In this document: positions 1-64,000 of the stretch, one piece after another
Numbering within the stretch: position 1 is the stretch's first letter
Layout of the letters: each line of letters starts with the position of its first letter
Assembly (NCBI RefSeq): GCF_003952505.1
Contig: NZ_CP034450.1
Location: forward strand, 1,364,001-1,428,000
DNA length: 64,000 nucleotides
Origin: Mesorhizobium sp. M4B.F.Ca.ET.058.02.1.1
GTDB taxonomy: Bacteria > Pseudomonadota > Alphaproteobacteria > Rhizobiales > Rhizobiaceae
Direction: 5' to 3'
The notes under the pieces: model-generated
The model's input: the letters and a program-made list of their open reading frames with translations, nothing else
Database searches by the model: none
Told to the model about the DNA's origin: nothing
Translations under genes and position numbers: made by a program

Positions 1-1838
1 TCGAGCGGAATGGTGCCGTGATTGACGACAACCTGGTCCACGATGCGCTGTTTGGAGACGCCGCCGTAGTCGCTGCCGACATGTGCAATGAGCTGGTTAC
101 CGTTCTTTTCAACAGACTCGAGCCGATAGGTAACCGTGAAGGTCACATCGAGTTTTTGAAGAGATCTCATGTAAGGCACGAGATTCATAGCCATGACCTC
201 GGGTGAGAAGGACCGGTCCGGTGTCATGATCTCGACCTTCGCTCCGGCGCCCGCGAGGAATTCGGCAGCCTGGAGTGCAGCGTGGTCACCCGCATCGTCG
301 AAGATGAGGACATTGGTCCCCGGCTTCGCGTCGCCGGAGATGATGTCCCATGAAGACACCACGAACTCGTTGCCTTTGGATAGGACATCGGTGTGCGCCA
401 CTCCGCCGGTGGCAATGATGACGACGTCCGGATTTTCAGCCTCGATGGTTTCGGCTTCCGCCCAGGTATTGAACTGGATGGACACTCCGTGCTTTTCGCA
501 CTGAGCCATTCGCCATTCGATGATGCTCATCATCTCCCTGCGACGCGGGCTCTGCGCCGTCAGGCGGATCTGCCCTCCCGGACCGCTTGCGGCCTCGAAG
601 ACCACCACCTCATGTCCCCGCTCGCCGGCAACGCGCGCGGCCTCGAGGCCAGCCGGACCGGCGCCGACGACGACAACTTTCTTGCGGGTCGCGGCCTTGG
701 CGACGATGTGCGGCATGGTCACCTCGCGACCGGTCGCCGCGTTATGAATGCAGTATGCCGCTCCGCCCTGGTAGATACGGTCGAGGCAATAATTGGCGCC
801 TACGCAGGGCCTGATTTCGTCTTCGCGCTTTTCGATGATCTTGCGCACGATGTGCGGGTCGGTCATATGAGCGCGCGTCATGCCGATCATGTCCACCTTG
901 CCCGACGCGATCGCGTGGCGCGCAGTCGCCACATCCGGTATTTTCGCCGCGTGAAAGGTCGGGAAGTTGGTCGCAGCGCGAATCTCGCCCGCAAAATCAA
1001 GGTGCGGCGAGTTCGTCATTCCCTGAATTGGAATGACGTCCGTCAGGCCGGCGTCGGTGTCGATGTGGCCGCGGATCACGTTGAGGTAGTCGATAAGTCC
1101 GCTTTCCTTGAGGCGTCTGGAGATTTCAAAACCCTCCGCCTTGCCGGTGCCGCCGGGGAGACATTCATCCGCGGTATATCGAACGCCCAGGATGAAATCC
1201 TCGCCAACCCGAGCGCGGATCGCCTTCAAGACATCCATGCAGAAGCGCATGCGGTTGTCGAGCGAACCGCCGTAAGGACCGTCAAGATCGTTCGTCAGTG
1301 GAGACGTGAACTGATCGAGCAAGTGGCCGTAAGCCTCGAGCTCGACGCCATCCATCCCGCCTGCCTTCATTCGCTCGGCGGCATCCGCGAAGTCCTTGAT
1401 GATGCGCTCGATATCCCAGTCTTCAATCTTCTTGGGAAAGGCGCGGTGTGAGGCTTCACGCTGATGGGACGGAGCCACGACGGGAAGCCAATCGCCTTTG
1501 TCCCAACGTGTGCGCCGTCCAAGATGGGTCAGTTGGATCATGATGGCGGCGCCCTCTTCGTGGACCGCATCGGTCATTTTCCTGATCCACGGCACGATCT
1601 CGTCCTTGTAGGCGAGCAGGTTATTGAAAACCGGAGGACTGTCCTTCGAAACCGCCGCAGACCCCGCCGTCATCGTCATCGCCACACCGCCCCTGGCCCT
1701 TTCCACCGTGTAAGCAAGATAGCGCTGCTTCGGCATCCCATCCTCCGGATAAGCCGGCTCGTGGGACGTCACGATGATGCGATTGCGAAGGGTCAAATGC
1801 TTGAGCTTGTAAGGCTGCAGAAGGGGATCGTTCGACAT
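1..1838 (-). CDS. NADH:flavin oxidoreductase, DgcA / N-methylproline demethylase-like (3' end cut by window)
   Basis: This is a three-domain flavoprotein of the trimethylamine dehydrogenase / dimethylglycine demethylase (DgcA) type, predicted to oxidatively remove an N-methyl group from a small N-methylated substrate. About 613 residues are visible. The ATG at 1838 gives MSNDPLLQPYKLKHLTLRNR, the usual start of the FMN TIM barrel. A Cys cluster (PCVGANYC, then AAYCIHNAATG) follows; the second Cys of the classical CxxCxxC is Ala, which I recall as normal for the DgcA branch. Next come the FAD/ADP fold (VVVGAGPAGLEAARVAGERG) and the second Rossmann domain (VLIFDDAGDHAALQ). The reading frame is open to base 1, ending near NHGTIPL, so the last several dozen residues lie outside. 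It is divergent from a TetR gene with an inverted repeat between them. Neighbouring epimerase and P5C-reductase-like genes make N-methylproline a plausible substrate; that is inference. Confidence 0.85.
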   Translation of the reverse strand, partial: MSNDPLLQPYKLKHLTLRNRIIVTSHEPAYPEDGMPKQRYLAYTVERARGGVAMTMTAGSAAVSKDSPPVFNNLLAYKDEIVPWIRKMTDAVHEEGAAIMIQLTHLGRRTRWDKGDWLPVVAPSHQREASHRAFPKKIEDWDIERIIKDFADAAERMKAGGMDGVELEAYGHLLDQFTSPLTNDLDGPYGGSLDNRMRFCMDVLKAIRARVGEDFILGVRYTADECLPGGTGKAEGFEISRRLKESGLIDYLNVIRGHIDTDAGLTDVIPIQGMTNSPHLDFAGEIRAATNFPTFHAAKIPDVATARHAIASGKVDMIGMTRAHMTDPHIVRKIIEKREDEIRPCVGANYCLDRIYQGGAAYCIHNAATGREVTMPHIVAKAATRKKVVVVGAGPAGLEAARVAGERGHEVVVFEAASGPGGQIRLTAQSPRRREMMSIIEWRMAQCEKHGVSIQFNTWAEAETIEAENPDVVIIATGGVAHTDVLSKGNEFVVSSWDIISGDAKPGTNVLIFDDAGDHAALQAAEFLAGAGAKVEIMTPDRSFSPEVMAMNLVPYMRSLQKLDVTFTVTYRLESVEKNGNQLIAHVGSDYGGVSKQRIVDQVVVNHGTIPL

Positions 1839-1877
1839 CTGACGGACTCCGGCTGGGGGCACATGCGACGCTATTCG

Positions 1878-1943
1878 AAAATGTACAGATATGTCAAGTT
1901 TGAGTTCTGTCAGGTCGACTAAATCGACATAAGTGTACATTTT
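1878..1943. promoter_or_regulatory. 18-bp inverted repeat, likely TetR operator
   Basis: The arms at 1878-1895 (AAAATGTACAGATATGTC) and 1926-1943 (GACATAAGTGTACATTTT) are inverted repeats matching at 16 of 18 positions, separated by 30 bp. They fill the space between the divergent demethylase (start 1838) and TetR gene (start 1983). This is the expected place for an operator controlling both genes. Confidence 0.6.
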
Positions 1944-1982
1944 GCTGGTTTTCATTCCGACATTTTGATAGGCAGGACGCTC

Positions 1983-2612
1983 ATGGAGCAGATTTCGAAC
2001 GATAGCGGTTGGCGCGGATCGCCGGAGGGGTGGCTTGGAGCCGCCTACGACCTGCTTCTGGAATCCGGCGTCGATACGGTGCGAATTTCGCCGCTTGCCA
2101 AGAAGCTGGGCCTGTCGCGCACCAGCTTCTATTGGTTCTTCAAGGACCGAGAAGAACTGCTGGCTGCCCTCGTGACCCGTTGGCGGGACAAGAACACCGG
2201 CAACCTCGTCAAGCAGGCTGAGGCATATGCCGAGACGATCGCCGAAGCGATGCTGAACGTCTTCGACTGCTGGCTCGACAAGTCCCTGTTCGATGCCCAG
2301 TTCGAGTTCGCGGTCAGAAGCTGGGCGCTTCAGTCGCCTGAGATTCTGGCAGAGGTACACAAAGCCGACCAGACGCGTCTCGACGCAATGAGCCAGATGT
2401 TCGTCCGCTTCGGCCACGAGGAAAGCTCAGCCGACGTCCGAGCGCGCACCATCTACCTCGTGCAGATCGGCTACATCTCGATGCAGACCAAGGAGGATCT
2501 CGCGATCCGGATGAAGCGCATCCCCGGCTACGTCGAGATTTTTACAGGCCAGGCCCCGCACAAGCGCGAGTTGGACCGGTTCTTCGCCAGGCATGGCTAT
2601 TCGGCGGATTGA
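1983..2612 (+). CDS. TetR/AcrR family transcriptional regulator
   Basis: This is a one-component repressor of about 209 residues. The N-terminal helix-turn-helix is clear (VDTVRISPLAKKLGLSRTSF, then YWFFKDREELLAALV); the C-terminal part is the variable helical ligand domain. The ATG at 1983 (MEQISN) is preferred over an upstream TTG at 1965 because AGGA lies about 6 nt before it. It is divergent from the flavin demethylase and upstream of the proline-type reductase, so it most likely controls the N-methyl/betaine genes through the inverted repeat at 1878-1943. The ligand is unknown. Confidence 0.85.
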   Translation: MEQISNDSGWRGSPEGWLGAAYDLLLESGVDTVRISPLAKKLGLSRTSFYWFFKDREELLAALVTRWRDKNTGNLVKQAEAYAETIAEAMLNVFDCWLDKSLFDAQFEFAVRSWALQSPEILAEVHKADQTRLDAMSQMFVRFGHEESSADVRARTIYLVQIGYISMQTKEDLAIRMKRIPGYVEIFTGQAPHKRELDRFFARHGYSAD

Positions 2613-2627
2613 GGAAGAGCTTCGACA

Positions 2628-3415
2628 ATGGGCGAGCCCGTGAGGATCGGAATAATCGGTGGAGGCGGCTGGCTTGGGCGCGCCATCGTCGAGGCCATCA
2701 TCGATGCCCAAATAGTCGCCGCCGAGCACCTCACGCTGTCTTATAGAAGCGGGCAATCCGGCTTTCTGCCAAATGCTACATGGACGAGGGACAATCAGGA
2801 ACTGGGGGATCGATCCGAGGTTATCATCGTATCGGTCCGCCCCCAGGATTGGCCATCGACATTTCTGCGCATGGCAAGCTCGCCATGTCGGTCATGGCCG
2901 GGATTCCCATCGACCAATTGGCGTCACGTCTCAAGACCGATCGTATCGTCCGCACGCTTCCGAACGCGGCGGCGGAGGTGCGCAATTCCTATACTCCCTG
3001 GATAGGCTCTGAGGGCATCACCCCGGATGATCGCAATCTGGTTCGTCGAATTCTAGCGGCCTGTGGCGCTGCCGATGAAGTCAAAAGCGAAGCAGATATC
3101 GACTACCTGACGGGCCTCACAGGATCCGGCCCGGCGTTTCCGGCGCTTTTGGCGGCGGCGATGATGGACGATGCCATCGGCCGAGGAATGAGCCCGGACA
3201 TGGCCCGCAGGAGCGTCAGCGCGGTCCTGATTGGAACTGGAAAGCTGCTCGAGGCGCGGGGAGAAAATCCCAAAGACATTGTCCAGACCTTCCTCGACTA
3301 CCGTGGCACCGCGGCGGCAATCGAGGCAATGCGCGCATCTGGGTTTGAAGCAGCCGTGCGAGACGGCCTCGCTGCCGCGCTTCAGAAATCCGTGAGTATG
3401 GGCCAAGCCTCCTGA
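2628..3415 (+). pseudogene. Pyrroline-5-carboxylate reductase-like, one frameshift
   Basis: The N-terminal part (from 2628, MGEPVRIGIIGGGGWLGRAI, a Rossmann glycine motif) runs in one frame to VSVRPQDWP. The rest, IDISAHGKLAMSVMAGIPID through the conserved dimerisation motif TGLTGSGPAF to the stop at 3415, lies in another frame. A single missing base near 2851-2856 would join them into a normal ProC-like protein of about 262 residues. The family reduces pyrroline-5-carboxylate to proline with NAD(P)H; here it may act on a proline derivative. It follows the TetR gene by 15 bp. Both halves keep conserved sequence, so either the break is recent or it is a sequencing error. Confidence 0.75.
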
Positions 3416-3464
3416 CCGCCGCACCAGGCGGGTAACGCCGTCAACCGACCGCTGGGGAGATACG

Positions 3465-3980
3465 ATGTCAAAGCTGCCGGCAATGCCTAGCCTGCCAGGC
3501 ATAGAGAAGGGCAACGTCTTCTCGATCGAATCCGTCATGGCCCGTCATGCGCGCCCAGGCAGGCATGTGCTTCTGCTCGATGAAGGCGGCGGCTGGCGCG
3601 GCTGCCGCACGGCCTGGAAACTTGCCGAGGATGGCCACCAGGTGACCATTCTCACGCCCGATCCGCTGGTTGGCAAGGAACTGCAGCGGACGGCCGCCGA
3701 TTTCCCGCTGCGACGGACACTGCGCCAGCTTGGCGTCAAATGGTTGGTGGATGTCAGCATCCTGGAGTGGCATGGGGACGGCGTGACCATCGTCGACCAC
3801 AACACCCGTGACGAGAGCTTCGTCCAGGGCGTTTGTCTTGTTCTCGCAACGACCAACGTGGCGACGGATTGGCTGGCGAAGGAGTTGGAGGGTTCGTCCC
3901 AGCCGGTGATGGAAGTCGGCGACGGAGTCGCCCCTCGCCAGGCGCCCTATGCGTTCCACGAAGGACGGAAAATTGCCTAG
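3465..3980 (+). CDS. Stand-alone C-terminal Rossmann domain of a DgcA-type oxidoreductase
   Basis: The 171-residue product matches only the C-terminal part of DgcA/trimethylamine dehydrogenase-type enzymes: a short linker (MPSLPGIEKGNVFSIES), the nucleotide fold (RHVLLLDEGGGWRGCRTAWK), and the terminal FAD segment (MEVGDGVAPRQAPYAFHEGRK). The barrel and Fe-S region are absent. It nevertheless has a strong ribosome site (GGGGAG, 6 nt before ATG) and no internal stop. It sits downstream of the ProC-like gene and converges on the epimerase gene. It differs clearly from the matching region of the demethylase at 1-1838, so it is not a simple copy of it. It could be a degraded remnant or a partner subunit for a split enzyme. 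Confidence 0.6.
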   Translation: MSKLPAMPSLPGIEKGNVFSIESVMARHARPGRHVLLLDEGGGWRGCRTAWKLAEDGHQVTILTPDPLVGKELQRTAADFPLRRTLRQLGVKWLVDVSILEWHGDGVTIVDHNTRDESFVQGVCLVLATTNVATDWLAKELEGSSQPVMEVGDGVAPRQAPYAFHEGRKIA

Positions 3981-4050
3981 CGGCTATGATCCGCGCGCGC
4001 TCCGCTTGCGCTTCATGAACGTTCTCTCTGCAATGCTGCGGCGCGACCCC

Positions 4051-5160
4051 TCAGCCTCCGAAAGTCGCGACAGGCGTTTTGAGTTGGGATCGCTCAGGCT
4101 TGATACCGAGCCCCGGTATCTGGGGGACGCGTATATGCCCGTTTTCGATAACGACGGGGTTTACGGGATCCGTATGCCCTTCGATGTATTCCTGCGCGAT
4201 CCAGGCCCCCTCAAAACGTCTCGGCTCGACGGTCGCGGCGAGGTGTACGCATGCCGCGGCGATGATGTCACCACCCCAGGCATCGTCGCAGCTGTGCGGA
4301 AGCGATCGTATCGCGCACAGGTCGCGGACCGTGACCATCTTGGTGAGACCGCCAAGGCGGGTGACCTTCAATCCGAATCCGTCCGCGATGCCTGAAGAGA
4401 CTGCCCGCAGGACGGCATTCAAATCCTCGGTATTCTCATCGAGGTAGACCGGATGGGTCACGCGTCCCTTGAGGCTCGCGACTTCCTCCATCGTGTTGCA
4501 GGGTTGTTCGAACACGAACGGTATTGCCTGGCAAAGCCGATCGATGTGCAGCGCCGCCGCGGTGGTGAGGCCACGATTGGCGTCGACGGCCATCCGGGCC
4601 TTGAAGCCAACGGCTTCCCATACCTTGTGCACGGTGGCGACGTCTTGTTCGAGATCCCGTCCGCCGATCTTGACCTGAAGCCGCCTGTATCCGGCCTTGA
4701 CCTTGTCGATGGCGATACGCGCGGTCTCGTCCGGTGCCCCGACGACAGTCGAGTAGTAGGACGGCACACGGTCGGTCAGCGCGCCGCCCAGAAGCGTTGA
4801 AACCGGTACGCCCAGCCGCTGGCCGGCGAGGTCCAGGAAAGCTATGTCCAAAGCTGCCTTGGCATAGTTGTGGCCGTTCAGCCGCTCGTCCATTCTTTTC
4901 GCAAGGCGGCGCATGGACGTCGTGTCCTCGCCGACGAGCCCGGGCGCCATTTCGGCGATTGCCGCTCTCGCCCCCAGAGCATGTTGAGGCTGATAGACAG
5001 GGCCGACCGGGCAAGTCTCGCCCCAGCCTGACAGTCCGTCCTCGGTGGTGACTTCAACGAGCGTGCTGTCCAGATTCCGCACGGTATCGCTGGCCATCCG
5101 GTAGGCACCGCCTTTGATGGGCAGAAGCACCTGATAGACTTTGATCGACTCGATGCGCAT
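4051..5160 (-). CDS. hpbD: Enolase-superfamily betaine epimerase (HpbD-like)
   Basis: This 369-residue enzyme belongs to the mandelate racemase/muconate lactonizing group and probably interconverts L- and D- forms of proline betaine or hydroxyproline betaine. Visible catalytic features are K164 (LQVKIG), metal ligands D193 (AVDANRG), E218 (FEQP) and D241 (YLDEN), and K265 (GFGLKVTRLGG), a two-lysine racemase arrangement. Tyr56 and Trp320 coincide with the residues I recall as the cation-pi cage for the betaine nitrogen in characterised HpbD, which supports the assignment over dipeptide or muconate enzymes. It starts at ATG 5160, 100 bp downstream of the corrinoid gene on the same strand, and converges with the fragment ending at 3980. 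It would feed the racemised betaine to demethylation enzymes encoded around it. Confidence 0.8.
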   Translation of the reverse strand: MRIESIKVYQVLLPIKGGAYRMASDTVRNLDSTLVEVTTEDGLSGWGETCPVGPVYQPQHALGARAAIAEMAPGLVGEDTTSMRRLAKRMDERLNGHNYAKAALDIAFLDLAGQRLGVPVSTLLGGALTDRVPSYYSTVVGAPDETARIAIDKVKAGYRRLQVKIGGRDLEQDVATVHKVWEAVGFKARMAVDANRGLTTAAALHIDRLCQAIPFVFEQPCNTMEEVASLKGRVTHPVYLDENTEDLNAVLRAVSSGIADGFGLKVTRLGGLTKMVTVRDLCAIRSLPHSCDDAWGGDIIAAACVHLAATVEPRRFEGAWIAQEYIEGHTDPVNPVVIENGHIRVPQIPGLGIKPERSQLKTPVATFGG

Positions 5161-5260
5161 GCGGACCTTAGCCCCCTTCGAGCCCAGCGATTCTGGCCAT
5201 CTTGCTATCCCGGTGCATGACGGCGCTCCCGGTCACAAACCTGGATCGCATTTGCCGTGG

Positions 5261-5953
5261 TCAAGCCCGCACATTGTGCTTGCGCTTCATGAAGTCCTTG
5301 GCGGTCTCGACCGCGACCGCCGCGTCGCGGCAGTAGGCGTCGGCGCCGACAGCCTTGCCGAACTCCTCGTTGAGCGGCGCGCCGCCGACCAGCACGACAT
5401 AGTCGTCGCGGATGCCCTTTTCCTTCATCGTGTCGATGACGACCTTCATGTAGGGCATGGTGGTGGTCAGCAGCGCCGACATGCCGATGATGTCGGGCTG
5501 GTGCTGCTCGATCGCCTCCAGATACTTCTCGACCGCATTGTTGATGCCGAGGTCGATGACGTCGAAGCCGGCGCCCTCCATCATCATGCCGACGAGGTTC
5601 TTGCCGATGTCGTGGATGTCGCCCTTGACGGTGCCGATCACCATCTTGCCCTGCTTGGGCGCGCCGGTGGCGGCAAGCAGCGGGCGCAGGATGGCCATGC
5701 CGGCCTTCATGGCGTTGGCCGACAACAGCACTTCCGGCACGAACAGGATGCCGTCGCGAAAATCCTCGCCGACGATGCGCATGCCTTCGACCAGCGCCTC
5801 GGTCAGCACCTTGTAGGGTGCCCAGCCGCGCTCGAGAAGGATATGCGTGCCTTCCTCGATCTCTTCCTTCAGCCCGTCATAAAGGTCGTCGTGCATCTGC
5901 TGCACGAGCTCGTCGTCGGAAAGCTCGGAAAGGATGATCTCGTCGTCGGACAT
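5261..5953 (-). CDS. Methyltransferase cognate corrinoid protein
   Basis: This cytoplasmic B12 carrier accepts a methyl group on cobalt from a substrate:corrinoid methyltransferase and passes it on. About 230 residues are visible: an N-terminal helical cap (residues 10-90) and a C-terminal B12-binding Rossmann domain with the DxHxxG signature at D112-H114-G117 (GDIHDIGKNLV), where the His ligates cobalt. The ATG at 5953 is preferred over 5977 or 6001 because GAGAAA lies just upstream and the protein then starts at MSDDEIILSE. It lies in the same orientation as, and downstream of, the MttB-family gene and the binding-protein gene, so the methyl donor is probably a quaternary amine. The acceptor methyltransferase and the reductive activator are not in this window. 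Confidence 0.9.
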   Translation of the reverse strand: MSDDEIILSELSDDELVQQMHDDLYDGLKEEIEEGTHILLERGWAPYKVLTEALVEGMRIVGEDFRDGILFVPEVLLSANAMKAGMAILRPLLAATGAPKQGKMVIGTVKGDIHDIGKNLVGMMMEGAGFDVIDLGINNAVEKYLEAIEQHQPDIIGMSALLTTTMPYMKVVIDTMKEKGIRDDYVVLVGGAPLNEEFGKAVGADAYCRDAAVAVETAKDFMKRKHNVRA

Positions 5954-5991
5954 TTTTTCTCGGCGCCAATTGCTCATGAGTGATTTACGGA

Positions 5992-6022
5992 CCGCCGGCA
6001 CCTTTGTCAGAGGTGCCGGCGG
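5992..6022. repeat. 12-bp stem-loop between binding-protein and corrinoid genes
   Basis: CCGCCGGCACCT and AGGTGCCGGCGG form a perfect 12-bp stem around a 7-nt loop. No T-run follows on the minus strand, so it is more likely an intercistronic mRNA-stabilising hairpin or attenuator behind the binding-protein gene than a full rho-independent terminator. Confidence 0.6.
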
Positions 6023-6050
6023 CAGTTGCTTGCAAGTCTCGGGAGTTATT

Positions 6051-7700
6051 TCAGGCGTCCAGCCAGACGTTTTGGAAATCCATTTCGTAGGTCTGGTGCA
6101 TTGAATAGTTCTTCACCTTCTTGCTCATGTGACAGTAGAGCTTCTGCCAGAACGGCTGGATGATGACGCCGGAATCCTGCAGGATCTGCTCGACGTCCTT
6201 CATGACCTCCTTGCGCTTGGCGGGATCGGCCAGCGAGAGCGCCTCCTTGAGTTTGGTGTCGAAATCCGGGTTCGCGAACGCCGTCTCATTCCAGGCCTCG
6301 CCCGAGCGATAGCCGAGCGCCAGTACCTGCACGCCGAGCGGACGCATGTACCAGATGGTCATCGAATAAGGATACTTCGTCCAGTCGTTCCAGAAGGTCG
6401 AGCCCGGCAGCACCGTACGCTTCACCTTGATGCCGGCATCGCGCAACTGGCCGGCAATCGCATCGCCGGTGTTCTTCTGCCATTCGTCCTCGACGGTGAT
6501 CAGCTCATGCTCGAAGTCGGCCTGCCCGGCATCGGCCATCAGCTTCTTGGCTGCGGCGGCATCGCGTGCCTTCTTGGGCAGCGGATAGTATTCGGGATGG
6601 ATCGGGCTGACGTGGTGGTTCTCGCCGACCGTGCCGCGCCCGGCATAGCCGAGCTGCATGACGGCATCGTTGTCGACGGCCATCTGCAGCGCGTTGCGCA
6701 CCCGCTGATCGTCATAGGGCTTGTGGGTGATGTTGGTGCGGGCAACGAGCGTGGTCGCCGTCGCGACCTCCGATTTCACCAGATCCATCTTGTCGAGGGC
6801 GTCGATGAAGTCGGCCGGCGTTTCGAAATCGAGGTCGATCTCGCCGGAATCGAAGGCATTCAGCGTGGCGTTGAAGTCAGTGCCATAGTCGATGAACTCG
6901 ACACCGTCGAGCGGCGTTTCGCCTCCCCACCACTTGCCGTTCTCGCGACGCTTGACGATCGCCTTCTGGCCGACATCGTAGGAGACCAGCTCGAACGCTC
7001 CGGTGCCGATCGGCTTCTTGATCGGGTCGGCGCCATCCTTGTCGAAGTCGCGATGCACGACCAGCGCCGGATAGTCGGTGAAGCCAGGTATGATCGCGAT
7101 ATCGGCTTCGCTGAGCTTCAGCTTGACCGTATGGTCATCGACCTTGGTGATTGCGCCATCCCTTGCCTTGCCGGTCTTGGCGTCGACCAACGCGCCGACG
7201 CGGGCGGCCATGGAATTGCCGGAAGCCCCCTTCTCGCACCAGCGATTCAGGTTGAAGACCACGTCGTCGGCGTTGAAAGCATCGCCATTGTTCCAGGTAA
7301 CGCCCTTGCGCAGGTGCAGCGTGTATTCGGTGGCGTCGTCATTGACGTCCCAGCTTTCGAGCAGCACCGGCTCGAAGGTGAACTGGTGCGTGTAGCGGAC
7401 GAGCGGCTCCAGCCAGCAACGGGTGACGTTCGCCATTTCGGTCCAGTCATAGGTACGCGGATCCTTCTGCGCCTTGACCGACATCGAGACATGAAGTGTG
7501 CCGCCTTTCTTCGCCTCGTCGGCCAGCGCCTTGGTCGGCGCGGCAAGGCCGATCATGCCATAGGCGAACGCCGTCGACGCGCCGAACGCACTGGCCAGCG
7601 CCAGGAATTCCCGCCGGTCCATGCGGCCAGCGCGCGTTTCATCCGCCATTGCCTCGATGGCGCCCGGGACGCGGTCGCCATTGCTTCTGAAGAGCGTCAT
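6051..7700 (-). CDS. ABC transporter substrate-binding protein, peptide/opine family 5, Tat signal
   Basis: This 549-residue periplasmic binding protein is of the DppA/OppA type. The N-terminal region has a Tat-like signal ([15 protein letters not shown], then a hydrophobic stretch ending near TKALA, about residue 60), so it is probably exported folded. The mature part shows family 5 sequence such as [21 protein letters not shown] and [15 protein letters not shown] strong Shine-Dalgarno (GGGAGG) precedes the ATG at 7700. It lies between the MttB-family and corrinoid genes, so it should capture the methylated amine or betaine substrate. No permease or ATPase genes accompany it here, so it must share a transporter encoded elsewhere. 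Confidence 0.88.
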
Positions 7701-7741
7701 TTTTTCCTCCCTTATGGTTCGTCAGGTCTTCGCCTGTCTTA

Positions 7742-9292
7742 CTAACTAACGCTGTCCGGCAGTTTTTCCTCACGCCGCGCGATCAAATCCTTGAGACCCT
7801 CGGCGATGCCCTCGTCGAGCTTCGGCTCCTCATAGTCGGCCAGCATGTTGCGCGCCTTCTCACGGCCGCGCGTGTCGTGGTCCTTCGCGCCTTCGGCGTT
7901 CCATTGCTCGTACGAATTGAAGTCCATGATGGTGGGCATGAAGAAGGCGGACTCGAAATGTTCGAGCGTGTGCTGGGTGCCGAGGAAATGGCCCTGCGGC
8001 CCCACCTCGCGGATCGCCGCCATCGCTTCCTTGAAATCGTCGAAGGGAAGGCCGCCGGCATATTTGTACCAGCCGACAAGCTGCTCGCAGTCGGTGGCGA
8101 ATTTCGAATAGCCGCAGGTCAGCCCCGCCTCCAGCCATCCGGCCGAGTGCCAGATGTAGTTGGCGCCGGCAAGGATGGCGGCATGCATCAGCATGTTCGC
8201 CTCGTAGCCGGCCTGGGCATCGTTGAGCTTGGAGCCGACATGGAAGCCGGACGTGCGCCAGGGCAAGCCGTATTTCCTGGCCAGCGCGCCCATCAGATAC
8301 ATCATCTGCGCCGCCTCAGGCGTGCCGCCCATCGGCGCTCCGGTCTTCATGTCCACCGTCACCATGAACTGGCCGTAGATCTGCGGCGAGCCCGGACGCA
8401 GCAGCTGGGTGAAGGCGACGCCGGCCAGCGCTTCCGCATTGACCTGCGCCACCGCGCCGACGGCGGAGGCCGAGGTCGAGGCGCCGCACAGAGCGAAGGG
8501 CGCCAGGATCAGCGGCTGGTTACTGCGCGCATAGACCTTCATCGCGTCCAGCATGGTGGCGTCCCACACCAGCGGCGAGTTACAGTTGGTGATCGAGACA
8601 AGGACCGAATTGTCGCGCACATAGTCCTCGCCGAAGACGATGCCGGCCATCGCCATCGTGTCTTCGGCGCGTTCCTTCGACGTCACGATGCCCATGAAAG
8701 GCTTGTCGGAGTGCTTCAGGGCCGAATGGATGATGTGGAGGTGACGCTTCGGGACCGCAATTTCCATCGGCTCGCAGATGACCGAGCTCGACGAGTGCAA
8801 CGCCGGCGCCATGTAGGCGAGCTTGTGGAAATTGTTGAGGTCGGCGAGCGAGCCGTAGCGCCTGTTGTTGTCGAGGTCACGCACATAGGGCGCGCCATAC
8901 ATCGGCACGAAGATGGAATTCTTGCCGCCGACGCGAACGGTGCGCTCGGGGTTGCGGGCGTTGAGGGTGAATTCCGATGGGACCTTGGAAACCAGCTCCA
9001 TCAACAGCGCACGGTCGATACGGACGCGTGTTTCCGAGACATCGGCCCCTGCGGCCTTCCACAGGGCGATCGCCTCGTCGTCGCGGAACTCGCAGCCCAC
9101 CTCTTCGAGGATCGCGAGCGATTCCTGGTGGATCAGTTCCACCGCCTCGTCGGGGACCATCTGATACGCCGGGATCTGGCGCACCAGCGTCGTAAACGAG
9201 GCCACGGGAGCTCCCCGTATCGCCTTGCGCCCCAGGCGGCCGCCGCTTCTGCGATTGGCATGTTCGGTCACTGCAACGGCCGGTGCATTCAT
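7742..9292 (-). CDS. Trimethylamine methyltransferase (MttB) superfamily protein, non-pyrrolysine
   Basis: The 516-residue product is a TIM-barrel methyltransferase that moves a methyl group from a quaternary or tertiary amine to a cognate corrinoid protein. Sequence such as SLAILEEVGCEFRDDEAIALW and GGTPEAAQMMYLMGALARKYG is typical of the MttB superfamily. The frame has no internal TAG, so it lacks pyrrolysine and belongs with glycine betaine/proline betaine methyltransferases (MtgB/MtpB-like) rather than archaeal MttB. GGAGG lies 10 nt before the ATG. It heads a minus-strand run, followed 41 bp later by the binding-protein gene and then the corrinoid protein and epimerase, which suggests betaine as substrate. 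A divergent LysR gene starts 91 bp away. Confidence 0.88.
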   Translation of the reverse strand: MNAPAVAVTEHANRRSGGRLGRKAIRGAPVASFTTLVRQIPAYQMVPDEAVELIHQESLAILEEVGCEFRDDEAIALWKAAGADVSETRVRIDRALLMELVSKVPSEFTLNARNPERTVRVGGKNSIFVPMYGAPYVRDLDNNRRYGSLADLNNFHKLAYMAPALHSSSSVICEPMEIAVPKRHLHIIHSALKHSDKPFMGIVTSKERAEDTMAMAGIVFGEDYVRDNSVLVSITNCNSPLVWDATMLDAMKVYARSNQPLILAPFALCGASTSASAVGAVAQVNAEALAGVAFTQLLRPGSPQIYGQFMVTVDMKTGAPMGGTPEAAQMMYLMGALARKYGLPWRTSGFHVGSKLNDAQAGYEANMLMHAAILAGANYIWHSAGWLEAGLTCGYSKFATDCEQLVGWYKYAGGLPFDDFKEAMAAIREVGPQGHFLGTQHTLEHFESAFFMPTIMDFNSYEQWNAEGAKDHDTRGREKARNMLADYEEPKLDEGIAEGLKDLIARREEKLPDSVS

Positions 9293-9383
9293 GGCAATTC
9301 ATCCTCCAACAGCCCGTCAACTTAACGAGGCGAAACATCGCTGTGACGCTGGAAAATCCTGATCGCTTGTATAAACTCTGCTT

Positions 9384-10286
9384 ATGCGAAGCCTGCGCCA
9401 CCTCCTGCCCTCCGCGGGCAGCCTGATCGTCTTCGAGGCGGCCGGCCGGCTGTCGAGCTTCACCGCCGCCGGGCGAGAGCTCGGCATGACGCAGGCGGCC
9501 GTGTCCTATGCCGTGCGCGGGCTGGAGGAACAGCTCGGCGCCAAGCTGTTCCAGCGCCGCCACCGCCAGGTTGTCCTGACGGAGGCCGGCGAGCGCTTCC
9601 ACGCCGATGTCTCGCTCGGCCTTTCGCATATCCGCAAATCGGCGGAGGATCTGCGCCTGCAGGCGACCGGCGGCCACGTCACGCTGGCCGCGTCGACCGC
9701 CTTCGGCTCGTTCTGGATGATGCCGCGCCTGCAGCAATTCCGCGACGAGCTGCCGGGTATCGATCTGCGTATCCAGACCGCCGATCGCGACCTCGACATC
9801 ATCGCCGAGGGAATTCCGCTCGGCGTGCGCGGCGGCATGCCGCGCGACTGGCCGGACTATCATTCATTGTCGCTCTCCGACGAGGAGATCTTCCCGGTCG
9901 CAGGCCCCAGCTACCTCGCCAAATTCGGCAAGCCGAAAACGGTCGAGGAACTCGCCACGCACCGGCTCATCCATCTGGAGGAGCCCTACCGCGAGGCCCC
10001 GAACTGGGACGAATGGTTCGCGTCAGCCGGAACCAGCCTGCGCAACGCCGAGCGCGGCTTGCGCATCAATGATTATGCGCTGGTGATCCAGGCGGTGATG
10101 GAAGGGCAAGGCATCTCGCTCGGCTGGCGGCACCTGGTCGAGCGCCTCGTGGCATCGGGGCTGCTGATGCCGGTGACGGATCATGTGCTGAGAACCGGCA
10201 TCGGGTTCTACGTCATCTGGCCAAAGAACCGCGAACTCAGCGACAATGCGCGCAAGGTAAGGGACTGGCTGGTGACACAGGCGTGA
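9384..10286 (+). CDS. LysR family transcriptional regulator (GcvA-like)
   Basis: This 300-residue regulator has an N-terminal winged helix-turn-helix ([21 protein letters not shown]) and a type 2 periplasmic-binding-like effector domain (about residues 90-295). It is divergent from the MttB-family gene, 91 bp apart, which is the classical position for a LysR activator of the adjacent catabolic operon. An ATAA-N7-TTAT dyad at 9371-9385 overlaps its own start and could be an autoregulatory site. The effector, perhaps the betaine substrate, is not shown by the sequence. Confidence 0.88.
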
Positions 10287-10411
10287 GGTCGCCAGCTTCT
10301 GCGCTGCCACGCCGGCAGGCCAAAGCGGAGCGCGAGGGATCACGGCGGTGGCTGTTGCCAACGTCATTCCACCCCTCCCCCAATGCTGTCGAATCCGCCT
10401 ATAATCTCCGG

Positions 10412-12280
10412 ATGCCCATCCGCCAGCTTTCCGAAACGATGATCAACCAGATCGCCGCTGGCGAGGTCATCGAGCGTCCGGCGAGCGTGGTGAAGGAACT
10501 GGTGGAGAATGCGCTCGATGCCGGGGCGTCCCGCGTGGACATCGTCACCGCCGGCGGCGGGCTGAACCTGATCCGCGTCACCGACGACGGCTCCGGCATC
10601 CCGGAGCGGGAACTGGCGCTGGCAATCGCACGCCACTGCACTTCCAAGCTTTCAGACGACATCCTCGACATCCGCTCGCTCGGCTTCCGCGGCGAGGCGC
10701 TGCCCTCGATCGGCTCGGTGGCCAGGCTGTCGATCCGCTCGCGTACGGCAAGCGGCGACAATGCCGCCGAGATCGGCATCGAGGGCGGCCGCGTCTCGGC
10801 GGTGAAGCCGGCGGCCGCCAACCGCGGCACGACGGTCGAGGTGCGCGACCTGTTCTTCGCCACGCCCGCACGGCTCAAATTCATGAAGGGCGAGCGGGCC
10901 GAAAGCTCGGCGACCAGTGATGTGGTGAAGCGCATCGCCATCGCCTTCCCCGGCGTGCGCTTCACGCTTGCCGGCACCGACCGCTCGACGCTGGAATTGC
11001 CCGCGACCGGCGACGATCCGGAGGGCCGGCTGCAACGCGTGGCGCAAGTGATGGGCGCCGACTTTCCCGACAATGCCATCCCCATCGATGCTACGCGCGA
11101 TGGCGTGCATCTTGCCGGCCACGTCTCGATTCCATCCTTCACGCGGGCGAACGCGCTGCAGCAATATGCCTATGTCAACGGAAGGCCGGTGCGCGACAAG
11201 CTGATCGCCGGCGCAATCCGTGGCGCCTTCGCCGACGTGCTGCCGCGCGACCGCCATGCGGTGACCGTGCTGTTCCTTTCGCTCGATCCGGCGACCGTGG
11301 ACGTCAATGTCCATCCGGCCAAGGCCGATGTGCGTTTTCGCGATCCGGGCCTGGTGCGTGGGCTGATCGTTGGCGCCATCCGCGAGGCGCTGGCCGGAGC
11401 CGGCATCCGCGCCGCGACGACGGGAGCCGCCGGCATGATGGCGGCGTTCCGGCCCGGCAGCGCGCCCTACGCGCATCCGGGCCCGGCCAATGGTCACCGC
11501 AGCTACGAAGCGGCCTACCGCGCGTCGGGTTTCGCCGGCTTCGAGCATTCGCCGCAGCGGCCGCTCGACATGGGATATGGCGACGCCCAGCAGCAAAGGG
11601 CCGGCTTCGGCGAAAACGACCAGGCTGCGTTCGAGACCGGGCCGCTTCACAGCGCCGACGCGCGCGCCAGCCAGGACGAGCCGGCCGTGACGTTGCTCGG
11701 CACGGCGCTGGGCGCGGCGCGGGCGCAGGTACACGAGAACTATATCGTCGCCCAGACCAGGGATTCGCTGGTCATCGTCGACCAGCACGCCGCGCATGAG
11801 CGGCTGGTCTACGAGGCCCTGAAGAACGCGCTGCACTCGCGTGCGGTGCCCTCGCAGATGCTTTTGCTGCCGGAGATCGTCGACTTGGCCGAAGAAGACG
11901 CCGAGCGGCTGGCCATGCATTCCGAGACGCTGGCCAGATTCGGCCTCGGCCTCGAGCGCTTCGGCCCGGGCGCGGTGGCGGTGCGCGAGACGCCGTCGAT
12001 GCTCGGCGAAACCAATGTGCAGCAACTGGTGCGCGACCTCGCCGACGAGATCGCCGACAACGACACGGTCGAGACACTGAAGGAGCGGCTGCACCACATC
12101 GCGGCGACCATGGCCTGCCATGGCTCGGTGCGTTCGGGGCGGCTGCTCAAGCCAGAAGAGATGAACGCGCTGTTGCGCCAGATGGAGGCGACGCCCGGCT
12201 CCGGCACCTGCAACCACGGCCGCCCGACCTATATCGAGCTGAAGCTTGCCGACATCGAGCGGCTGTTCGGGCGGCGGTAG
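10412..12280 (+). CDS. mutL: DNA mismatch repair protein MutL
   Basis: This 622-residue protein couples MutS mismatch recognition to strand removal. The N-terminal GHKL ATPase is complete ([19 protein letters not shown], then [26 protein letters not shown]), followed by the S5-like domain and a low-complexity linker (about residues 340-440). The C-terminal dimerisation domain has [12 protein letters not shown], which fits the DQHA(X)2E(X)4E endonuclease motif found where MutH is absent. The ATG at 10412 ([14 protein letters not shown]) is chosen over an upstream start at 10283, which would add 43 unrelated residues. It ends facing the EamA gene across a repeat and a bidirectional terminator. 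Confidence 0.96.
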
Positions 12281-12291
12281 GATCGTACGGC

Positions 12292-12404
12292 GCAGCCCCG
12301 CCCCGCTGCTTCGCGGCGACCCTCCCCACAAGGAGCAGGTAAGCGCGGTGCCCTACCCCCCTTGCCGGGAGGTCGGACCGAAGGTCCGGGTGGGTGGGGG
12401 ACAT
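12292..12404. repeat. Palindromic intergenic repeat (rhizobial RIME/REP-like)
   Basis: This GC-rich stretch carries short imperfect palindromes (for example GGTCGGACCGAAGGTCCGG and CTACCCCCCTTGCCGGGAGG) resembling the repeats at 45745-45899. It lies between the convergent mutL and EamA genes and has no coding frame of its own. Confidence 0.45.
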
Positions 12405-12405
12405 G

Positions 12406-12432
12406 AAAAGAGCCGCTCGATGCGGCTCTTTT
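12406..12432. terminator. Bidirectional rho-independent terminator
   Basis: AAAAGAGCCGC and GCGGCTCTTTT form a perfect 11-bp stem around a 5-nt loop, with A and T runs at either end. It lies between convergent mutL (+) and the EamA transporter (-) and can stop transcription from both sides. Confidence 0.9.
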
Positions 12433-12460
12433 CCTGACTCGGGAACGCTAGATCCCTGAC

Positions 12461-13354
12461 TTACCGCTTCAAATTCACCACGATGACGCCGCCGAGCGCT
12501 AGCGCGCCGCCGAGGATGCCGAGCATCGTCGGCACTTCGCCCAGCCAGAAAAAGCCGATCAGGGCGGACATCGGCGAGACCAGATAGAGGAAGTTCGAGG
12601 CACGCGCAGCCGGCAGGCGCGACAGCGCGGTCGCCCAGGCGGCGTAGGCGATCAGGCTGGGCACGATGCCAAGGTAGATGACGGCGCCGAGACCGGCTGT
12701 GTCGGCAACCGCCGCCTGCGAGATCGCTTCCGGCAGGAAGGGCGCCAGGCAGAGCGCGCCGAGCACCATGTTGGAGGCGGCGATGGTCAGCGGATGATGG
12801 CGGGCAAAGAGCGGCTTCTGGACGATGGTGTTGACGGCCGAGCAGAGCGCGGAACCCAGCACCAGCAGCGCGCCGGTGTTGAAGTGCAGCCCCTGCCCGT
12901 CGGCCATGGCGATGATGCCGATGCCGGCAAACGAGATCAGCGTGCCGAGCCAGGCCAGGCCAGAAAAGCGCTCGCCGAGCAGCGCCATGGCCATGATGGC
13001 GGTGAAGATCGGGCTGACGTTGATGATGAAGCCGGCGGCGCCCGCCGACACGGTCAGCTCGCCGAAATTGAGCATCGCCGTGTAAAGCGCGACGAAGATG
13101 GCGCCGCCGAAGCCGAAGCGCCACAACTCGTCGACCTTGGGCAGCGCCGGGCGCTTGACGGCCAGGAAGATCGCCGCCGGCACAGCGGCGATGGCAAAAC
13201 GCAGCGCGCCGAGCTCCAGCGGCTGGAAGGCCTCGAGGCCTGCACGGATCGCCGGGAAGGCGGAGGCCCAGCCGACCACTGTGAGCGCGACCGCGATGGC
13301 CGCCGTGGTGTCCATTCGCTGTGTCTGATTCAACGTACCGGCATAGGCGGTCAT
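12461..13354 (-). CDS. EamA/DMT family membrane transporter
   Basis: This inner-membrane protein of about 297 residues has ten predicted hydrophobic segments in two EamA repeats (VALTVVGWASAFPAIRAGL in the first, LIAYAAWATALSRLPAARA in the second). The family exports amino acids and small metabolites. The ATG at 13354 (MTAYAGTL) has GAGGA upstream; longer starts lack one. It is divergent from a LysR regulator across a short gap, which usually means the LysR protein controls the exporter. The substrate cannot be read from the sequence. Confidence 0.88.
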   Translation of the reverse strand: MTAYAGTLNQTQRMDTTAAIAVALTVVGWASAFPAIRAGLEAFQPLELGALRFAIAAVPAAIFLAVKRPALPKVDELWRFGFGGAIFVALYTAMLNFGELTVSAGAAGFIINVSPIFTAIMAMALLGERFSGLAWLGTLISFAGIGIIAMADGQGLHFNTGALLVLGSALCSAVNTIVQKPLFARHHPLTIAASNMVLGALCLAPFLPEAISQAAVADTAGLGAVIYLGIVPSLIAYAAWATALSRLPAARASNFLYLVSPMSALIGFFWLGEVPTMLGILGGALALGGVIVVNLKR

Positions 13355-13408
13355 CGCTATATCCTCGTTGCTTGGCTCCATGAGGCTAGAAGACCGCATC
13401 AACCGTCG

Positions 13409-13425
13409 ATTGACAAACGACCAAT
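13409..13425. promoter_or_regulatory. LysR-type dyad between divergent EamA and LysR genes
   Basis: ATTG-N9-CAAT at 13409-13425 is a short inverted repeat of the T-N11-A type inside the gap between the divergently transcribed exporter and regulator genes. This is the usual recognition layout for LysR proteins. Confidence 0.4.
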
Positions 13426-13444
13426 TCGAGGGTCACCTGTGAGC

Positions 13445-14371
13445 ATGGATCACAGCTCGAACCAGTTACTCCCGTTGGAGACCTTGCGCGCTTTCGATGC
13501 TGCGGCGCGAACGGGGAGCTTTTCGGCGGCGGCCGAGAGGCTGAACCTCACCCATGGCGCCATCAGCCGGCAGATCGCCAAGCTGGAGGACTGGCTGGGG
13601 CTGAAAGTGTTCGAGCGCAACGCGCGCGGCGTGACGCTGACCAATGAGGGCAACCGCCTGCATCTGAGAACCACCGAGGCCTTCGCGCTGATCTCGGTCA
13701 ATTCCGACCGCTGGGTGGAGCCGCGCGGCACCGCGGTGGTGCGGCTGGCCTCGATCCCCTCGGTCAGCGGCCTGTGGCTGATGCCGCGCATGGCGGCGCT
13801 CGAGAATAGCCCGACCCGGCTGCGCATCGTGCTCGATGTCGACAACCGCCAGGCGGATCTCGCCGACGAAGGTATCGACCTTTCGGTGCGTTGCGGGCGC
13901 GGCCGCATTCCCGGCCGTGTCTCGGTGCAGCTGTTCGAGGAGTACATCTTCCCGATTGCTTCGCCGGAACTGGCGGGGGAAATAGGGCACGGCGACCCTG
14001 CCCGGCTGCTCAAGTTCCCGCTCATCAACGATTCCGACGCGTCCGCCTGGCGCGCCTGGCTCGCGGCGCAGGACATCGACTACCGGCCGCGCCCGCAGGA
14101 CCGACGCTTCGAGGACTACAATCTGGTGCTCGACGCTGCGGCGCACGGGTTGGGCATCGCGCTGGCGCGGCCGCCACTGACGCAGGCGCAACTCAAGACG
14201 GGCCGGATCGTCGCCGTCGATGACCGCACCGCGCTCAATCCGGTGTCCTACTGGCTCGACCGGCCCGTCGGCCGCCCGCGCGCCGCCGCGGCAGACCTTG
14301 CGCGGCGCATTGCGGCACAGGCAGGCCTTGCGACTGAAAAACTCGAAGCCTTCCTGCAGGACGACGCGTAG
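13445..14371 (+). CDS. LysR family transcriptional regulator (GcvA-like)
   Basis: This regulator of about 308 residues has a winged HTH (GSFSAAAERLNLTHGAISRQ) followed by the effector-binding domain, with VRLASIPSVSGLWLMPRMA and VRCGRGRIPG as in GcvA-like members. Two starts are possible: ATG at 13445, and an in-frame GTG at 13439 that sits 6 nt after GAGGG and so has the better ribosome-site spacing. It is divergent from the EamA exporter, which it probably regulates. Confidence 0.88.
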   Translation: MDHSSNQLLPLETLRAFDAAARTGSFSAAAERLNLTHGAISRQIAKLEDWLGLKVFERNARGVTLTNEGNRLHLRTTEAFALISVNSDRWVEPRGTAVVRLASIPSVSGLWLMPRMAALENSPTRLRIVLDVDNRQADLADEGIDLSVRCGRGRIPGRVSVQLFEEYIFPIASPELAGEIGHGDPARLLKFPLINDSDASAWRAWLAAQDIDYRPRPQDRRFEDYNLVLDAAAHGLGIALARPPLTQAQLKTGRIVAVDDRTALNPVSYWLDRPVGRPRAAAADLARRIAAQAGLATEKLEAFLQDDA

Positions 14372-14387
14372 AGCCGGTCAGACCCGG

Positions 14388-14979
14388 TCAGCGAAGCAGC
14401 AACAGCGCGATGGTGGTGATCGTCGCCGAGAGCAGCGCCGTTAAGATCGACATCATCCACAGCGGCGGTTGGGTGGGTTCCGACGATCGAGCGTTGCCAG
14501 GTCGGACGGCCGCGCCACGTGGCCTGGGCGCGTTGGAATTGGCCGCAACCAGCACAGAAGAGGAAACCGCGATCGTCGACACCGGCAATGACGGTGGCGC
14601 CGTGGTCCTCGCCATGCTGTCGGCGATTGGCGGCTGGAGTGAGGTCAGGCGGCGCGGACCCTGTTCGGCTTCCGCGGCCGGCCTGCCGGACCGGAACACC
14701 GGCCGGGCTAAGATCTGCATCCGGTTCAATGACCGCCCGGTAGGCATCCTCGATCTGGTCGGAAGACAGGTGTTGGGTCGGGTGAGCGGGAGGCCTCGCC
14801 AACGAGCCGTTCAAGGCCTGCGCGGCGAGCTGCGCCGAAGACGCGGCCGACGGCGCCGGCGGCTGGACGAGCGCCTTGACCAGCGCGGTGGTCGCCGGAT
14901 CGGCCTTGGCCGATGGCACCGGCTGCGGCGTCAGCGCCTGCTTCAGCAGCGACGTCAGGCGGGTGGAGGAAATGTCCAT
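14388..14979 (-). pseudogene. Hypothetical membrane-anchored protein, apparent frameshift
   Basis: One frame starts at ATG 14979 (MDISSTRLTSLLKQALTPQP, with GGGAG 5 nt upstream) and reads an Ala/Pro-rich cytoplasmic stretch to about DQIEDAYRAVIEPDADL. The likely continuation is in a second frame (AAEAEQGPRRLTSLQPPIAD) that ends with a hydrophobic tail anchor (MMSILTALLSATITTIALLL) just before the stop at 14388. The join lies somewhere in 14640-14740. I do not recognise the family. It may be a recent pseudogene, a sequencing error, or simply a shorter protein in the first frame. Confidence 0.4.
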
Positions 14980-15093
14980 GCCGGCTCCCAGCAACCATTA
15001 TGCTGTTGGAGCGATACTCCACGAGCATTGCGTCAGGCTTGACCTTGCCTGCGATTTGTGGCGATTGAATCCCATGAACCCAAGCGTCATTTC

Positions 15094-15327
15094 ATGATGA
15101 ACCGTTTTGAAGGCCCGGGCGGCAAGGAAGCCCGCATCCGCTATCTCGACGGCGACTTCCAGGTCACCAGTCCGGGCGCGTTCGTGCGGTGCGCCGTGAC
15201 CGGCGAGAGCATTCCGCTGGACGAGCTCAAATACTGGAGCGTCGCCCGGCAGGAGCCTTACGCCAACGCCACTGCCTCGCTGCGCCGCGAGATCGAGATG
15301 CACCCGGAAATGCGCAGCCGGGGATAG
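15094..15327 (+). CDS. DUF2093 family protein
   Basis: This small conserved alphaproteobacterial protein has about 77 residues and unknown function (MMNRFEGPGGKEARIRYLDG, then ALTGESIP-like and LDELKYWSVARQEPY segments). Its length is normal for the DUF2093 family. Either of two adjacent Met codons (15094, 15097) may start it. It converges with lpxK, ending 6 bp from the lpxK stop. Confidence 0.8.
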   Translation: MMNRFEGPGGKEARIRYLDGDFQVTSPGAFVRCAVTGESIPLDELKYWSVARQEPYANATASLRREIEMHPEMRSRG

Positions 15328-15333
15328 CACGTC

Positions 15334-16359
15334 TCACCGCCGCAGCTTGCGCTGCCGCCACGCATCAAGCGTCTCGTCGATGATGCGCTCGGGCACGTGG
15401 TCGAGCTCGAACACAGCGTCGATCTCCAGTACCTCGAGTTGATCCAGGAACTCTTGCGACGCGCCATGACGCAGCCGGGCCGCGTCCTTGGCCGTGGTGA
15501 CGAGGCGAAGACCGTCGCGCTTCGCTGTCGCCGCCAGTTCGGCAAGCTCGTCCTCGGCATAGAAATGGTGGTCCGGGAAGGATTTGGCGAGCACGACGTC
15601 GCCGCCGGCCTGGCGCAGCGTGCCGAAGAATTTCTCGGGATGGCCGATGCCGGCAAAGGCGAGGAAGCGCTTGCCGGCGAAGCGTTCACGGGCGCGAGGC
15701 TCGGTATGCGCCTCGAAGATCGGCCGGCCGGCGCGCGCCGCTTGGCGCACCACCGGATCGGCCGCCGTCCCCTCGCCCATCTTGAGCAGTGCGCTGGTGA
15801 AGACCAGTTGGTCGACGATGTTTGCCCTCAACGGTCCGCCGGGGATGACGCGGCCATTGCCGATGCCGTAGCGCGTGTCGACGACGACCAGCGCGAAGTC
15901 GATATGAAGGCGCGCGCTTTGGAAGCCATCGTCCATGATGAGGAAGTCGCAACCGAGCTTTTCCATCAGCAACCGGGCGCCGGCAGCACGGTTCGGCGTC
16001 ACCGCCACCGGCGCATGCTCGGCCAGAAGCAGCGGCTCGTCGCCGACATGCCTGGCGGCGTCGTGATGCAGATCGACGATATGCGGCTCACCAAAAGAGC
16101 CGCCATGGCCGCGCGACAGGAAGCCGGGACTGAGCTGCATGCGCTTGGCTTGCCTCGCCAGTGCGATCGCCACCGGAGTCTTGCCGCTGCCGCCGACGGT
16201 GAAGTTGCCGACGCACAGCACCGGCGCCTCGACCTTTTCGCGCGGCGCATGCCGCATCCGGCGGCCGGCCAGGAGCGCGTAGGCCGCCGACAGCGGCGAC
16301 AGCGCCAGAACGCGCCAGTCCGGTTCTTCCCACCAGAAGGGCGGTGCTTCGGAGGTCAC
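15334..16359 (-). CDS. lpxK: Tetraacyldisaccharide 4'-kinase
   Basis: LpxK phosphorylates the 4' position of the lipid A disaccharide precursor at the inner membrane (Raetz pathway). The 341-residue protein shows the Walker A motif GNFTVGGSGKTP, the family segment DFLIMDDGFQSARL, and the C-terminal VTTAKDAARL motif. It begins 1 nt after the waaA stop, so it is co-transcribed with waaA as the last gene of this lipopolysaccharide operon. Confidence 0.95.
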   Translation of the reverse strand: MTSEAPPFWWEEPDWRVLALSPLSAAYALLAGRRMRHAPREKVEAPVLCVGNFTVGGSGKTPVAIALARQAKRMQLSPGFLSRGHGGSFGEPHIVDLHHDAARHVGDEPLLLAEHAPVAVTPNRAAGARLLMEKLGCDFLIMDDGFQSARLHIDFALVVVDTRYGIGNGRVIPGGPLRANIVDQLVFTSALLKMGEGTAADPVVRQAARAGRPIFEAHTEPRARERFAGKRFLAFAGIGHPEKFFGTLRQAGGDVVLAKSFPDHHFYAEDELAELAATAKRDGLRLVTTAKDAARLRHGASQEFLDQLEVLEIDAVFELDHVPERIIDETLDAWRQRKLRR

Positions 16360-16360
16360 G

Positions 16361-17677
16361 CTACCTCCCGTTGGCGCCCTTCAGGCGCGACTTCACGATC
16401 AGGGGCTGGATATAAGGCTCCAGCGACTTCAGCGTGCGCGCCAGCGCGCCGCGCATCTCGTCGACGGTGGCGGCGCCGGCCGCCATCATCTCGTGGCGCG
16501 CCACCTCGTTGCTCAGCAGGAAGTTGACGGCGCCGGCCAGCATGTCGCGATCGCGCACCAGCTTGGCGCCGCCACTGTCGAGCAGGCGCTGATAGGCCTC
16601 GCGGAAATTCTGCACGTTGCGGCCGGCAAGCACCGCCGTCTCCAGCATCGCCGGCTCGAGCGGGTTCTGGCCGCCCTCGGAGGTCAGCGAGCGGCCAACG
16701 AAGGCGATTTCCGTCAGCCTGAGATAGAGACCCATCTCGCCGATCGTGTCGCCGAGCAGGATGTCGGTATCGGCCGTGATCCTGTCGCCCTTGCTGCGGC
16801 GGGCGAGCTTCAGGCCCATGCCGGAAATCTGCGCGGAGAGCGCCTCGGCGCGATCGGGATGGCGCGGCACGATAATGGTGAGCAGCCCAGGGTGGCGCCG
16901 ATGCAAGGTGGCGTGCACTTCGGCCGCCACGACCTCCTCTCCGTCATGGGTCGAGATCGCCGCCCAGGTCGGCCGCTCGCCGATCTGCCGCCTCAGCGAG
17001 GCGAGCGCCCGTTCGTCGACCGGCGGCGGGGCGGTATCCACCTTGAGGTTCCCCGACACCGTGACCGGCCGGGCACCGAGCGTGCGGAAGCGCTCGCCGT
17101 CGACATCCGACTGGGCAACGACATGGGCAAGGTTCTCGAATAGCGCCTCGGCGATGTTGGCGCGCTTCTTCCAGGACGAGAAGGAACGGTCGGACAGCCT
17201 GCCATTGACCAGCACCTGCGGCACGCGGCGGGCGCCGAGCTCCAGCATGGTCATCGGCCAGATCTCCGATTCGGCGATGATCGCGAGGTCGGGCCGCCAA
17301 TGGTCGAGGAAGCGGCTGACTGCGGGTTTCAGGTCGAGCGGCACGTATTGGTGGATGATGCGGTCGCCAAGCCGCTCGTCGACGACCTGCGCGGAGGTGA
17401 CCGTGCCGGTGGTGAGCACGATGTTGACGCCGTAGTCGAGGATGCTCTCGACCAGCGGCACGACTGCGAGGGTCTCGCCGACGCTGGCCGCGTGGATCCA
17501 GATCATCGGCCCTTCAGGGCGTGGACGGCCGGCGACGCCATAGCGCTCGCGCCGGCGCACGCGGTCCTCCTTGCCCCTGGACGTGCGCCAGGCGACGTAA
17601 GGACCGATCAGCGGATAGGCGGCGGCGCCCGCGTAGCGGTAGGCCGACAGCATGGTGCGCGCCCAGCGCTCGCTCAT
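16361..17677 (-). CDS. waaA: 3-deoxy-D-manno-octulosonic acid (Kdo) transferase
   Basis: WaaA (KdtA) adds Kdo residues from CMP-Kdo to lipid IVA on the cytoplasmic face of the inner membrane. The 438-residue protein has the N-terminal hydrophobic anchor (AAAYPLIGPYVAW), the GT30 sequence MIWIHAASVGETLAVVPLVE, and the C-terminal nucleotide-sugar region SLTSEGGQNPLEPAML. Its ATG overlaps the stop of the DUF374 acyltransferase by 4 bp (ATGA) and its stop lies 1 nt from lpxK, so translation is probably coupled. Confidence 0.95.
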   Translation of the reverse strand: MSERWARTMLSAYRYAGAAAYPLIGPYVAWRTSRGKEDRVRRRERYGVAGRPRPEGPMIWIHAASVGETLAVVPLVESILDYGVNIVLTTGTVTSAQVVDERLGDRIIHQYVPLDLKPAVSRFLDHWRPDLAIIAESEIWPMTMLELGARRVPQVLVNGRLSDRSFSSWKKRANIAEALFENLAHVVAQSDVDGERFRTLGARPVTVSGNLKVDTAPPPVDERALASLRRQIGERPTWAAISTHDGEEVVAAEVHATLHRRHPGLLTIIVPRHPDRAEALSAQISGMGLKLARRSKGDRITADTDILLGDTIGEMGLYLRLTEIAFVGRSLTSEGGQNPLEPAMLETAVLAGRNVQNFREAYQRLLDSGGAKLVRDRDMLAGAVNFLLSNEVARHEMMAAGAATVDEMRGALARTLKSLEPYIQPLIVKSRLKGANGR

Positions 17678-18456
17678 TTCAGGCCGTCCACGAGGCGATA
17701 AACCTCGGTCGTTGCCGCGTTGATCGCGGCGGTGACTTCCTGGCGCTTGCGTTCCATCTCGGCGTCGTCGGCATCGGCCGGCACGAATACCGGCGGCCCA
17801 ACGATAACCGCTGAGCGGCCGAAAGGCAGGTTAATGGTGGTTTTGTCCCAGCTTTTTTCAAGCACCTTGCGGCGGCTGGTGGCGATCGCCGAAGGCAGGA
17901 TCGGCCGGCCGGACAGTCGCGCCAGAAGCACGATGCCCATTCCGGCGTCGCGCGGCGTGCCGTGCGGGATGTCGGCGATCATGGCCACGTTCTTGCCGGT
18001 GCTAAGCGATTTCTTCAGGGCAATCAAAGCCTTGGCTCCACCCTTGTCGAGATGCCTTGAACTGTCGCGCCCCCCCGAGCCGCGCACCGCCTCGATACCG
18101 AACTTCTCAAGCATCAGCGCGTTGAGCTCGGCGTCGGCGCTGCGCGAGACCATGGCGACCAACGGCCTGCCCTTGGGATAATACGCAGGCGTCAGCAGAT
18201 GCTGGCCGTGCCAGAGCGCGATGATGCCGGGCTCCAGATGCGCGTAGGCGCCGCCGGCGACCTGAGTCGACCCCTTGACCAGCGGGCTGGTCAGGCGAAC
18301 CAGACGGACGAAATTGGCGAACAGGCCGGCGATGAAGTTCTTGACGAATCGCGATTGGGCCAGCGGCTCGCGGATCCGGCGCCAGAGCGTGCGGGTCGTG
18401 CCGCCGCGCCGCACCGCGGGGCTGGTGACCGGCCCTTTCACCGCTTCATGCTCCAT
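17674..18456 (-). CDS. DUF374 lysophospholipid acyltransferase family protein
   Basis: This LpxL/PlsC-like acyltransferase has about 260 residues and an unknown exact acceptor. It is found beside waaA in many Rhizobiales and presumably works in lipid A or phospholipid acylation at the inner membrane. Recognisable segments are GIIALWHGQHLLTPAYYPKG (with the H-x4-type acyltransferase region), VAMVSRSADAELNALMLEKF, VRGSGGRDSSRHL, and IADIPHGTPRDAGMG. The ATG at 18456 (MEHEAVKGP) is used; the longer open frame upstream is non-coding in character and overlaps the DUF4170 gene. It overlaps waaA by 4 bp. Confidence 0.88.
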   Translation of the reverse strand: MEHEAVKGPVTSPAVRRGGTTRTLWRRIREPLAQSRFVKNFIAGLFANFVRLVRLTSPLVKGSTQVAGGAYAHLEPGIIALWHGQHLLTPAYYPKGRPLVAMVSRSADAELNALMLEKFGIEAVRGSGGRDSSRHLDKGGAKALIALKKSLSTGKNVAMIADIPHGTPRDAGMGIVLLARLSGRPILPSAIATSRRKVLEKSWDKTTINLPFGRSAVIVGPPVFVPADADDAEMERKRQEVTAAINAATTEVYRLVDGLK

Positions 18457-18461
18457 CGGTC

Positions 18462-18707
18462 TCAACCGGCGGCCCTGCTGTCCGGATCGAGCAGCCGGTG
18501 CAGGTGAACGACGAAATAGCGCATGTGGGCATTGTCGACGCTGGCCTGCGCCTTGGCTTTCCATGCCGCGTGCGCGGATTGATAGTCCGGATAGATGCCG
18601 ACGATGTCGAGCCCATCGAGGTCGCGGAATTCGGTTCCGCCCAGCTTTTTCAGCTCGCCGCCGAACACCAGGTGCAAAAGCTGCTTCTTTCCGTCTTCCA
18701 CGGCCAT
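18462..18707 (-). CDS. DUF4170 domain-containing protein
   Basis: This 81-residue conserved protein begins MAVEDGKKQLLHLVFGGELK and ends with a VDNAHMRYFVVHLHRLLDP segment. The family occurs in alphaproteobacteria within this same lipopolysaccharide cluster. Function is unknown. It ends 5 nt before the acyltransferase start, so the two are co-translated. Confidence 0.85.
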   Translation of the reverse strand: MAVEDGKKQLLHLVFGGELKKLGGTEFRDLDGLDIVGIYPDYQSAHAAWKAKAQASVDNAHMRYFVVHLHRLLDPDSRAAG

Positions 18708-18781
18708 GTCGGTCCTTCACATATCGTGAGTTTGCAAAGGTCTAGACCAAAGCCGCCGACTTTGGAACCTTTGATGATGGT

Positions 18782-19588
18782 TCAACTCTCCAGCCCGGCG
18801 ATGACGCCGGCAAGCACGTCGAGCAAGGCGCCGCTGCCGGCGGCCAGCGCGCCGTGGTGAATCACCGAGCCGGCATACCGTGGCGGGCGGCCGTGCCGGT
18901 CGAGCAAGGCGCCGCCGGCCTCGCGCAGGATGAGGTCGGCGGCGGCGATGTCCCAGTCGTGCGCGTTGGGCTTGACGAAGGTGGCGTCGAGCTTGCCTGC
19001 GGCGATCATCGCCAGGCGGTAGGCCAGCGAAGGAATGTAGGGCGTGCGATGCAGCCGGCCCTGCCAGGCTTCCGGCAACAGGTCGACCAGCGGCTTCGGC
19101 CCGCCGATATCCACGGTGTCCGCCAACGCCCGCACGCGGATCGACTCGCCGTTCAGGAAGGCGCCTTCGCCGGGCAGCGCCCAATAGGTCTCGTGCTTGG
19201 CCGGGCATTCGAGGACGCCGGCGAGTGTTACGCCGTTTTCCACGACCGCGACGCTGACGCACCAGGAATGCAGGCCATCGAGAAAACCGCGCGTACCGTC
19301 GATCGGATCGACAACGAAGGTGCGGCGCGCGGCGAGCCTGGCGTGGTCGTCGGCGGTTTCCTCCGACAGCCAGCCATAGTCCGGCCGCGCCTTGAGCAAG
19401 GTCTCGCGCAGATAGGCATCTGCCGCATGGTCGGCCTCGCTGACCGGCGAGGTGCCGCCCTTCATCCAGACTTGCGGGCTGTTGCCGAAATAGCGCATGG
19501 CGATCGCGCCTGCCTCGCGGGCGGCGTCACGCAGCAGGGCGAGGTCCCCGCGCGCTCCGGCCAGGATGAGCGGGTCACGCGCCGGCAA
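18782..19588 (-). CDS. cysQ: 3'(2'),5'-bisphosphate nucleotidase CysQ / inositol monophosphatase family
   Basis: This 268-residue Mg-dependent phosphatase most likely hydrolyses 3'-phosphoadenosine 5'-phosphate from sulfate assimilation. Both family signatures are present: the metal site with WLSEET followed by VVDPIDGTRGFLDG, and the second motif NAHDWDIAAADLILREAGG. It overlaps the end of pmbA by 14 bp and precedes DUF4170 on the same strand. An inositol monophosphatase role cannot be excluded from sequence alone. Confidence 0.88.
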   Translation of the reverse strand: MPARDPLILAGARGDLALLRDAAREAGAIAMRYFGNSPQVWMKGGTSPVSEADHAADAYLRETLLKARPDYGWLSEETADDHARLAARRTFVVDPIDGTRGFLDGLHSWCVSVAVVENGVTLAGVLECPAKHETYWALPGEGAFLNGESIRVRALADTVDIGGPKPLVDLLPEAWQGRLHRTPYIPSLAYRLAMIAAGKLDATFVKPNAHDWDIAAADLILREAGGALLDRHGRPPRYAGSVIHHGALAAGSGALLDVLAGVIAGLES

Positions 19589-20918
19589 GGGTCATGCCTT
19601 CGATGAGCAGCGTCGGCGCGGCGGTGCCGAAATTGCGGTCGAGGTCGCTTGCCGGCACCATGTTGAGGAACATGGTCTTCAGATTCGAGGCAATCGTCAC
19701 CTCGGCGACCGGATAGGCAAGCTCGCCATTCTCGATCCAGAAACCGGAGGCGCCACGGCTGTATTCGCCGGTGACCATGTCGACGCCCTGGCCAAACACT
19801 TCAGTGACATAGAAGCCGCTCTTCAACGACTTAATGAGATCCTCCGGCGCCCGTTCGCCCGGCTCGATGGCAAGATTGGTCGAGGATGGCGAGACCGAGG
19901 AGCCGCTGCGCGCGCCCCGTCCGTTGGTGACCAGGCCGAGCTCGCGGGCCGCCGAGGTCGACAGGAACCAGTGGTTCAGCACGCCCTTGTCGACCATCAG
20001 CAGCTTCTGCCCCTCGACGCCTTCGCCGTCGAAGGGACGCGAGGCTTGGCCGCGTCGCCTGAGCGGCTCGTCGGTGATAGTAACTGCAGCCGATGCCACC
20101 TGCTTTCCCATCATGTCGCGCAGGAAGCTGGTCTTGCGCGCCACTGCCGCACCGTTGATGGCGCCGGCGAGATGGCCGGCGATGCCGCGCGCGACGCGCG
20201 GATCGAACACCACGTCGACCGGCCCGGTCGCCGCCTTGCGCGCGCCGAGGCGGCGCACCGCGCGCTCGCCCGCCTTGCGGCCGATTTCTTCGGGCGCGTC
20301 GAGATCGGCGAAATGTTGGCGGGAAGAAAACTCATAGTCGCGCTCCATGCCGGTGCCCGCACCGGCGATGACGCTGGTCGAGCGCGAGAAGCGCGAGGCG
20401 ACGTACTGGCCAACGAAACCATGCGAGGTGGCGAGCACCAGCCCGCCGAGGCCGGCGCTGGCGCTGCTGCCGGCCGAATTTGTGACGCCGTTCACCGCAA
20501 GCGCTGCGGCTTCGGCAGCAAGTGCTGCCTCCTTCAACGCGTCGGCCGGGACCTCGGTGGCGTCGAACAGGTCGAGGTCGCGTGGCTTGCCGGCCAAAAG
20601 CGCGGGATCGGCAAGGCCCTGATAGGGATCCTCGGGCGACACCTTGGCCATGGCGACGGCGCGTTCTGCCAGCGCCTTGGGGTTCGAGGCTGCGGTCGCG
20701 GAGACGCTCGCCACCCGCTGACCGACGAACACGCGCAGCGCGACATCCTCGCTCTCCGACGATTCGGTGCCCTCGACCTTGCCCAGCCGCACCGAAACGC
20801 CGGCCGAACGGCCGCGCACGGCGACTGCGTCGGCGGCATCGGCGCCGGCGCGCTTCGCAGCCTCGACGAGCGCCGCGACGCGGTCGGTCAGTTTCGCTGC
20901 GTCGAGCTGGTCGGTCAT
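19575..20918 (-). CDS. pmbA: TldD/PmbA family metallopeptidase
   Basis: The PmbA (TldE) partner of the TldD/TldE protease complex trims peptides, including microcin and antitoxin substrates in enterics. The 447-residue length matches E. coli PmbA (about 450). Conserved stretches include VRLGKVEGTESSESEDVALR near the N-terminus and DRNFGTAAPTLLIEGMTLAG at the end. PmbA lacks the HExxxH zinc site of TldD, so activity needs a TldD encoded elsewhere. The ATG at 20918 (MTDQLDAAKL) fits the family start. It heads the cysQ/lipid A run and overlaps cysQ. Confidence 0.92.
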   Translation of the reverse strand: MTDQLDAAKLTDRVAALVEAAKRAGADAADAVAVRGRSAGVSVRLGKVEGTESSESEDVALRVFVGQRVASVSATAASNPKALAERAVAMAKVSPEDPYQGLADPALLAGKPRDLDLFDATEVPADALKEAALAAEAAALAVNGVTNSAGSSASAGLGGLVLATSHGFVGQYVASRFSRSTSVIAGAGTGMERDYEFSSRQHFADLDAPEEIGRKAGERAVRRLGARKAATGPVDVVFDPRVARGIAGHLAGAINGAAVARKTSFLRDMMGKQVASAAVTITDEPLRRRGQASRPFDGEGVEGQKLLMVDKGVLNHWFLSTSAARELGLVTNGRGARSGSSVSPSSTNLAIEPGERAPEDLIKSLKSGFYVTEVFGQGVDMVTGEYSRGASGFWIENGELAYPVAEVTIASNLKTMFLNMVPASDLDRNFGTAAPTLLIEGMTLAGA

Positions 20919-21087
20919 GCACTTGATCCTGTCTCTTCGGCCCGATTGGGCGGCTGCCGCACCATCTATTGTTCCCCTGTCGCTTGTGCAATGGCAGAAG
21001 GGCAATCAGGATGCCGCGACCCATTCGCGCCCGAACCGGCCGGAACAACCGGGCCGGAGCATCGTCAAACTGCCAGGAGCCTTCGCC

Positions 21088-21504
21088 ATGACGCCTTTCC
21101 ATCTCGCCTTTGCGGTGCGTGATCTCGATGAAACCCGCGCTTTCTATGGCGAGGTGCTGGGCTGCGCCATCGGTCGCTCCTCGGCGACATGGGTTGATTT
21201 CGACCTCTACGGCCACCAAATGTCGGCGCATTTGCGGCCGCGGGCATCCGGCGCCGCGCGCGACGGCCAGGTCGACGGCGTCGCGGTGCCGATTCCGCAT
21301 TTCGGCGCGGTGCTCACGATGGACGAATGGCAGCGGCTCGCCGCCCGGCTGGAAGCCCGCGACGACATAGACTGGCTTGAGCGACCGATGGTGCGCTTCA
21401 AGGGCGAGCCCGGCGAGCAGGCGACGCTGTTCATCCGCGACCCTTCCGGCAATGCGCTGGAGTTCAAGGGCTTCCGCTCGCTGGAGCAGATCTTCGCGCG
21501 TTGA
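21088..21504 (+). CDS. VOC (glyoxalase/bleomycin resistance) family protein
   Basis: This 138-residue single-domain vicinal-oxygen-chelate protein has paired beta-alpha-beta-beta-beta modules (MTPFHLAFAVRDLDETRAFY and ATLFIRDPSGNALEFKGF). The His in FHLAF and the Glu in NALEFKGF sit where metal ligands are expected. Such proteins are dioxygenases, isomerases or resistance proteins; the reaction here is unknown. AGGAG lies 8 nt before the ATG at 21088. Confidence 0.85.
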   Translation: MTPFHLAFAVRDLDETRAFYGEVLGCAIGRSSATWVDFDLYGHQMSAHLRPRASGAARDGQVDGVAVPIPHFGAVLTMDEWQRLAARLEARDDIDWLERPMVRFKGEPGEQATLFIRDPSGNALEFKGFRSLEQIFAR

Positions 21505-21539
21505 GCCGACCGGGCCACGCCACGCGCTGAGCCGCCGCG

Positions 21540-22365
21540 CTAGTTCGCGCCCGCCTCGTACTGGCCGGCGATGAAAATTTCGAGGAAGCGCCGCCCGTCG
21601 CGGCGGGAGGCCTCCTGGCCGGCATCGTAATTGGCCATCGCCGTTTGCCTTTGCCTGAAGACGTCGTTGGCGCGGCGTGGCGGCTTCATAGGAATTGGTC
21701 TTGCTCACGATCATACGCACCGCCGTGGTCAGGACATATTCGGCAACTTGCGGGTCGTCCCGCGAGACGTCCAGGCGCTGTCATGCTTGCCGACGGCCCA
21801 GACGAAGATGTGATCGTGCCCGGCAAGCATCAGCAGCAGGCCCTCATCGTCGTCCAGCAGGGCCTGCACATCGGCCACCGACAGCGGTTTGGTATGGGCA
21901 AGGTCGGCATAGCGCGGAAAGGATTCGGAAAGCCTGGCGTCGACGCCAGCCAGTTCGGCGCGCAGCGAATCGATCTCGCCGCGCAGGCGCACTAGCGCGT
22001 CGGCATGATCGGCACCTGCCGAACCAGCCTGCCCCAGCGCCTTTTCCTTCCCGGCGACCATGGCCACGAGATCCTGGCGCTCGCGCACAATGCCCGCCAG
22101 CTCCGGCGAGCCGGCGGCGGCGCGCAGGCCAAGCTGCTGCAAGGCGTTGCCGGCGGAGGAAAGCAGCGCCCATTGCGCCGCCTCGAACGCGTCCTCGAGG
22201 GCGGTCGGCCGCCTGCACGACCGCTGACGCGATGAAGAATGCAAGCCCGGCCGCCACCACACAGATGCGCGCCAGGCGCCAAGGCGCCCTCGGCGATTTC
22301 AGTTCAACCAGCCCCAATGACAACCCCTGCCCGCCGATCGCCACGCAGGGATACGCGGCGATCAC
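21540..22365 (-). pseudogene. Decayed CHAT-domain protein gene
   Basis: Pieces of a secreted CHAT (caspase-like) protein are spread over different frames. A signal-peptide-like start lies at 22365-22215 (CVVAAGLAFFIASAVVQA). In another frame comes the region just before and into the CHAT domain (ALEDAFEAAQWALLSSAGNA; KPLSVADVQALLDDDEGLLL; HDHIFVWAVGK). Broken coding sequence (TTAVRMIVSKTNSYEAATP, then FLEIFIAGQYEAGAN and a stop) runs to 21540. The expected N-terminal repeats and the catalytic His/Cys part are missing, so the gene is deleted and frameshifted. Confidence 0.55.
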
Positions 22366-22419
22366 GCCATCATTGTGATGGGGAGGAATGGATGCAAGGG
22401 GCCGGAGCTTGTGCCTCGA

Positions 22420-23670
22420 TCAGGCACCGAAGCGATCGGCGGCAAAAGGAGCGAGGCGAGAGGCATCGATCCGGCGGCCGATCAATTCGGCGACCAAGCG
22501 TGCCGTGATCGGCGCCAGTGTCAGGCCGAGATGACCATGGCCGAAGGCGTGGATCACCCTGGAACTGCCCCGCGACCAGCCGATGACCGGCCGGGAATCG
22601 GGCAGCGATGGGCGAAAGCCCAGCCACTCGGACGACGCTCGGCCAAGGTCGGGGAAGAACTGCCTGACGCCGCGATCGAGCAGCGCCAGACGGCGCGCAT
22701 TTGCCGGTGCGGCATGCCCGCCCAACTCGACCGTGCCGGCGACGCGCAGCCGGCCAGCCATCGGCGTCATGTAGAAGCCGAGATCGACAGGACAGACCGG
22801 GCGATTGAGTAGAGGTGCGTCGGTCAGGAATTCGAGATGGTAGCCGCGTTCGGTTTCCAGCGGGATGCTGTCGCCGGCTTGCGCAGCCAGAGCGCGCGAG
22901 CGTGCGCCGGCAGCGATTACCACTGTCTTCGCTTTGACGCGGAAATCGGAACCGCCTAGCTCAACGCCGCCAGCGTCAGCCCGCAGGCTGGTCACTTCGG
23001 CTCTGACCAGCAGCGCGCCGCGGGCCGCGGCCGCATCGAACAGCCGGCGCATCACGAGGCTCGGATCGGCGACATTCATGGAGTGAGGGAAGTAAAGGCC
23101 GCGGGCGTGGGTTGCCTGCAGGCCGGGCTCCAGCCCGGCCACCTCTTGCGACGTCAGCACCTCCTGACGAACGCCAAGCTCGGCGCGCAGTGCCCGCCCG
23201 CCGGATGCGGCGGCAAAATCGCCCTCTCGGCGGTAGAGATAGAGGCAGCCGTTGCGGCGCAAAAGATCCTGCAGGCCGGCTTGCTGCGCCATCTCGGTCC
23301 AGGCCGGCAAGGCTTCGGCCAGCAGCCCCGCGAGCGCCAGTGCGTTGGCTCGGGTGGCCGCCGGCAGCGATTGCCTGACAAAGCGGACCAACCATGGCGC
23401 AAGCTGGAAAAGCGCTGTCCAGCGCAATGCGAACGGGCTGTCCGGGTCAAGAAGCAGTTTCGGCAGCGCGCGCAGGACGGCCGGATTGCCGACCGGCATG
23501 CAGGCATATTCGGCAATCGTTCCGGCATTGCCGAACGAGGCGCCCGAGCCCGGCTCGTTGGGATCGATGAGAAGGACCTCGCGGCCTTCGCCGGCAAGCC
23601 GCAACGCCGTCGCCAGCCCGACGACACCGGCGCCAACGATGGCGATTTCGACAGTCCTGGACGCTGCCAC
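22420..23670 (-). CDS. FAD-dependent D-amino-acid dehydrogenase (DadA-like)
   Basis: This 416-residue oxidoreductase of the DAO/DadA family would deaminate D-amino acids or oxidise a related amine and pass electrons to the respiratory chain. The N-terminal FAD motif is GAGVVGLATALRLAGEG, with IDPNEPGSGASFGNAG following, and the C-terminal flavin segment is HAFGHGHLGLTLAPITARLV. A GTG start at 23670 is chosen because upstream sequence belongs to the preceding regulator gene, which stops at 23678. The 7-nt spacing indicates co-transcription with that MocR regulator. Confidence 0.85.
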   Translation of the reverse strand: MAASRTVEIAIVGAGVVGLATALRLAGEGREVLLIDPNEPGSGASFGNAGTIAEYACMPVGNPAVLRALPKLLLDPDSPFALRWTALFQLAPWLVRFVRQSLPAATRANALALAGLLAEALPAWTEMAQQAGLQDLLRRNGCLYLYRREGDFAAASGGRALRAELGVRQEVLTSQEVAGLEPGLQATHARGLYFPHSMNVADPSLVMRRLFDAAAARGALLVRAEVTSLRADAGGVELGGSDFRVKAKTVVIAAGARSRALAAQAGDSIPLETERGYHLEFLTDAPLLNRPVCPVDLGFYMTPMAGRLRVAGTVELGGHAAPANARRLALLDRGVRQFFPDLGRASSEWLGFRPSLPDSRPVIGWSRGSSRVIHAFGHGHLGLTLAPITARLVAELIGRRIDASRLAPFAADRFGA

Positions 23671-23677
23671 CGATGAC

Positions 23678-25066
23678 CTACACAAAACCCGGCAGTTGCA
23701 GATGGCCGGCCGACAACAGTTCGGCCATGATGGCGAGTGCCGTGCGCAGATCCTCCTGCGAGCGCGCCGCGCCGACATTGATGCGCACGCCGTGCTGGAC
23801 CGGCTCGCGGCCGACCGCGAAGGCATCGCCCGGCAGCACGGCGACGCCGCGCTCCAGGCAGGTGCGGGCAAAGCCCGCGCCGCGCCAGGGCTCCGGCAGG
23901 CGCAGCCAGGCATGGGTCGACGTCGGATGTGCCTGGATGTCGAAGCGGCCGAGGATTTCGCTCAGGATCGCCTGGCGCTGGCGCAGTTCCTGCTTCTGGA
24001 TGTCGATGATGCGGGCAGCAGAGCCTTCCTCGATCAGCCTGGCACCGATCAGCGCCGTCAGCGGGCTGATGCTCCAGCAGTTGATGCGCAGCGCCGCCGC
24101 GACTTGGCCGGCGATGGGGCGCGGGGCGATGACGAACCCAAGGCGCAGGCCCGGCGCCAGGCATTTCGACAGCGCGCTGAGATGGATGGTCAGTTCGGGC
24201 TCGAGACAGGCGAAGGGGGGTGGCGGGTCGTCGGCCAGCGGCCGGTAGACGTCGTCCTCGATGATCAGCACATTGTAGCGGCGGGCAACCGCCGCAAGCT
24301 CATGCCGGCGCTCCGCGCTCAGCGTGATCGTCGTCGGGTTGTGCAGCGTCGGCACCAGGAAGACCGCGCGGGGCCGAAGCTGGGCGCAAGCCGCATCGAA
24401 GGCGTCGGGGCGCATGCCGGCGCGGTCCATGGCGACGCCCCTGAGATCCAGCCCATGCACGCGACAGAGCGCGTTTATGCCCTGGTACGTCACCTCGTCG
24501 GCAAGCACGACCTCGCCCTGCCTGGTCACCGCACCGAGGACACCGTCCAGTCCGTGCTGGGCGCCAGCGGCGAGCACGACGCGGCCGGGATCGCCGTCGC
24601 CGGCGACGGATTTGAACCAGTCGGCCACCGCCACGCGCGCCCAGAGCGGTCCTTCCGGCGGGTGGTAGTCCTGAAGCGCGGCGTAGTGCCGGTCCTTGGG
24701 CAGACGCGGCAGCAGCGCGGCAACCGCATCGAGATAGGCGGTGGTGGCCGGCCGGTTGACGGAAAGGTCGATGATGCCGCTCTGGTCGCTCGGCGACGAC
24801 ACGAAGCCCGGCTTCTCGCCGACGTCACGGGCGGCGACCGTCGTGCCGCGTCCGGGCCGCGCTTCGAGCAGCCCCTGCTCCTGAAGTGTCGACAAGGCCC
24901 GCGTGACGGTCGTGACATTGATGCCCAGTGCCCGCGCGATCTCGCGCTGCGGCGGCAACCGGTCACCGACCGCGAGCGTGCCGGCGGCGATGCGTTCGGC
25001 GATCGCGTCGGCAAGGCGACGGTAAACCGGACTTTCGTCGTCGGGGAGGCGAAGATCTTGCAGCAT
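23678..25066 (-). CDS. MocR/GabR family regulator (GntR HTH fused to PLP aminotransferase fold)
   Basis: This regulator of about 462 residues has an N-terminal GntR winged helix (VYRRLADAIAERIAAGTLAV; REIARALGINVTTVTRALST) and a fold type I aminotransferase-like domain with the PLP lysine in HLSALSKCLAPGLRLGF. Such proteins sense an amino compound or PLP adduct. The ATG at 25066 (MLQDLRLPDD) is used; longer starts run into the regulatory region. It is divergent from the polyamine-type ABC operon and co-directional with the DadA-like gene, so it probably controls both. Repeated GGACAA/TTGTCT half-sites occur in the 280-bp gap. Confidence 0.9.
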   Translation of the reverse strand: MLQDLRLPDDESPVYRRLADAIAERIAAGTLAVGDRLPPQREIARALGINVTTVTRALSTLQEQGLLEARPGRGTTVAARDVGEKPGFVSSPSDQSGIIDLSVNRPATTAYLDAVAALLPRLPKDRHYAALQDYHPPEGPLWARVAVADWFKSVAGDGDPGRVVLAAGAQHGLDGVLGAVTRQGEVVLADEVTYQGINALCRVHGLDLRGVAMDRAGMRPDAFDAACAQLRPRAVFLVPTLHNPTTITLSAERRHELAAVARRYNVLIIEDDVYRPLADDPPPPFACLEPELTIHLSALSKCLAPGLRLGFVIAPRPIAGQVAAALRINCWSISPLTALIGARLIEEGSAARIIDIQKQELRQRQAILSEILGRFDIQAHPTSTHAWLRLPEPWRGAGFARTCLERGVAVLPGDAFAVGREPVQHGVRINVGAARSQEDLRTALAIMAELLSAGHLQLPGFV

Positions 25067-25114
25067 GCGGGAATCGACTACGGCTGATGTCTTACTGTTG
25101 GCGCATCTAGCATA

Positions 25115-25231
25115 AGACAATACTCCGGACAATAGAGCTTGTCTGGCGTACAACCGCAAGACATCCTGTTAACAATCTCACACAATCCGCCAAAAATCGG
25201 CTTGACGGACAAAGTTGTCTGCATCTATGGT
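25115..25231 (+). promoter_or_regulatory. Promoter of ABC operon with MocR-type operator repeats
   Basis: The motif GGACAA or its complement recurs at 25115-25120 (AGACAA), 25127-25132, 25139-25144 (TTGTCT) and as the palindrome GGACAAAGTTGTCT at 25207-25220. That palindrome lies between a -35-like TTGACG (25202-25207) and a -10-like TATGGT (25226-25231), spaced 18 bp and directed toward the ABC operon. The layout predicts steric control of this promoter by the divergent MocR regulator. Confidence 0.55.
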
Positions 25232-25348
25232 CGATTACAGGTTAATTGTGTGACCATACAAGTCACATGACCTGCCGGGCAGCCGGTTTCCGGGAGGACG
25301 AGGCATGGATCGCAAGCCGCATCTCAGCCGCATCAAGGATTGCGGACT

Positions 25349-26527
25349 ATGAACGCCAGCCAGGCCGCATTGCCGGCCGCCCCGGCCACGATCGCGCCGG
25401 CCGCGCAAGCCGGTCCCGGCAAGGGTTTCGTCGAATTCGCCGACGTCGAAAAATCCTACGACGGGCGGACTTTCGCCGTGACGCGGATGAACCTCACCGT
25501 TGCGCGCGGCGAATTCCTGACGCTGCTTGGTCCTTCCGGCTCCGGCAAGACAACGACGCTCAACATGCTTGCCGGCTTCGAGCGGCCGACGCATGGCACG
25601 ATCACGCTGGAAGGCCAACCGGTCGACCGCTTGCCGCCTTATCAGCGCAACATCGGCATGGTGTTCCAGAACTACGCGCTGTTCCCGCATATGACGGTCG
25701 AGGAGAACGTCGGCTTCCCGCTCTCGGTCCGGCAGGTCGGCAAGGCCGATATCGCATCCAGGGTAGCGAGCGCGCTCGACATGGTGCGGCTCAGGCAATT
25801 TGGCGACCGCCGGCCGACCCAGCTTTCCGGCGGCCAGCAGCAGCGCGTGGCGCTTGCCCGCGCCCTGGTGTTCAAGCCGAGCCTGGTACTCATGGACGAG
25901 CCGCTGGGCGCGCTCGACAAGAAGCTGCGCGAACACATGCAGCTCGAGATCAAACAGATCCACACCATGCTCGGCGTCACCATCGTCTACGTCACGCATG
26001 ACCAGAGCGAGGCACTGACGATGTCGGACCGCGTCGCCGTCTTCAACAATGGCGGCATCGCCCAGCTCGGCTCGCCCGATGATCTCTACAACACCCCGCA
26101 GAGCTCGTTCGTGGCGAGCTTCATCGGCGAGAACAACACGCTGGAAGGCGTGGTCGACCGCGTCTCCGGCGCAGAATGCAGGGTCCGGCTGAGCGGCGGT
26201 GGCGAACTCACCGCGCTGGCGATCGGCGTCGCGCAGGGCGCTCCCTGCCAGGTCGCCATCCGACCGGAACGGCTGACCCTGACGCCGATGGCGGCCGGCG
26301 GCAACGCCCTGCCCGCCACGGTGGACGGGCGGATCTATCTCGGCGACCACCTGCGCCTCGTGGCCAGGCTCGCCAACGACCAGGTGCTGACCGTCAAGGT
26401 CGGCCCCGAAGCGACGATGGCAAACGGCGAGGCCGTGACGGTCTCCTGCGCGCCCAATGATTGCCGCGCCTTTCCGGCCGATGCCGGGACGGGCGGCGCC
26501 ATTCCGAAACAGGGGAAAACGACATGA
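25349..26527 (+). CDS. ABC transporter ATP-binding protein, spermidine/putrescine type (PotA-like)
   Basis: This 392-residue ATPase energises import through the two permeases downstream. It shows Walker [11 protein letters not shown]-loop [12 protein letters not shown], signature [15 protein letters not shown], Walker [13 protein letters not shown], the H-loop VTHDQSEA, and a C-terminal TOBE domain. The ATG at 25349 has AAGGA 9 nt upstream. The stop overlaps the next ATG (ATGA at 26524-26527), so translation of the binding protein is coupled. The substrate class is polyamine, opine or related cationic amine; the exact one is unknown. Confidence 0.92.
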
Positions 26528-27579
26528 AATACACAAAGCAGACTCTGCTCGCGCTTGTGGCCGCAACTGCCTTCACGACGACGATAGGCCACGCCGCCTT
26601 TGCGCAAGAGCTTTCCATCATGGCGAGCGGGGGCGCTTGGCAGGACGCCCAGCGCAAGGCCTGGTTCGAGCCGTTCAGCAAGGAGACCGGCGTCAAGATC
26701 CTCGAGCAGGAATATCTCGGCGACCTCGGCAAGGTGAAGGCCATGGTCGACACCGGCAACGTGCCGATCGACCTGGTGACGGTCGAGACGGCGACCGTGC
26801 TGCAGGGCTGCGACGCCGGCATCCTCGAGCGGCTCGACTATTCCAAGATCGGACCGCGTGACAAGTTCATCGAGGGCTCGGCGCTCGATTGCGGTGTCGG
26901 TCTCGATGCTTACGGGGATATCCTCGCCTATGACCCGACCGTGCTGAAAGAGGCGCCAACATCGGTGCTCGACCTCTTCGACACGACCAAGTTCCCGGGC
27001 AAGCGAGCCATGCGCAAGTTCCCGGCGCAGAACCTCGAATGGGCGCTGATGGCCGACGGCGTGGCGCCGGCCGACGTCTACAAGGTCCTTGCAACGCCGG
27101 AAGGCGTCGACCGCGCCTTCAAGAAGCTCGACACGATCAAGAAGGACATCGTCTGGTGGGATGCCGGCGCGCAGCCGGCGCAGCTTCTGGCCTCCAAGGA
27201 AGTGGTGATGACGACCGCCTGGAACGGCCGCATCCAGAACGCTATCGACACCGACGGCAAGCCGTTCAAGATCGTCTGGAACAACCAGATCCTCGAATAT
27301 GACATGATCGCCATTCCAAAGGGCGCCAAGAGCCCGGACCTCGCCTACAAATATCTCGCCTATATCAGCGAGCCGGAAAACAACGCCAAGCTTGCCAGCT
27401 ACATCACCTACGGACCGGTGCGCACCGATGCCGCGTCCTTCGTCGCAGCCGACGCCTTGCCGAAACTGCCCAACGCGCCGGACCATCTGGGCGGCGCCTA
27501 TCTGGTCGCCGACACCGAGTTCTGGGGCGACTACGGCGAGGATCTGGTCAAGCGCTTCAACGCCTGGCTTGCGCAGTAG
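26524..27579 (+). CDS. Periplasmic substrate-binding protein, PotD-like
   Basis: This protein of about 351 residues has a cleavable signal peptide (hydrophobic LLALVAATAFTTTIGHAAFA, cleavage near residue 25) and family 1/PotD-type sequence (LSIMASGGAWQDAQRKAWFE; LDYSKIGPRDKF; VVMTTAWNGRI). It binds the ligand imported by this operon. Its ATG overlaps the ATPase stop and the first permease starts 8 nt after its own stop. Confidence 0.9.
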   Translation: MKYTKQTLLALVAATAFTTTIGHAAFAQELSIMASGGAWQDAQRKAWFEPFSKETGVKILEQEYLGDLGKVKAMVDTGNVPIDLVTVETATVLQGCDAGILERLDYSKIGPRDKFIEGSALDCGVGLDAYGDILAYDPTVLKEAPTSVLDLFDTTKFPGKRAMRKFPAQNLEWALMADGVAPADVYKVLATPEGVDRAFKKLDTIKKDIVWWDAGAQPAQLLASKEVVMTTAWNGRIQNAIDTDGKPFKIVWNNQILEYDMIAIPKGAKSPDLAYKYLAYISEPENNAKLASYITYGPVRTDAASFVAADALPKLPNAPDHLGGAYLVADTEFWGDYGEDLVKRFNAWLAQ

Positions 27580-27587
27580 GAACGGGC

Positions 27588-28868
27588 ATGTCGGCGCTCC
27601 AGCCCAGCGAAGTCGACCGGCCCGCGCTGGCCCGCGGCCGGCCAGCCGCCGACGCGGACCTCAAATCCGTGTCGGCGGCGCTCCGGCGCGCCGAATTCGG
27701 CGACCGGCTGCGCTCGCTGCTGTTGGCGGCGCCGCTGCTCATTCTCCTGGCGTTGAGCTTCGGCATACCTATCGTGCTGCTGCTGTCGCGCGCCGTCTAT
27801 GATCCGACAATCGCAGATGCTTTGCCCAAAACGACCGTGGCCCTGGCCGGCTGGAACGGCCAGGGCCTGCCGGTGGACGATGCCTTCGCGGCGCTGGCCG
27901 CCGACCTGAAGGACAACCAGGTCAAGGGCACGGCCTATGAGCTGGCCAAGAGCCTGAACGCCCGCCTGCCCGGCGCGCGCAGCCAAGTGCTGAAGACGGT
28001 GCGCAAGCTCGAAAACGCCGACGGTCAGGCCGCGCTCGAGGCCATGAAATCGGTGCCGTTCTGGTCGGCGCCGTCGACCTGGCCGGCAATCCGGAATGGC
28101 ACTCACAGCCTCACCTCGTTCTATCTGCTGAGCGCGCTCGACATGCGCTGGAATGCCGATGGCGGCATCGAGCGGGTGCCGCCGGAGCAGGCGATCTTCC
28201 TGCAGGTGTTCGTGCGCACCTTCCTTGTTGCCGCGGCGGTCACGCTCGCCACGCTGCTGCTCGGGTTTCCCCTCGCCTACCTCATCGCCAGCGTCCCGAA
28301 AGGCCTGGCCGCCGTGCTGATCGTCGCCGTGCTCCTGCCGTTCTGGACCTCGATCCTGGTGCGCACCGCCGCGTGGACGGTGCTTTTGCAGAAATTCGGC
28401 CTGGTCAACGACTTCCTGCTCTTCATCGGCATAGCCAGCGACCGGCTCGACCTGATGTACAGCCGCATCGGGCTGATCATTGCCATGACGCATATCCAGC
28501 TGCCGTTCACGCTGCTGCCGATCTACAGCGTCATGCGCACCATCCAGCCGTCGCAGATGAAGGCGGCCTATTCGCTTGGAGCCAAACCCCTCACCGCCTT
28601 CCGGCGCGTCTACCTTCCGCAGGTGTTTCCCGGCGTGATGGCCGGATGCCTGCTCACCTTCATCCTGTGCCTGGGTTACTACATAACGCCGGCACTGATC
28701 GGTGGCGCCAGCGACCAGCTGATCAGCAACTTCATCGCCAACTACGTCAATGTCGAACTGAACTGGGAGATGGCGGCGGCCTTGAGCTTCATCCTGCTCG
28801 TCTTCACGTTGGCGCTGTTCGGCATCTTTGCTCGCATCCTCGGCCTCGACCGCCTGAAGCTGGTGTAG
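27588..28868 (+). CDS. ABC transporter permease, PotB-like
   Basis: This 426-residue inner-membrane permease is longer than PotB (about 275-300) because of a soluble insert of roughly 120 residues between the first membrane helix (LLLAAPLLILLALSFGIPIV) and the core helices; such inserts occur in some Pot-type permeases. The EAA-type coupling loop is visible around MKAAYSLGAKPLTAFRRVYL. It starts 8 nt after the binding-protein stop and ends 2 nt before the second permease. Confidence 0.9.
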   Translation: MSALQPSEVDRPALARGRPAADADLKSVSAALRRAEFGDRLRSLLLAAPLLILLALSFGIPIVLLLSRAVYDPTIADALPKTTVALAGWNGQGLPVDDAFAALAADLKDNQVKGTAYELAKSLNARLPGARSQVLKTVRKLENADGQAALEAMKSVPFWSAPSTWPAIRNGTHSLTSFYLLSALDMRWNADGGIERVPPEQAIFLQVFVRTFLVAAAVTLATLLLGFPLAYLIASVPKGLAAVLIVAVLLPFWTSILVRTAAWTVLLQKFGLVNDFLLFIGIASDRLDLMYSRIGLIIAMTHIQLPFTLLPIYSVMRTIQPSQMKAAYSLGAKPLTAFRRVYLPQVFPGVMAGCLLTFILCLGYYITPALIGGASDQLISNFIANYVNVELNWEMAAALSFILLVFTLALFGIFARILGLDRLKLV

Positions 28869-28870
28869 CC

Positions 28871-29698
28871 ATGCTGTTGTCTCCCTTCCCAACCCTTGGC
28901 GAACGCATCCGCATCGCGCTGCTCTGGATCTGGTGCGCGCTGGTCATCCTTTTCCTGCTGGTCCCGATCCTCATTCCGGTTCCGCTCTCCTTCAACAGCG
29001 GTGCCTTCTTCATCTTCCCGCTGGAGGGCCTCTCGACGCGCTGGTACGAGATGGTGCTCGGCACCCAGCGCTGGCAGTCGGCGATCGGCAACAGCCTGAT
29101 CGTTGCCTTCGGCACCACGCTGATCGCAACGACGCTTGGCACGCTGACGGCGATCGCGCTTTCCGACGAGAAATTCCCAGGCCGACGCATCGTCATGCCG
29201 CTGCTTCTGTCGCCGCTCATAGTGCCGGTGGTGATCACCGCCGTCGGCTCGTATCTGTTCTATGCGCGCATCGGCCTGGCCAGCACCTACGCCGGCATCA
29301 TCCTGGCGCATACCGCTCTAGCCAGTCCGTTTGTCGTCGTGACGGTGGCGGCGAGCCTCACCGGCTTCGACCGCAATTTGATGCGTGCCGCCGCGATCTC
29401 CGGGGCGAAACCGCTGACCGCGTTCTTTCGGGTGATGCTGCCGCTGATCCTGCCCGGCGTGCTCTCTGGCGCGGCCTTCGCCTTCGTCACGTCCTTCGAC
29501 GAGGTCGTGGTCGTGCAGTTCTTGGCCAGTGCCGGCCAGCGCACCATGCCGCTCGAAATGTTCATCGGCCTTCGCGAAAAGCTCAGCCCGGCGATCACCG
29601 CCGCCGCGACGCTGATGATGGCGCTGTCGATCGTGCTTCTGGTGGTGGCCAATCTTTTGGCGCGGCGCGGTCAGAAACGGCCGGGCGCAGCGGCATAG
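28871..29698 (+). CDS. ABC transporter permease, PotC-like
   Basis: This 275-residue permease has six hydrophobic segments and the coupling loop LMRAAAISGAKPLTAFFRVM. It completes the four-gene importer and is separated from the PotB-like gene by 2 nt. It is the last gene of the operon and converges with epmA. Confidence 0.9.
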   Translation: MLLSPFPTLGERIRIALLWIWCALVILFLLVPILIPVPLSFNSGAFFIFPLEGLSTRWYEMVLGTQRWQSAIGNSLIVAFGTTLIATTLGTLTAIALSDEKFPGRRIVMPLLLSPLIVPVVITAVGSYLFYARIGLASTYAGIILAHTALASPFVVVTVAASLTGFDRNLMRAAAISGAKPLTAFFRVMLPLILPGVLSGAAFAFVTSFDEVVVVQFLASAGQRTMPLEMFIGLREKLSPAITAAATLMMALSIVLLVVANLLARRGQKRPGAAA

Positions 29699-29734
29699 GT
29701 TCTTCAGGACCGGCGAGGCCGGCGGCTGAGGTCT

Positions 29735-30823
29735 TCACGCGTCGGCCACCGGCGTCCAGATCACGTCGTCGATCCGCGCCGCGCCCGTCGCCAGCATCAC
29801 CAGCCGGTCGAAGCCGAGTGCCGAGCCGCTGGCCTGCGGCATGGTGGCCAGAGCCGCGAGAAAGTCCTCGTCGATCGGGTAGCGCTCGCCATAGATGCGC
29901 TCCTTCTCGTCCATTTCGGCGGTGAAGCGGCGGCGCTGCTCGGTTGGATCGGTGAGCTCGCCGAAGGCGTTGGCGAGCTCGACGCCGCAGCAATAGAGTT
30001 CGAAACGCTCGGCAACGCGCGGATCCTCCGCGCTCGGCCGGGCGAGCGCGGCTTCCGAGACCGGGTAGCCGTACAGGATGGTGGCCCGCCCCTGCCCCAG
30101 CGCCGGTTCGACCTTCTCGACCATCACCCGGCTGAACAGGTCGGCCCAGTGGTCGTCGCGCGCAGTGCGCAGGCCGGCACGGACGAGGGCATCGTGCAGC
30201 GCCGCGCGATCGGTGCCGCCGTCGGCGGAGACGGTCGCGAGAAGATCGATGCCGGCATGGCGCGAAAAGGCTTCGGCGACACTTAGCCGCTCCGGCTCGG
30301 CGAAAGGGTCGGCCTCGCGGCCGCGGAAGCGAAAGGTTTTCGCGCCGGCCTTCTCCGCCGCGAGAGCCAGGAATTCGGCGCAGTCCGCCATCAGGCTCTC
30401 ATAGGTCTCGCCGACGCGATACCATTCGAGCATGGTGAATTCCGGATGGTGCAAGGGCCCGCGCTCGCGGTTGCGCCACACCGCGCCCAAACTGAAGATG
30501 CGCCGCTCGCCGGCGGCAAGCAGCTTCTTGCAGGCGAATTCCGGCGAGGTGTGGAGATAGAGCGGCTGGCGCGCGCCATCCGTCCCGATCGCCTCGGTGG
30601 CGAAGGCCGCCAGATGCGCCTCGTTGCCGGGCGAGACCTGGAGCGCCGATGTCGTGACCTCGATGAAATCGCGACTGGCGAACCAGCCGCGCAAGGCGGT
30701 GGCAATGGCGTTGCGCGCCAGCAGCCGCGGCCGGCGGTCGGCATGGACGTCGGGCGTCCACCAGGGGAAGCTTCGCTGGTCATCGGCAGGAAAATCGCCG
30801 AGAAGGCTGGCGGTTCGGCGCAA
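29735..30823 (-). CDS. epmA: Elongation factor P--(R)-beta-lysine ligase
   Basis: EpmA (PoxA/GenX) is a truncated class II lysyl-tRNA-synthetase-like enzyme that attaches beta-lysine to elongation factor P. The 362-residue protein lacks an anticodon-binding domain. It shows motif 2 ([20 protein letters not shown]), the [16 protein letters not shown] segment, and motif 3 ([12 protein letters not shown]). It is divergent from efp, whose start lies 90 bp away, so enzyme and substrate genes are adjacent. The lysine 2,3-aminomutase EpmB is not in the window. Confidence 0.93.
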
Positions 30824-30912
30824 GATGCGCTAGGGCGCACGCGGTGGCCGCCGTAGCCGATTTTTGGCAATCAGCGCTCGCAGGCCGAAAAACTCGATTG
30901 GGATTGAACACC

Positions 30913-31482
30913 GTGGTCAAGGTCATCGCCAGCTCCTTACGCAAAGGCAACGTCGTCGATAAGGACGGCAAGCTCTATGTCATCCTCTTTGCCGAAAACA
31001 TCCACCCTGGCAAGGGCACGCCGGTGACGCAACTCGACATGCGCCGCATCGGCGACGGCGTGAAGGTTTCGGAGCGCTATCGCACGACAGAGATGGTGGA
31101 GCGCGCCTATGTCGAGGAGCGCGAGCACACTTTCCTCTACTCCGACGGCGAAGGCTTCCATTTCATGAACCCGGAAAGCTACGACCAGGTCGTGGCGCCG
31201 GAAGGCGTGGTCGGCGACATGGCCCCCTATCTGCAGGAAGGCATGGCGGTGCAGCTGGCGCAGTTCAACGGCGTGCCGATTTCGCTGGTGCTGCCGCAGC
31301 GCGCCGTGTTCGAGGTGGTCGAAACCGAACCGGTCACCAAGGGCCAGACGGCGTCCTCGTCCTACAAGCCGGCCATGCTTTCCAACGGCGTGCGCACGGC
31401 GGTGCCGCCGCACATTTCCGCCGGCACGCGCGTGGTGGTGATGACCGCCGACGGCTCCTACGTCGAGCGCGCCAAGGACTGA
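30913..31482 (+). CDS. efp: Translation elongation factor P
   Basis: EF-P relieves ribosome stalling at consecutive prolines. A GTG start at 30913 ([14 protein letters not shown]) gives 189 residues, the normal family length; a longer frame from 30844 overlaps the promoter region. The KOW-like N-domain carries the modification loop HPGKG with Lys34, the site of beta-lysylation in E. coli. The two OB domains follow, ending [16 protein letters not shown]. The divergent epmA next door supports the same modification here. Confidence 0.95.
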
Positions 31483-31497
31483 GACCAGACGCACGGT

Positions 31498-31590
31498 CTA
31501 CCAGAGCTCGCCGGCGATGTTGCGGGCCGCCTCCTCGTGAACGCGCGAGATGGGGGCGCCCGGCAGGCGCCTCGATCACGAAGTTCAGAA
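31498..31590 (-). pseudogene. Possible C-terminal gene remnant
   Basis: Minus-strand sequence reads RVLNFVIEAPAG and, after a frame change, ISRVHEEAARNIAGELW followed by TAG at 31498-31500. It looks like the tail of a lost gene. I cannot name the family and the stretch is short. Confidence 0.2.
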
Positions 31591-31608
31591 CGCGCCCGGC
31601 CCCGGCTT

Positions 31609-32265
31609 CTATTTGTTCGCCACCGTGGGGGCATAGCCGGGCCGGCGCACCGCCCTCACCTTGCCGCTGTTGCCGCCGCCGCAGAAGAAGCAGCCTCCGC
31701 CATCGGATTCCAGCCCGGACACACCCATTCCCGCCGGCATGTCCAGCGTCTGAAGCACCTCGCCGGTACCAGGATCGATGCGCCTCAGATCGCTCTCGTC
31801 GCCTTCCCAGGTACCGTGCCAGAGCTCGCCGTCGACCCAGGTGACCCCGGTGACGACGCGCTTGGACTCGATGGTGCGGATCACCGTGCCGGTTTCGGGA
31901 TCGATCTGATGGATCTTGCGGGCGCGGTATTCACCAACCCAAAGCGAGCCCTCGGCCCAGGTCAGGCCGGAGTCGCCGCCATTGCCGGGAGCCGGGATCG
32001 TGGCGATGACGTCGCCGGTCTGCGGATCGATCTTCTGGATGCGCTCTTCGGCGATCTGGTAAAGATGCTTGCCGTCGAAGGCGGTTCCGGCATCGGCTGC
32101 GACATCGATCGAGCGCAGTGTCGCTCCTGACCCAGGATCGAGCGCATTGAGCTTGTCGCCCGAGGCAAACCAGACTTTCTCGCCGTCGAAGGTCACGCCA
32201 GCCACGGTCTTCACCCCCGGAAAGGGTCCGTACTCACGCAGGATTTCGGCAGTCGCTCGTTTCAT
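31609..32265 (-). CDS. Beta-propeller protein (glutaminyl cyclase / YVTN-like repeats), hypothetical
   Basis: This protein of about 218 residues is made of repeated propeller-type strands (VTFDGEKVWFASGDKLNALD; LTWAEGSLWVGEYRARKIHQ; VTWVDGELWHGTWEGDESDL), each with a WVG/LWHG element followed by IDP.TG. There is no signal peptide. The ATG at 32265 (MKRATAEI) has GGAG 7 nt upstream and is preferred over 32277. Families with this repeat include glutaminyl-peptide cyclotransferase-like and streptogramin-lyase-like proteins; enzymatic residues cannot be assigned. The C-terminus has the Cys/Gly-rich GGGCFFCGGGNSG. Confidence 0.7.
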   Translation of the reverse strand: MKRATAEILREYGPFPGVKTVAGVTFDGEKVWFASGDKLNALDPGSGATLRSIDVAADAGTAFDGKHLYQIAEERIQKIDPQTGDVIATIPAPGNGGDSGLTWAEGSLWVGEYRARKIHQIDPETGTVIRTIESKRVVTGVTWVDGELWHGTWEGDESDLRRIDPGTGEVLQTLDMPAGMGVSGLESDGGGCFFCGGGNSGKVRAVRRPGYAPTVANK

Positions 32266-32346
32266 CGCGGTCTCCATCGATCTGGACAATACACCTGGCA
32301 CTTAGTTCCTGGGCATGTCTCTTTCCCGAAACTTTCGCCAGCATGC

Positions 32347-33567
32347 TTAGTCGCTCGGCAGCGGGCCCGGGAGTAACAAGACAGTCGGGAATCCGGTCAC
32401 CGGCGGCATCATCCAGCGGCGCGCCCGGCCACGGCCGATGGCCTGAACCTTTCTCTCGGCCGAAAGCTCCTCCAGCGCCCGCTGCACGGTGCGAGCGCTG
32501 GCGCCAAGCGCGATCGCCAGCGCCGAGCTCGACCAGGACTCGCCGTCGGCGAGGAAGGCCAGCACCGCGCCATGCTGTTCCTCGACCGGCGGCGCCAGCA
32601 CGACCACCTCGCCGGCGCCAAGCGGCGTCAGCGCAAAGCCGGCGGCCGTCGCGTTGATTTCGGCCAGCGCGCCGAGTTCGGCGCGCAGCCGGCCCATCTC
32701 GACCCGCAGCCTCGCGCGATGCGACTCATCGGCATGCCTTGCCCGAAAAGCGCGCCTGAGCAGCGTCTCGCGCGAGGCATCCCCCGGCCAGGCCTCGGCG
32801 AGCGTGCGCGCCAGGACAAACAGCACCGGCCGGCTGGCCAGCGAGACAACCTTATCGGCTTCACGCACGACATTGCGGCAGGCATCGATAACGAACGCGC
32901 CGGACGCCAGCAGCGTCTCGACCTCATCGAGCGGCAGCAATTTCTCCGATCCCTGCGCAATCTGCCGGCCTACGGGCGTGTTCAACACCAGGGAGGCCGC
33001 TTCGACCTCCGCCCTCAGCGCCGGAATCTTGGCCTCGTAGGCGGCGAGCGATGCCCGGCCGAACGCCGAGCGCGCCGCCTTCGTCCGCAGTCGCCGGACC
33101 GCGATGCCGGCGGCCGCGAGCTCATGTGCGACACGCGCGACCGGCGGCAGCGGCCCCGGATCGAAACCGGCAAGCAGGCGCTCGGCCTCGTCGAGGCGGC
33201 CGATCAGGATCAGGCGGCGCGCCTCGATACTGCCGGCATAGGCGGCGTTCACCCGGTCGCCGTGCGCGTGAAGCGTCGCGCGCGCCGCCCGCAGCGCCTT
33301 TTCCGGCCAACCAAGATCGCGCGACACCAGCGCGATTTCGGCCTCGGCGACGACGCAGCGGGCGCGCGCCACCGCCTCCCTGGGGCTGAAGGCACGGGCC
33401 GCGCTCTTCAGCAGCGTCTTTGCCTTGGCGAAGTCGCCGAGCTGCGCCATGGCGATGCCGCGCAGCGCCAGCGCGGCCGGGTCCTGGCGCAGCGCGACGC
33501 GCTTCAGGGCGCCGAGCGGATCCCCCGCGGCCAGCGCGCGGCCGGCGGCGTTGATCAGCGAGTCCAT
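32347..33567 (-). CDS. Helix-turn-helix protein with TPR-like helical repeats
   Basis: This 406-residue protein begins with an all-helical, Ala/Arg-rich region resembling TPR repeats (GIAMAQLGDFAKAKTLLKSA; LIGRLDEAERLLAGFD) and ends with a winged helix (SSSALAIALGASARTVQRAL) followed by GRGRARRWM. The layout suggests a transcription regulator that senses through its helical part. It is divergent from the DUF899 gene, about 110 bp apart, and may regulate it. I do not recognise a named family. Confidence 0.7.
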   Translation of the reverse strand: MDSLINAAGRALAAGDPLGALKRVALRQDPAALALRGIAMAQLGDFAKAKTLLKSAARAFSPREAVARARCVVAEAEIALVSRDLGWPEKALRAARATLHAHGDRVNAAYAGSIEARRLILIGRLDEAERLLAGFDPGPLPPVARVAHELAAAGIAVRRLRTKAARSAFGRASLAAYEAKIPALRAEVEAASLVLNTPVGRQIAQGSEKLLPLDEVETLLASGAFVIDACRNVVREADKVVSLASRPVLFVLARTLAEAWPGDASRETLLRRAFRARHADESHRARLRVEMGRLRAELGALAEINATAAGFALTPLGAGEVVVLAPPVEEQHGAVLAFLADGESWSSSALAIALGASARTVQRALEELSAERKVQAIGRGRARRWMMPPVTGFPTVLLLPGPLPSD

Positions 33568-33677
33568 TCACAGCCCGCCGACAGAAATCCCGCCACACTT
33601 GTAACTCTCACCATCACGCCATCCGGCCCTATGTCTGTCCTGCACCCCAACCAAACCGAAAGAACGGGACAAGAGCA

Positions 33678-34427
33678 ATGACCCAGCACATGAAGACACC
33701 GCCGATCGTTTCGCAGGACGCCTGGGAAGGCGCGTACGAAGAGATGCTCGTAAAGGAAAAGGCCCTCACCCGTGCCCGCGACGCGCTGGCCGCGGAACGT
33801 CGCCGCATGCCATGGACGCTTGTCGAGAAGGACTATGTGTTCGACGGCCCAAACGGCAAGGCGAGCTTGCTCGACCTGTTCGAAGGCCGCCGGCAACTGA
33901 TCATCTATCGCGCCTTCTTCGAGCCGGGCGTCTATGGCTGGCCGGAGCACGCCTGCCGCGGCTGCTCGCTCGGCGCCGACATGGTCGGCAATCTCGCCCA
34001 TCTCAACGCCCGCGACACCACGCTCGCCTATGCCTCGCGGGCGCCGCAGGCCGACATTCAGCGGGTGAAGCAGCGGATGGGCTGGGAGCTGCCCTGGTAC
34101 ACCATCACCGACAGCTGGGATAAGGATTTCGGCGTCGACGAATGGCATGGCCACAACGTCTTCATCCACGACGGCGACCGCATCTTCCGCACCTATTTCG
34201 TCAACAACCGCGGCGACGAGGCTTTCGGCACCGTGTGGAGCTACCTCGACGTCACCCCGCTCGGCCGCCAGGAGGTGTGGGAGGACTCGCCCGAAGGCTA
34301 TCCGCAGACCCAGACCTACAAATGGTGGAACTGGCACGACAACTACGAAGAGGGTGCCGCCCCCGACCAGAGATGGGTCGAAGTGTCGGACGTCGGCGAG
34401 GCGGCGTTCCGCAACAAGAGCGCCTGA
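33678..34427 (+). CDS. DUF899 family thioredoxin-like protein
   Basis: This 249-residue protein has DUF899 hallmarks: RRMPWTLVEKDYVFDGPNG, LIIYRAFFEPG, the cysteine pair ACRGCSLGAD, and WSYLDVTPLGRQE. The fold is thioredoxin-like, and the CxxC in ACRGC could be redox active. No reaction is established for the family. A downstream stem (GGCGGTG/CACCGCC near 34444-34466) may contribute to termination. Confidence 0.88.
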   Translation: MTQHMKTPPIVSQDAWEGAYEEMLVKEKALTRARDALAAERRRMPWTLVEKDYVFDGPNGKASLLDLFEGRRQLIIYRAFFEPGVYGWPEHACRGCSLGADMVGNLAHLNARDTTLAYASRAPQADIQRVKQRMGWELPWYTITDSWDKDFGVDEWHGHNVFIHDGDRIFRTYFVNNRGDEAFGTVWSYLDVTPLGRQEVWEDSPEGYPQTQTYKWWNWHDNYEEGAAPDQRWVEVSDVGEAAFRNKSA

Positions 34428-34521
34428 GTGTGAAGCGACTCTGGCGGTGCCAGCCGCACCGCCGGAGCCGATCTCTCTCCACGCGTCCGCAGGAATCCCG
34501 CCAGTTTGAAAGGTGGCAAAG

Positions 34522-34770
34522 ATGAGCATCGACAATCCCGCCCCTGGCCCGGCCGTCCCGAGCGGCTTCGGCCTCGCCGACTGGCTCAGCCTTGCGGCGG
34601 CGCCGACCTTCGCAATCATGGCGCTGCTGACAGCCGCCTATGGCGGCCATGACATGATGTGCATGCCCGGCCCCGGTGCCTCGATGCTGAGCGGCATGGT
34701 ACCGATGTATCTTTTGATGGCCGCCTTCCATCTGGCGCCCTGGCTGCGGCTAGTGGCGCGGCGGGCGTGA
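34522..34770 (+). CDS. Small membrane protein, hypothetical
   Basis: This 82-residue protein has two hydrophobic segments (LSLAAAPTFAIMALLTAAYG and SGMVPMYLLMAAFHLAPWL) separated by a Met/Gly/Pro-rich loop (GGHDMMCMPGPGASML). AGGTGG lies just before the ATG at 34522. It follows DUF899 by 94 bp and may be co-transcribed. The His/Met/Cys-rich loop could bind a metal, but that is speculation. Confidence 0.65.
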   Translation: MSIDNPAPGPAVPSGFGLADWLSLAAAPTFAIMALLTAAYGGHDMMCMPGPGASMLSGMVPMYLLMAAFHLAPWLRLVARRA

Positions 34771-35106
34771 GATTTCGCATCGCGGCCAATGACCGCCGTA
34801 CCGGCCCAAGTGCCCGCTAAGCGCCAGCGACGAGTTGCCACCGGGTCTCGAATGACCGGAGTGGGGCCGACAGCGCACTGACAGCTTCAGGCTGCAAATC
34901 TTCAAGAGCGGACATTACGCTAGGCGTTAGCATTGTCATGACCTGACCCCATCACGATGTTCACTCCGGCCAGTGGATGTCGGGATTTGGCGTGCGATTA
35001 CCTCAGCCAACTGCACCGCAACAACATCCAAGACACTCGCGCTTGCCGAAGGGGCTGTCGGCACTGACTGGATTAGCGTAAGCTAATGTCCACAAGGGGT
35101 GCGCAC
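34771..35106. other. Intergenic region, no gene seen
   Basis: This stretch of 336 bp has no convincing coding frame, RNA or terminator. AAGGGG near its end is the ribosome site of the next gene. Confidence 0.6.
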
Positions 35107-36201
35107 ATGCACCGTGTCATCGCCATAGCGATCGTGGTTCTCGCGGCCGTGTTCGGTTCCGCGAGGGCTGAGGTGCTGATCGGGGTCTCGTCTGCGATGA
35201 CAGGACGGCTTGCCTGGATCGGCGAGCAGGGACAGCGCGGCGCCGAGATGGCGGTGGCCGACGTCAACGCCGCGGGCGGCGTGCTTGGCCAGAAGGTGAG
35301 GCTCATCTCGGTCGACGATTTCTGCGATCCCGAGCAAGCGGTCGCGGCCGCCCGGAAGCTGGTGGCTGACGGGGTGGTGCTCGTCGTCGGGCATTTTTGC
35401 TCCGGGGCCTCGATCCCCGCATCAAAAGTGTACGAGGAGGCGGGCATCGTCGAAATATCCCCAGGCTCGACCAATCCGCAACTGACCGAACAGGGCCGTC
35501 GCAATGTCTTCCGCACCATTGGCCGCGACGACGCGCAAGGGTTCATCGCCGGCAACTACCTTGCCGATCGCTGGGGCGACAAGAAGATTGCAATCCTTCA
35601 CGACAATTCGACCTACGGGAAGGGTCTCGCCGACGAGACCAGGAAGCAGCTGAACAAACGGGGCGTGACCGAAGCTGTCTACGACGCATACGCGCCCGGG
35701 AAGGACGACTATTCAGCCGAGGTCGCTGCATTGCAGAGCGCCGGCGTCTCAGCCTTGTATGTGGGTGGTTATCATGCCGACGTTGGGCTGATTGCTCGCG
35801 CCGCACACGACCGCGGCTACACGGTTCAGCTCATATCAGGAGATGCCTTGGCTACCGAGGAATTCGCCCTGATCGCAGGCCCAGCGGCGGAGGGAACCCT
35901 GTTCACCTTCCCGGCGGACCCGCGGCGAAATGCCGGCGCAGCCGCGATCGTGGAGCAGTTCCGTGCGGAGAACTTCGAGCCGGCGGGCTACACGCTGTTG
36001 AGCTACTGCGCGGTCCAGGTCTGGGCCCAGGCGGTCGCGAAGGCAGGTTCGCTGGAGCCGAAGGCGGTCATCGCGACACTGCGCGAACAGGAGTTCGACA
36101 CCGTCATTGGCCGCGTCGATTTCGACGACAAGGGTGACCTCACGAGGCAGAGCTGGGTTTGGTACGTCTGGCGCGGCGGGGAGTACGTGCCGGTTGAATA
36201 G
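35107..36201 (+). CDS. Branched-chain amino acid-type periplasmic binding protein (LivK family)
   Basis: This protein of about 364 residues has a signal peptide ([20 protein letters not shown]) and LivK-type sequence ([59 protein letters not shown]). The ATG at 35107 is chosen because AAGGGG precedes it by 7 nt; an ATG at 35086 has no ribosome site. No permease or ATPase genes accompany it. It is followed within 11 bp by a membrane cyclase with a large periplasmic domain, so it may be a signalling ligand receptor rather than a transport component. Confidence 0.88.
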
Positions 36202-36211
36202 GGTTCGCCGA

Positions 36212-39112
36212 ATGCGTGCCCCTGAGACGTCTAGTCCGATGCAGACCAGTGTGGCTGGATTGTACCGACTCACAGCGATGCTTGAACGCCTCGGCATACG
36301 CGGCCGGCTGCTGTTCGCCTTTTTCGGGATCAGCGCCCTTGCGGTGCTGGCAACTGCTGCGGCGCTTTATGCCTTCCTCCAAGTCGGCGACGTCGTCGAC
36401 CGAATCACCACGGATCGGGTGCCGTCGGCGCTAGCCTCCCTCCAACTGTCGCGCCAGGCCGAGCGGGTCGCTGCTGCCGCGCCATCGGTGCTGGCGGCGA
36501 CGAGCAGGTCTCAGCACAGCGAGGTCTCGGCTGCCGTCGCGCTCGAGATGTCCCGCCTCGAGGCGCTGCGCACCGACCTCAGGGACGCCACGCTGGGCAC
36601 AGTGCCTTTGGCCGAAATCGAGGAAGCCGCGGTTGTTCTGAGGCGCAATCTGAAGGAGCTCGACTCCCTGGTCATCGCCCGGCTCGATGTGGTCGCCCGC
36701 AAGGAGGAACTCCTGAACCGCCTCGCCGCGACGACGACCGGGAGCCACCGCCTTCTTGCCACCGGCATCCTGGTGATGGATTCCAGGCTGCCGCAATGGC
36801 GGGCGGTCGCGGCCGACACGTCACTGTCGCCCGATCGACGCGCAGCGGCAATGGCCGACATGGTCCAGGCGATTGCGGCTTACATCCCCCAGCAAAAGGC
36901 GCTGCTGGATATTTCGGCGGTCAACGACGCGCTGGTGAAGGCCGCGACCGCGCCGTCGCAGGGCGACCTGGCGTTGATCCTGTTTCCGCTGCGCCGCTCG
37001 CTTGCCGCTCTCGAAACGGCTTCCTCGGAGATCGACGAAAAGCTGCGGACCCGTTTCCGGCAACGGGTGGACGAACTCAAGGCACTAACCGATGGTGAGA
37101 ACAGCATCCCGAAGGCCCGGGAAGAGGAACTTGCGGTCCTCGCGCAGGGCGAAAAGCTGCTGGCCGAAAACAATCGGCTGTCGCGCAGTCTCACCGCTGC
37201 GGTCGACCGTCTTGTCGCAGCAGCGGACCGCGAGATCGCTGCCTCCGGTCGCGAAGCCGCGCTCGTCCAGCACTACGGCACCGGAGTTGTCCTCGGCTCC
37301 GCCTTGCTCAGCCTGTTGAGCTCGGTTCTGGTCGTCTGGCTCTATGTCGACCGCAGCCTCCTCGCCCGTCTGGGCGCGGTGAGCCAGGGCATGCTCGCCA
37401 TCGCGGGCGGCGATCTTCGTGCGCCGCTGCCGGCCGCGGGCAGCGACGAAATCGGGCGCATGGCCGAGGCGCTGAGGCTCTTCCGGGATACCGCCGTCGA
37501 GGTCGAGGAAAAGAACCTGCGCGACGTTGCAGAAGCACGTCAGCGGCTGGTCGATGCCATCGAAAGCATTTCCGAAGGTTTCGCTCTCTATGACAGAGAG
37601 GACCGGCTTGTCCTCAGCAACAGCCGCTACCGCGAACTGCTCTACGCCGGCCTGGAGGCCGAGCTAACCCCTGGCACGGCATTCGAGGAGATCATTCGCC
37701 GATCCGCCGAGCGCGGCTACATCAGGGATGCCGAGGGGCGGGTCGATGAGTGGGTTGCCGAGCGCCTGTGGCGGCACCGCAACCCTGGCGAACCATGGGT
37801 GCAGCGGCGGGGCGACGGGCGATGGATCATGATAAGCGAGCGGCGGATCAGTGCCGGCGGCACGGTCGCCGTCTATTCCGACATCACCGAGCTGAAGCAA
37901 AGGGAGGAGAACCTCGCCGAGAAGTCCACTGCCCTGGAGGCGCTTTCCAACAAGCTGGCCAAATATCTGGCGCCCCAGGTGTACAGCTCGATATTCACCG
38001 GCCGCCAAGATGTTAGAATCGCCAGTCAACGCAAGAAGCTGACTATATGCTTCTCCGACATCGCCGGCTTTACCGAGACCACCGACAAAATGGAGTCCGA
38101 GGATCTCACCCAGCTCCTCAATCACTACCTGACGGAAATGTCGAAAATCGCGTCGGATCATGGTGCCACGATCGACAAGTACGTCGGCGACGCGATCCTG
38201 ATGTTTTTCGGCGACCCTGAGACGCGCGGCGTCAAGGAGGACGCGCTGGCTTGCGTGCAGATGGCGCTTGCCATGCAAAACCGGATCAGCGAGCTCACCG
38301 AAGTCTGGCGGGACATGGGGATCGAAACACCGCTGCGCTGCCGCATCGGCATCCATACCGACTACTGCACCGTCGGTAACTTCGGCAGCGAGGACCGGAT
38401 GGACTACACGATAATCGGCGGCGCCGTGAATCTCGCCTCGCGTCTGGAACAGGAGGCGGCACCGGGGGCCATCCTCATTTCCTACGAGACGTTTGCGCAA
38501 GTGAAGGACACGATCGATTGTGCGGAGATGGGGCACGTGCAGGTCAAGGGGATCGCCTACCCCGTCGCCACCTACCGCGTCATCGATCTGAAGGCCAATC
38601 TAGCGGGCGCTTGTCGCGCCGTTCGAACCGAGCTGCCGCACTTCAGGCTGGAACTTGAACCGGAGCTGATGTCCGCCGACGAGCGTGGCGGTGCCGCCAC
38701 TGCGCTTCGAGATGCGCTGGATCGGCTTTCGCACGAGCCCGGGCAGCAGGGCTTGGTTCGACCCCTCCCCCTTAGGCGCGCCAGCGGTGGCGCGCCGCGC
38801 ACCGCCATAATCGAGTATAATTCCTGGCCGATCGCAGACGGAGGAGGAAAAGAGCAAATGTCCGTGGACGCGGGACCGAGAAAAGTGGACGCCGAATATG
38901 CGATTGAGTACCTCCAGGAGCATCCGCAAGCCGGGCTTTGCTGCGAGGATCGTCGCTGCTGGATCACGCCGAACGCAAACGAGACCGATCAGCGGATCCT
39001 GCTTCTCGATGTGGTTGAGGCCGACCGGCTCAAGGATGATCCTCGCCTTCGACTCGTGTCCGGAATCGCTCATGCGGGCCGGTCGCTCTGGGTCGTTCGG
39101 AGAATGACATGA
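36212..39112 (+). CDS. Membrane adenylate/guanylate cyclase with periplasmic sensor, HAMP and PAS
   Basis: This sensor cyclase has about 966 residues. Order: TM1 (about 32-57), a mostly helical periplasmic domain of about 300 residues resembling TorS-type sensors, TM2 (about 355-378), HAMP ([20 protein letters not shown]), a PAS domain (from about 443, [20 protein letters not shown]), then a class III cyclase domain (about 607-796) with metal residues in [10 protein letters not shown] and [14 protein letters not shown] and the [15 protein letters not shown] motif. It should make cAMP or cGMP in response to a periplasmic cue. About 170 extra residues follow the cyclase (ending LWVVRRMT), with a Cys-rich [10 protein letters not shown] segment I do not recognise. 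Start candidates are 36212, 36239 and 36278; AGGG favours 36212. It sits 11 bp after the LivK-type gene. Confidence 0.88.
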
Positions 39113-39387
39113 TTTGACGCAGGCCCTCGCCCTGGAGGACCGGTGGCGGCGCAGCCACAGGGTGGACATTTCAGCCCACATGGAAATGATCATGTTGCCA
39201 TGCACAACACTGCAGTGCGCTGATCTCGACTAAAAGTTTGAGTGTAGAAGCGGATCAATCGACCTCCAGGTCCAGCCAGCGACGCAGATGGACATCCCAG
39301 AGAATTTCCGGACCGCCACGCGTTTTTCACGGATCGCCCTGACCTAACGCATTGCCTTCCGCGGCAGCTCGCACAATAGTCGGGCCG

Positions 39388-40847
39388 ATGTTGCAGGCGA
39401 TTGCGAGTCACTGGTCTACGCTGATCCTCGCCCTCTCCCTAGCGATGGCGGCCGTCGGCATCGTCCACGCCATCATGACGAAGGAAGACGTGCGCGCCGC
39501 CACCGGCTGGGTGGGCGTGATGCTGCTGTCGCCCTTCCTGGGCGCCATCATCTACGCCATCGCCGGCATCAACCGCATCCGCAGGGCGACGATCAGCGCC
39601 ATGCGGCCGCTTTCCGGCGAGGCCGCCCTGACAAAGCAGGAGCGCGACATCGCCGCCGAAGACCTGATCACGGCCGAGTTTGGCTTACGCTTCGTCGGGC
39701 TGAAGACGCTGGGCGACAGGGTGACACGCCGCGCCCTGACATCGGGAAACGCAATCGCCGTGCTGGAAACAGGCGACGAAGCCTACAGCGCGATGTGCCA
39801 CGCCATCGACGGGGCGGAGCGCAGCGTCCTTCTCGAAACCTACATCTTCGACAATGATGCGGTCGGGGCGATCTTCGTCCAATCGCTTGGCAACGCCGTC
39901 AAACGCGGCGTCAGCGTGCGCGTGCTGATTGACGCCGTCGGCGTGCGCTACTCCGTGCCCAGCATCCTCAAGCAACTCAAGGAAGCGAACGTCACCACCG
40001 ACCTTTTCAACGGCAACATCGTCATGGGCTTGAGACTTCCCTATGCGAATCTGAGGACCCACAGGAAGATCCTTGTCGTCGACGGCACTGTGGCGTTCAC
40101 GGGAGGCATGAATATCCGCAAGGGATTCTCCGCCGAATTCGTCGGCTCCGACAGTTCACGGGACACACACTTCAAGGTCACCGGCCCGGTGGTGGCCGAC
40201 CTTTTCTCGGTCGCCGCCGAGGACTGGCGCTTCGCCGGCAACGAGGCCCTGAAGGGCGAAACCTGGCAAGTGGCAGCCCCCTTGTCGGCGCCCGGCCAGC
40301 CGATGTTGGTGCGGGCCGTGGCGTCGGGGCCGGATGCCTCGAACGAAACCAACCACAAGCTGCTGATGGGGCGTTCTCGGTTGCCCGCAAGTCGATCCGC
40401 ATCATGTCGCCGTACTTCCTGCCGGACCGCGAACTGATCAGCGCGCTGACCACGGCGGCGCGGCGCGGCGTCGAGATCGACATCGTCGTGCCGGCGGTAA
40501 ACAACCTCTTCCTCGTCGACCGCGCGATGACGGCGCAGTTCGACCAGGTGCTGAAGCATTATTGCCGCGTCTGGCGCCACGAAGGCGCCTTCGACCATTC
40601 GAAACTGATGGCGATCGACGGCGTCTGGGCCTATATCGGCTCCTCCAATCTCGACGCCCGGTCGTTGAGGCTGAATTTCGAGATCGACATGGAAGTTCTT
40701 GATGCGGACTTTGCCGCCGAGATCGAGACACGCATCGGATCGGCCATCGCCTCCGCGCAGCCGGTGACGCTTGAGACGTTGAAGGCCCGCCCCTTCGTCA
40801 TTCGCGTCTTCGACCGGTTGCTGTGGCTGGGATCGCCCTATCTATAG
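39388..40847 (+). pseudogene. Cardiolipin synthase (phospholipase D family), one frameshift
   Basis: The first frame (from ATG 39388, MLQAIASHWSTLI) has the two N-terminal membrane helices, the PLD N-terminal domain and the first HKD motif (HRKILVVDGTVAFTGGMN). It goes out of frame after NHKLLMG near 40370. The second frame continues SVARKSIRIMSPYFLPDREL and the second HKD motif (HSKLMAIDG, then YIGSSNLD) to the stop at 40847. One missing base in the GGGG at about 40368-40371 restores a normal protein of about 486 residues. Both catalytic motifs are intact, so a sequencing error is as likely as a true pseudogene. The enzyme joins phosphatidyl groups to make cardiolipin at the inner membrane. 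Confidence 0.85.
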
Positions 40848-40871
40848 CGCAAGGAACAGAGCAGCAGGACC

Positions 40872-41669
40872 ATGGAGATAAACGGACGCAACCTGCCGGA
40901 GACCGTGCTCCTGTCGATCCGCCACCGAAAGGCGCGGAAGGCGAAGGCGACGCCGCGCAAGCGGGTCGACGGCGCCGAGATGGTGGTCGCCTCCTACAAC
41001 GTCCACAAATGCATCGGCACCGACCGCAAGTTCGATCCCGAACGGACCGCCCGCGTCATCCGCGAAATCAGTCCCGACGTCATCGCCTTGCAGGAGGCCG
41101 ACAACCGCTTCGGCGACCGTGCCGGGCTGCTCGACCTTGCGCGGCTCGAACACGAAACGGGGCTGGTGCCGGTGCCGGTGTCCGGAAACGGCAAGGGCCA
41201 TGGCTGGCGCGGCAATGTGCTGCTGTTCAAGCGCGGCACGGTGCGCGACGTCCACCAGATCAAGCTTCCGGGGCTGGAGCCGCGTGGCGCGCTGGTCGCC
41301 GAAATCGATCTCGACGAGAAACGGCCGCTGCGGGTGATTGCCGCCCATCTCGGCCTGCTGCGACGGTCGCGCTCCGAACAAGCGCGTGTCGTGCTCGACA
41401 TCATGAGCAGCGCGGATGAGAGGCCAACGCTGCTGCTCGGCGACCTCAACGAGTGGCGGCTGGGCAACCGCTCTGCGCTGAACACGCTGCACACCACCTT
41501 CGGCCCGCCGCCAGCCGTGCCCACCTTTCCCTCGGGCCTGCCGGTGCTTGCGCTCGACCGGATCATGGGCAACCGCAACGGCATGGTCTCGGCGGTGGAA
41601 GCGCATGACACGCCGCTGTCGCGGGTCGCGTCGGACCACCTGCCGCTCACGGCTTTTGTGCATCTTTGA
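40872..41669 (+). CDS. Endonuclease/exonuclease/phosphatase family protein
   Basis: This 265-residue protein of the EEP fold has metal and catalytic segments ASYNVHKCIG, VIALQEADNRFG, LLLGDLNEWRLG and RVASDHLPLTAFV (terminal Asp-His pair). It has no signal peptide. Members hydrolyse phosphodiesters in DNA, lipids or other substrates; next to a cardiolipin synthase gene, 24 bp upstream, a phospholipid-related role is plausible. It converges with the GH127 gene. Confidence 0.88.
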   Translation: MEINGRNLPETVLLSIRHRKARKAKATPRKRVDGAEMVVASYNVHKCIGTDRKFDPERTARVIREISPDVIALQEADNRFGDRAGLLDLARLEHETGLVPVPVSGNGKGHGWRGNVLLFKRGTVRDVHQIKLPGLEPRGALVAEIDLDEKRPLRVIAAHLGLLRRSRSEQARVVLDIMSSADERPTLLLGDLNEWRLGNRSALNTLHTTFGPPPAVPTFPSGLPVLALDRIMGNRNGMVSAVEAHDTPLSRVASDHLPLTAFVHL

Positions 41670-41678
41670 CGCGGTGGA

Positions 41679-43658
41679 TCAGCCCTCCCGCAGCCAGACC
41701 AGCATCTCGCCGGGATCGCGGTTGTCCCAGGCATAGTAGGGAACGGCCTTCACCCTCGCCTTATCCAGAGCCGGCGGCGCGGCGCGGTAGAGGCCGTTGC
41801 GCCAATCCTCCGACGCCTCCCTGTTGCCGGTGGCCGAAAGCGTGACGATGCCGCCGAGCAGGTTCGGCTCGTGATGCGCCTCGATCTCCGCCATGCGCGG
41901 CAGGCTGATGCGGTGCAACTGGCCGGGATTGTCGGTCGCCTCGACGCAGTAGATCAGCGGGCCGCGCGCCAGCGCGACACGGCCGATGTCATGGCGCACT
42001 TCCGGATTGGCGAAGAGGCGGGCGATCGACATGTCGAGGTCGAGCTCGACGCAGTCGCCCTTTTGCCATTCGCGCTGGATCGCCGCGTAGCCGTCGCTCA
42101 AGACGGCATCGAGAGCCACCGCCTTGCCGTTGACCTTGAGCGCCGCCTTGCGGCACCAGGCCGGCACGCGCAGGTGCAGGGTGAAGGCGACCGGCGCCGC
42201 CGGCTCGACGCGGATCGAGACGGCGCCCTCCCAGGGATAGTTGCTGGTCTGGACCAGGCTCACCGGCTTGCCCGATATCTCGAAGCGGGCCGTCGAATCG
42301 CCATAGAGGTGGACGGCCAGCGCGTCGTCGGCGAGGCCGTAGAAATAGCTGCCGATCGACGCCACCATGCGGCCGATATTGGGCGGGCAGCACGGGCAGC
42401 GGTGCCATTTCCAGCGATTGTGCCGGCCGCGGCTTTCCAGCGGGTTCTCGTAGAAGAACAGCGAGCCGTCGAGCGACAGGCCGGAGATCGAGCCGTTGTA
42501 GAGCGCCCGCTCCATCATGTCGGCATAGCGCGCGTTGGGCCCCATGCCGAGCATGCGGCTCGACCAGAACACCAGGCCGACCGCGGCGCAGGTCTCGGCA
42601 TAGGCGGTCTCGTTGGGCAGGTCGTAGTCGCTGGTGAAGCCTTCATTGTGCGCCGACGGGCCGAGGCCGCCGGTGACATAGAGGCTCTTGGTGGTCAGAT
42701 CGTCCCACAGCCGGTCGAGTGCTGCGCGCAGCGTGTCGTCGCCATATTCGGTGGCGACATCGGCCATGCCTGAGAACAGATACATCGCCCTGACCGCGTG
42801 GCCAACGACCTTGTCCTGCTCGCGCACCGGTCTGTGCGACTGGTTGTATTCGTAGGTTTTGAAATGATAGGCCTTCGGGTCGGTGCCGCGGGCGCCCGCC
42901 TCCTCGTCGAAATAGTGCGGCTGCTGGCCGCGCTGGTCGATGAAGTACTTTGCCAGGTCCATGTATTTCTGCTCGCCGGTCGCCCGCGACAGCTTGACCA
43001 GCGCCAGCTCGATCTCCTCATGGCCGCAATAGCCCTTCTTCTTGCCGGGCTCGGGGCCGAATGTGTCGGCGATGTGGTCGACATAGCGGCACATGATGTC
43101 GAGCAGCTTGCGCTTGCCGGTGGCCTGGAAATAGGCGACCGCGCCCTCGATCAGATGGCCGGCGCAGTAGAGCTCGTGGCAGTCGCGCAAATTGGTCCAG
43201 CGCAGGCCGGGCTGGATGCGCTGGTACCAGCTCGACAGGTAGCCGTCGGACTGCTGCAGCCTGCCGTAGAGGTCGATGACGGCGTCGATCTTTTTCTCCA
43301 GCGTGTCGTTGCGGCGCCTGTAGAGCGAATAGGCGGCGGTCTCGATGGTCTTGCCCCAGTCGGAGTCCCAGAACATCTGCGTCGTCACCGTCGAGCCGGT
43401 GAAGCCGGGATTGGCGGCCTCGTCCGGTGACGGCGAATGGAACGGGATGACGACGCCCGGCGACGGCCGGTCGGGGTCGATCTGCTCCAGCATGCGGGCC
43501 TCGACGCAGCGCTCGTAGAGGATCTCGGCGGTGCGCGCGGCAACCGCGTCGACCCGGTCGCCCCAGAAGCCGCGCACGTCGACCTGCGGCACCGGCAGCG
43601 GACGGAAGGCGAGCTTCGGCTTGCCGGTGTGCTGCGCGGCGGATTTCAGTGCGGTCAT
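41679..43658 (-). CDS. Glycoside hydrolase family 127 (beta-L-arabinofuranosidase)
   Basis: This 659-residue cytoplasmic enzyme of the DUF1680/GH127 family releases L-arabinofuranose from beta-linked arabino-oligosaccharides, as found on plant hydroxyproline-rich glycoproteins. The zinc/thiolate centre is present: E355 and C357 in AETCAAVG, and C423/C424 in CPCCPPNIGR (one of these is the expected nucleophile). The barrel region shows HELYCAGHLIEGAVAYFQAT. No signal peptide is seen, so substrates must be imported, fitting the ABC permeases directly upstream (43 bp). It is the last gene of the LacI-linked sugar cluster. Confidence 0.92.
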   Translation of the reverse strand: MTALKSAAQHTGKPKLAFRPLPVPQVDVRGFWGDRVDAVAARTAEILYERCVEARMLEQIDPDRPSPGVVIPFHSPSPDEAANPGFTGSTVTTQMFWDSDWGKTIETAAYSLYRRRNDTLEKKIDAVIDLYGRLQQSDGYLSSWYQRIQPGLRWTNLRDCHELYCAGHLIEGAVAYFQATGKRKLLDIMCRYVDHIADTFGPEPGKKKGYCGHEEIELALVKLSRATGEQKYMDLAKYFIDQRGQQPHYFDEEAGARGTDPKAYHFKTYEYNQSHRPVREQDKVVGHAVRAMYLFSGMADVATEYGDDTLRAALDRLWDDLTTKSLYVTGGLGPSAHNEGFTSDYDLPNETAYAETCAAVGLVFWSSRMLGMGPNARYADMMERALYNGSISGLSLDGSLFFYENPLESRGRHNRWKWHRCPCCPPNIGRMVASIGSYFYGLADDALAVHLYGDSTARFEISGKPVSLVQTSNYPWEGAVSIRVEPAAPVAFTLHLRVPAWCRKAALKVNGKAVALDAVLSDGYAAIQREWQKGDCVELDLDMSIARLFANPEVRHDIGRVALARGPLIYCVEATDNPGQLHRISLPRMAEIEAHHEPNLLGGIVTLSATGNREASEDWRNGLYRAAPPALDKARVKAVPYYAWDNRDPGEMLVWLREG

Positions 43659-43701
43659 CGGCTAACTCCATTCAATTTCGAAAGTGTCGGTTCAGCGCGG
43701 G

Positions 43702-44559
43702 TCATTTCACGGCGCCGGCCATCAGGCCGCGGATGTAGAAGCGCTGCAGCGCCAGGAAGAGGATCAGGCACGGCACCATCATCACGGTGACGCCGGCCTG
43801 CACGGCACCCCAGTCGATGGCGCCGAAGCGGCCGGACTGCAGCGCCGTCATCATGATCGGCAGGGTGAACTTGGACTGGTCGGTCATCAGCACCAGTGCG
43901 GCCAGGAACTCGTTCCAGGCGCCGAGGAAGGCGAACAGCGCGATGGTGACGATGCCGGGCCACACCAGCGGCAGCATGACCTGCAACAGCATGGTGACGT
44001 TGTTGGCGCCGTCCATGCGGGCGGCCTCCTCGATCTCGCGCGGCACCGCGTCGAAGGCGTTGCGCATCATGAAGATCGAGAACGGCAGCTGCAGCGTGAC
44101 ATAGACGCAGACCAGCCCGGTCAGCGTGTTGTGCAGGCCGACCTTGGTCAGCACCAGGAAGATCGGCGTCAGGATCGACTGGAACGGGATCATGATCGTC
44201 GACAGGATGACGACGAAGAGCACGTCCTTGAAGGGAAAGCGGAAGCGCGAGAAGCCGTAGCCGGCAAGCACGCTGACGATGACGGAAAACACCACCGTCA
44301 TCACCGAGACGTAGATGCTGTTTTGCGCCGGCAGCCAGAGCCCGTCGCCGAAGGTGTTGAGCGTGCCGTAATTCTCGACCGAGAAGCCGGTGGTCGGCCA
44401 CGGCGGCAGCGGCGGCAGGCGCGCCTCCTGCGACGGCTTGAAGGCCGACAGCACCGTCCAGACGATCGGCGCCAGGAACAGCAGCGAGGCGGTGATGCCG
44501 GTCAAGTGCTCGGCGATGCCGAGCCGGATGCGGCTGTTGCGGCTGCGGGCCTGCGCCAT
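43702..44559 (-). CDS. Carbohydrate ABC transporter permease (MalG-like)
   Basis: This 285-residue inner-membrane permease has six helices and the EAA loop EIEEAARMDGANNVTMLLQV. The ATG at 44559 shares its A with the TGA stop of the MalF-like gene (TGATG), so translation is coupled. It forms the transport channel with that protein for an arabinose-containing oligosaccharide, judging from the GH127 gene downstream. The cluster has no ATPase gene. Confidence 0.92.
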   Translation of the reverse strand: MAQARSRNSRIRLGIAEHLTGITASLLFLAPIVWTVLSAFKPSQEARLPPLPPWPTTGFSVENYGTLNTFGDGLWLPAQNSIYVSVMTVVFSVIVSVLAGYGFSRFRFPFKDVLFVVILSTIMIPFQSILTPIFLVLTKVGLHNTLTGLVCVYVTLQLPFSIFMMRNAFDAVPREIEEAARMDGANNVTMLLQVMLPLVWPGIVTIALFAFLGAWNEFLAALVLMTDQSKFTLPIMMTALQSGRFGAIDWGAVQAGVTVMMVPCLILFLALQRFYIRGLMAGAVK

Positions 44560-45488
44560 CAGTCGACCCCCTCCGGTTTGCGCAGCAGCCAGAGCTGGAC
44601 GAGGCTGAGCACGACGAGGATCAGCAGCAGGATCATCGAGAGCGCGGCGCCATAGCCGAGCTTGAACGACACGAAGGACTGGTTGAAGATCCAGTAGACG
44701 GCGGTCAGCGTCTGGTTGCGCGGGCCGCCGCGCAGGATGATGTAGAACTGGTCGAAGGCGAGGATGGAGCCGGCGACCGACAGGATCAGCGCCAGCGCCA
44801 GCGTGCGGCGCATCAGCGGCAGGGTAATCGCGCGAAAGCGCGCGAACGGCCCTGCCCCGTCGATCATCGCCGCCTCCTGCAGCTCCGACGGGATCGACTG
44901 CAGGCCGGTCATCAGGATGATCATGGTGAAGCCCGCCACCTTCCACACGACCATGGCGATGATCGACCAGAAGGCCGGCTGGAAGGTGGCGAGCAGATTG
45001 AACTTCTTCTCGGTCAGGCCGAGCGCGTAGGCGGCCGGGCTGAACAGGCCGGAATCGACGTTCAAGAGCCACGACCACAGCAGGCTGGCCGAGGCGAAGC
45101 CGATGACGGCCGGCATGAAGAAGGCGGTGCGGTAGACATTGGTCATCGCCCGCGGCCGCTCGATGAAGATCGCCAGCGGAAAGGCGACGGCGAAGATCGC
45201 GATCGTCACCACCAGCGTGTACCAGCCGGTAAAGCGCAGCGCGTTCCAGAAGCGCGTGTCGCGCAGGATCGCCCAGTAATTGCCGAGGCCGATGTAAGAG
45301 TGCTCGCCCATCAGCGGCCAGTTGTTGAGCGACATCCACGCCGTCATGGCGAGCGGCACGATGAAGAACACCGTGACCAGCGCCACCGCCGGCGCCACAT
45401 AGAGCAGCCCGATCCACTGCCGACGCCCGGCGCCGACCAGCTTTCGGCGACGCGCGGGGGCGGAGGTTTCTGCGGTGATGGCGGTCAT
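44559..45488 (-). CDS. Carbohydrate ABC transporter permease (MalF-like)
   Basis: This 309-residue permease has helices beginning with WIGLLYVAPAVALVTVFFIV and the coupling loop LQEAAMIDGAGPFARFRAIT. The ATG at 45488 (MTAITAE) starts right after the intergenic repeat region; the longer open frame upstream is repeat DNA and antisense to nothing recognisable. It pairs with the MalG-like permease and the binding protein across the repeats. Confidence 0.92.
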   Translation of the reverse strand: MTAITAETSAPARRRKLVGAGRRQWIGLLYVAPAVALVTVFFIVPLAMTAWMSLNNWPLMGEHSYIGLGNYWAILRDTRFWNALRFTGWYTLVVTIAIFAVAFPLAIFIERPRAMTNVYRTAFFMPAVIGFASASLLWSWLLNVDSGLFSPAAYALGLTEKKFNLLATFQPAFWSIIAMVVWKVAGFTMIILMTGLQSIPSELQEAAMIDGAGPFARFRAITLPLMRRTLALALILSVAGSILAFDQFYIILRGGPRNQTLTAVYWIFNQSFVSFKLGYGAALSMILLLILVVLSLVQLWLLRKPEGVD

Positions 45489-45503
45489 GGGTAAGCGCTC
45501 ACT

Positions 45504-45669
45504 TCCCCTTCTCCCCTGTGGGAGAAGGGGGATCGGCGCGCAGCGCCGAGACGGATGAGGGGTGTTGGAAGAAACGAGGCGGCGGCGATTTCGAACTTGT
45601 CGCCATGCTGGAACACCCCTCAACCGTCGCCTTCGGCGACACCTTCTCCCACAAGGGGAGAAGGGGGAG
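45504..45669. repeat. Palindromic intergenic element, about 165 bp
   Basis: The element opens with the hairpin CCCCTTCTCCC-tgt-GGGAGAAGGGG (45505-45530), carries GAGGGGTGTT and its complement AACACCCCTC in the middle, and closes with CCTTCTCCCACAAGGGGAGAAGG. The two ends are inverted relative to each other, so the whole unit folds back on itself. This is the layout of rhizobial RIME/REP-type mosaic elements. It lies between the permease and binding-protein genes of one operon and could alter their relative expression. Confidence 0.7.
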
Positions 45670-45744
45670 CCTACCTGCTGACGCCCCGCTGCATTCCGGT
45701 TAGATGAGTGCTTTCTCAACGCGATAGTCCTGCTGTTGGCGCTG

Positions 45745-45899
45745 CGTCCCCTCCCCCTCGAGGGGAGGGTCCGGCCGAAGGCCGGGGGTGGGGTCCGCCG
45801 CGACGCGCGCCGACGGGGAGATAACGTCGAGCACTGCCGGGGCGACCCCACCCGGACCCTGCGGGTCCGACCTCCCCTCAAGGGGGAGGTTGAGGGCGG
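45745..45899. repeat. Second palindromic intergenic element
   Basis: The element starts CCCCTCCCCCTCGAGGGGAG, continues GGTCCGGCCGAAGGCCGG, and ends with GGACCCTGCGGGTCCGACC and CTCCCCTCAAGGGGGAGG. Its ends are inverted copies and it differs in sequence from the neighbour at 45504-45669, though related to the repeat at 12292-12404. It ends 2 bp from the stop codon of the binding-protein gene. Confidence 0.65.
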
Positions 45900-45901
45900 C
45901 G

Positions 45902-47143
45902 CTACTTCTGCGGCGCCTGGTCGATGATCGACTGCATGGTCTCCTGTGCATTCGATATCGCGCCGTCGACATCGTCGCCGAAGAAGACCTCGTTGACCAT
46001 CTGCGTCCACGGACCGTTGGCGGAGTTGATCAGGTCGTTGAACACCACCGTGTAGGGCGTGCGGCCCTTGGCCATCGCCTCGGCGGCGATCTGGTAGCGC
46101 GGATCGAGGTCCTTCAGCGCCTCCTTGGCGATGTCGCCACGCACCGGCAGGCTGCCGTATTTGGCGAGCAGCGTCTGGCCTTCGAGCGAATAGGCGAAGT
46201 CCAGAAACTCCTTCACCACGGCGAGCTTCTTGGTGCCCTTGGTGACGACGAAATTGTCGCCGCCGGCGAAGGACGACCAACCGCCATCCTTGCCAGGCAG
46301 GAAGGTGACGCCATAGTCGACATTCGGATACTGCGTGTTGAGCGCGCCGATGGCGAAGGCGCCGGACGGCGAGATGCCGATATTGCCGGCGGCGAAGGCG
46401 GCGAAGAAGTTGGCGCCGGTGTCGGTCTGCGCGCCTGATGGCACCAGGTCCTTCTTGACCATCGAGCGGTAGAGGTCGATGGCGCCGCGCAGCTGCGGGC
46501 TGTCCAGCGTCGCCTTGGTGCCGTCCTCGGAGAGGATGTCGCCGCCCGAAGCCCAGATCAGCGGCGTGAAGGTGAAGATGTTGCAGCCGCCGCAATTGCC
46601 GGAGAAATAGAAGCCCTTGATATCGCCGCCGAGCGCGTTGACCTTCTCGGCGTCGGCCTCGATCTCGGCCCAGTTGGTCGGGCCTTTTTCCGGATCGAGC
46701 CCGGCCTGCTTGAACAGCTTCTTGTTCCAGATCAGCACCGAACTGTCGGCCGAGAACGGCAGGCCATAGATGCGGCCCTTGTAGGTGCCGGTCTTGACAT
46801 GCGCCGGCGACAGGCTGGCGAAATAGGGCAGCGACTTCGCCCAGTCGGTGATGTCCTCGAGCTGGCCGGCGGCCGAGAAGGACGGCGTGTAGATCAGATC
46901 GAGCGACAGCGCGTCGGGCGCGGTGCCGCCGGCGGCGGCAGCGCCATATTTCGGGATGATCTCGGCATTGGGGATGATGTCGAGCTTGATCTGGTTCTCG
47001 TGGCCCTTGTTGAAGGCGTCGACGATGCGCGGCATGAAGTTCGAGCCGTCGGCGCGCACCCAGATGTTGGCGGTGTCGGCCGCGAAAGCAGGCAGAGCAA
47101 AGATGCTCGCGGCGAGCGCGAGCCCGGCAATCATGGTCTTCAT
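45902..47143 (-). CDS. Extracellular sugar-binding protein (family 1)
   Basis: This protein of about 413 residues has a signal peptide (MIAGLALAASIFALPAFA) and a MalE-type fold (IWVRADGSNFMPRIVDAFNK; YGLPFSADSSVLIWNKKLFK). AGGAGG lies directly upstream of the chosen start (MKTMIAG), a very strong ribosome site typical for abundant binding proteins. The motif GNCGGCNIFTF carries two Cys that may form a disulfide. It begins 58 bp after the LacI gene. Together with the permeases and GH127 it should import an arabinose-containing oligosaccharide. Confidence 0.9.
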   Translation of the reverse strand: MKTMIAGLALAASIFALPAFAADTANIWVRADGSNFMPRIVDAFNKGHENQIKLDIIPNAEIIPKYGAAAAGGTAPDALSLDLIYTPSFSAAGQLEDITDWAKSLPYFASLSPAHVKTGTYKGRIYGLPFSADSSVLIWNKKLFKQAGLDPEKGPTNWAEIEADAEKVNALGGDIKGFYFSGNCGGCNIFTFTPLIWASGGDILSEDGTKATLDSPQLRGAIDLYRSMVKKDLVPSGAQTDTGANFFAAFAAGNIGISPSGAFAIGALNTQYPNVDYGVTFLPGKDGGWSSFAGGDNFVVTKGTKKLAVVKEFLDFAYSLEGQTLLAKYGSLPVRGDIAKEALKDLDPRYQIAAEAMAKGRTPYTVVFNDLINSANGPWTQMVNEVFFGDDVDGAISNAQETMQSIIDQAPQK

Positions 47144-47201
47144 GGTTCTCCTCCTCATTGGTTCTCCTCCCAGTTCGGCCGCGCTTGGTAGCGCAGGCCC
47201 G

Positions 47202-48242
47202 TTAGCCGCCCACTGTGCGGCCGCATGACTGACGCACCACCAGCCGGCACGGCAGTTTTCGAATGCCCGGCGCGGCCGCCTGGCCGCCGACGAGCGAAAG
47301 CAAAGCGAGCCCGGCCTCGCGGCCGAGCGTCGCCAGGTTCATGTCGACCGAGGTCAGCGGCGGGCGCGTCGCCTCGGCCACGATCTCCCAATTGTCGAAA
47401 CCGACGACGCCGACCTCCTCGGGCACGCGGATGCCGCGCTCGCGCAGCGCATCGATGACGCCGCGCGCGATCTGGTCGTTGCCGCAGAAGACGGCGTCCG
47501 GCGTCTCCGCCCTGCCCTTGCCGTCGAACAGCTTCGCCACCGCCTCATGCCCCCAGCCTTCCGACCAGGCGCCGAGCAACGGCTCGGCGGCCGGCAGGCC
47601 GTGCTCGACAAGGACCTGGCGATAGGCGCGGGCGCGCTCATGCACGACAGCAAAACTCGCCGGCCCGCTGACATGGGCGATGCGCCGGCGTCCGAGCCCG
47701 CAAAAATGCTCGACCGCCAGCCGCGCGCCGCCGGCATCGTCGGAGACGAAGGCGACCGAGCCGGGATCGGGCTGTGTGAAGGCATAGATCACCGGGATGC
47801 GCAAATTGGAGAGGTCGATCGGCAGATGGCGGTCGATGCGTTTTCCCGTGGCGATGATGCCGTCGACGCGCTTGTCGAGCATGGCCTCGACATGCAGCTG
47901 GCCAAGCCGCGGATCGTCCTCGACATTGCACAGGAACACCGAGACACCGGCATCGACCAGCGCATCGGAAACGCCGGCCATCAGCGGCAGCGAGAAGCGG
48001 CCGTAGGTATCGTTGGTGAGCAGCCCGACGGTGAAGGAGCGTTTTCGCAACAGGCTCTGCGCCAGGCTGTTCGGCCGGAACCCCAGCCGCTGCGCCGTCT
48101 CGCGGATACGCTCGCGCGTCTCCGCCGTCATCCGCCCCTGCCCGTTCAGCGCCTTTGAGGCCGTCGCCACGCTGACGCCGGCGGCCGACGCCACCTCACG
48201 CAGGGTGACCGGGGCTGGCGCTGGCAAGGCGTTGGAGGACAT
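47202..48242 (-). CDS. LacI family transcriptional regulator
   Basis: This 346-residue repressor has an N-terminal LacI HTH and hinge (VTLREVASAAGVSVATASKA; LGFRPNSLAQSLLRKR) and a periplasmic-binding-like sugar domain (TFTV.LLTNDTYGRFSLPL-type start; VVGFDNWEIVAEATRPPLTS near the end). It is the first gene of the sugar ABC/GH127 cluster, on the same strand. Two near-identical palindromes lie upstream of its start (48266-48281 and 48334-48349), so autoregulation is likely and may cover the whole cluster. Confidence 0.93.
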   Translation of the reverse strand: MSSNALPAPAPVTLREVASAAGVSVATASKALNGQGRMTAETRERIRETAQRLGFRPNSLAQSLLRKRSFTVGLLTNDTYGRFSLPLMAGVSDALVDAGVSVFLCNVEDDPRLGQLHVEAMLDKRVDGIIATGKRIDRHLPIDLSNLRIPVIYAFTQPDPGSVAFVSDDAGGARLAVEHFCGLGRRRIAHVSGPASFAVVHERARAYRQVLVEHGLPAAEPLLGAWSEGWGHEAVAKLFDGKGRAETPDAVFCGNDQIARGVIDALRERGIRVPEEVGVVGFDNWEIVAEATRPPLTSVDMNLATLGREAGLALLSLVGGQAAAPGIRKLPCRLVVRQSCGRTVGG

Positions 48243-48265
48243 GTGGCGAGGCGCATCCCTTGGTT

Positions 48266-48281
48266 GAGAAAAGGTTTTCTC
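48266..48281. promoter_or_regulatory. LacI-type operator 1
   Basis: GAGAAAAGGTTTTCTC is a palindrome with 7-bp arms, 24 bp upstream of the LacI start. Its form and position fit a LacI-family operator. Confidence 0.7.
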
Positions 48282-48333
48282 TTATCGCCCTGCGCGGTGA
48301 TGACGGGTGAGGGTCAACGAGCGAAGGGGATTT

Positions 48334-48349
48334 GGGAAAAGGTTTTCTC
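48334..48349. promoter_or_regulatory. LacI-type operator 2
   Basis: GGGAAAAGGTTTTCTC repeats the first operator at 14 of 16 positions, 68 bp away (centre to centre). Two sites at this distance suit looping or cooperative binding. Confidence 0.65.
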
Positions 48350-48497
48350 AGAGGGAGATTAGGGGAAGGTGGGGAGGTTGGCAAGGGGGGAGAGCGTTGC
48401 TCTTTCGACTTGCTATATGACCTCGCCCTTGTTGCCAAAGTCCGTGGCGAGCCATAGTAACAAGGCAACGCTTCCGAACAATCCAATGGTAGTCGAT

Positions 48498-49676
48498 ATG
48501 CACGATACCGCACGACCGTTCCTGGTCATCTACGTGGCATGGCATCCTGACTTTGAGGACGGAGAGCGGCTTGCCCGTGTCTTGTATGATCACTACCGCC
48601 GAAAACTCTATGAGAATGTAGCCGGCGGATCTGGATTGCCCGTGGTATATCGGTTCCTTCCTGCTCCGGACGCCGCAACTCCAATCGACATTGACCTGAT
48701 CGATGCTGAAACTTCAGCCGTTGTCTTGCTAATTGACGACCACTGGGTACATGACCCGGATTGGGTAGCTTGGGCCCAAAAACTAGCCCAACAGGCGGAC
48801 GCCAAGGGTTTGGCCGCCCGCGTCTTCCCGGTTGCGATAGACGGTTCCGCAACGCGGATCGGCCTATTCGAACAGGCCTCGCGATGGGACAAATGGGACG
48901 GTCTTTCGTTCGAAGAGCGTCAGCGGCGCCTCATTATTGACCTAACCCACCAACTCTGCCGCATGTTAAGATCTTATCTAGAGCATCTAAGGCGACCGAA
49001 AGAAACTGGGGACATCCTTGCCAGATATCTGAGGAAAGTGGAGATATTTATCAGTCACTCGAAACACGACGAAGATGGGGAACGAATCGCCAAACTAATT
49101 CGGAGATATGTCTATGAGGGCGACGGCCTGTCGAGCTTCTTTGATGTCCATGACATACCAATCGGCCTACAATTCAACAAGGTTCTATTACAAAAGGTAA
49201 AATTGAGCGCAGTTGTCGCCATCAACACCGACAGTTATTCGTCAAGAGAGTGGTGTCGCCGTGAAATTATAGAAGCAAAGCGATGGAACGTCCCACTGGT
49301 AATTGCCAATTGTATGAGTGACATGGATGAACGAGGGTTTCCCTACCTTGGAAACGTTCCAGTCGTACGCATGGATCCTATCACTTCGGACCGCATCGAC
49401 GTGATCGTCAGCAAATTGCTGGACGAAGTTCTTAAGGACTTCCTTTGGCGGTGCTGGGTCCAGTCGGCCGCCTCGGATCGGGATGATGTCGTCTTTGTTC
49501 CACGCCCTCCCGAACTCATCACTTTGGTCGGTTTGGAAGGCAAGGCTCAAGCAGACGTGACATTAGTCTATCCGGAGCCACCTATCGGCGCAGAGGAGCA
49601 GCGCCTCTTTGAGATTATTGCACCGAAGGTGCAGTTACGCAGCATGACTGAGTGGCTGGCCGGGAGATCCATATGA
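48498..49676 (+). CDS. Tandem TIR-domain protein
   Basis: This protein of about 392 residues carries two TIR-like modules. The first (about 5-120) begins FLVIYVAWHPDFEDGERLAR and has DAETSAVVLLIDDHWVHDP. The second (about 180-300) is canonical: VEIFISHSKHDEDGERIAKL, then SSREWCRREIIEAKR, where E256 sits at the catalytic Glu position of NAD-cleaving TIRs (WCxxE). A conserved-looking tail (about 330-392) follows. It may cleave NAD+ or make a nucleotide signal on sensing infection. Its TGA overlaps the ATG of the SLOG-like gene (ATGA), so the two are a unit. The start is uncertain: ATGs at 48417, 48486 and 48498 all lack a clear ribosome site. Base composition is more AT-rich than surrounding genes, suggesting transfer. 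Confidence 0.85.
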   Translation: MHDTARPFLVIYVAWHPDFEDGERLARVLYDHYRRKLYENVAGGSGLPVVYRFLPAPDAATPIDIDLIDAETSAVVLLIDDHWVHDPDWVAWAQKLAQQADAKGLAARVFPVAIDGSATRIGLFEQASRWDKWDGLSFEERQRRLIIDLTHQLCRMLRSYLEHLRRPKETGDILARYLRKVEIFISHSKHDEDGERIAKLIRRYVYEGDGLSSFFDVHDIPIGLQFNKVLLQKVKLSAVVAINTDSYSSREWCRREIIEAKRWNVPLVIANCMSDMDERGFPYLGNVPVVRMDPITSDRIDVIVSKLLDEVLKDFLWRCWVQSAASDRDDVVFVPRPPELITLVGLEGKAQADVTLVYPEPPIGAEEQRLFEIIAPKVQLRSMTEWLAGRSI

Positions 49677-50494
49677 ACTACAGAGAACCTTTGAGTCAGC
49701 GCGCCGTCGCGATTTCAATCTCGACAAGTCCTGATATGGCGTTGCTTGGACTGGGTCCGGAACATCTCGATGACGCGATGACGGAAGTCGCGAGGCATTT
49801 GCTGGCGATGGGTGCACGTCTTCTCTACGGAGGCGACCTTCGTGAGCATGGTTTTTCACGCCTGTTGTTCGAATTGGTTGCACGACATCGGCGGGACGCA
49901 GACTTGGGAGACGAGCGTGTTGGCGTGAGCAACTATTTGGCTTGGCCCGTTCATGCCCATCTATCCGCTGACAGGCTCATCGAGTTGTCTAACGCACTTA
50001 AAGGAAGCGCTGAAGTTTTGTGTATGGGGCCGGATGGTACAGTTGTGTTACCGGAGGCGCGCGGACCCGCAACTACGGCGCCTGCAACGGATAAAGAATG
50101 GGCTGATGGATTGACAGCAATGCGCATGGCCGTGCGCAGCGCGAGCGACGCTCGCATTGTATTGGGTGGAACCGTCGAGGGTTTCAAGGGAAGGATGCCG
50201 GGGGTGGCCGAAGAAGCACTACTCTCACTTGAGAACGAGCAGCCTCTGTTTCTTCTAGGCGGCTTCGGTGGCTGCACCTTCGATATTGCCGTCGAGCTAG
50301 GCCTAACTCCTAACACAGGCCCTAACCGTAGCTGGCTCGGTAGGGGCCGTTTTTCCGGATTTTCGGTCGATAGCCTTCGGAACGGCCTAACAGCGAATGA
50401 AAACAAAGCGCTAGTCGCAACCGCACACATCGATCAAGCGGTGGCGCTTGTGCTACGTGGCTTCCTCCGTCAAGAGAAGATTGCCGGAAATTAA
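49673..50494 (+). CDS. SLOG/LOG-like nucleotide-binding protein coupled to TIR
   Basis: This 273-residue protein resembles the SLOG (LOG-Smf/DprA) superfamily. An N-terminal Rossmann strand-helix (AVAISISTSPDMALLGLGPE) precedes the Gly motif LLYGGDLREHGF, and a second segment has VLGGTVEGFKGRMPGVAEEA and PLFLLGGFGGCTFDIA. SLOG proteins bind NAD-derived or related nucleotides and act as sensors in conflict systems. The ATG at 49673 overlaps the TIR stop and has GGGAG 6 nt before it. No effector domain such as SIR2 or a membrane segment is fused. By analogy with Thoeris it could receive a TIR-made nucleotide, but its output is unknown. Confidence 0.7.
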   Translation: MNYREPLSQRAVAISISTSPDMALLGLGPEHLDDAMTEVARHLLAMGARLLYGGDLREHGFSRLLFELVARHRRDADLGDERVGVSNYLAWPVHAHLSADRLIELSNALKGSAEVLCMGPDGTVVLPEARGPATTAPATDKEWADGLTAMRMAVRSASDARIVLGGTVEGFKGRMPGVAEEALLSLENEQPLFLLGGFGGCTFDIAVELGLTPNTGPNRSWLGRGRFSGFSVDSLRNGLTANENKALVATAHIDQAVALVLRGFLRQEKIAGN

Positions 50495-50547
50495 CTTCAA
50501 TATGAAAGGGCGATATTCCAAGGTCGCAGCTTTGTGCGGCGGGGCCT

Positions 50548-51159
50548 TCAAGCGGTCCTGACCCAATCCAGAGGTCGAGCCATGTACCCGTGGGCATCTA
50601 GAGACCTTATCCAATCGATGAATTGGTCTCGATGTTCCTCGGAGAAATGATTCCGATGGCCGCGACGAGCGCAAATATCAGCTCCATTGAAATCGCGATA
50701 CAACTGCGGAATTTCTGGCCCTCCTCCGCCCCAATAGGCATAGTCGTGCCCAATGAGGACCTTCTCCGATTTAGTGTCATGGTCTACATTAATTGGGTTT
50801 AGCGCACCATTTCGCTCGCTGTGGAGCGAGCTGGCCTGCAGCCATTCACCGCTATTAGGATTGCGATGATAGATATTATCGCCAAAAGCTTGCATCTTGC
50901 TGCCACGAAGAAAGGGACGCTTCGTCATGAAGCGCGGGTCGTTCCAGTAGTGATCATACGTTGTGATTTCGTCGACGACCATGAAATAGACTAGAAAGCC
51001 TCGCCGTCTACGTTTGGCGCAACCTGTCCCGACAACGTAATCGCCAATCTCCGCGTGCTCGCGAATGCTGGGTTTGCAAGTTGCAAGAGTACATACTCCG
51101 TGGAATGGGTTCGGAGCGAACCCATAGTCGTGATCCAGGACGTAAGAATGTAGCCGCAC
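50548..51159 (-). CDS. Nmad2-type putative nucleotide modification-associated protein
   Basis: This protein of about 203 residues matches my memory of the Nmad2 domain: HSYVLDHDYGFAPNPFHGVC, TLATCKPSIREHAEIGDYVV, FLRGSKMQAFGDNIYHRNP, VLIGHDYAYWGGGGPEIP and the C-terminal DICARRGHRNHF. The family is predicted to be linked to modified nucleotides but has no known chemistry. A GTG at 51159, one base after the TIR gene's TAG, is the likely start; an ORF start at 51300 would overlap the TIR gene in another frame. It is the last gene of the MazG/UDG/TIR operon and converges with the SLOG-like gene, 53 bp apart. Confidence 0.7.
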   Translation of the reverse strand: MRLHSYVLDHDYGFAPNPFHGVCTLATCKPSIREHAEIGDYVVGTGCAKRRRRGFLVYFMVVDEITTYDHYWNDPRFMTKRPFLRGSKMQAFGDNIYHRNPNSGEWLQASSLHSERNGALNPINVDHDTKSEKVLIGHDYAYWGGGGPEIPQLYRDFNGADICARRGHRNHFSEEHRDQFIDWIRSLDAHGYMARPLDWVRTA

Positions 51160-51160
51160 T

Positions 51161-51640
51161 CTAGCTCGCGCACCTGTATCGAGCGATTGGTCGCTCCGCC
51201 CGAGGCTCGCCTTTGGGGTCGCGCCATTCTTCGATCTTCCCGAAGATAGCGTCGATAATCTGCTCGGCACGCCAAGGGACGACTGCATTTGCATACTCAT
51301 CGAGCGCCTCTGGCGGCTCGCATCCGTGCTCCCCGTGGTCCCACACTCCTACGATACGTTTGCCAAGTTTATGGGCATACTCGATTTCCCAATTAACCCA
51401 ATCGCTATGTTTCGTATCTGGCGTAATAAGGACGACGACCGTACCCGCCCATTCTATGCGAGGGCTAAGTATGTCGCGTTTGATGTAGTCGGGGTCTTTC
51501 GCGTTGTTGGGTCTATCGCTGTTGATTGAACTGTCACGAGCGGAGCAGCCATTTTTGGCGAGAAGATCTTTCAGCGCCTGTAGCCGTGCGTCATCCTCGT
51601 GGACATGGCTAATAAAGACGTTGCAAACTTTGTCGCTCAC
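51161..51640 (-). CDS. ThsB-type TIR-like domain protein (DUF1863 family)
   Basis: This 159-residue protein is a single TIR-like domain: NVFISHVHEDDARLQALKDL at the start, YIKRDILSPRIEWAGTVVVL, then SDWVNWEIEYAHKLGKRIVG, with E85 (WVNWE) at the catalytic Glu position, and GVWDHGEHGCEPPEALDEYA. This form (the MTH538-like/ThsB branch) makes signalling nucleotides in Thoeris. A GTG start at 51640 with GGAG 7 nt before it is preferred to the ATG at 51715, which has no good ribosome site. The stop is 1 nt before the Nmad2 start. Confidence 0.8.
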   Translation of the reverse strand: MSDKVCNVFISHVHEDDARLQALKDLLAKNGCSARDSSINSDRPNNAKDPDYIKRDILSPRIEWAGTVVVLITPDTKHSDWVNWEIEYAHKLGKRIVGVWDHGEHGCEPPEALDEYANAVVPWRAEQIIDAIFGKIEEWRDPKGEPRAERPIARYRCAS

Positions 51641-51727
51641 GGTACTGCTCCGGCGGTCTAGTTCCCATGAAGTACTTATAGAGTATCCCCGACCGTCAAG
51701 GCTAGAGCCATCCAACGTTATACCCAG

Positions 51728-52396
51728 TTACAAAAGCCTCAAGGTTTGCCCCTCGACACGAGGCGATACGCAATAATGCGAATACACACCCGCCCTGAAC
51801 TCATTGTGACCACCGTAGCTAGGATGCCGCACCTGCTCGGCCGCGACATCCAAATCAGCCAAAGCGGCCTGTGCGTCACGACCGATCGCAACCACTGATC
51901 GTGGTCGCAATCTCTCTATTAGCCACTGCAGCAGATGGCTGCAGGCATATCGTTCGTCGCGAGTATGGCAGCGATTCGAAAGTGGAGAATCTTCCTCGAA
52001 AGGATGGAGAGGAAAGACGTTCCAAAGGAATATCGGCCGACGAAGTTCACGGAGGACTTCCCAGATGACCGTTGCCGTTCGCTCCGCCACCGCAGGCCCA
52101 CGAGTAGCACGCTTCAGTGGTGCCGTGCCAAGGAGCGCAGCGTGTGCCCCAAGATGGACCTCGTCGGTCAATGCGAGCCCCGTCCGCCGACCACCACGAT
52201 AGCCGAGGTCACGTGCGATCCATATTGACTCCACTCCGCGGTCAAGGGCTGCATCCAGAACCATCTTAAGGTTGTGCCGGCGGACCGCAGGCGCCTCAAC
52301 AAGGTCGTACGCTTGGCAGGTCTCAGCGTACGGATTAAATGCATTGTTGAAACGCAAACCCCGGAGGGCCTCTATAAAACCCGAGGTGTCAATCAT
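51728..52396 (-). CDS. Uracil-DNA glycosylase superfamily protein, altered first motif
   Basis: This 222-residue protein has a UDG fold. The C-terminal motif RHPSYGGHNEF (191-200) and the middle element FLWNVFPLHPFEED (124-136), with NRCHTRDERYAC following, match the family. The first motif, normally GEAPG followed by YRG..TG, reads ARDLGYRGGRRTG (61-73), so the acidic/water-activating part is changed. It may excise an unusual base or only bind it. Its ATG overlaps the stop of the MazG-like gene by 4 bp (ATGA), so the two proteins are translated together. Confidence 0.72.
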   Translation of the reverse strand: MIDTSGFIEALRGLRFNNAFNPYAETCQAYDLVEAPAVRRHNLKMVLDAALDRGVESIWIARDLGYRGGRRTGLALTDEVHLGAHAALLGTAPLKRATRGPAVAERTATVIWEVLRELRRPIFLWNVFPLHPFEEDSPLSNRCHTRDERYACSHLLQWLIERLRPRSVVAIGRDAQAALADLDVAAEQVRHPSYGGHNEFRAGVYSHYCVSPRVEGQTLRLL

Positions 52397-53565
52397 GGTA
52401 GTGTCTCTGCCGACAGGCTGCGGTTGGGGCGATCAAGAATAAGTCGGCCGCGCCTATGCGTTCTAAGGAACCGAAAAGCTTCATTGCCCTTGAGAATCGC
52501 CTCCTCCCATAGCCACAGCGGACAGTCCTCCGACTCGTATCCTCGTACAAATTGCCGCACAGATTTTAGAAATGTAAACCCCAAATCTCCTGCACTTTGG
52601 CCCTCAAAGAAGTCCAGCTGTTTCGCCTCCCCAAAGACATATGTCGCGACCCCTTCTTCAATCAGGATGGCTCTGGCGCCATCCTGGCCTTCATCAACCT
52701 TTGTTTCGCTTTTTCGCTTCAGACGAAAAAGGGCGCGTGTAACGGGAGACCATCCCAGTATCGCCGCATAGGCATAGTGGAAGGCATCGTGAAACCGATA
52801 ATCATCTGGCTTCATAATATTGTCCGTTAGGCTGTCTCCTATGAAAATCCCGTTGCACTTCTGCACTACATAAGTCTTTCCGTTCTTGGCGACTCTTTCA
52901 AAGATTTCTATCTCTAGATTCTTTGGAAGTTGCTCCTCTTCGGGATATTCTTTGTCAAAGTCAGTTCCAAAATTTCGGTCCTCAGGCCATCTGTCAGCAG
53001 CCTTCTTCAAATTGTGATCGGCGGCTTGATCCAGAGTGATGCCTGCTTCGTTGGCAGCCGAGAGCAGGAACCGGAAGATTGCCGCAAGATGGTCAAGAAG
53101 GCCCGCTCGATCTAATGGCAAACCACCTTCTGCGCTTAGCGCAGCTAGGCGCCCGACAGCCCCAGCAAGCTGCAAAAGGGTACGCTCAAACGCGGCGGTG
53201 GGAGCGTTCAACGGCAAGGTAGGCTGAGGCTGCAAACTAAGGAGTTCGACATCGTTTCCATCGAACATGCGCTCCTTCGCATCGCCTTGGGCTGTCGTCG
53301 CTACTGCCGAGAGTGGCAATTCAGCATGATCGGCGATCACAGCGAGATACCAGAGGGCATCTCCCATTTCCTCGATTACGCTGGCCTCGTAGCCAAGGTA
53401 AGATCGGGAGTCGCGCTGCTTCTTCTTAACTTCACTTAGAAGGCTCCCAATCTCGCCGACCAAGCCGAGCACTGGGAGATCGAATCCATTACCCAATTGG
53501 TTGGTTCGATCCGTGCGTATTGCGCGCAATTGATAATTGTCGAGGGTAATTGACCGCTGATTCAT
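52393..53565 (-). CDS. MazG-like nucleotide pyrophosphohydrolase with C-terminal domain
   Basis: This protein of about 390 residues has an N-terminal all-alpha MazG-like domain (GLVGEIGSLLSEVKKKQRD, then EEMGDALWYLAVIADHAELP; E38, E45, E65/66 and D69 are candidate metal ligands). A C-terminal domain carries CNGIFIGDSLTDN, DDYRFHDAFHYAYAAILGWS and RLKRKSETKVDEGQDGARA. MazG enzymes hydrolyse NTPs or modified/alarmone nucleotides. The ATG at 53565 has GGAAA upstream; an in-frame GTG at 53589 is possible. It is the first clear gene of the four-gene minus-strand operon. Confidence 0.8.
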   Translation of the reverse strand: MNQRSITLDNYQLRAIRTDRTNQLGNGFDLPVLGLVGEIGSLLSEVKKKQRDSRSYLGYEASVIEEMGDALWYLAVIADHAELPLSAVATTAQGDAKERMFDGNDVELLSLQPQPTLPLNAPTAAFERTLLQLAGAVGRLAALSAEGGLPLDRAGLLDHLAAIFRFLLSAANEAGITLDQAADHNLKKAADRWPEDRNFGTDFDKEYPEEEQLPKNLEIEIFERVAKNGKTYVVQKCNGIFIGDSLTDNIMKPDDYRFHDAFHYAYAAILGWSPVTRALFRLKRKSETKVDEGQDGARAILIEEGVATYVFGEAKQLDFFEGQSAGDLGFTFLKSVRQFVRGYESEDCPLWLWEEAILKGNEAFRFLRTHRRGRLILDRPNRSLSAETLP

Positions 53566-53615
53566 CCGCTTTTCCGCCACCTGATTCACTGAGGATCATT
53601 ATCATCTTGTTTGAG

Positions 53616-53888
53616 TTAACGGTCGAGCGGGAAGACAGCGCAAACGATAGCATTTTCGCATTGCTTCAAACCACTGAACTTGGAGAACGCCCCTGACCAG
53701 TCATCACTGCCGTGACTTCCGACGTCATAGAAACCTTTAAGGCAGGTGAACTTCGATCTTGATACGGTCGAGAATTGGCACCCAACATCAGTTTGGTGAA
53801 GCTTGTGATGCGCCTTCGCGCAGGTGTTCTGGCATGCGAGCACGGCTTCTGACGAGTGAGGTGACCGATGAGCAACACAGGTCGCCAT
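53616..53888 (-). CDS. Possible small Cys-rich protein upstream of MazG-like gene
   Basis: This open frame of about 90 residues contains five Cys and many Ser/His (for example VLACQNTCAKAHHKLHQ). It is in the same orientation as the MazG-like gene and ends close upstream of it. There is no recognised domain and no good ribosome site, so it may equally be non-coding leader DNA of the operon. Confidence 0.2.
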   Translation of the reverse strand: MATCVAHRSPHSSEAVLACQNTCAKAHHKLHQTDVGCQFSTVSRSKFTCLKGFYDVGSHGSDDWSGAFSKFSGLKQCENAIVCAVFPLDR

Positions 53889-53939
53889 TCCACCCCACAC
53901 CGCTTTCTGCTTGAATACCCCCAACCAGCCCCGGAGCAC

Positions 53940-54226
53940 CCCCATCCCCACCGACCCCTTCGCCCCCCTCCGCCAGCGCTTCCTCTCCAGCTGCGCCGAT
54001 CGGCTCGCGGGAGCTGAAGGCCGCCCGTGAGGCTCCCCTGCCCGGCAACGATCCGCTGATCCGGCTCGCGCACTCGCTCGCCGGTGCCGCTGGAACCTTC
54101 GGCTTTCCGGCGATCAGCGGGCGGGCGTCGGCGCTGGAGACGTTGCTGGTCGAGTAAGGGGATGGCGGGGCCGGTGGCGCGGCGCTCGGTGCGTTGATCG
54201 CGGCGATCGAGCGCACGCTGGCATGA
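53940..54226 (+). pseudogene. Hpt-domain gene, decayed paralogue of 63171-63455
   Basis: Translation in pieces gives TDPFAPLRQRFLSSCADRLA, then after one extra base LKAAREAPLPG and LAHSLAGAAGTFGFPAISGR, ASALETLLVE, an in-frame TAA, and AALGALIAAIERTLA. Each piece matches the intact Hpt protein at 63171-63455. A +1 insertion (CGGGAG where the intact gene has CGGAG) and the stop codon inactivate it. Confidence 0.8.
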
Positions 54227-54247
54227 CGCCAGCGCCAGCGCCTGGCT

Positions 54248-54535
54248 CTACGTTCCCTTCACGATTCTCGGCTTGGTCGGCCGGCGGGGTTGAGCCGCGC
54301 TCTCGATGGCCAAGGCCAGCCGCTTCTCGTCTTCGATGGCGCGATCGACTGCCTCGATTTCCTCCTGAAGCGCCTTCAGCTGGGCGCCGTAGCTGGAGCC
54401 ATCGCTGTCTCCGATCTGGAAGCCACTTGCCCGCATTGCGTCGCGCGTATGGTGCACGTTACGGACGCCTTCGCGCCGAGTCGCGACGAGGATCTCCCTG
54501 AACTCTCCAAGACGTTCAACGTGACTGCGAGTCAT
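54248..54535 (-). CDS. Hypothetical protein with helical region
   Basis: This 95-residue protein (MTRSHVERLGEFREILVATR) has a charged, probably coiled-coil helix in its second half (AQLKALQEEIEAVDRAIEDE) and a basic C-terminus. Codon use is like the local genes. The family is not recognised; nothing in the neighbourhood indicates a role. Confidence 0.5.
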   Translation of the reverse strand: MTRSHVERLGEFREILVATRREGVRNVHHTRDAMRASGFQIGDSDGSSYGAQLKALQEEIEAVDRAIEDEKRLALAIESAAQPRRPTKPRIVKGT

Positions 54536-54690
54536 TGCGTTCTCCTATTTCGTCGTCGCCGACGGCGATGCAAAACGGCCAAACTTACGGCGCAGAAGGT
54601 CTAGGAGACTAAAGGAGATACTCTCGACAAAGCATGAGTGCGGAAGCTCAAATTTGAACGTTTGCAACAAGGTGATTCCAGGCGCGCCTC

Positions 54691-55584
54691 TCAAACCAGC
54701 ATCGACTGCTGGGCGAAGATGCCCGCCATCGCGCCTTGCCACGATGCCGTGGTGACCGAGGGGATCATGGGGTTAGTGAGGTCGCCCGCGGCGTAGATGC
54801 CGGGCATGCTGGTTTCGCGGCGCTCATCAACCTTGAGGACGATGCCAAGGGGCGTAGCGGCCGTGGCGAGGCCCAGTGATTCATGCAGGCCGGCGGACGG
54901 CTTGTTGCGCGGATGCGCGAACAGAATGTCGACAGCGACATCACGGCCGGAAGCGAGCTTGAGGGTGGGATTACGGCTGCCATGACGGGTGATTTCAGTG
55001 ATCCGGCCATCGACGATAGGTGTGTTGCGACGCTCCAGATCGGCCCGGATATCGGTCGGGATGTCGTGACCATCGGCGAAGACCGTCAACCTGTCAGTCC
55101 AATCGTGGAACAGCCTGACCTGATTGTGCGACTGCGGGCCGGACCAGACGAGGCCCCAATGCTGGCCGGCGACTTCAAAGCCGTCGCAATAGGGACAGGG
55201 CACGATGGACGTGCCCCAGCTTTCGGCAAACCCCGGCACATCGGGCATCTGGTCCGTGATGCCATAGCTCAGGATCAGCCGACGCGCCCCAAGGCTTTCG
55301 CCATCGCCCATGAGGACGGAGAAATCGTCGATGCCGCCGGAGACTTTGTCGGCCCGAGCGTTGACCAGACTGATCGCAGGATAACGCGCCAACTGCCGGC
55401 GCGCCTCGGCCAGGATGTCCAGCGGCGGCTTGTGATCGTGACCAAGCATACCATGCGAGTGGCCGGCGAAGCGGTTGCGCGGCAGGCCGGTGTCGAGAAC
55501 GGTGACCTTGCGGCGGGCACGGCCGAGTTGCAGGGCGGCGGCAAGGCCAGCAAAGCTGCCGCCGATAATGATGACGTCATCCAT
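54691..55584 (-). CDS. NAD(P)/FAD-dependent oxidoreductase, thioredoxin-reductase-like
   Basis: This 297-residue flavoprotein begins with a FAD motif (DVIIIGGSFAGLAAALQLGR) and has a redox pair C130-P-Y-C133 (VPCPYCDGFEV), as in thioredoxin reductases and their relatives. The terminal FAD segment is MPGIYAAGDLTNPMIPSVTT. The second Rossmann domain lacks a clear GxGxxG, so NADPH use is uncertain. The ATG at 55584 has GGAG 9 nt before it. It is divergent from a TetR gene across a 200-bp gap containing a long palindrome, so it is probably the regulated target. Confidence 0.88.
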   Translation of the reverse strand: MDDVIIIGGSFAGLAAALQLGRARRKVTVLDTGLPRNRFAGHSHGMLGHDHKPPLDILAEARRQLARYPAISLVNARADKVSGGIDDFSVLMGDGESLGARRLILSYGITDQMPDVPGFAESWGTSIVPCPYCDGFEVAGQHWGLVWSGPQSHNQVRLFHDWTDRLTVFADGHDIPTDIRADLERRNTPIVDGRITEITRHGSRNPTLKLASGRDVAVDILFAHPRNKPSAGLHESLGLATAATPLGIVLKVDERRETSMPGIYAAGDLTNPMIPSVTTASWQGAMAGIFAQQSMLV

Positions 55585-55737
55585 GGTGATGGGCTCCGTG
55601 TTGCGGATGAAGCGGGTTGGGCTGAGCCTGGCGCGCAGAATCGTCCAGCGATGCGCATTCGATATCGGTGGGCGGCCAAGGCAATCCTGATTTGGAGGAC
55701 ACGATAAAATCCACTCTTGGAATTTCTGAAACTGCGT

Positions 55738-55765
55738 AGTATCGTAATTCATGAATAACGATACT
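55738..55765. promoter_or_regulatory. 28-bp palindrome, likely TetR operator
   Basis: AGTATCGT and ACGATACT are perfect 8-bp inverted arms around AATTCATGAATA, itself nearly symmetric. It lies 19 bp before the TetR start at 55785 and 150 bp from the oxidoreductase start. Confidence 0.7.
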
Positions 55766-55784
55766 GTCAAGGACTGTAATTGCG

Positions 55785-56432
55785 ATGACCGAAAATAGTC
55801 GAGGCCGGCGTGGCCGGCCCGCCAATGAGGCGCTTGGCCAAACCATTGTCGACACCGCAGGCGAACTCTTTGCAGAATTGGGTTTTCAAGCGACGACATT
55901 GGACAAGGTCGCCCAGCGAGCGAAGATATCGAAGCTCAGCATTTACAAGCACTTCGAGAACAAAGAGGCGCTGTTTGGCGCGGCCTTTGCGGCCCGCTGT
56001 CAGCAGTTAGTCCCACAGGCGCTTTTTGAAGGCGTCGATGGCTCGGCCGAGGATCAGCTTATGGCGGTGGGATCATCGCTGCTTCGCACGCTGCTGCGCC
56101 CAGACGTCCGCAACGTCGAAGCCATGGTCATGGCCGACACGCCGAACCAAAAGTCGTTGAGCAAAGTCCATTACGAAGCCGGCCCCGCCCATATCGTCGC
56201 CCAAATCGAGACCCTGTTACGTCAGTTGCACGCGAAGGCGGTGCTGAACGTACCCGATCCTCTCCGGTCCGCCCGCTTGTTTGCCGCACTTTTCAAAGGC
56301 TCCGATCTTCTGATTATTGCACGCTTTGATGAGGCGAGAGCAGAGGACGATGACGAAATCGAATCCTATTGCCGGTCGGCTGTCGCCATGTTCATCGCGG
56401 CTCACGGTCGCAACGAACACGCGGGCGGATAG
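55785..56432 (+). CDS. TetR/AcrR family transcriptional regulator
   Basis: This 215-residue repressor has the HTH in FQATTLDKVAQRAKISKLSI followed by YKHFENKEALFGAAF; the C-terminal domain resembles the AefR/TetR_C_7-like group (LLRTLLRPDVRNVEAMVMAD). It is divergent from the thioredoxin-reductase-like gene and very probably represses it and itself through the palindrome at 55738-55765. Confidence 0.9.
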   Translation: MTENSRGRRGRPANEALGQTIVDTAGELFAELGFQATTLDKVAQRAKISKLSIYKHFENKEALFGAAFAARCQQLVPQALFEGVDGSAEDQLMAVGSSLLRTLLRPDVRNVEAMVMADTPNQKSLSKVHYEAGPAHIVAQIETLLRQLHAKAVLNVPDPLRSARLFAALFKGSDLLIIARFDEARAEDDDEIESYCRSAVAMFIAAHGRNEHAGG

Positions 56433-56548
56433 CCGGGACGAGGCCGCGATGGACTACTCGCTTGATATTTTGAACGCGTGCACTGACTCAGCGCGAGATC
56501 GGTGTCCGGAATGCGCCAGGACCGGACATTGCATGGCTGGCATGTGGA

Positions 56549-59500
56549 TCATGCCCCCAGCTTGTCGAGCAAGGCCTTGGCCTCTTTCAGATCGAGCGTG
56601 TCGAAGCCCTCGGTGAACCAGCCGTAGGTCGGCGCCAGCAGGTCGTGCGCCTCGGCGCGCTTGCCCTGTTCGGCCAAAAGGCGCGCAAGCGATGTGGCGG
56701 CGCGGAGCTCCCAGGATTTGGCACCTTGCTCGCGAGACCGCTCGATCGCCTGGCGGAACGAGATTTCAGCCTCGCGGCAATCGCCTGGTTCCGCGGCAGC
56801 GCATAGGGCACCGCGGAGCCGCAGCAATTCGGCATGGCACCACTGCTCGCGGGTCCGGTTCACCTGGTCGAGGGCCCGATCGATCAGACGCACGCCGTCG
56901 GACGCGCGATTGACACTGCCTAGCACCTCGCCGAGCAGTCCCATCGCGTATGCCTGCGTCACGTGCGTTCCGACGGCCTGCATCCGGGCCAGGCTATCCT
57001 CAATCTGGGCGATCGCCCGCTCCTTATGGCCCTGCTTCGCCGAGAGCCAGCCCTTCTGCTGGGCGGCCATGGCGGTCCAAAAGGGATACGCCTGCTCGGT
57101 CGCGAAGGTGAGCGCACGGTCGATCCGCTCCTCGGCTTCGGCCACCTCGCGTCGGAACAGTCGTAACCATGCTGCCCATGTCAGCACATAAGCGCGGCTG
57201 AAGGGGTGCGCCAATCGCTCGGCCAAGACAAGGGCGTCTTCCATCCGGGCCAGCGCCTGGTCGGGGTAGCCGAGGTGCCAAAGCACCGCCGACCCACGAC
57301 ACAGGCAAATCGGTCCGGGATCCTGGCCGTAGAGGGCGAGATGCGCTCGATGTCGCTGTGGGCGATACGATTCAGAGGCCAGCTCCAGATGTTTGCGTGC
57401 CTCCCTGAAGTCGCCGCGCCAGGAAAAGCCGACCCCCCGAGCATAGTGGGCTTCGACCACCCACACGGGATCGTTGCTCTGCCGGGCAAGGTCGAGAAGC
57501 CGTCCGCTCAGCTCGTGCGCCGACGTGAGTTCGGCGCGCGTGGCCGAGTAGATGGCCAGGCCGAGCAGAACCGGGAAGAGGTCCGCATCTTCCGGCATCA
57601 GCTCGCAAAGGCGGCGCGCGCGAGAATATACCTGCTCGACCTCGGGATTTGCGTAGCCACTCCTGGCGGCGAGCACGCGGCCCAGCACCGTTAGCGCTGC
57701 GAGCTCGCGCCGCTGGCGCTCCGGGCCCGCAGGGAGCGTTTCGATCAGGTTCAGCGCTTTCTGCAGATGGCTCTGGGCCTCATCGTTGGCCGAACGGTCG
57801 TTGGCGCTCTCTCCCGCGCGCTGCCAATAGCCGATGGCCTGAAGCGAGAGGCCTGCAGCCGTATAGTGCTGAGCCACGATCTCGGGCTCGTGTTCGACGA
57901 CCTCGCCGAAATGCTGCTCGAGCGCGTGGGCGATCCGGGTGTGCAGTTGCTGGCGCCGACTGCGCAGCAAGGTGGCATAGGCGGCATCTCCCACCAATGC
58001 GTGCTTGAAGATGCACGTCGCGTGCGGCGGCCGACCGCGCGCGATCACGAGCTCGGCGCCGATCAGCTGGTCGAGGGCGCCCTGCAGTTCCCGTTCCCCG
58101 CGCTGCGCGACAGCCGCCAGCAGCTCATAAGAGAATTCGCGGCCGATGGCGGCGCCAATCTGCGCAACCTCCCGCGCCGGCGCCACCAGCCGATCGAGCC
58201 GCGCCACCAGAGAATCCTGCAGGGTTGCAGGGATCGCCAACGGTGGCAGCGGGCCCGCGAGCGCGTAACGGTCGCCTTCATCGGTCAACACGTCGGATTC
58301 GATGACCGCCTTGGTCACCTCCTCGAGGAACAGGGGCACGCCGTCTGTCTTGGCCACCATCTGCTCGAGCAACCCGCCCGGCAGCGCCTTGCCACCGGTC
58401 AACCGCTGCACCAGGGCGGCACCCTGCCGGTGGCTCAGGCGGTTCAGCGCGAGCGAGGTGACCCGCGGGTGGCCGATCCACCGCGGCTCGAACTCAGGGC
58501 GGAAACTGAAGATCGCCAAGACTGCAAGGCGGGGGATCTGCGGGACCAATCGGTCGAGGAGCTCCAGCGACGTTGGATCAATCCAGTGGATATCCTCGAA
58601 AACCAACAGCACGGGCTGGCGGGCCGCCAGGCCAACAAGCTGCCGGATCAGCGCCTCGAGGGTCAGCTCCTTCTGGCGCTGGGGCTGAGGTTCAGGGGTG
58701 CGTAGCGGCTGCCCACCGGAAGCGAAAGAAACGCCGACAACAAAGGGGCGTCGTCCCGGACCTTGTCTGTGGACCGCGCCAGGAGCCGCTCCAGCTTATC
58801 GAGTTTCACGCTCGGCGGATCGTCTGGGTGGAAGCCAGCCGCGCGGGTGAGTTGGACGATCGACGGGCGAAGGGCGCTGTTTGCGTGGAACGGCGAGCAC
58901 TGGCAGCGGATGCGGATGTGCGGCCGGTCGCGCAGGCGCTCGCGCAGCGCCTGAATCAGGTGCGACTTGCCGATGCCGGGCTCACCGGCGAGCAGGACCA
59001 CTTGCCCCTCCCCGGACGCGGCCTTGCTCCAGAGCTCCGCGAGCAGAGCAAGCTCGTGCTCGCGCCCGACCGTGGGGGCGAGGCCGCTCGTCGCGCGCGC
59101 TTCGAACCGGGTCTCGGCGGCACTCTCGCGAAGCACTCTCCACGCGCGGATCGGGGCGTCGAACCCTTTCAGCTCGTGCAAGCCGAGGTCGGCGAACTCG
59201 AACAGCCCGCCGAGCAGTCGGCGCGTCGCGAGCGGGATCACGATCTCGCCAGGCCCCGCCAATGCCTGCAGCCGCGCCGCCAAGTTCGGCGACTCGCCGA
59301 CCACCGCTTCCTCCTGCGCTCCTCCTTCGCCGATGAGATCGCCCACCACCACCAGCCCCGTTGCGATGCCGACGCGTACCGCAAGCCCACCTTGTGCCGG
59401 GATCGCGAGCCTTGCGATCGAATCAACGATCGCCAGCCCAGCCCGCACGGCTCGCTCCGCGTCGTCCTCATGCGCCTTTGGATAGCCAAAATACACCAGC

Positions 59501-59922
59501 ACGCCGTCGCCCATGTATTTGGCCACAAACCCGCCAAAGCGACGCACCGCCTCGGCAACGCACTTCTGATAGGCCGCAATCACCTCCCGCAAATCCTCAG
59601 GGTCCATTCGCGCCGAGAGTGCCGTCGAGCCGACAAGGTCCGAGAACATCACGGTGACCTGCCGGCGCTCAGCGGTGTCCTTCGCGGCATTGTCGATTGC
59701 CAGAGGCGCATCGGATAACAGTGGCGTTGGTGCAGCTACCTGAGCGCGCAAGGCTGCGATGGCGTCGAGCAGCTTACGACGATGTCCGACAAATCCGACG
59801 CCAAGATCCTTCAAGTCCTCGGCCGTCAACGTCGGCAGGACCGTGTCGTCGATCTTATTCTCGCGGAAGGCGGCCTCATACTGTTCGAGGCCATGCCTCC
59901 GCAGCCAATCTCCGACGTCCAT
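56549..59922 (-). pseudogene. SAM - cyclase - ATPase - TPR regulator, one frameshift
   Basis: The start at ATG 59922 gives a SAM domain (MDVGDWLRRHGLEQYEAAFR), then a class III cyclase domain (VTVMFSDLVGSTALSARMDP; KYMGDGVLVYFGYPKAHEDD) and an AAA/NTPase with Walker A LLAGEPGIGKSHL, in one frame to NLSP near 58675. A change of frame follows, then QKELTLEALIRQLVGLAARQ and the Walker B-like LLVFEDIHWIDPTSLELLDR, and about 12 TPR-like repeats to the stop at 56549. One missing C in the CCCC run at about 58672-58676 would restore a protein of roughly 1,120 residues. The family is common in rhizobia, with unknown signals. Both halves are otherwise well preserved, so an assembly or sequencing error is likely. 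Confidence 0.85.
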
Positions 59923-59995
59923 GGCGGCGCCCCTGGCTTGCCTACCCACGCATGATCCACCAGGGGAGACAGGCTGTCTAGGACCGGGAACCCAC

Positions 59996-60643
59996 CTACA
60001 ACTTCCTAAAGAAGCCGGACAGAATATTCGGACCCGCTTCGCCGGGGCGCAGCCTGATGCCGTCCTCGAATGAGTTCAGCGTCACGCATTCGAAGCCGTT
60101 GTGCGCGAGCAGCGCCACCAGCGAGTCGCGATCGAAGTGGTGCAGGTGCTCGTTGGGAAGACGCATACGCCACGTTCGGAACCACGCGTCGCCGTCGGCG
60201 CCGAGCTCGCGCCAGCGGCAATAGGGAACGGCGACGGCCAGGTGCCGGGTCTTAAGGCGGCCGAGGAAACCCAGATCCGGGATGTGTTCGAGCACGTCGA
60301 ACATGGCGACGAGATCCCACTGGCTGGCGAGCGCCTCATCCCAATCGACGAAGCGAACGCCCTTGGGCAGCGGAAACTCGGCGATGTCGCAGCCGGCGCA
60401 ATCGGCGACCCCGGTTATCTTCGCGGCTTCGACGAAGGTGCCGGTGCCGTATCCGATTTCCAGCAGGGACCGAGGAACCTCGCCGGTGATGCCCAGCACC
60501 CAGCCAAGCCGCTGGTATCCGAGCTTGATGGTCCGGTCACTGAGGTCCTCGTAATAAGAAATGTACTGCTTGTCGTACTTGATCGGTGTGAAGTCGATCT
60601 GGTGGATCACGCCAAACCGGTCCACCTCGTAGTTGTCCAACAT
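59996..60643 (-). CDS. SAM-dependent methyltransferase, type 11/12
   Basis: This protein of about 215 residues has motif I LLEIGYGTGTFVEAAK, an acidic loop and the post-motif MFDVLEHIPDLGFL, typical of small-molecule class I methyltransferases. The ATG at 60643 (MLDNYEVDRFGVIHQIDF) with GGAGG upstream is used. The start MLDNYEVDRFG and FTPIKYD segment resemble methyltransferases of sugar or polysaccharide clusters. Its substrate is unknown. Confidence 0.82.
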   Translation of the reverse strand: MLDNYEVDRFGVIHQIDFTPIKYDKQYISYYEDLSDRTIKLGYQRLGWVLGITGEVPRSLLEIGYGTGTFVEAAKITGVADCAGCDIAEFPLPKGVRFVDWDEALASQWDLVAMFDVLEHIPDLGFLGRLKTRHLAVAVPYCRWRELGADGDAWFRTWRMRLPNEHLHHFDRDSLVALLAHNGFECVTLNSFEDGIRLRPGEAGPNILSGFFRKL

Positions 60644-60739
60644 GAGCCAGCCGCCTCCGGATGCCGCATTCCTTACACGGCGGAGCTGAACGCGAGGTAA
60701 CCGGCCGGGCTGGCCCAAATCCCGGCAAAAATGGCGGCG

Positions 60740-60866
60740 CCAGCCCCCACACCGGCCGCTGCGCGGCCGCCTCTCCCCAAATTTATGGGGGAGAGGAAAC
60801 CCAAGCCTTTCAGGGCCGCGACCACGGTGGTTGGCGTTTCCTCTCCCTCACAAAGCGGGGGGAGTA
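60740..60866. repeat. Palindromic intergenic element
   Basis: The sequence contains the hairpin CTCTCCCC-aaatttat-GGGGGAGAG and a second arm GTTTCCTCTCCCTCACAAAG with complementary GAGAGGAAAC. It lies between the methyltransferase gene and the ABC transporter gene and belongs to the same general class as the elements at 45.5 kb. Confidence 0.6.
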
Positions 60867-60889
60867 CCATATGCGATTGCCCTGCCACC

Positions 60890-63001
60890 TCACTCGACCT
60901 CACGCCGCGCTCCACCCCGCGCGCCGCTTCCCCACAGGGCGCGCTGGAACACATTCCGCTTGACCTTGCGCGGCACGAGCTCGATGTCGCTGACCAGCTT
61001 GGCGCCGCCCTTGCGGCGCTCGAGCGTGATCTTGCGGCTGTGGAAGGCTTCCAGCTCGGCGCGGTGCGCCACGCTGATGATGGTGACCTTGGGCAGTTCG
61101 TGGATGATGGTCTGCATCATCTTGTCCTGGCTCTTCTCGTCCAATGCCGAGGTCGCCTCGTCGAGCACGATGATATCGGGGCTGTGCAAGAGCAGGCGCG
61201 CGAAGGCGAGGCGCTGCTTTTCGCCACCCGACAGCGTCTGGTCCCATGGCGCGTCTTCCTCGATCCTGGCGGCCAGATAGGCGAGGCCGACCTTGTCGAG
61301 GGCGGCATTGATCTCCTCGACCGTCCAGTTGTCGGCGGCGGCGGGATAGGCGACGGCGCGGCGCAGCGTGCCGGAAGGGATGTAGGGCCGCTGCGGCAGC
61401 ATGAACAGCCGCCTGTCGGCGTGGAAATTGACGCTGCCGCCGCCCCACGGCCACAGGCCGGCGACGGCCCGCACCAGCGTCGACTTGCCCGAGCCGGATT
61501 CGCCGGCCACCAGCACCCGCTCGCCCGGCTCGATCGCGACCTCGGTCTCCTTGACCACCGAGGTGCCGTCGTCGAGCGTCACCGAGAGATTATCGAGGCT
61601 GAGCATGGCGCCATCTTCAGTCTCGCCGCGCTGGATGCGTCCCAGCGCATCGCTCAGTTCGGCGCGCTCCAGCCCGTCGAGCGACATCATCAGCGAGGCG
61701 ACGCGTCGCGCGCAGGCGTTCCAGTCGGCGAGGCGCGGGTAATTGTCGACCAGCCAGCCGAAAGCGCCCTGCACAATGCCGAAGGCGGAAGCGGCCTGCA
61801 TCACCTCGCCAAGCGACATGTTGCCTTCGAGGAATTTCGGCGCGCACAGCAGGATCGGCACGACGGGCGCAAACAGGCTCGACCCCTGCGACACGAGCGC
61901 CGTGCGCATGTGCTGGCCGGTCAGCAGCGCCCATTGCCTCAGAACATGGCCGAAATTCCTGTCGATGCCGCTGCGTTCCTCGTCCTCGCCGCCGAGCAAG
62001 GCGATGCTCTCGCCGTTCTCGCGCACGCGCGTCAGCGTGTAGCGCAGCTCGGCCTCCGCCTGGTTCTTGCGCTCGGAGAGCTGGACGAAGTTGCGACCGA
62101 TGACCACCATCGAGGTCGAGGTGATGGCGGCATAGATGACAGCGGCGATGACCAGGAAGCCGGGAATGGTGATGGTCTCGCCGGCGATCGGCAGGGTGAG
62201 CGCCCCACCGATCGTCCACAGCACCACGATGAAGGTCGAGGCGGCGAGAAACGCCACCAGGACGCCTGAGATGAAATCGACGGGCGAATCGGTGGCGATG
62301 CGCAGATCCTCGGTCATGCGGGCTTCGGGGTTCTGGTGGTCGCCGCTGACCAGGTTCAGCTGATAGTAGCGGCCGCTGGCCAGCCAGCGCGAGATGACCG
62401 CGGTGGTCAGCCAGGAACGCCAGCGGCGCTGGATCGTCATGCGCAGATAGACCTGCGCAACGACAAGGCTTCCGTTGGCGAACACGAGCGGCAGGAAGAC
62501 GGCGGTGAGGAGATAGACGGTGCGGGCGTCGCGCTGCTCGAGGGCGTCGAAGATCGAACGGTTCCAGACATTGATGCCGTACTGGACGCCGACATTGATG
62601 CAGATCAGGATCAACAGCCCGATCGTGAACGGCCAGGCGAGCCTGTCGCCGCGCCGGCTCCAGTAGCCGCGGGCGCTGATCCAGAAACGCCGCAGCAGAT
62701 ATTTCTTGCGCGCCTGCTCGGCTTCTTCGGGGGTCAGCTTCGGATCGGGTTCGACGGCCTCCGGCGGCGGCGCGGCCTCGCCGTTGACCTCGGGAGCCGA
62801 GGCCTTCTCTTCGCGCGACTTCTCTTGGCTCGATTCCTCCTGGCGCGATTTCTCTGCCCTCGTTTTCTCTGGACGCGCCTTCTCTCCGCGCGACTTCTCT
62901 TCGTCTGGCGTCCCTGGGCGCGACCGCTTCTGGCGTGACTTCGGGGCACCGCGCGGTTTGGCGCCGGCGGCCGGCTTCGGTTTGGAATCAACTTCTGACA
63001 T
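60890..63001 (-). CDS. ABC transporter, fused membrane and ATPase, SbmA/YddA-type
   Basis: This 703-residue half-transporter has an ABC_membrane_2-type membrane domain (from about 105, YLLRRFWISARGYWSRRGDR; NRSIFDALEQRDARTVYLLT) and a C-terminal ATPase with Walker A VAGESGSGKST, signature LSGGEKQRLAFARLL and Walker B IIVLDEATSALD. This group includes YddA/BacA-like peptide or cofactor transporters. The first 90 residues are a highly charged cytoplasmic extension with short repeats (EKSRGEKARPEKTRAEKSRQ) absent from most homologues I know. It is divergent from the Hpt gene. Confidence 0.9.
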   Translation of the reverse strand: MSEVDSKPKPAAGAKPRGAPKSRQKRSRPGTPDEEKSRGEKARPEKTRAEKSRQEESSQEKSREEKASAPEVNGEAAPPPEAVEPDPKLTPEEAEQARKKYLLRRFWISARGYWSRRGDRLAWPFTIGLLILICINVGVQYGINVWNRSIFDALEQRDARTVYLLTAVFLPLVFANGSLVVAQVYLRMTIQRRWRSWLTTAVISRWLASGRYYQLNLVSGDHQNPEARMTEDLRIATDSPVDFISGVLVAFLAASTFIVVLWTIGGALTLPIAGETITIPGFLVIAAVIYAAITSTSMVVIGRNFVQLSERKNQAEAELRYTLTRVRENGESIALLGGEDEERSGIDRNFGHVLRQWALLTGQHMRTALVSQGSSLFAPVVPILLCAPKFLEGNMSLGEVMQAASAFGIVQGAFGWLVDNYPRLADWNACARRVASLMMSLDGLERAELSDALGRIQRGETEDGAMLSLDNLSVTLDDGTSVVKETEVAIEPGERVLVAGESGSGKSTLVRAVAGLWPWGGGSVNFHADRRLFMLPQRPYIPSGTLRRAVAYPAAADNWTVEEINAALDKVGLAYLAARIEEDAPWDQTLSGGEKQRLAFARLLLHSPDIIVLDEATSALDEKSQDKMMQTIIHELPKVTIISVAHRAELEAFHSRKITLERRKGGAKLVSDIELVPRKVKRNVFQRALWGSGARGGARREVE

Positions 63002-63170
63002 CAGCCGACAACGGCTTCAAAATCAGAAGGTTTCATGCCGTCGGCTCGATAGTCCGGCTGCCGGCAGCCCTGACCAGCACTTGCAACGGCCTGACGCCAC
63101 CCAGCAATCCCGCCCCGGCCATTCCAACACGCCCGACTTTCTGTTTGAATGCCGCCGACATTCGAATGGA

Positions 63171-63455
63171 GTGCGGCCCATTTCAAACGATCCCTTCGCC
63201 CCCTTGCGGGAGCGTTTCCTGGCCCGGTGCGCCGATCAGCTCGCGGAGCTGAAGGCCGCGCGGGAGCAAGGTCCCCTGCCCGACGTGACCAAGCTCGCCC
63301 ACTCGCTGGCGGGAGCCGGCGGAACATTCGGCTTTGCGGAGATCAGTGCCAAGGCAGCGGCGCTGGAGACGCTGCTGGTCGAACAGGCGGATGGCGGTGC
63401 CATTGACGCAGCGCTCGATGCGCTGATCGCGGAGATCGAGCGCACGCTGCAATGA
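63171..63455 (+). CDS. Hpt (histidine phosphotransfer) domain protein
   Basis: This small phosphorelay protein of about 94 residues is a single Hpt domain. The phosphorylated His is H44 in KLAHSLAGAGGTFGF, and the helix pairs NDPFAPLRERFLARCADQLA and AALETLLVEQADGG complete the bundle. There is no ATG in frame; GTG at 63171 after GGA is the likely start. It would relay phosphate between a hybrid kinase and a response regulator or cyclase elsewhere. A decayed paralogue lies at 53940-54226. Confidence 0.75.
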   Translation: MRPISNDPFAPLRERFLARCADQLAELKAAREQGPLPDVTKLAHSLAGAGGTFGFAEISAKAAALETLLVEQADGGAIDAALDALIAEIERTLQ

Positions 63456-63485
63456 CGCGAATGGCCGGGCGCGAACCGGCCGCGC

Positions 63486-64000
63486 CTATTTCTTGGCGCC
63501 GCCGAGGCCGGTCCTGGTCATCTCGCCCCAGCCCTGGTTGCCGCGCAAAAACTGCCACCAGCCCTTCACGCGCCAGAAATTGTTGAGCTGGCGGTAGCCG
63601 AAATTCTCGATCACGGCGACCGCCGTCAGCACGGCCAGGTCCCTGGCGCGAGGAAAGCGTTGCAACTCGGCCTCTTCGAGGACGAGCGAGCAGACGCTGA
63701 CGCAGACGCCATAGGTGAAGACGAGTGAAGTGAAGGCGAGCAGATATTCGCCCGACAGGATGCCGAGCAGCCAGAAGGCCGGGATCAATATATAGCCCAG
63801 CACCTCGGCCACCGGCCCCAGCACGTCGACGATCAGTATGTGGCCGAAGCCGAGGAAGCCGACGCGGCCGTAGCGCGGGTTGAACAGCATCGCGCGGTAG
63901 CGGAAGAAGCATTCGAGCGCGCCGCGCTGCCAGCGCGTGCGCTGCCTGCCCAGCACGCTCAGCGTCTCCGGCGCCTCGGTCCAGCACACCGGCTCGGGAA
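63486..64000 (-). CDS. Family 2 glycosyltransferase, C-terminal part (cut by window)
   Basis: The frame is open to the window edge. Visible sequence is the C-terminal part of a processive membrane glycosyltransferase: EPVCWTEAPETLSVLGRQRT, the QxxRW-type motif RQRTRWQRGALECFFR, then membrane helices (LGYILIPAFWLLGILSGEYL; YLLAFTSLVFTYGVCVSVCS) and a short tail ending TRTGLGGAKK. Such enzymes synthesise cellulose-, chitin- or hyaluronan-like polymers. The catalytic N-terminal part and true start are outside. Confidence 0.8.
   Translation of the reverse strand, partial: PEPVCWTEAPETLSVLGRQRTRWQRGALECFFRYRAMLFNPRYGRVGFLGFGHILIVDVLGPVAEVLGYILIPAFWLLGILSGEYLLAFTSLVFTYGVCVSVCSLVLEEAELQRFPRARDLAVLTAVAVIENFGYRQLNNFWRVKGWWQFLRGNQGWGEMTRTGLGGAKK

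Follow-up and report, generated by a model that had tools for sequence, protein, structure and literature searches.

The window analysed here, a stretch of 64,000 nucleotides from Mesorhizobium sp. M4B.F.Ca.ET.058.02.1.1 (contig NZ_CP034450.1), contains six genes that together occupy a single insert of foreign appearance, located at a variable site. This cassette is an acquired set that encodes two TIR proteins and enzymes that appear suitable for handling modified thymine or uracil. Its parts are repeatedly found together across many bacterial lineages and probably make up a putative anti-phage alarm.

Layout and protein families of the insert

The GC content of the insert is 53.7%, compared with 66.0% and 64.9% in its 8-kb flanks (Table 1). 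On the left, homology to sister genomes stops at 48388-48392 in five of the ten compared stretches and earlier, at 48212-48290, in the other five; on the right, it is back at 53883-53884 in two of the ten. Two sister genomes carry other defence-type cargo at the same site.

Table 1. Insert and genes of the cassette (positions in the window)
Feature	Position	Strand	Basis
Low-GC insert with all six genes	48393..53882	.	GC and homology breakpoints
TIR_2 protein, putative effector	ORF 48369..49676	+	PF13676
SLOG LD_cluster2 protein, putative signal receptor	49652..50494	+	PF18163
Nmad2 protein, 203 aa	50548..51159	-	PF18753
ThsB-type TIR protein, 159 aa, putative signal maker	51161..51640	-	PF08937
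UDG-superfamily protein, 222 aa	51728..52396	-	PF03167
MazG + MazG_C protein, 398 aa	52393..53589	-	PF03819 + PF18722

A preliminary description of this DNA had presented the four packed minus-strand genes (MazG + MazG_C, UDG-superfamily, ThsB-type TIR and Nmad2) as the unit. Their ORFs are confirmed, as are the 4-base overlap of MazG and UDG and the 1-nt gap between TIR and Nmad2, and all four domain calls lie above the Pfam curated cut-offs. The genes are real, but the unit was drawn too small: the same insert holds a convergent TIR_2 and SLOG (LD_cluster2) pair that had been missed, which makes six genes. The Nmad2 ORF starts with a GTG 1 base past the TIR stop and the TIR ORF with a GTG 87 bases past the UDG stop. 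The MazG-like ORF also starts with a GTG, and the in-frame ATG at 53565, where the four-gene unit had been taken to end, is an alternative start. The SLOG and TIR_2 ORFs overlap by 25 bases. The start of TIR_2 is uncertain, as the first GTG of its ORF precedes the insert edge, and the scans used a 409-aa stretch read in frame from 48447, which is not a start codon.

Both proteins of this pair match their families, TIR_2 with 40.6 bits to PF13676 (residues 200-279 of the 409-aa stretch) and SLOG with 229.2 bits to PF18163. Glu273 of TIR_2, in the numbering of that stretch, is found in 100% of the filled rows among 27. The ThsB-type TIR scores 83.5 bits against PF08937 (ThsB_TIR) and 213.7 bits against the PADLOC ThsB model, which covers the entire protein; its Glu85 is present in 98% of 82 rows, and the phage family phrog_6988 matches it with 51.6 bits. 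The Nmad2 protein scores 212.1 bits against PF18753 and has no meaningful match among solved structures. A sequence pattern had raised the possibility that Nmad2 is an EVE-type base reader. This candidate was rejected after hhalign gave a probability of 0.1% against 24 EVE proteins, which is weak evidence as both alignments are shallow.

The UDG-like protein scores 35.2 bits against PF03167 (cut-off 24.3), and the NCBIfam models place it in none of the named UDG families (4, UdgX) as their scores of 22.5, 17.2 and 12.7 bits fall below the cut-offs of 250, 125.3 and 189.95. Over 32 rows, Asn126 is invariant and Asp63 and His191 are nearly so. Residues 60-73 resemble a segment of a second UDG of the same genome, and hhalign aligns the two with a probability of only 1%. 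Among solved structures, the single UDG-like sequence matches a Thermotoga UDG with an E of 0.001, and its profile reaches only 0.06.

In the remaining protein, the MazG domain scores 26.3 bits against PF03819 (cut-off 22) and the MazG_C domain 252.1 bits against PF18722, above its curated cut-off. The MazG metal motif is ExxE + ExxD. Here Ser49 (96% of 121 close relatives) replaces the second Glu of ExxE, so that the motif is incomplete, but the other acidic residues are retained, with Glu46, Glu53, Glu73, Glu74 and Asp77 in 100% of these relatives. The phage family phrog_229 matches the MazG_C of the window protein with 250 bits; among 50,697 phage records, the protein matched those of 10 Gordonia phages, with the match confined to its MazG part.

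Association of the parts in other genomes

We compared 80 Nmad2 loci, which are the top 80 among 352 confirmed stretches and count near-identical betaproteobacterial loci separately, and a full-flank set of 46 Nmad2 loci whose flanks each extend for 6 kb or more. A TIR was scored if it lay on the same strand no more than 300 bases away, and MazG, UDG, TIR_2 and SLOG if they lay within 6 kb. A TIR adjoins Nmad2 in 75 of the 80 loci (45 of 46 with full flanks), MazG is near it in 60 (35 of 46) and UDG in 41 (24 of 46). The preliminary description had made its unit depend on co-occurrence elsewhere, and indeed TIR, MazG and UDG are all beside Nmad2 in 39 of the 80 loci. TIR_2 and/or SLOG are near it in 33; five loci carry TIR_2 and LD_cluster2 fused on a single ORF (L013, L016, L042, L113 and L085, the last confirmed with Pfam). 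Gene orders and orientations vary widely.

In a sample of 398 genomes of the phylum, Nmad2 was found in 6, MazG_C in 4 and LD_cluster2 in 7. Since the families are so rare (1-2% of the genomes), yet TIR and MazG accompany Nmad2 at the full-flank frequencies given above, the association goes beyond chance. Other counts point the opposite way. In the whole-genome samples, a TIR stands beside Nmad2 in only 7 of the 13 Nmad2-matching genomes, one of them weak (47 bits), and 19 of the 46 full-flank loci are without a SLOG receptor candidate, which counts against a six-gene alarm.

In sister loci the place of UDG is taken by HMUDK_hel, which is related to the 5-hmdU DNA kinase of phages. HMUDK, TS, DCD and others were counted within 7 kb of Nmad2; the HMUDK, TS, DCD and TIR profiles were built from the same loci, and representatives were checked in Pfam. 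The 80 loci divide into 41 with UDG, 23 with HMUDK, 16 with neither and 0 with both (24, 14, 8 and 0 among the 46), and nine further loci have one or the other, never both, in 9 of 9. On a quick Nmad2 tree the label changes 12 times, with at least three changes forced by starred branches. The label is also clustered on this tree (the shuffle mean is 19 changes, and 0 of 500 shuffles were as low), and support is poor for 34 of its 74 branches. Hence, Fisher values for the exclusion overstate the case. TS-like proteins occur in 9, DCD-like in 8 and a 293-aa family in 7 of the 23 HMUDK loci, and none of the three in the 41 UDG loci. The alternation strengthens the earlier suggestion that modified bases may be coupled to TIR signalling.

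HMUDK relatives are present in 481 of the 50,697 phage records, with copies 28-36% identical among the matches listed. A phage origin of the operon was considered and rejected, as the same records hold no Nmad2 or UDG match. Four viral contigs contain an Nmad2 relative; UDG or HMUDK is close by in all four, and an adjoining TIR was called in three, one at only 21 bits.

Relation to described systems

In agreement with the preliminary description, which could not name the system, no catalogued whole system was recognised: PADLOC and NCBIfam identify only the ThsB component, with nothing over cut-off in the operon for NCBIfam and only TIRs for PADLOC. Burroughs et al. 2015, on nucleotide-centric conflict systems, reportedly place SLOG and TIR in a common network with nucleotide enzymes. 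The word "undescribed" was nevertheless too strong. The accessible part of DefensePredictor (PMC13092281), which cites Burroughs et al. 2015, names MazG, MazG-C, UDG, NMAD, aGPT-PPlase and dUTPase among its predicted defence domains, and a legend lists TS, dNMP kinase (dNMPk), 5-hmdU kinase (5hmdUk) and NMAD for validated E. coli systems; its main text, in that part, makes no mention of TIR, SLOG or Thoeris. Neither the six-gene architecture nor the alternation of UDG with HMUDK was found described in the portions of the literature searched.

A close parallel is Thoeris, in which ThsB-made signalling nucleotides activate the SIR2-SLOG protein ThsA, according to PMC11204291. Like Thoeris, the cassette has a ThsB-type TIR and a SLOG protein paired with an NAD-type effector. 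Unlike in Thoeris, its SLOG is of the LD_cluster2 and not the STALD type, the partner is TIR_2 and not SIR2, and Nmad2, MazG and UDG are added. None of the six cassette proteins is a ThsA (SIR2 + STALD-type SLOG). PF18185 has no match in the whole genome, but the control genomes have none either, so that genome-wide absence is not established. Type III Thoeris was rejected, with 30.9 bits for the ThcB4 model against the 220 required; the term was not met in the literature searched. HMUDK_hel resembles the phage thymine hypermodification enzymes (5-hmdU DNA kinase / aGPT-PPlase family) in having phage relatives, but differs from them in adjoining TIR and Nmad2 in bacterial loci.

Proposed mechanism and its alternatives

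Several observations are consistent with a six-gene, Thoeris-like TIR-SLOG anti-phage alarm with a trigger arm for modified thymine or uracil: the parts themselves, their repeated co-occurrence, the single insert that they share, the glutamates conserved in both TIRs and the UDG/HMUDK_hel alternation. The plasmid island L160, where the operon has as neighbours a ThsA/ThsB pair, a pair of TIR_2 and LD_cluster3 and a patatin that includes an LD_cluster2 stretch, also speaks for it. The functions are all predicted from sequence, and we hold this model tentatively, at slightly less than an even chance. MazG/MazG_C and UDG would act on 5-substituted uracil nucleotides or bases, for example those found in phages whose thymine derives from 5-hmdU, and would thereby expose or make a danger cue; in other loci the role of UDG would fall to HMUDK, alone or together with TS-like and dCTP-deaminase-like proteins. 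The TIR-Nmad2 pair would sense this cue and the ThsB-type TIR would make an NAD+-derived signal. Binding of the signal by the SLOG protein would switch on its partner TIR_2, which would deplete NAD+ and stop the infected cell. It is possible, although rather doubtful, that the host in this way senses phage thymine hypermodification as such, with an exchangeable UDG-fold/5-hmdU-kinase-like module reporting 5-substituted uracil to TIR-Nmad2, then SLOG and the second TIR. In that case, phages that hypermodify thymine against restriction would trigger abortive infection.

A competing explanation, somewhat unlikely in our judgement, is that TIR-Nmad2, MazG-UDG/HMUDK and TIR_2-SLOG are three independent defence modules, brought together by the clustering and joint transfer of defence genes. 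MazG-UDG or MazG-HMUDK is found without Nmad2, so the modules may be independent, and each has been found alone: TIR-Nmad2 without MazG in 11 of the 46 full-flank loci, which also counts against the six-gene alarm, MazG-UDG without Nmad2 in two genomes (G238, G605) and TIR_2-SLOG without Nmad2 in three (G326, G350, G393). Other defence genes are among the neighbours of Nmad2 loci, in a survey that drew on 120 of 220 unassigned ORFs and covered 77 of these 120 (spurious-looking ones omitted) plus three added plasmid proteins, one of which gave the ThsA match. Against independence stand the association beyond chance of such rare families and the exact insert that the six genes form here.

The nucleotide arm might instead make or trim a modified host nucleotide that restrains the TIR, which phage enzymes would free by disturbing it. 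This guarded-decoy logic would be Panoptes-like, with a base-modified nucleotide instead of a cyclic one; Panoptes itself works with decoy cyclic nucleotides (PMC12657218). The TS-like and DCD-like proteins of HMUDK loci do look more like a biosynthetic route than like a detector, but UDG loci are without such a route, and we consider the decoy improbable. MazG, UDG and DCD-like enzymes are also classic house-cleaning types, and they could be accessory genes for nucleotide house-cleaning or DNA repair that lie beside unrelated TIR genes, with no defence role. This we consider very improbable given the sporadic spread (in a family sample of 297 genomes, Nmad2 is in 8 and a UDG-like protein, at E <= 1e-20, in 12), the foreign-looking insert at a variable site, the two TIRs and SLOG in the cassette, and the presence of four further UDG-superfamily matches in this genome.

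The triggers of bacterial TIR signalling are known for few systems, and the cassette suggests a concrete class, modified thymine or uracil, which is supported by loci in which a glycosylase fold and a protein related to the phage enzyme for 5-hmdU in DNA repeatedly replace each other one for one. If the alarm model is true, base hypermodification, by which phages classically evade restriction, would itself be a danger signal. Nmad2 and MazG_C would also gain a function.

The cassette and its insertion site

The preliminary description had proposed a four-gene minus-strand operon coding for MazG-like, UDG-like, ThsB-type TIR and Nmad2 proteins. Open reading frames confirm the four genes where it had placed them, and each protein scores above its Pfam curated cut-off. 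The unit is, however, larger than was reported: it has six genes, since two more, coding for TIR_2 and SLOG LD_cluster2 proteins, converge on the four.

Genes of the cassette (window coordinates) and a related plasmid island
Feature	Coordinates	Strand	Remarks
MazG-like + MazG_C	52393-53589; alternative start ATG 53565	-	MazG above Pfam curated cut-off; MazG_C 252.1 bits
UDG-like	51728-52396	-	4-base overlap with MazG-like; above Pfam curated cut-off
ThsB-type TIR	51161-51640	-	starts 87 bases past UDG-like; above Pfam curated cut-off
Nmad2	50548-51159	-	1 base past TIR stop; above Pfam curated cut-off
TIR_2 + SLOG LD_cluster2 genes			convergent to the four; 25-base mutual overlap
L160 island, Cupriavidus basilensis plasmid pRK1-2	1061-11634		TIR-Nmad2-MazG-UDG operon among SLOG/TIR genes

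The GC content of the DNA bearing all six genes is 52-56%, and that of its surroundings in this single-contig genome of 6.46 Mb is 65-66%. In a comparison with ten stretches from sister genomes, each starting at the adjoining LacI-type gene, homology breaks off at 48388-48392 for five of them and at 48212-48290 for the remaining five, and picks up again at 53883-53884 in two of the ten. The site beside the LacI-type regulator (48390-53883) is variable in the genus and holds other defence-type cargo in those last two sister-genome stretches: L163 (3021-6308) codes for an HNH_2 protein and a protein of 612 aa lacking a Pfam match, L167 (2529-7212) for an N6 methylase of 1100 aa and a small protein. 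The six genes thus entered together at a variable site. Nmad2 had no match in the eight other genomes of the genus listed in the genome-sample scans, four of which were listed in both scans; the UDG-like protein is 97% identical to a Mesorhizobium sp. protein.

In the TIR, 98% of 82 rows have Glu85, and in the TIR_2 protein Glu273 stands in 100% of the filled rows of an alignment of 27. Across 121 rows of MazG, five acidic residues are kept in every one, and Ser49 occupies a position expected to be Glu. Among 32 UDG-like rows Asn126 is invariant, and Asp63, presumably at the position of the family 1 catalytic Asp, and His191 are nearly so. Its segment IARDLGYRGGRRTG is similar to VGLAPGLRGANRTG in a second UDG from the same genome; hhalign pairs the two stretches, but the probability is only 1%.

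The TIR that partners Nmad2 (51161-51640 and relatives) also has a conserved C-terminal Cys tail. R[YHF]xC lies near the end of 56 of the 69 distinct C-termini; 12 others end in Cys or within two residues of one, and the last meets masked bases. A second ThsB-type TIR in one locus (L084) lacks the tail.

Association with Nmad2 in other genomes

A scan with the Nmad2 alignment, one genome per species, gave 352 confirmed stretches, the best 80 of which were retained. The groups named in their titles include Alpha-, Beta- and Gammaproteobacteria, Chloroflexi, Planctomycetes, Poribacteria, Binatota, Latescibacteria, Bacteroidota and Streptomyces. With neighbours called by local profiles, and MazG, UDG, TIR_2 and SLOG counted within 6 kb, the genes recur beside Nmad2, as the preliminary description had required: TIR adjoins it in 75 of these best 80 loci, and MazG is near it in 60, UDG in 41 and TIR_2 and/or SLOG in 33. 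Restricted to the 46 loci flanked by 6 kb or more at either end, the counts are 45, 35, 24 and 21. Of the five loci where no adjoining TIR was called, three start no more than 55 bases from the end of a contig, L065 contains another copy of Nmad2 that does have a TIR, and L073 is a genuine miss. Gene order and orientation differ widely, as is expected where selection holds parts together. The association of the parts is strong.

Several observations argue against treating the genes as a fixed unit. MazG is missing around TIR-Nmad2 in 11 of the 46 full-flank loci, and MazG-UDG occurs without Nmad2 in two sampled genomes (G605 and G238). The three MazG_C genomes without Nmad2 in the phylum sample carry beside MazG either UDG (G605) or HMUDK_hel, a relative of the phage 5-hmdU DNA kinase (G379 and G576). 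Nmad2 matches were found in 13 genomes of the whole-genome samples. A TIR adjoins in seven, in one of them scoring 47 bits; four others come from a distant clade whose neighbours differ, Nmad3 adjoining in two; one match amounts to a 28-bit fragment; and in the remaining genome an upstream ORF without family assignment ends in a similar Cys tail. Pairing of a distant Nmad2 clade with Nmad3, not TIR, is seen in L104 (7729-9242) and L105 (6343-7778).

Alternation of UDG and HMUDK

Loci without UDG often hold a PF18723 protein (HMUDK_hel, the helical domain of 5-hmdU DNA kinase; one representative scores 358.8 bits). UDG is present in 41, HMUDK in 23 and neither in 16 of the best 80 loci (24, 14 and 8 of the 46), and the two were found together nowhere in the stretches examined (Fisher 5.5e-10 and 1.3e-6, relatedness ignored). 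Plasmids and viral contigs add nine loci, all with one or the other, never both. On a quick Nmad2 tree, in which 34 of 74 branches are weak, the label requires 12 changes, three of these forced by starred branches; shuffled labels average 19 changes, with none of 500 as low as 12. The label is thus clustered, yet has switched repeatedly.

Thymidylate-synthase-type (TS-like) proteins, dCTP-deaminase-like proteins and a 293-aa family accompany 9, 8 and 7 of the 23 HMUDK loci and none of the 41 UDG loci; among the 16 loci with neither, the counts are 0, 1 and 0. A helical-looking family of ~175 aa without Pfam match (L050, 6962-7489, and relatives) lies near Nmad2 in 18 of the 80 loci, of UDG and HMUDK type alike. 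Among 50,697 phage records, 481 contain HMUDK relatives, with phages of Salmonella and Pseudomonas foremost. Independently of that search, PMC6449724 describes 5-hmdU-derived thymine in Pseudomonas phage M6 and Salmonella phage ViI. On the simplest reading, UDG and HMUDK would perform interchangeable jobs on 5-substituted uracil.

Likeness to Thoeris and earlier work

Counting LD_cluster2, LD_cluster3 and ThsA-like proteins, a SLOG receptor candidate is present in 40 of the 80 loci and in 27 of the 46 with full flanks, the other 19 having none. TIR_2 and LD_cluster2 share a single ORF in five loci (L013, L016, L042, L085 and L113; L085 checked in Pfam). In the L160 island the operon is preceded by a patatin carrying an LD_cluster2 stretch (35.1 bits) and a TIR_2 with an LD_cluster3 SLOG, and followed by ThsA (SIR2-STALD, 603 bits) and ThsB (276 bits), so that three SLOG kinds and several TIRs surround one operon. 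A plasmid of Mesorhizobium sp. 131-2-1 (L159, 3621-6621) bears two adjacent TIR-Nmad2 pairs in divergent orientation. The effector-side gene content is in keeping with Thoeris logic, in which a TIR signal meets a SLOG receptor with an exchangeable effector.

The system had been called a candidate undescribed one, which overstates the case. DefensePredictor (PMC13092281) names MazG, MazG-C, NMAD, aGPT-PPlase and dUTPase, and in a legend UDG, for predicted, unvalidated systems, and its legend of validated E. coli systems lists TS, dNMPk, 5hmdUk and NMAD; the vocabulary and the defence idea are therefore already in print. 'TIR', 'SLOG' and 'Thoeris' are absent from the main text as available to us. 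Within the open-licence literature, MazG, Thoeris and uracil-DNA glycosylase were not found jointly, and 'Nmad2' led only to papers unrelated by title. Neither the six-gene architecture nor the UDG/HMUDK alternation was found in that literature. The cassette very probably has an anti-phage function. Signalling from TIR to SLOG within it is rather likely, and a modified thymine may, more tentatively, be its trigger.
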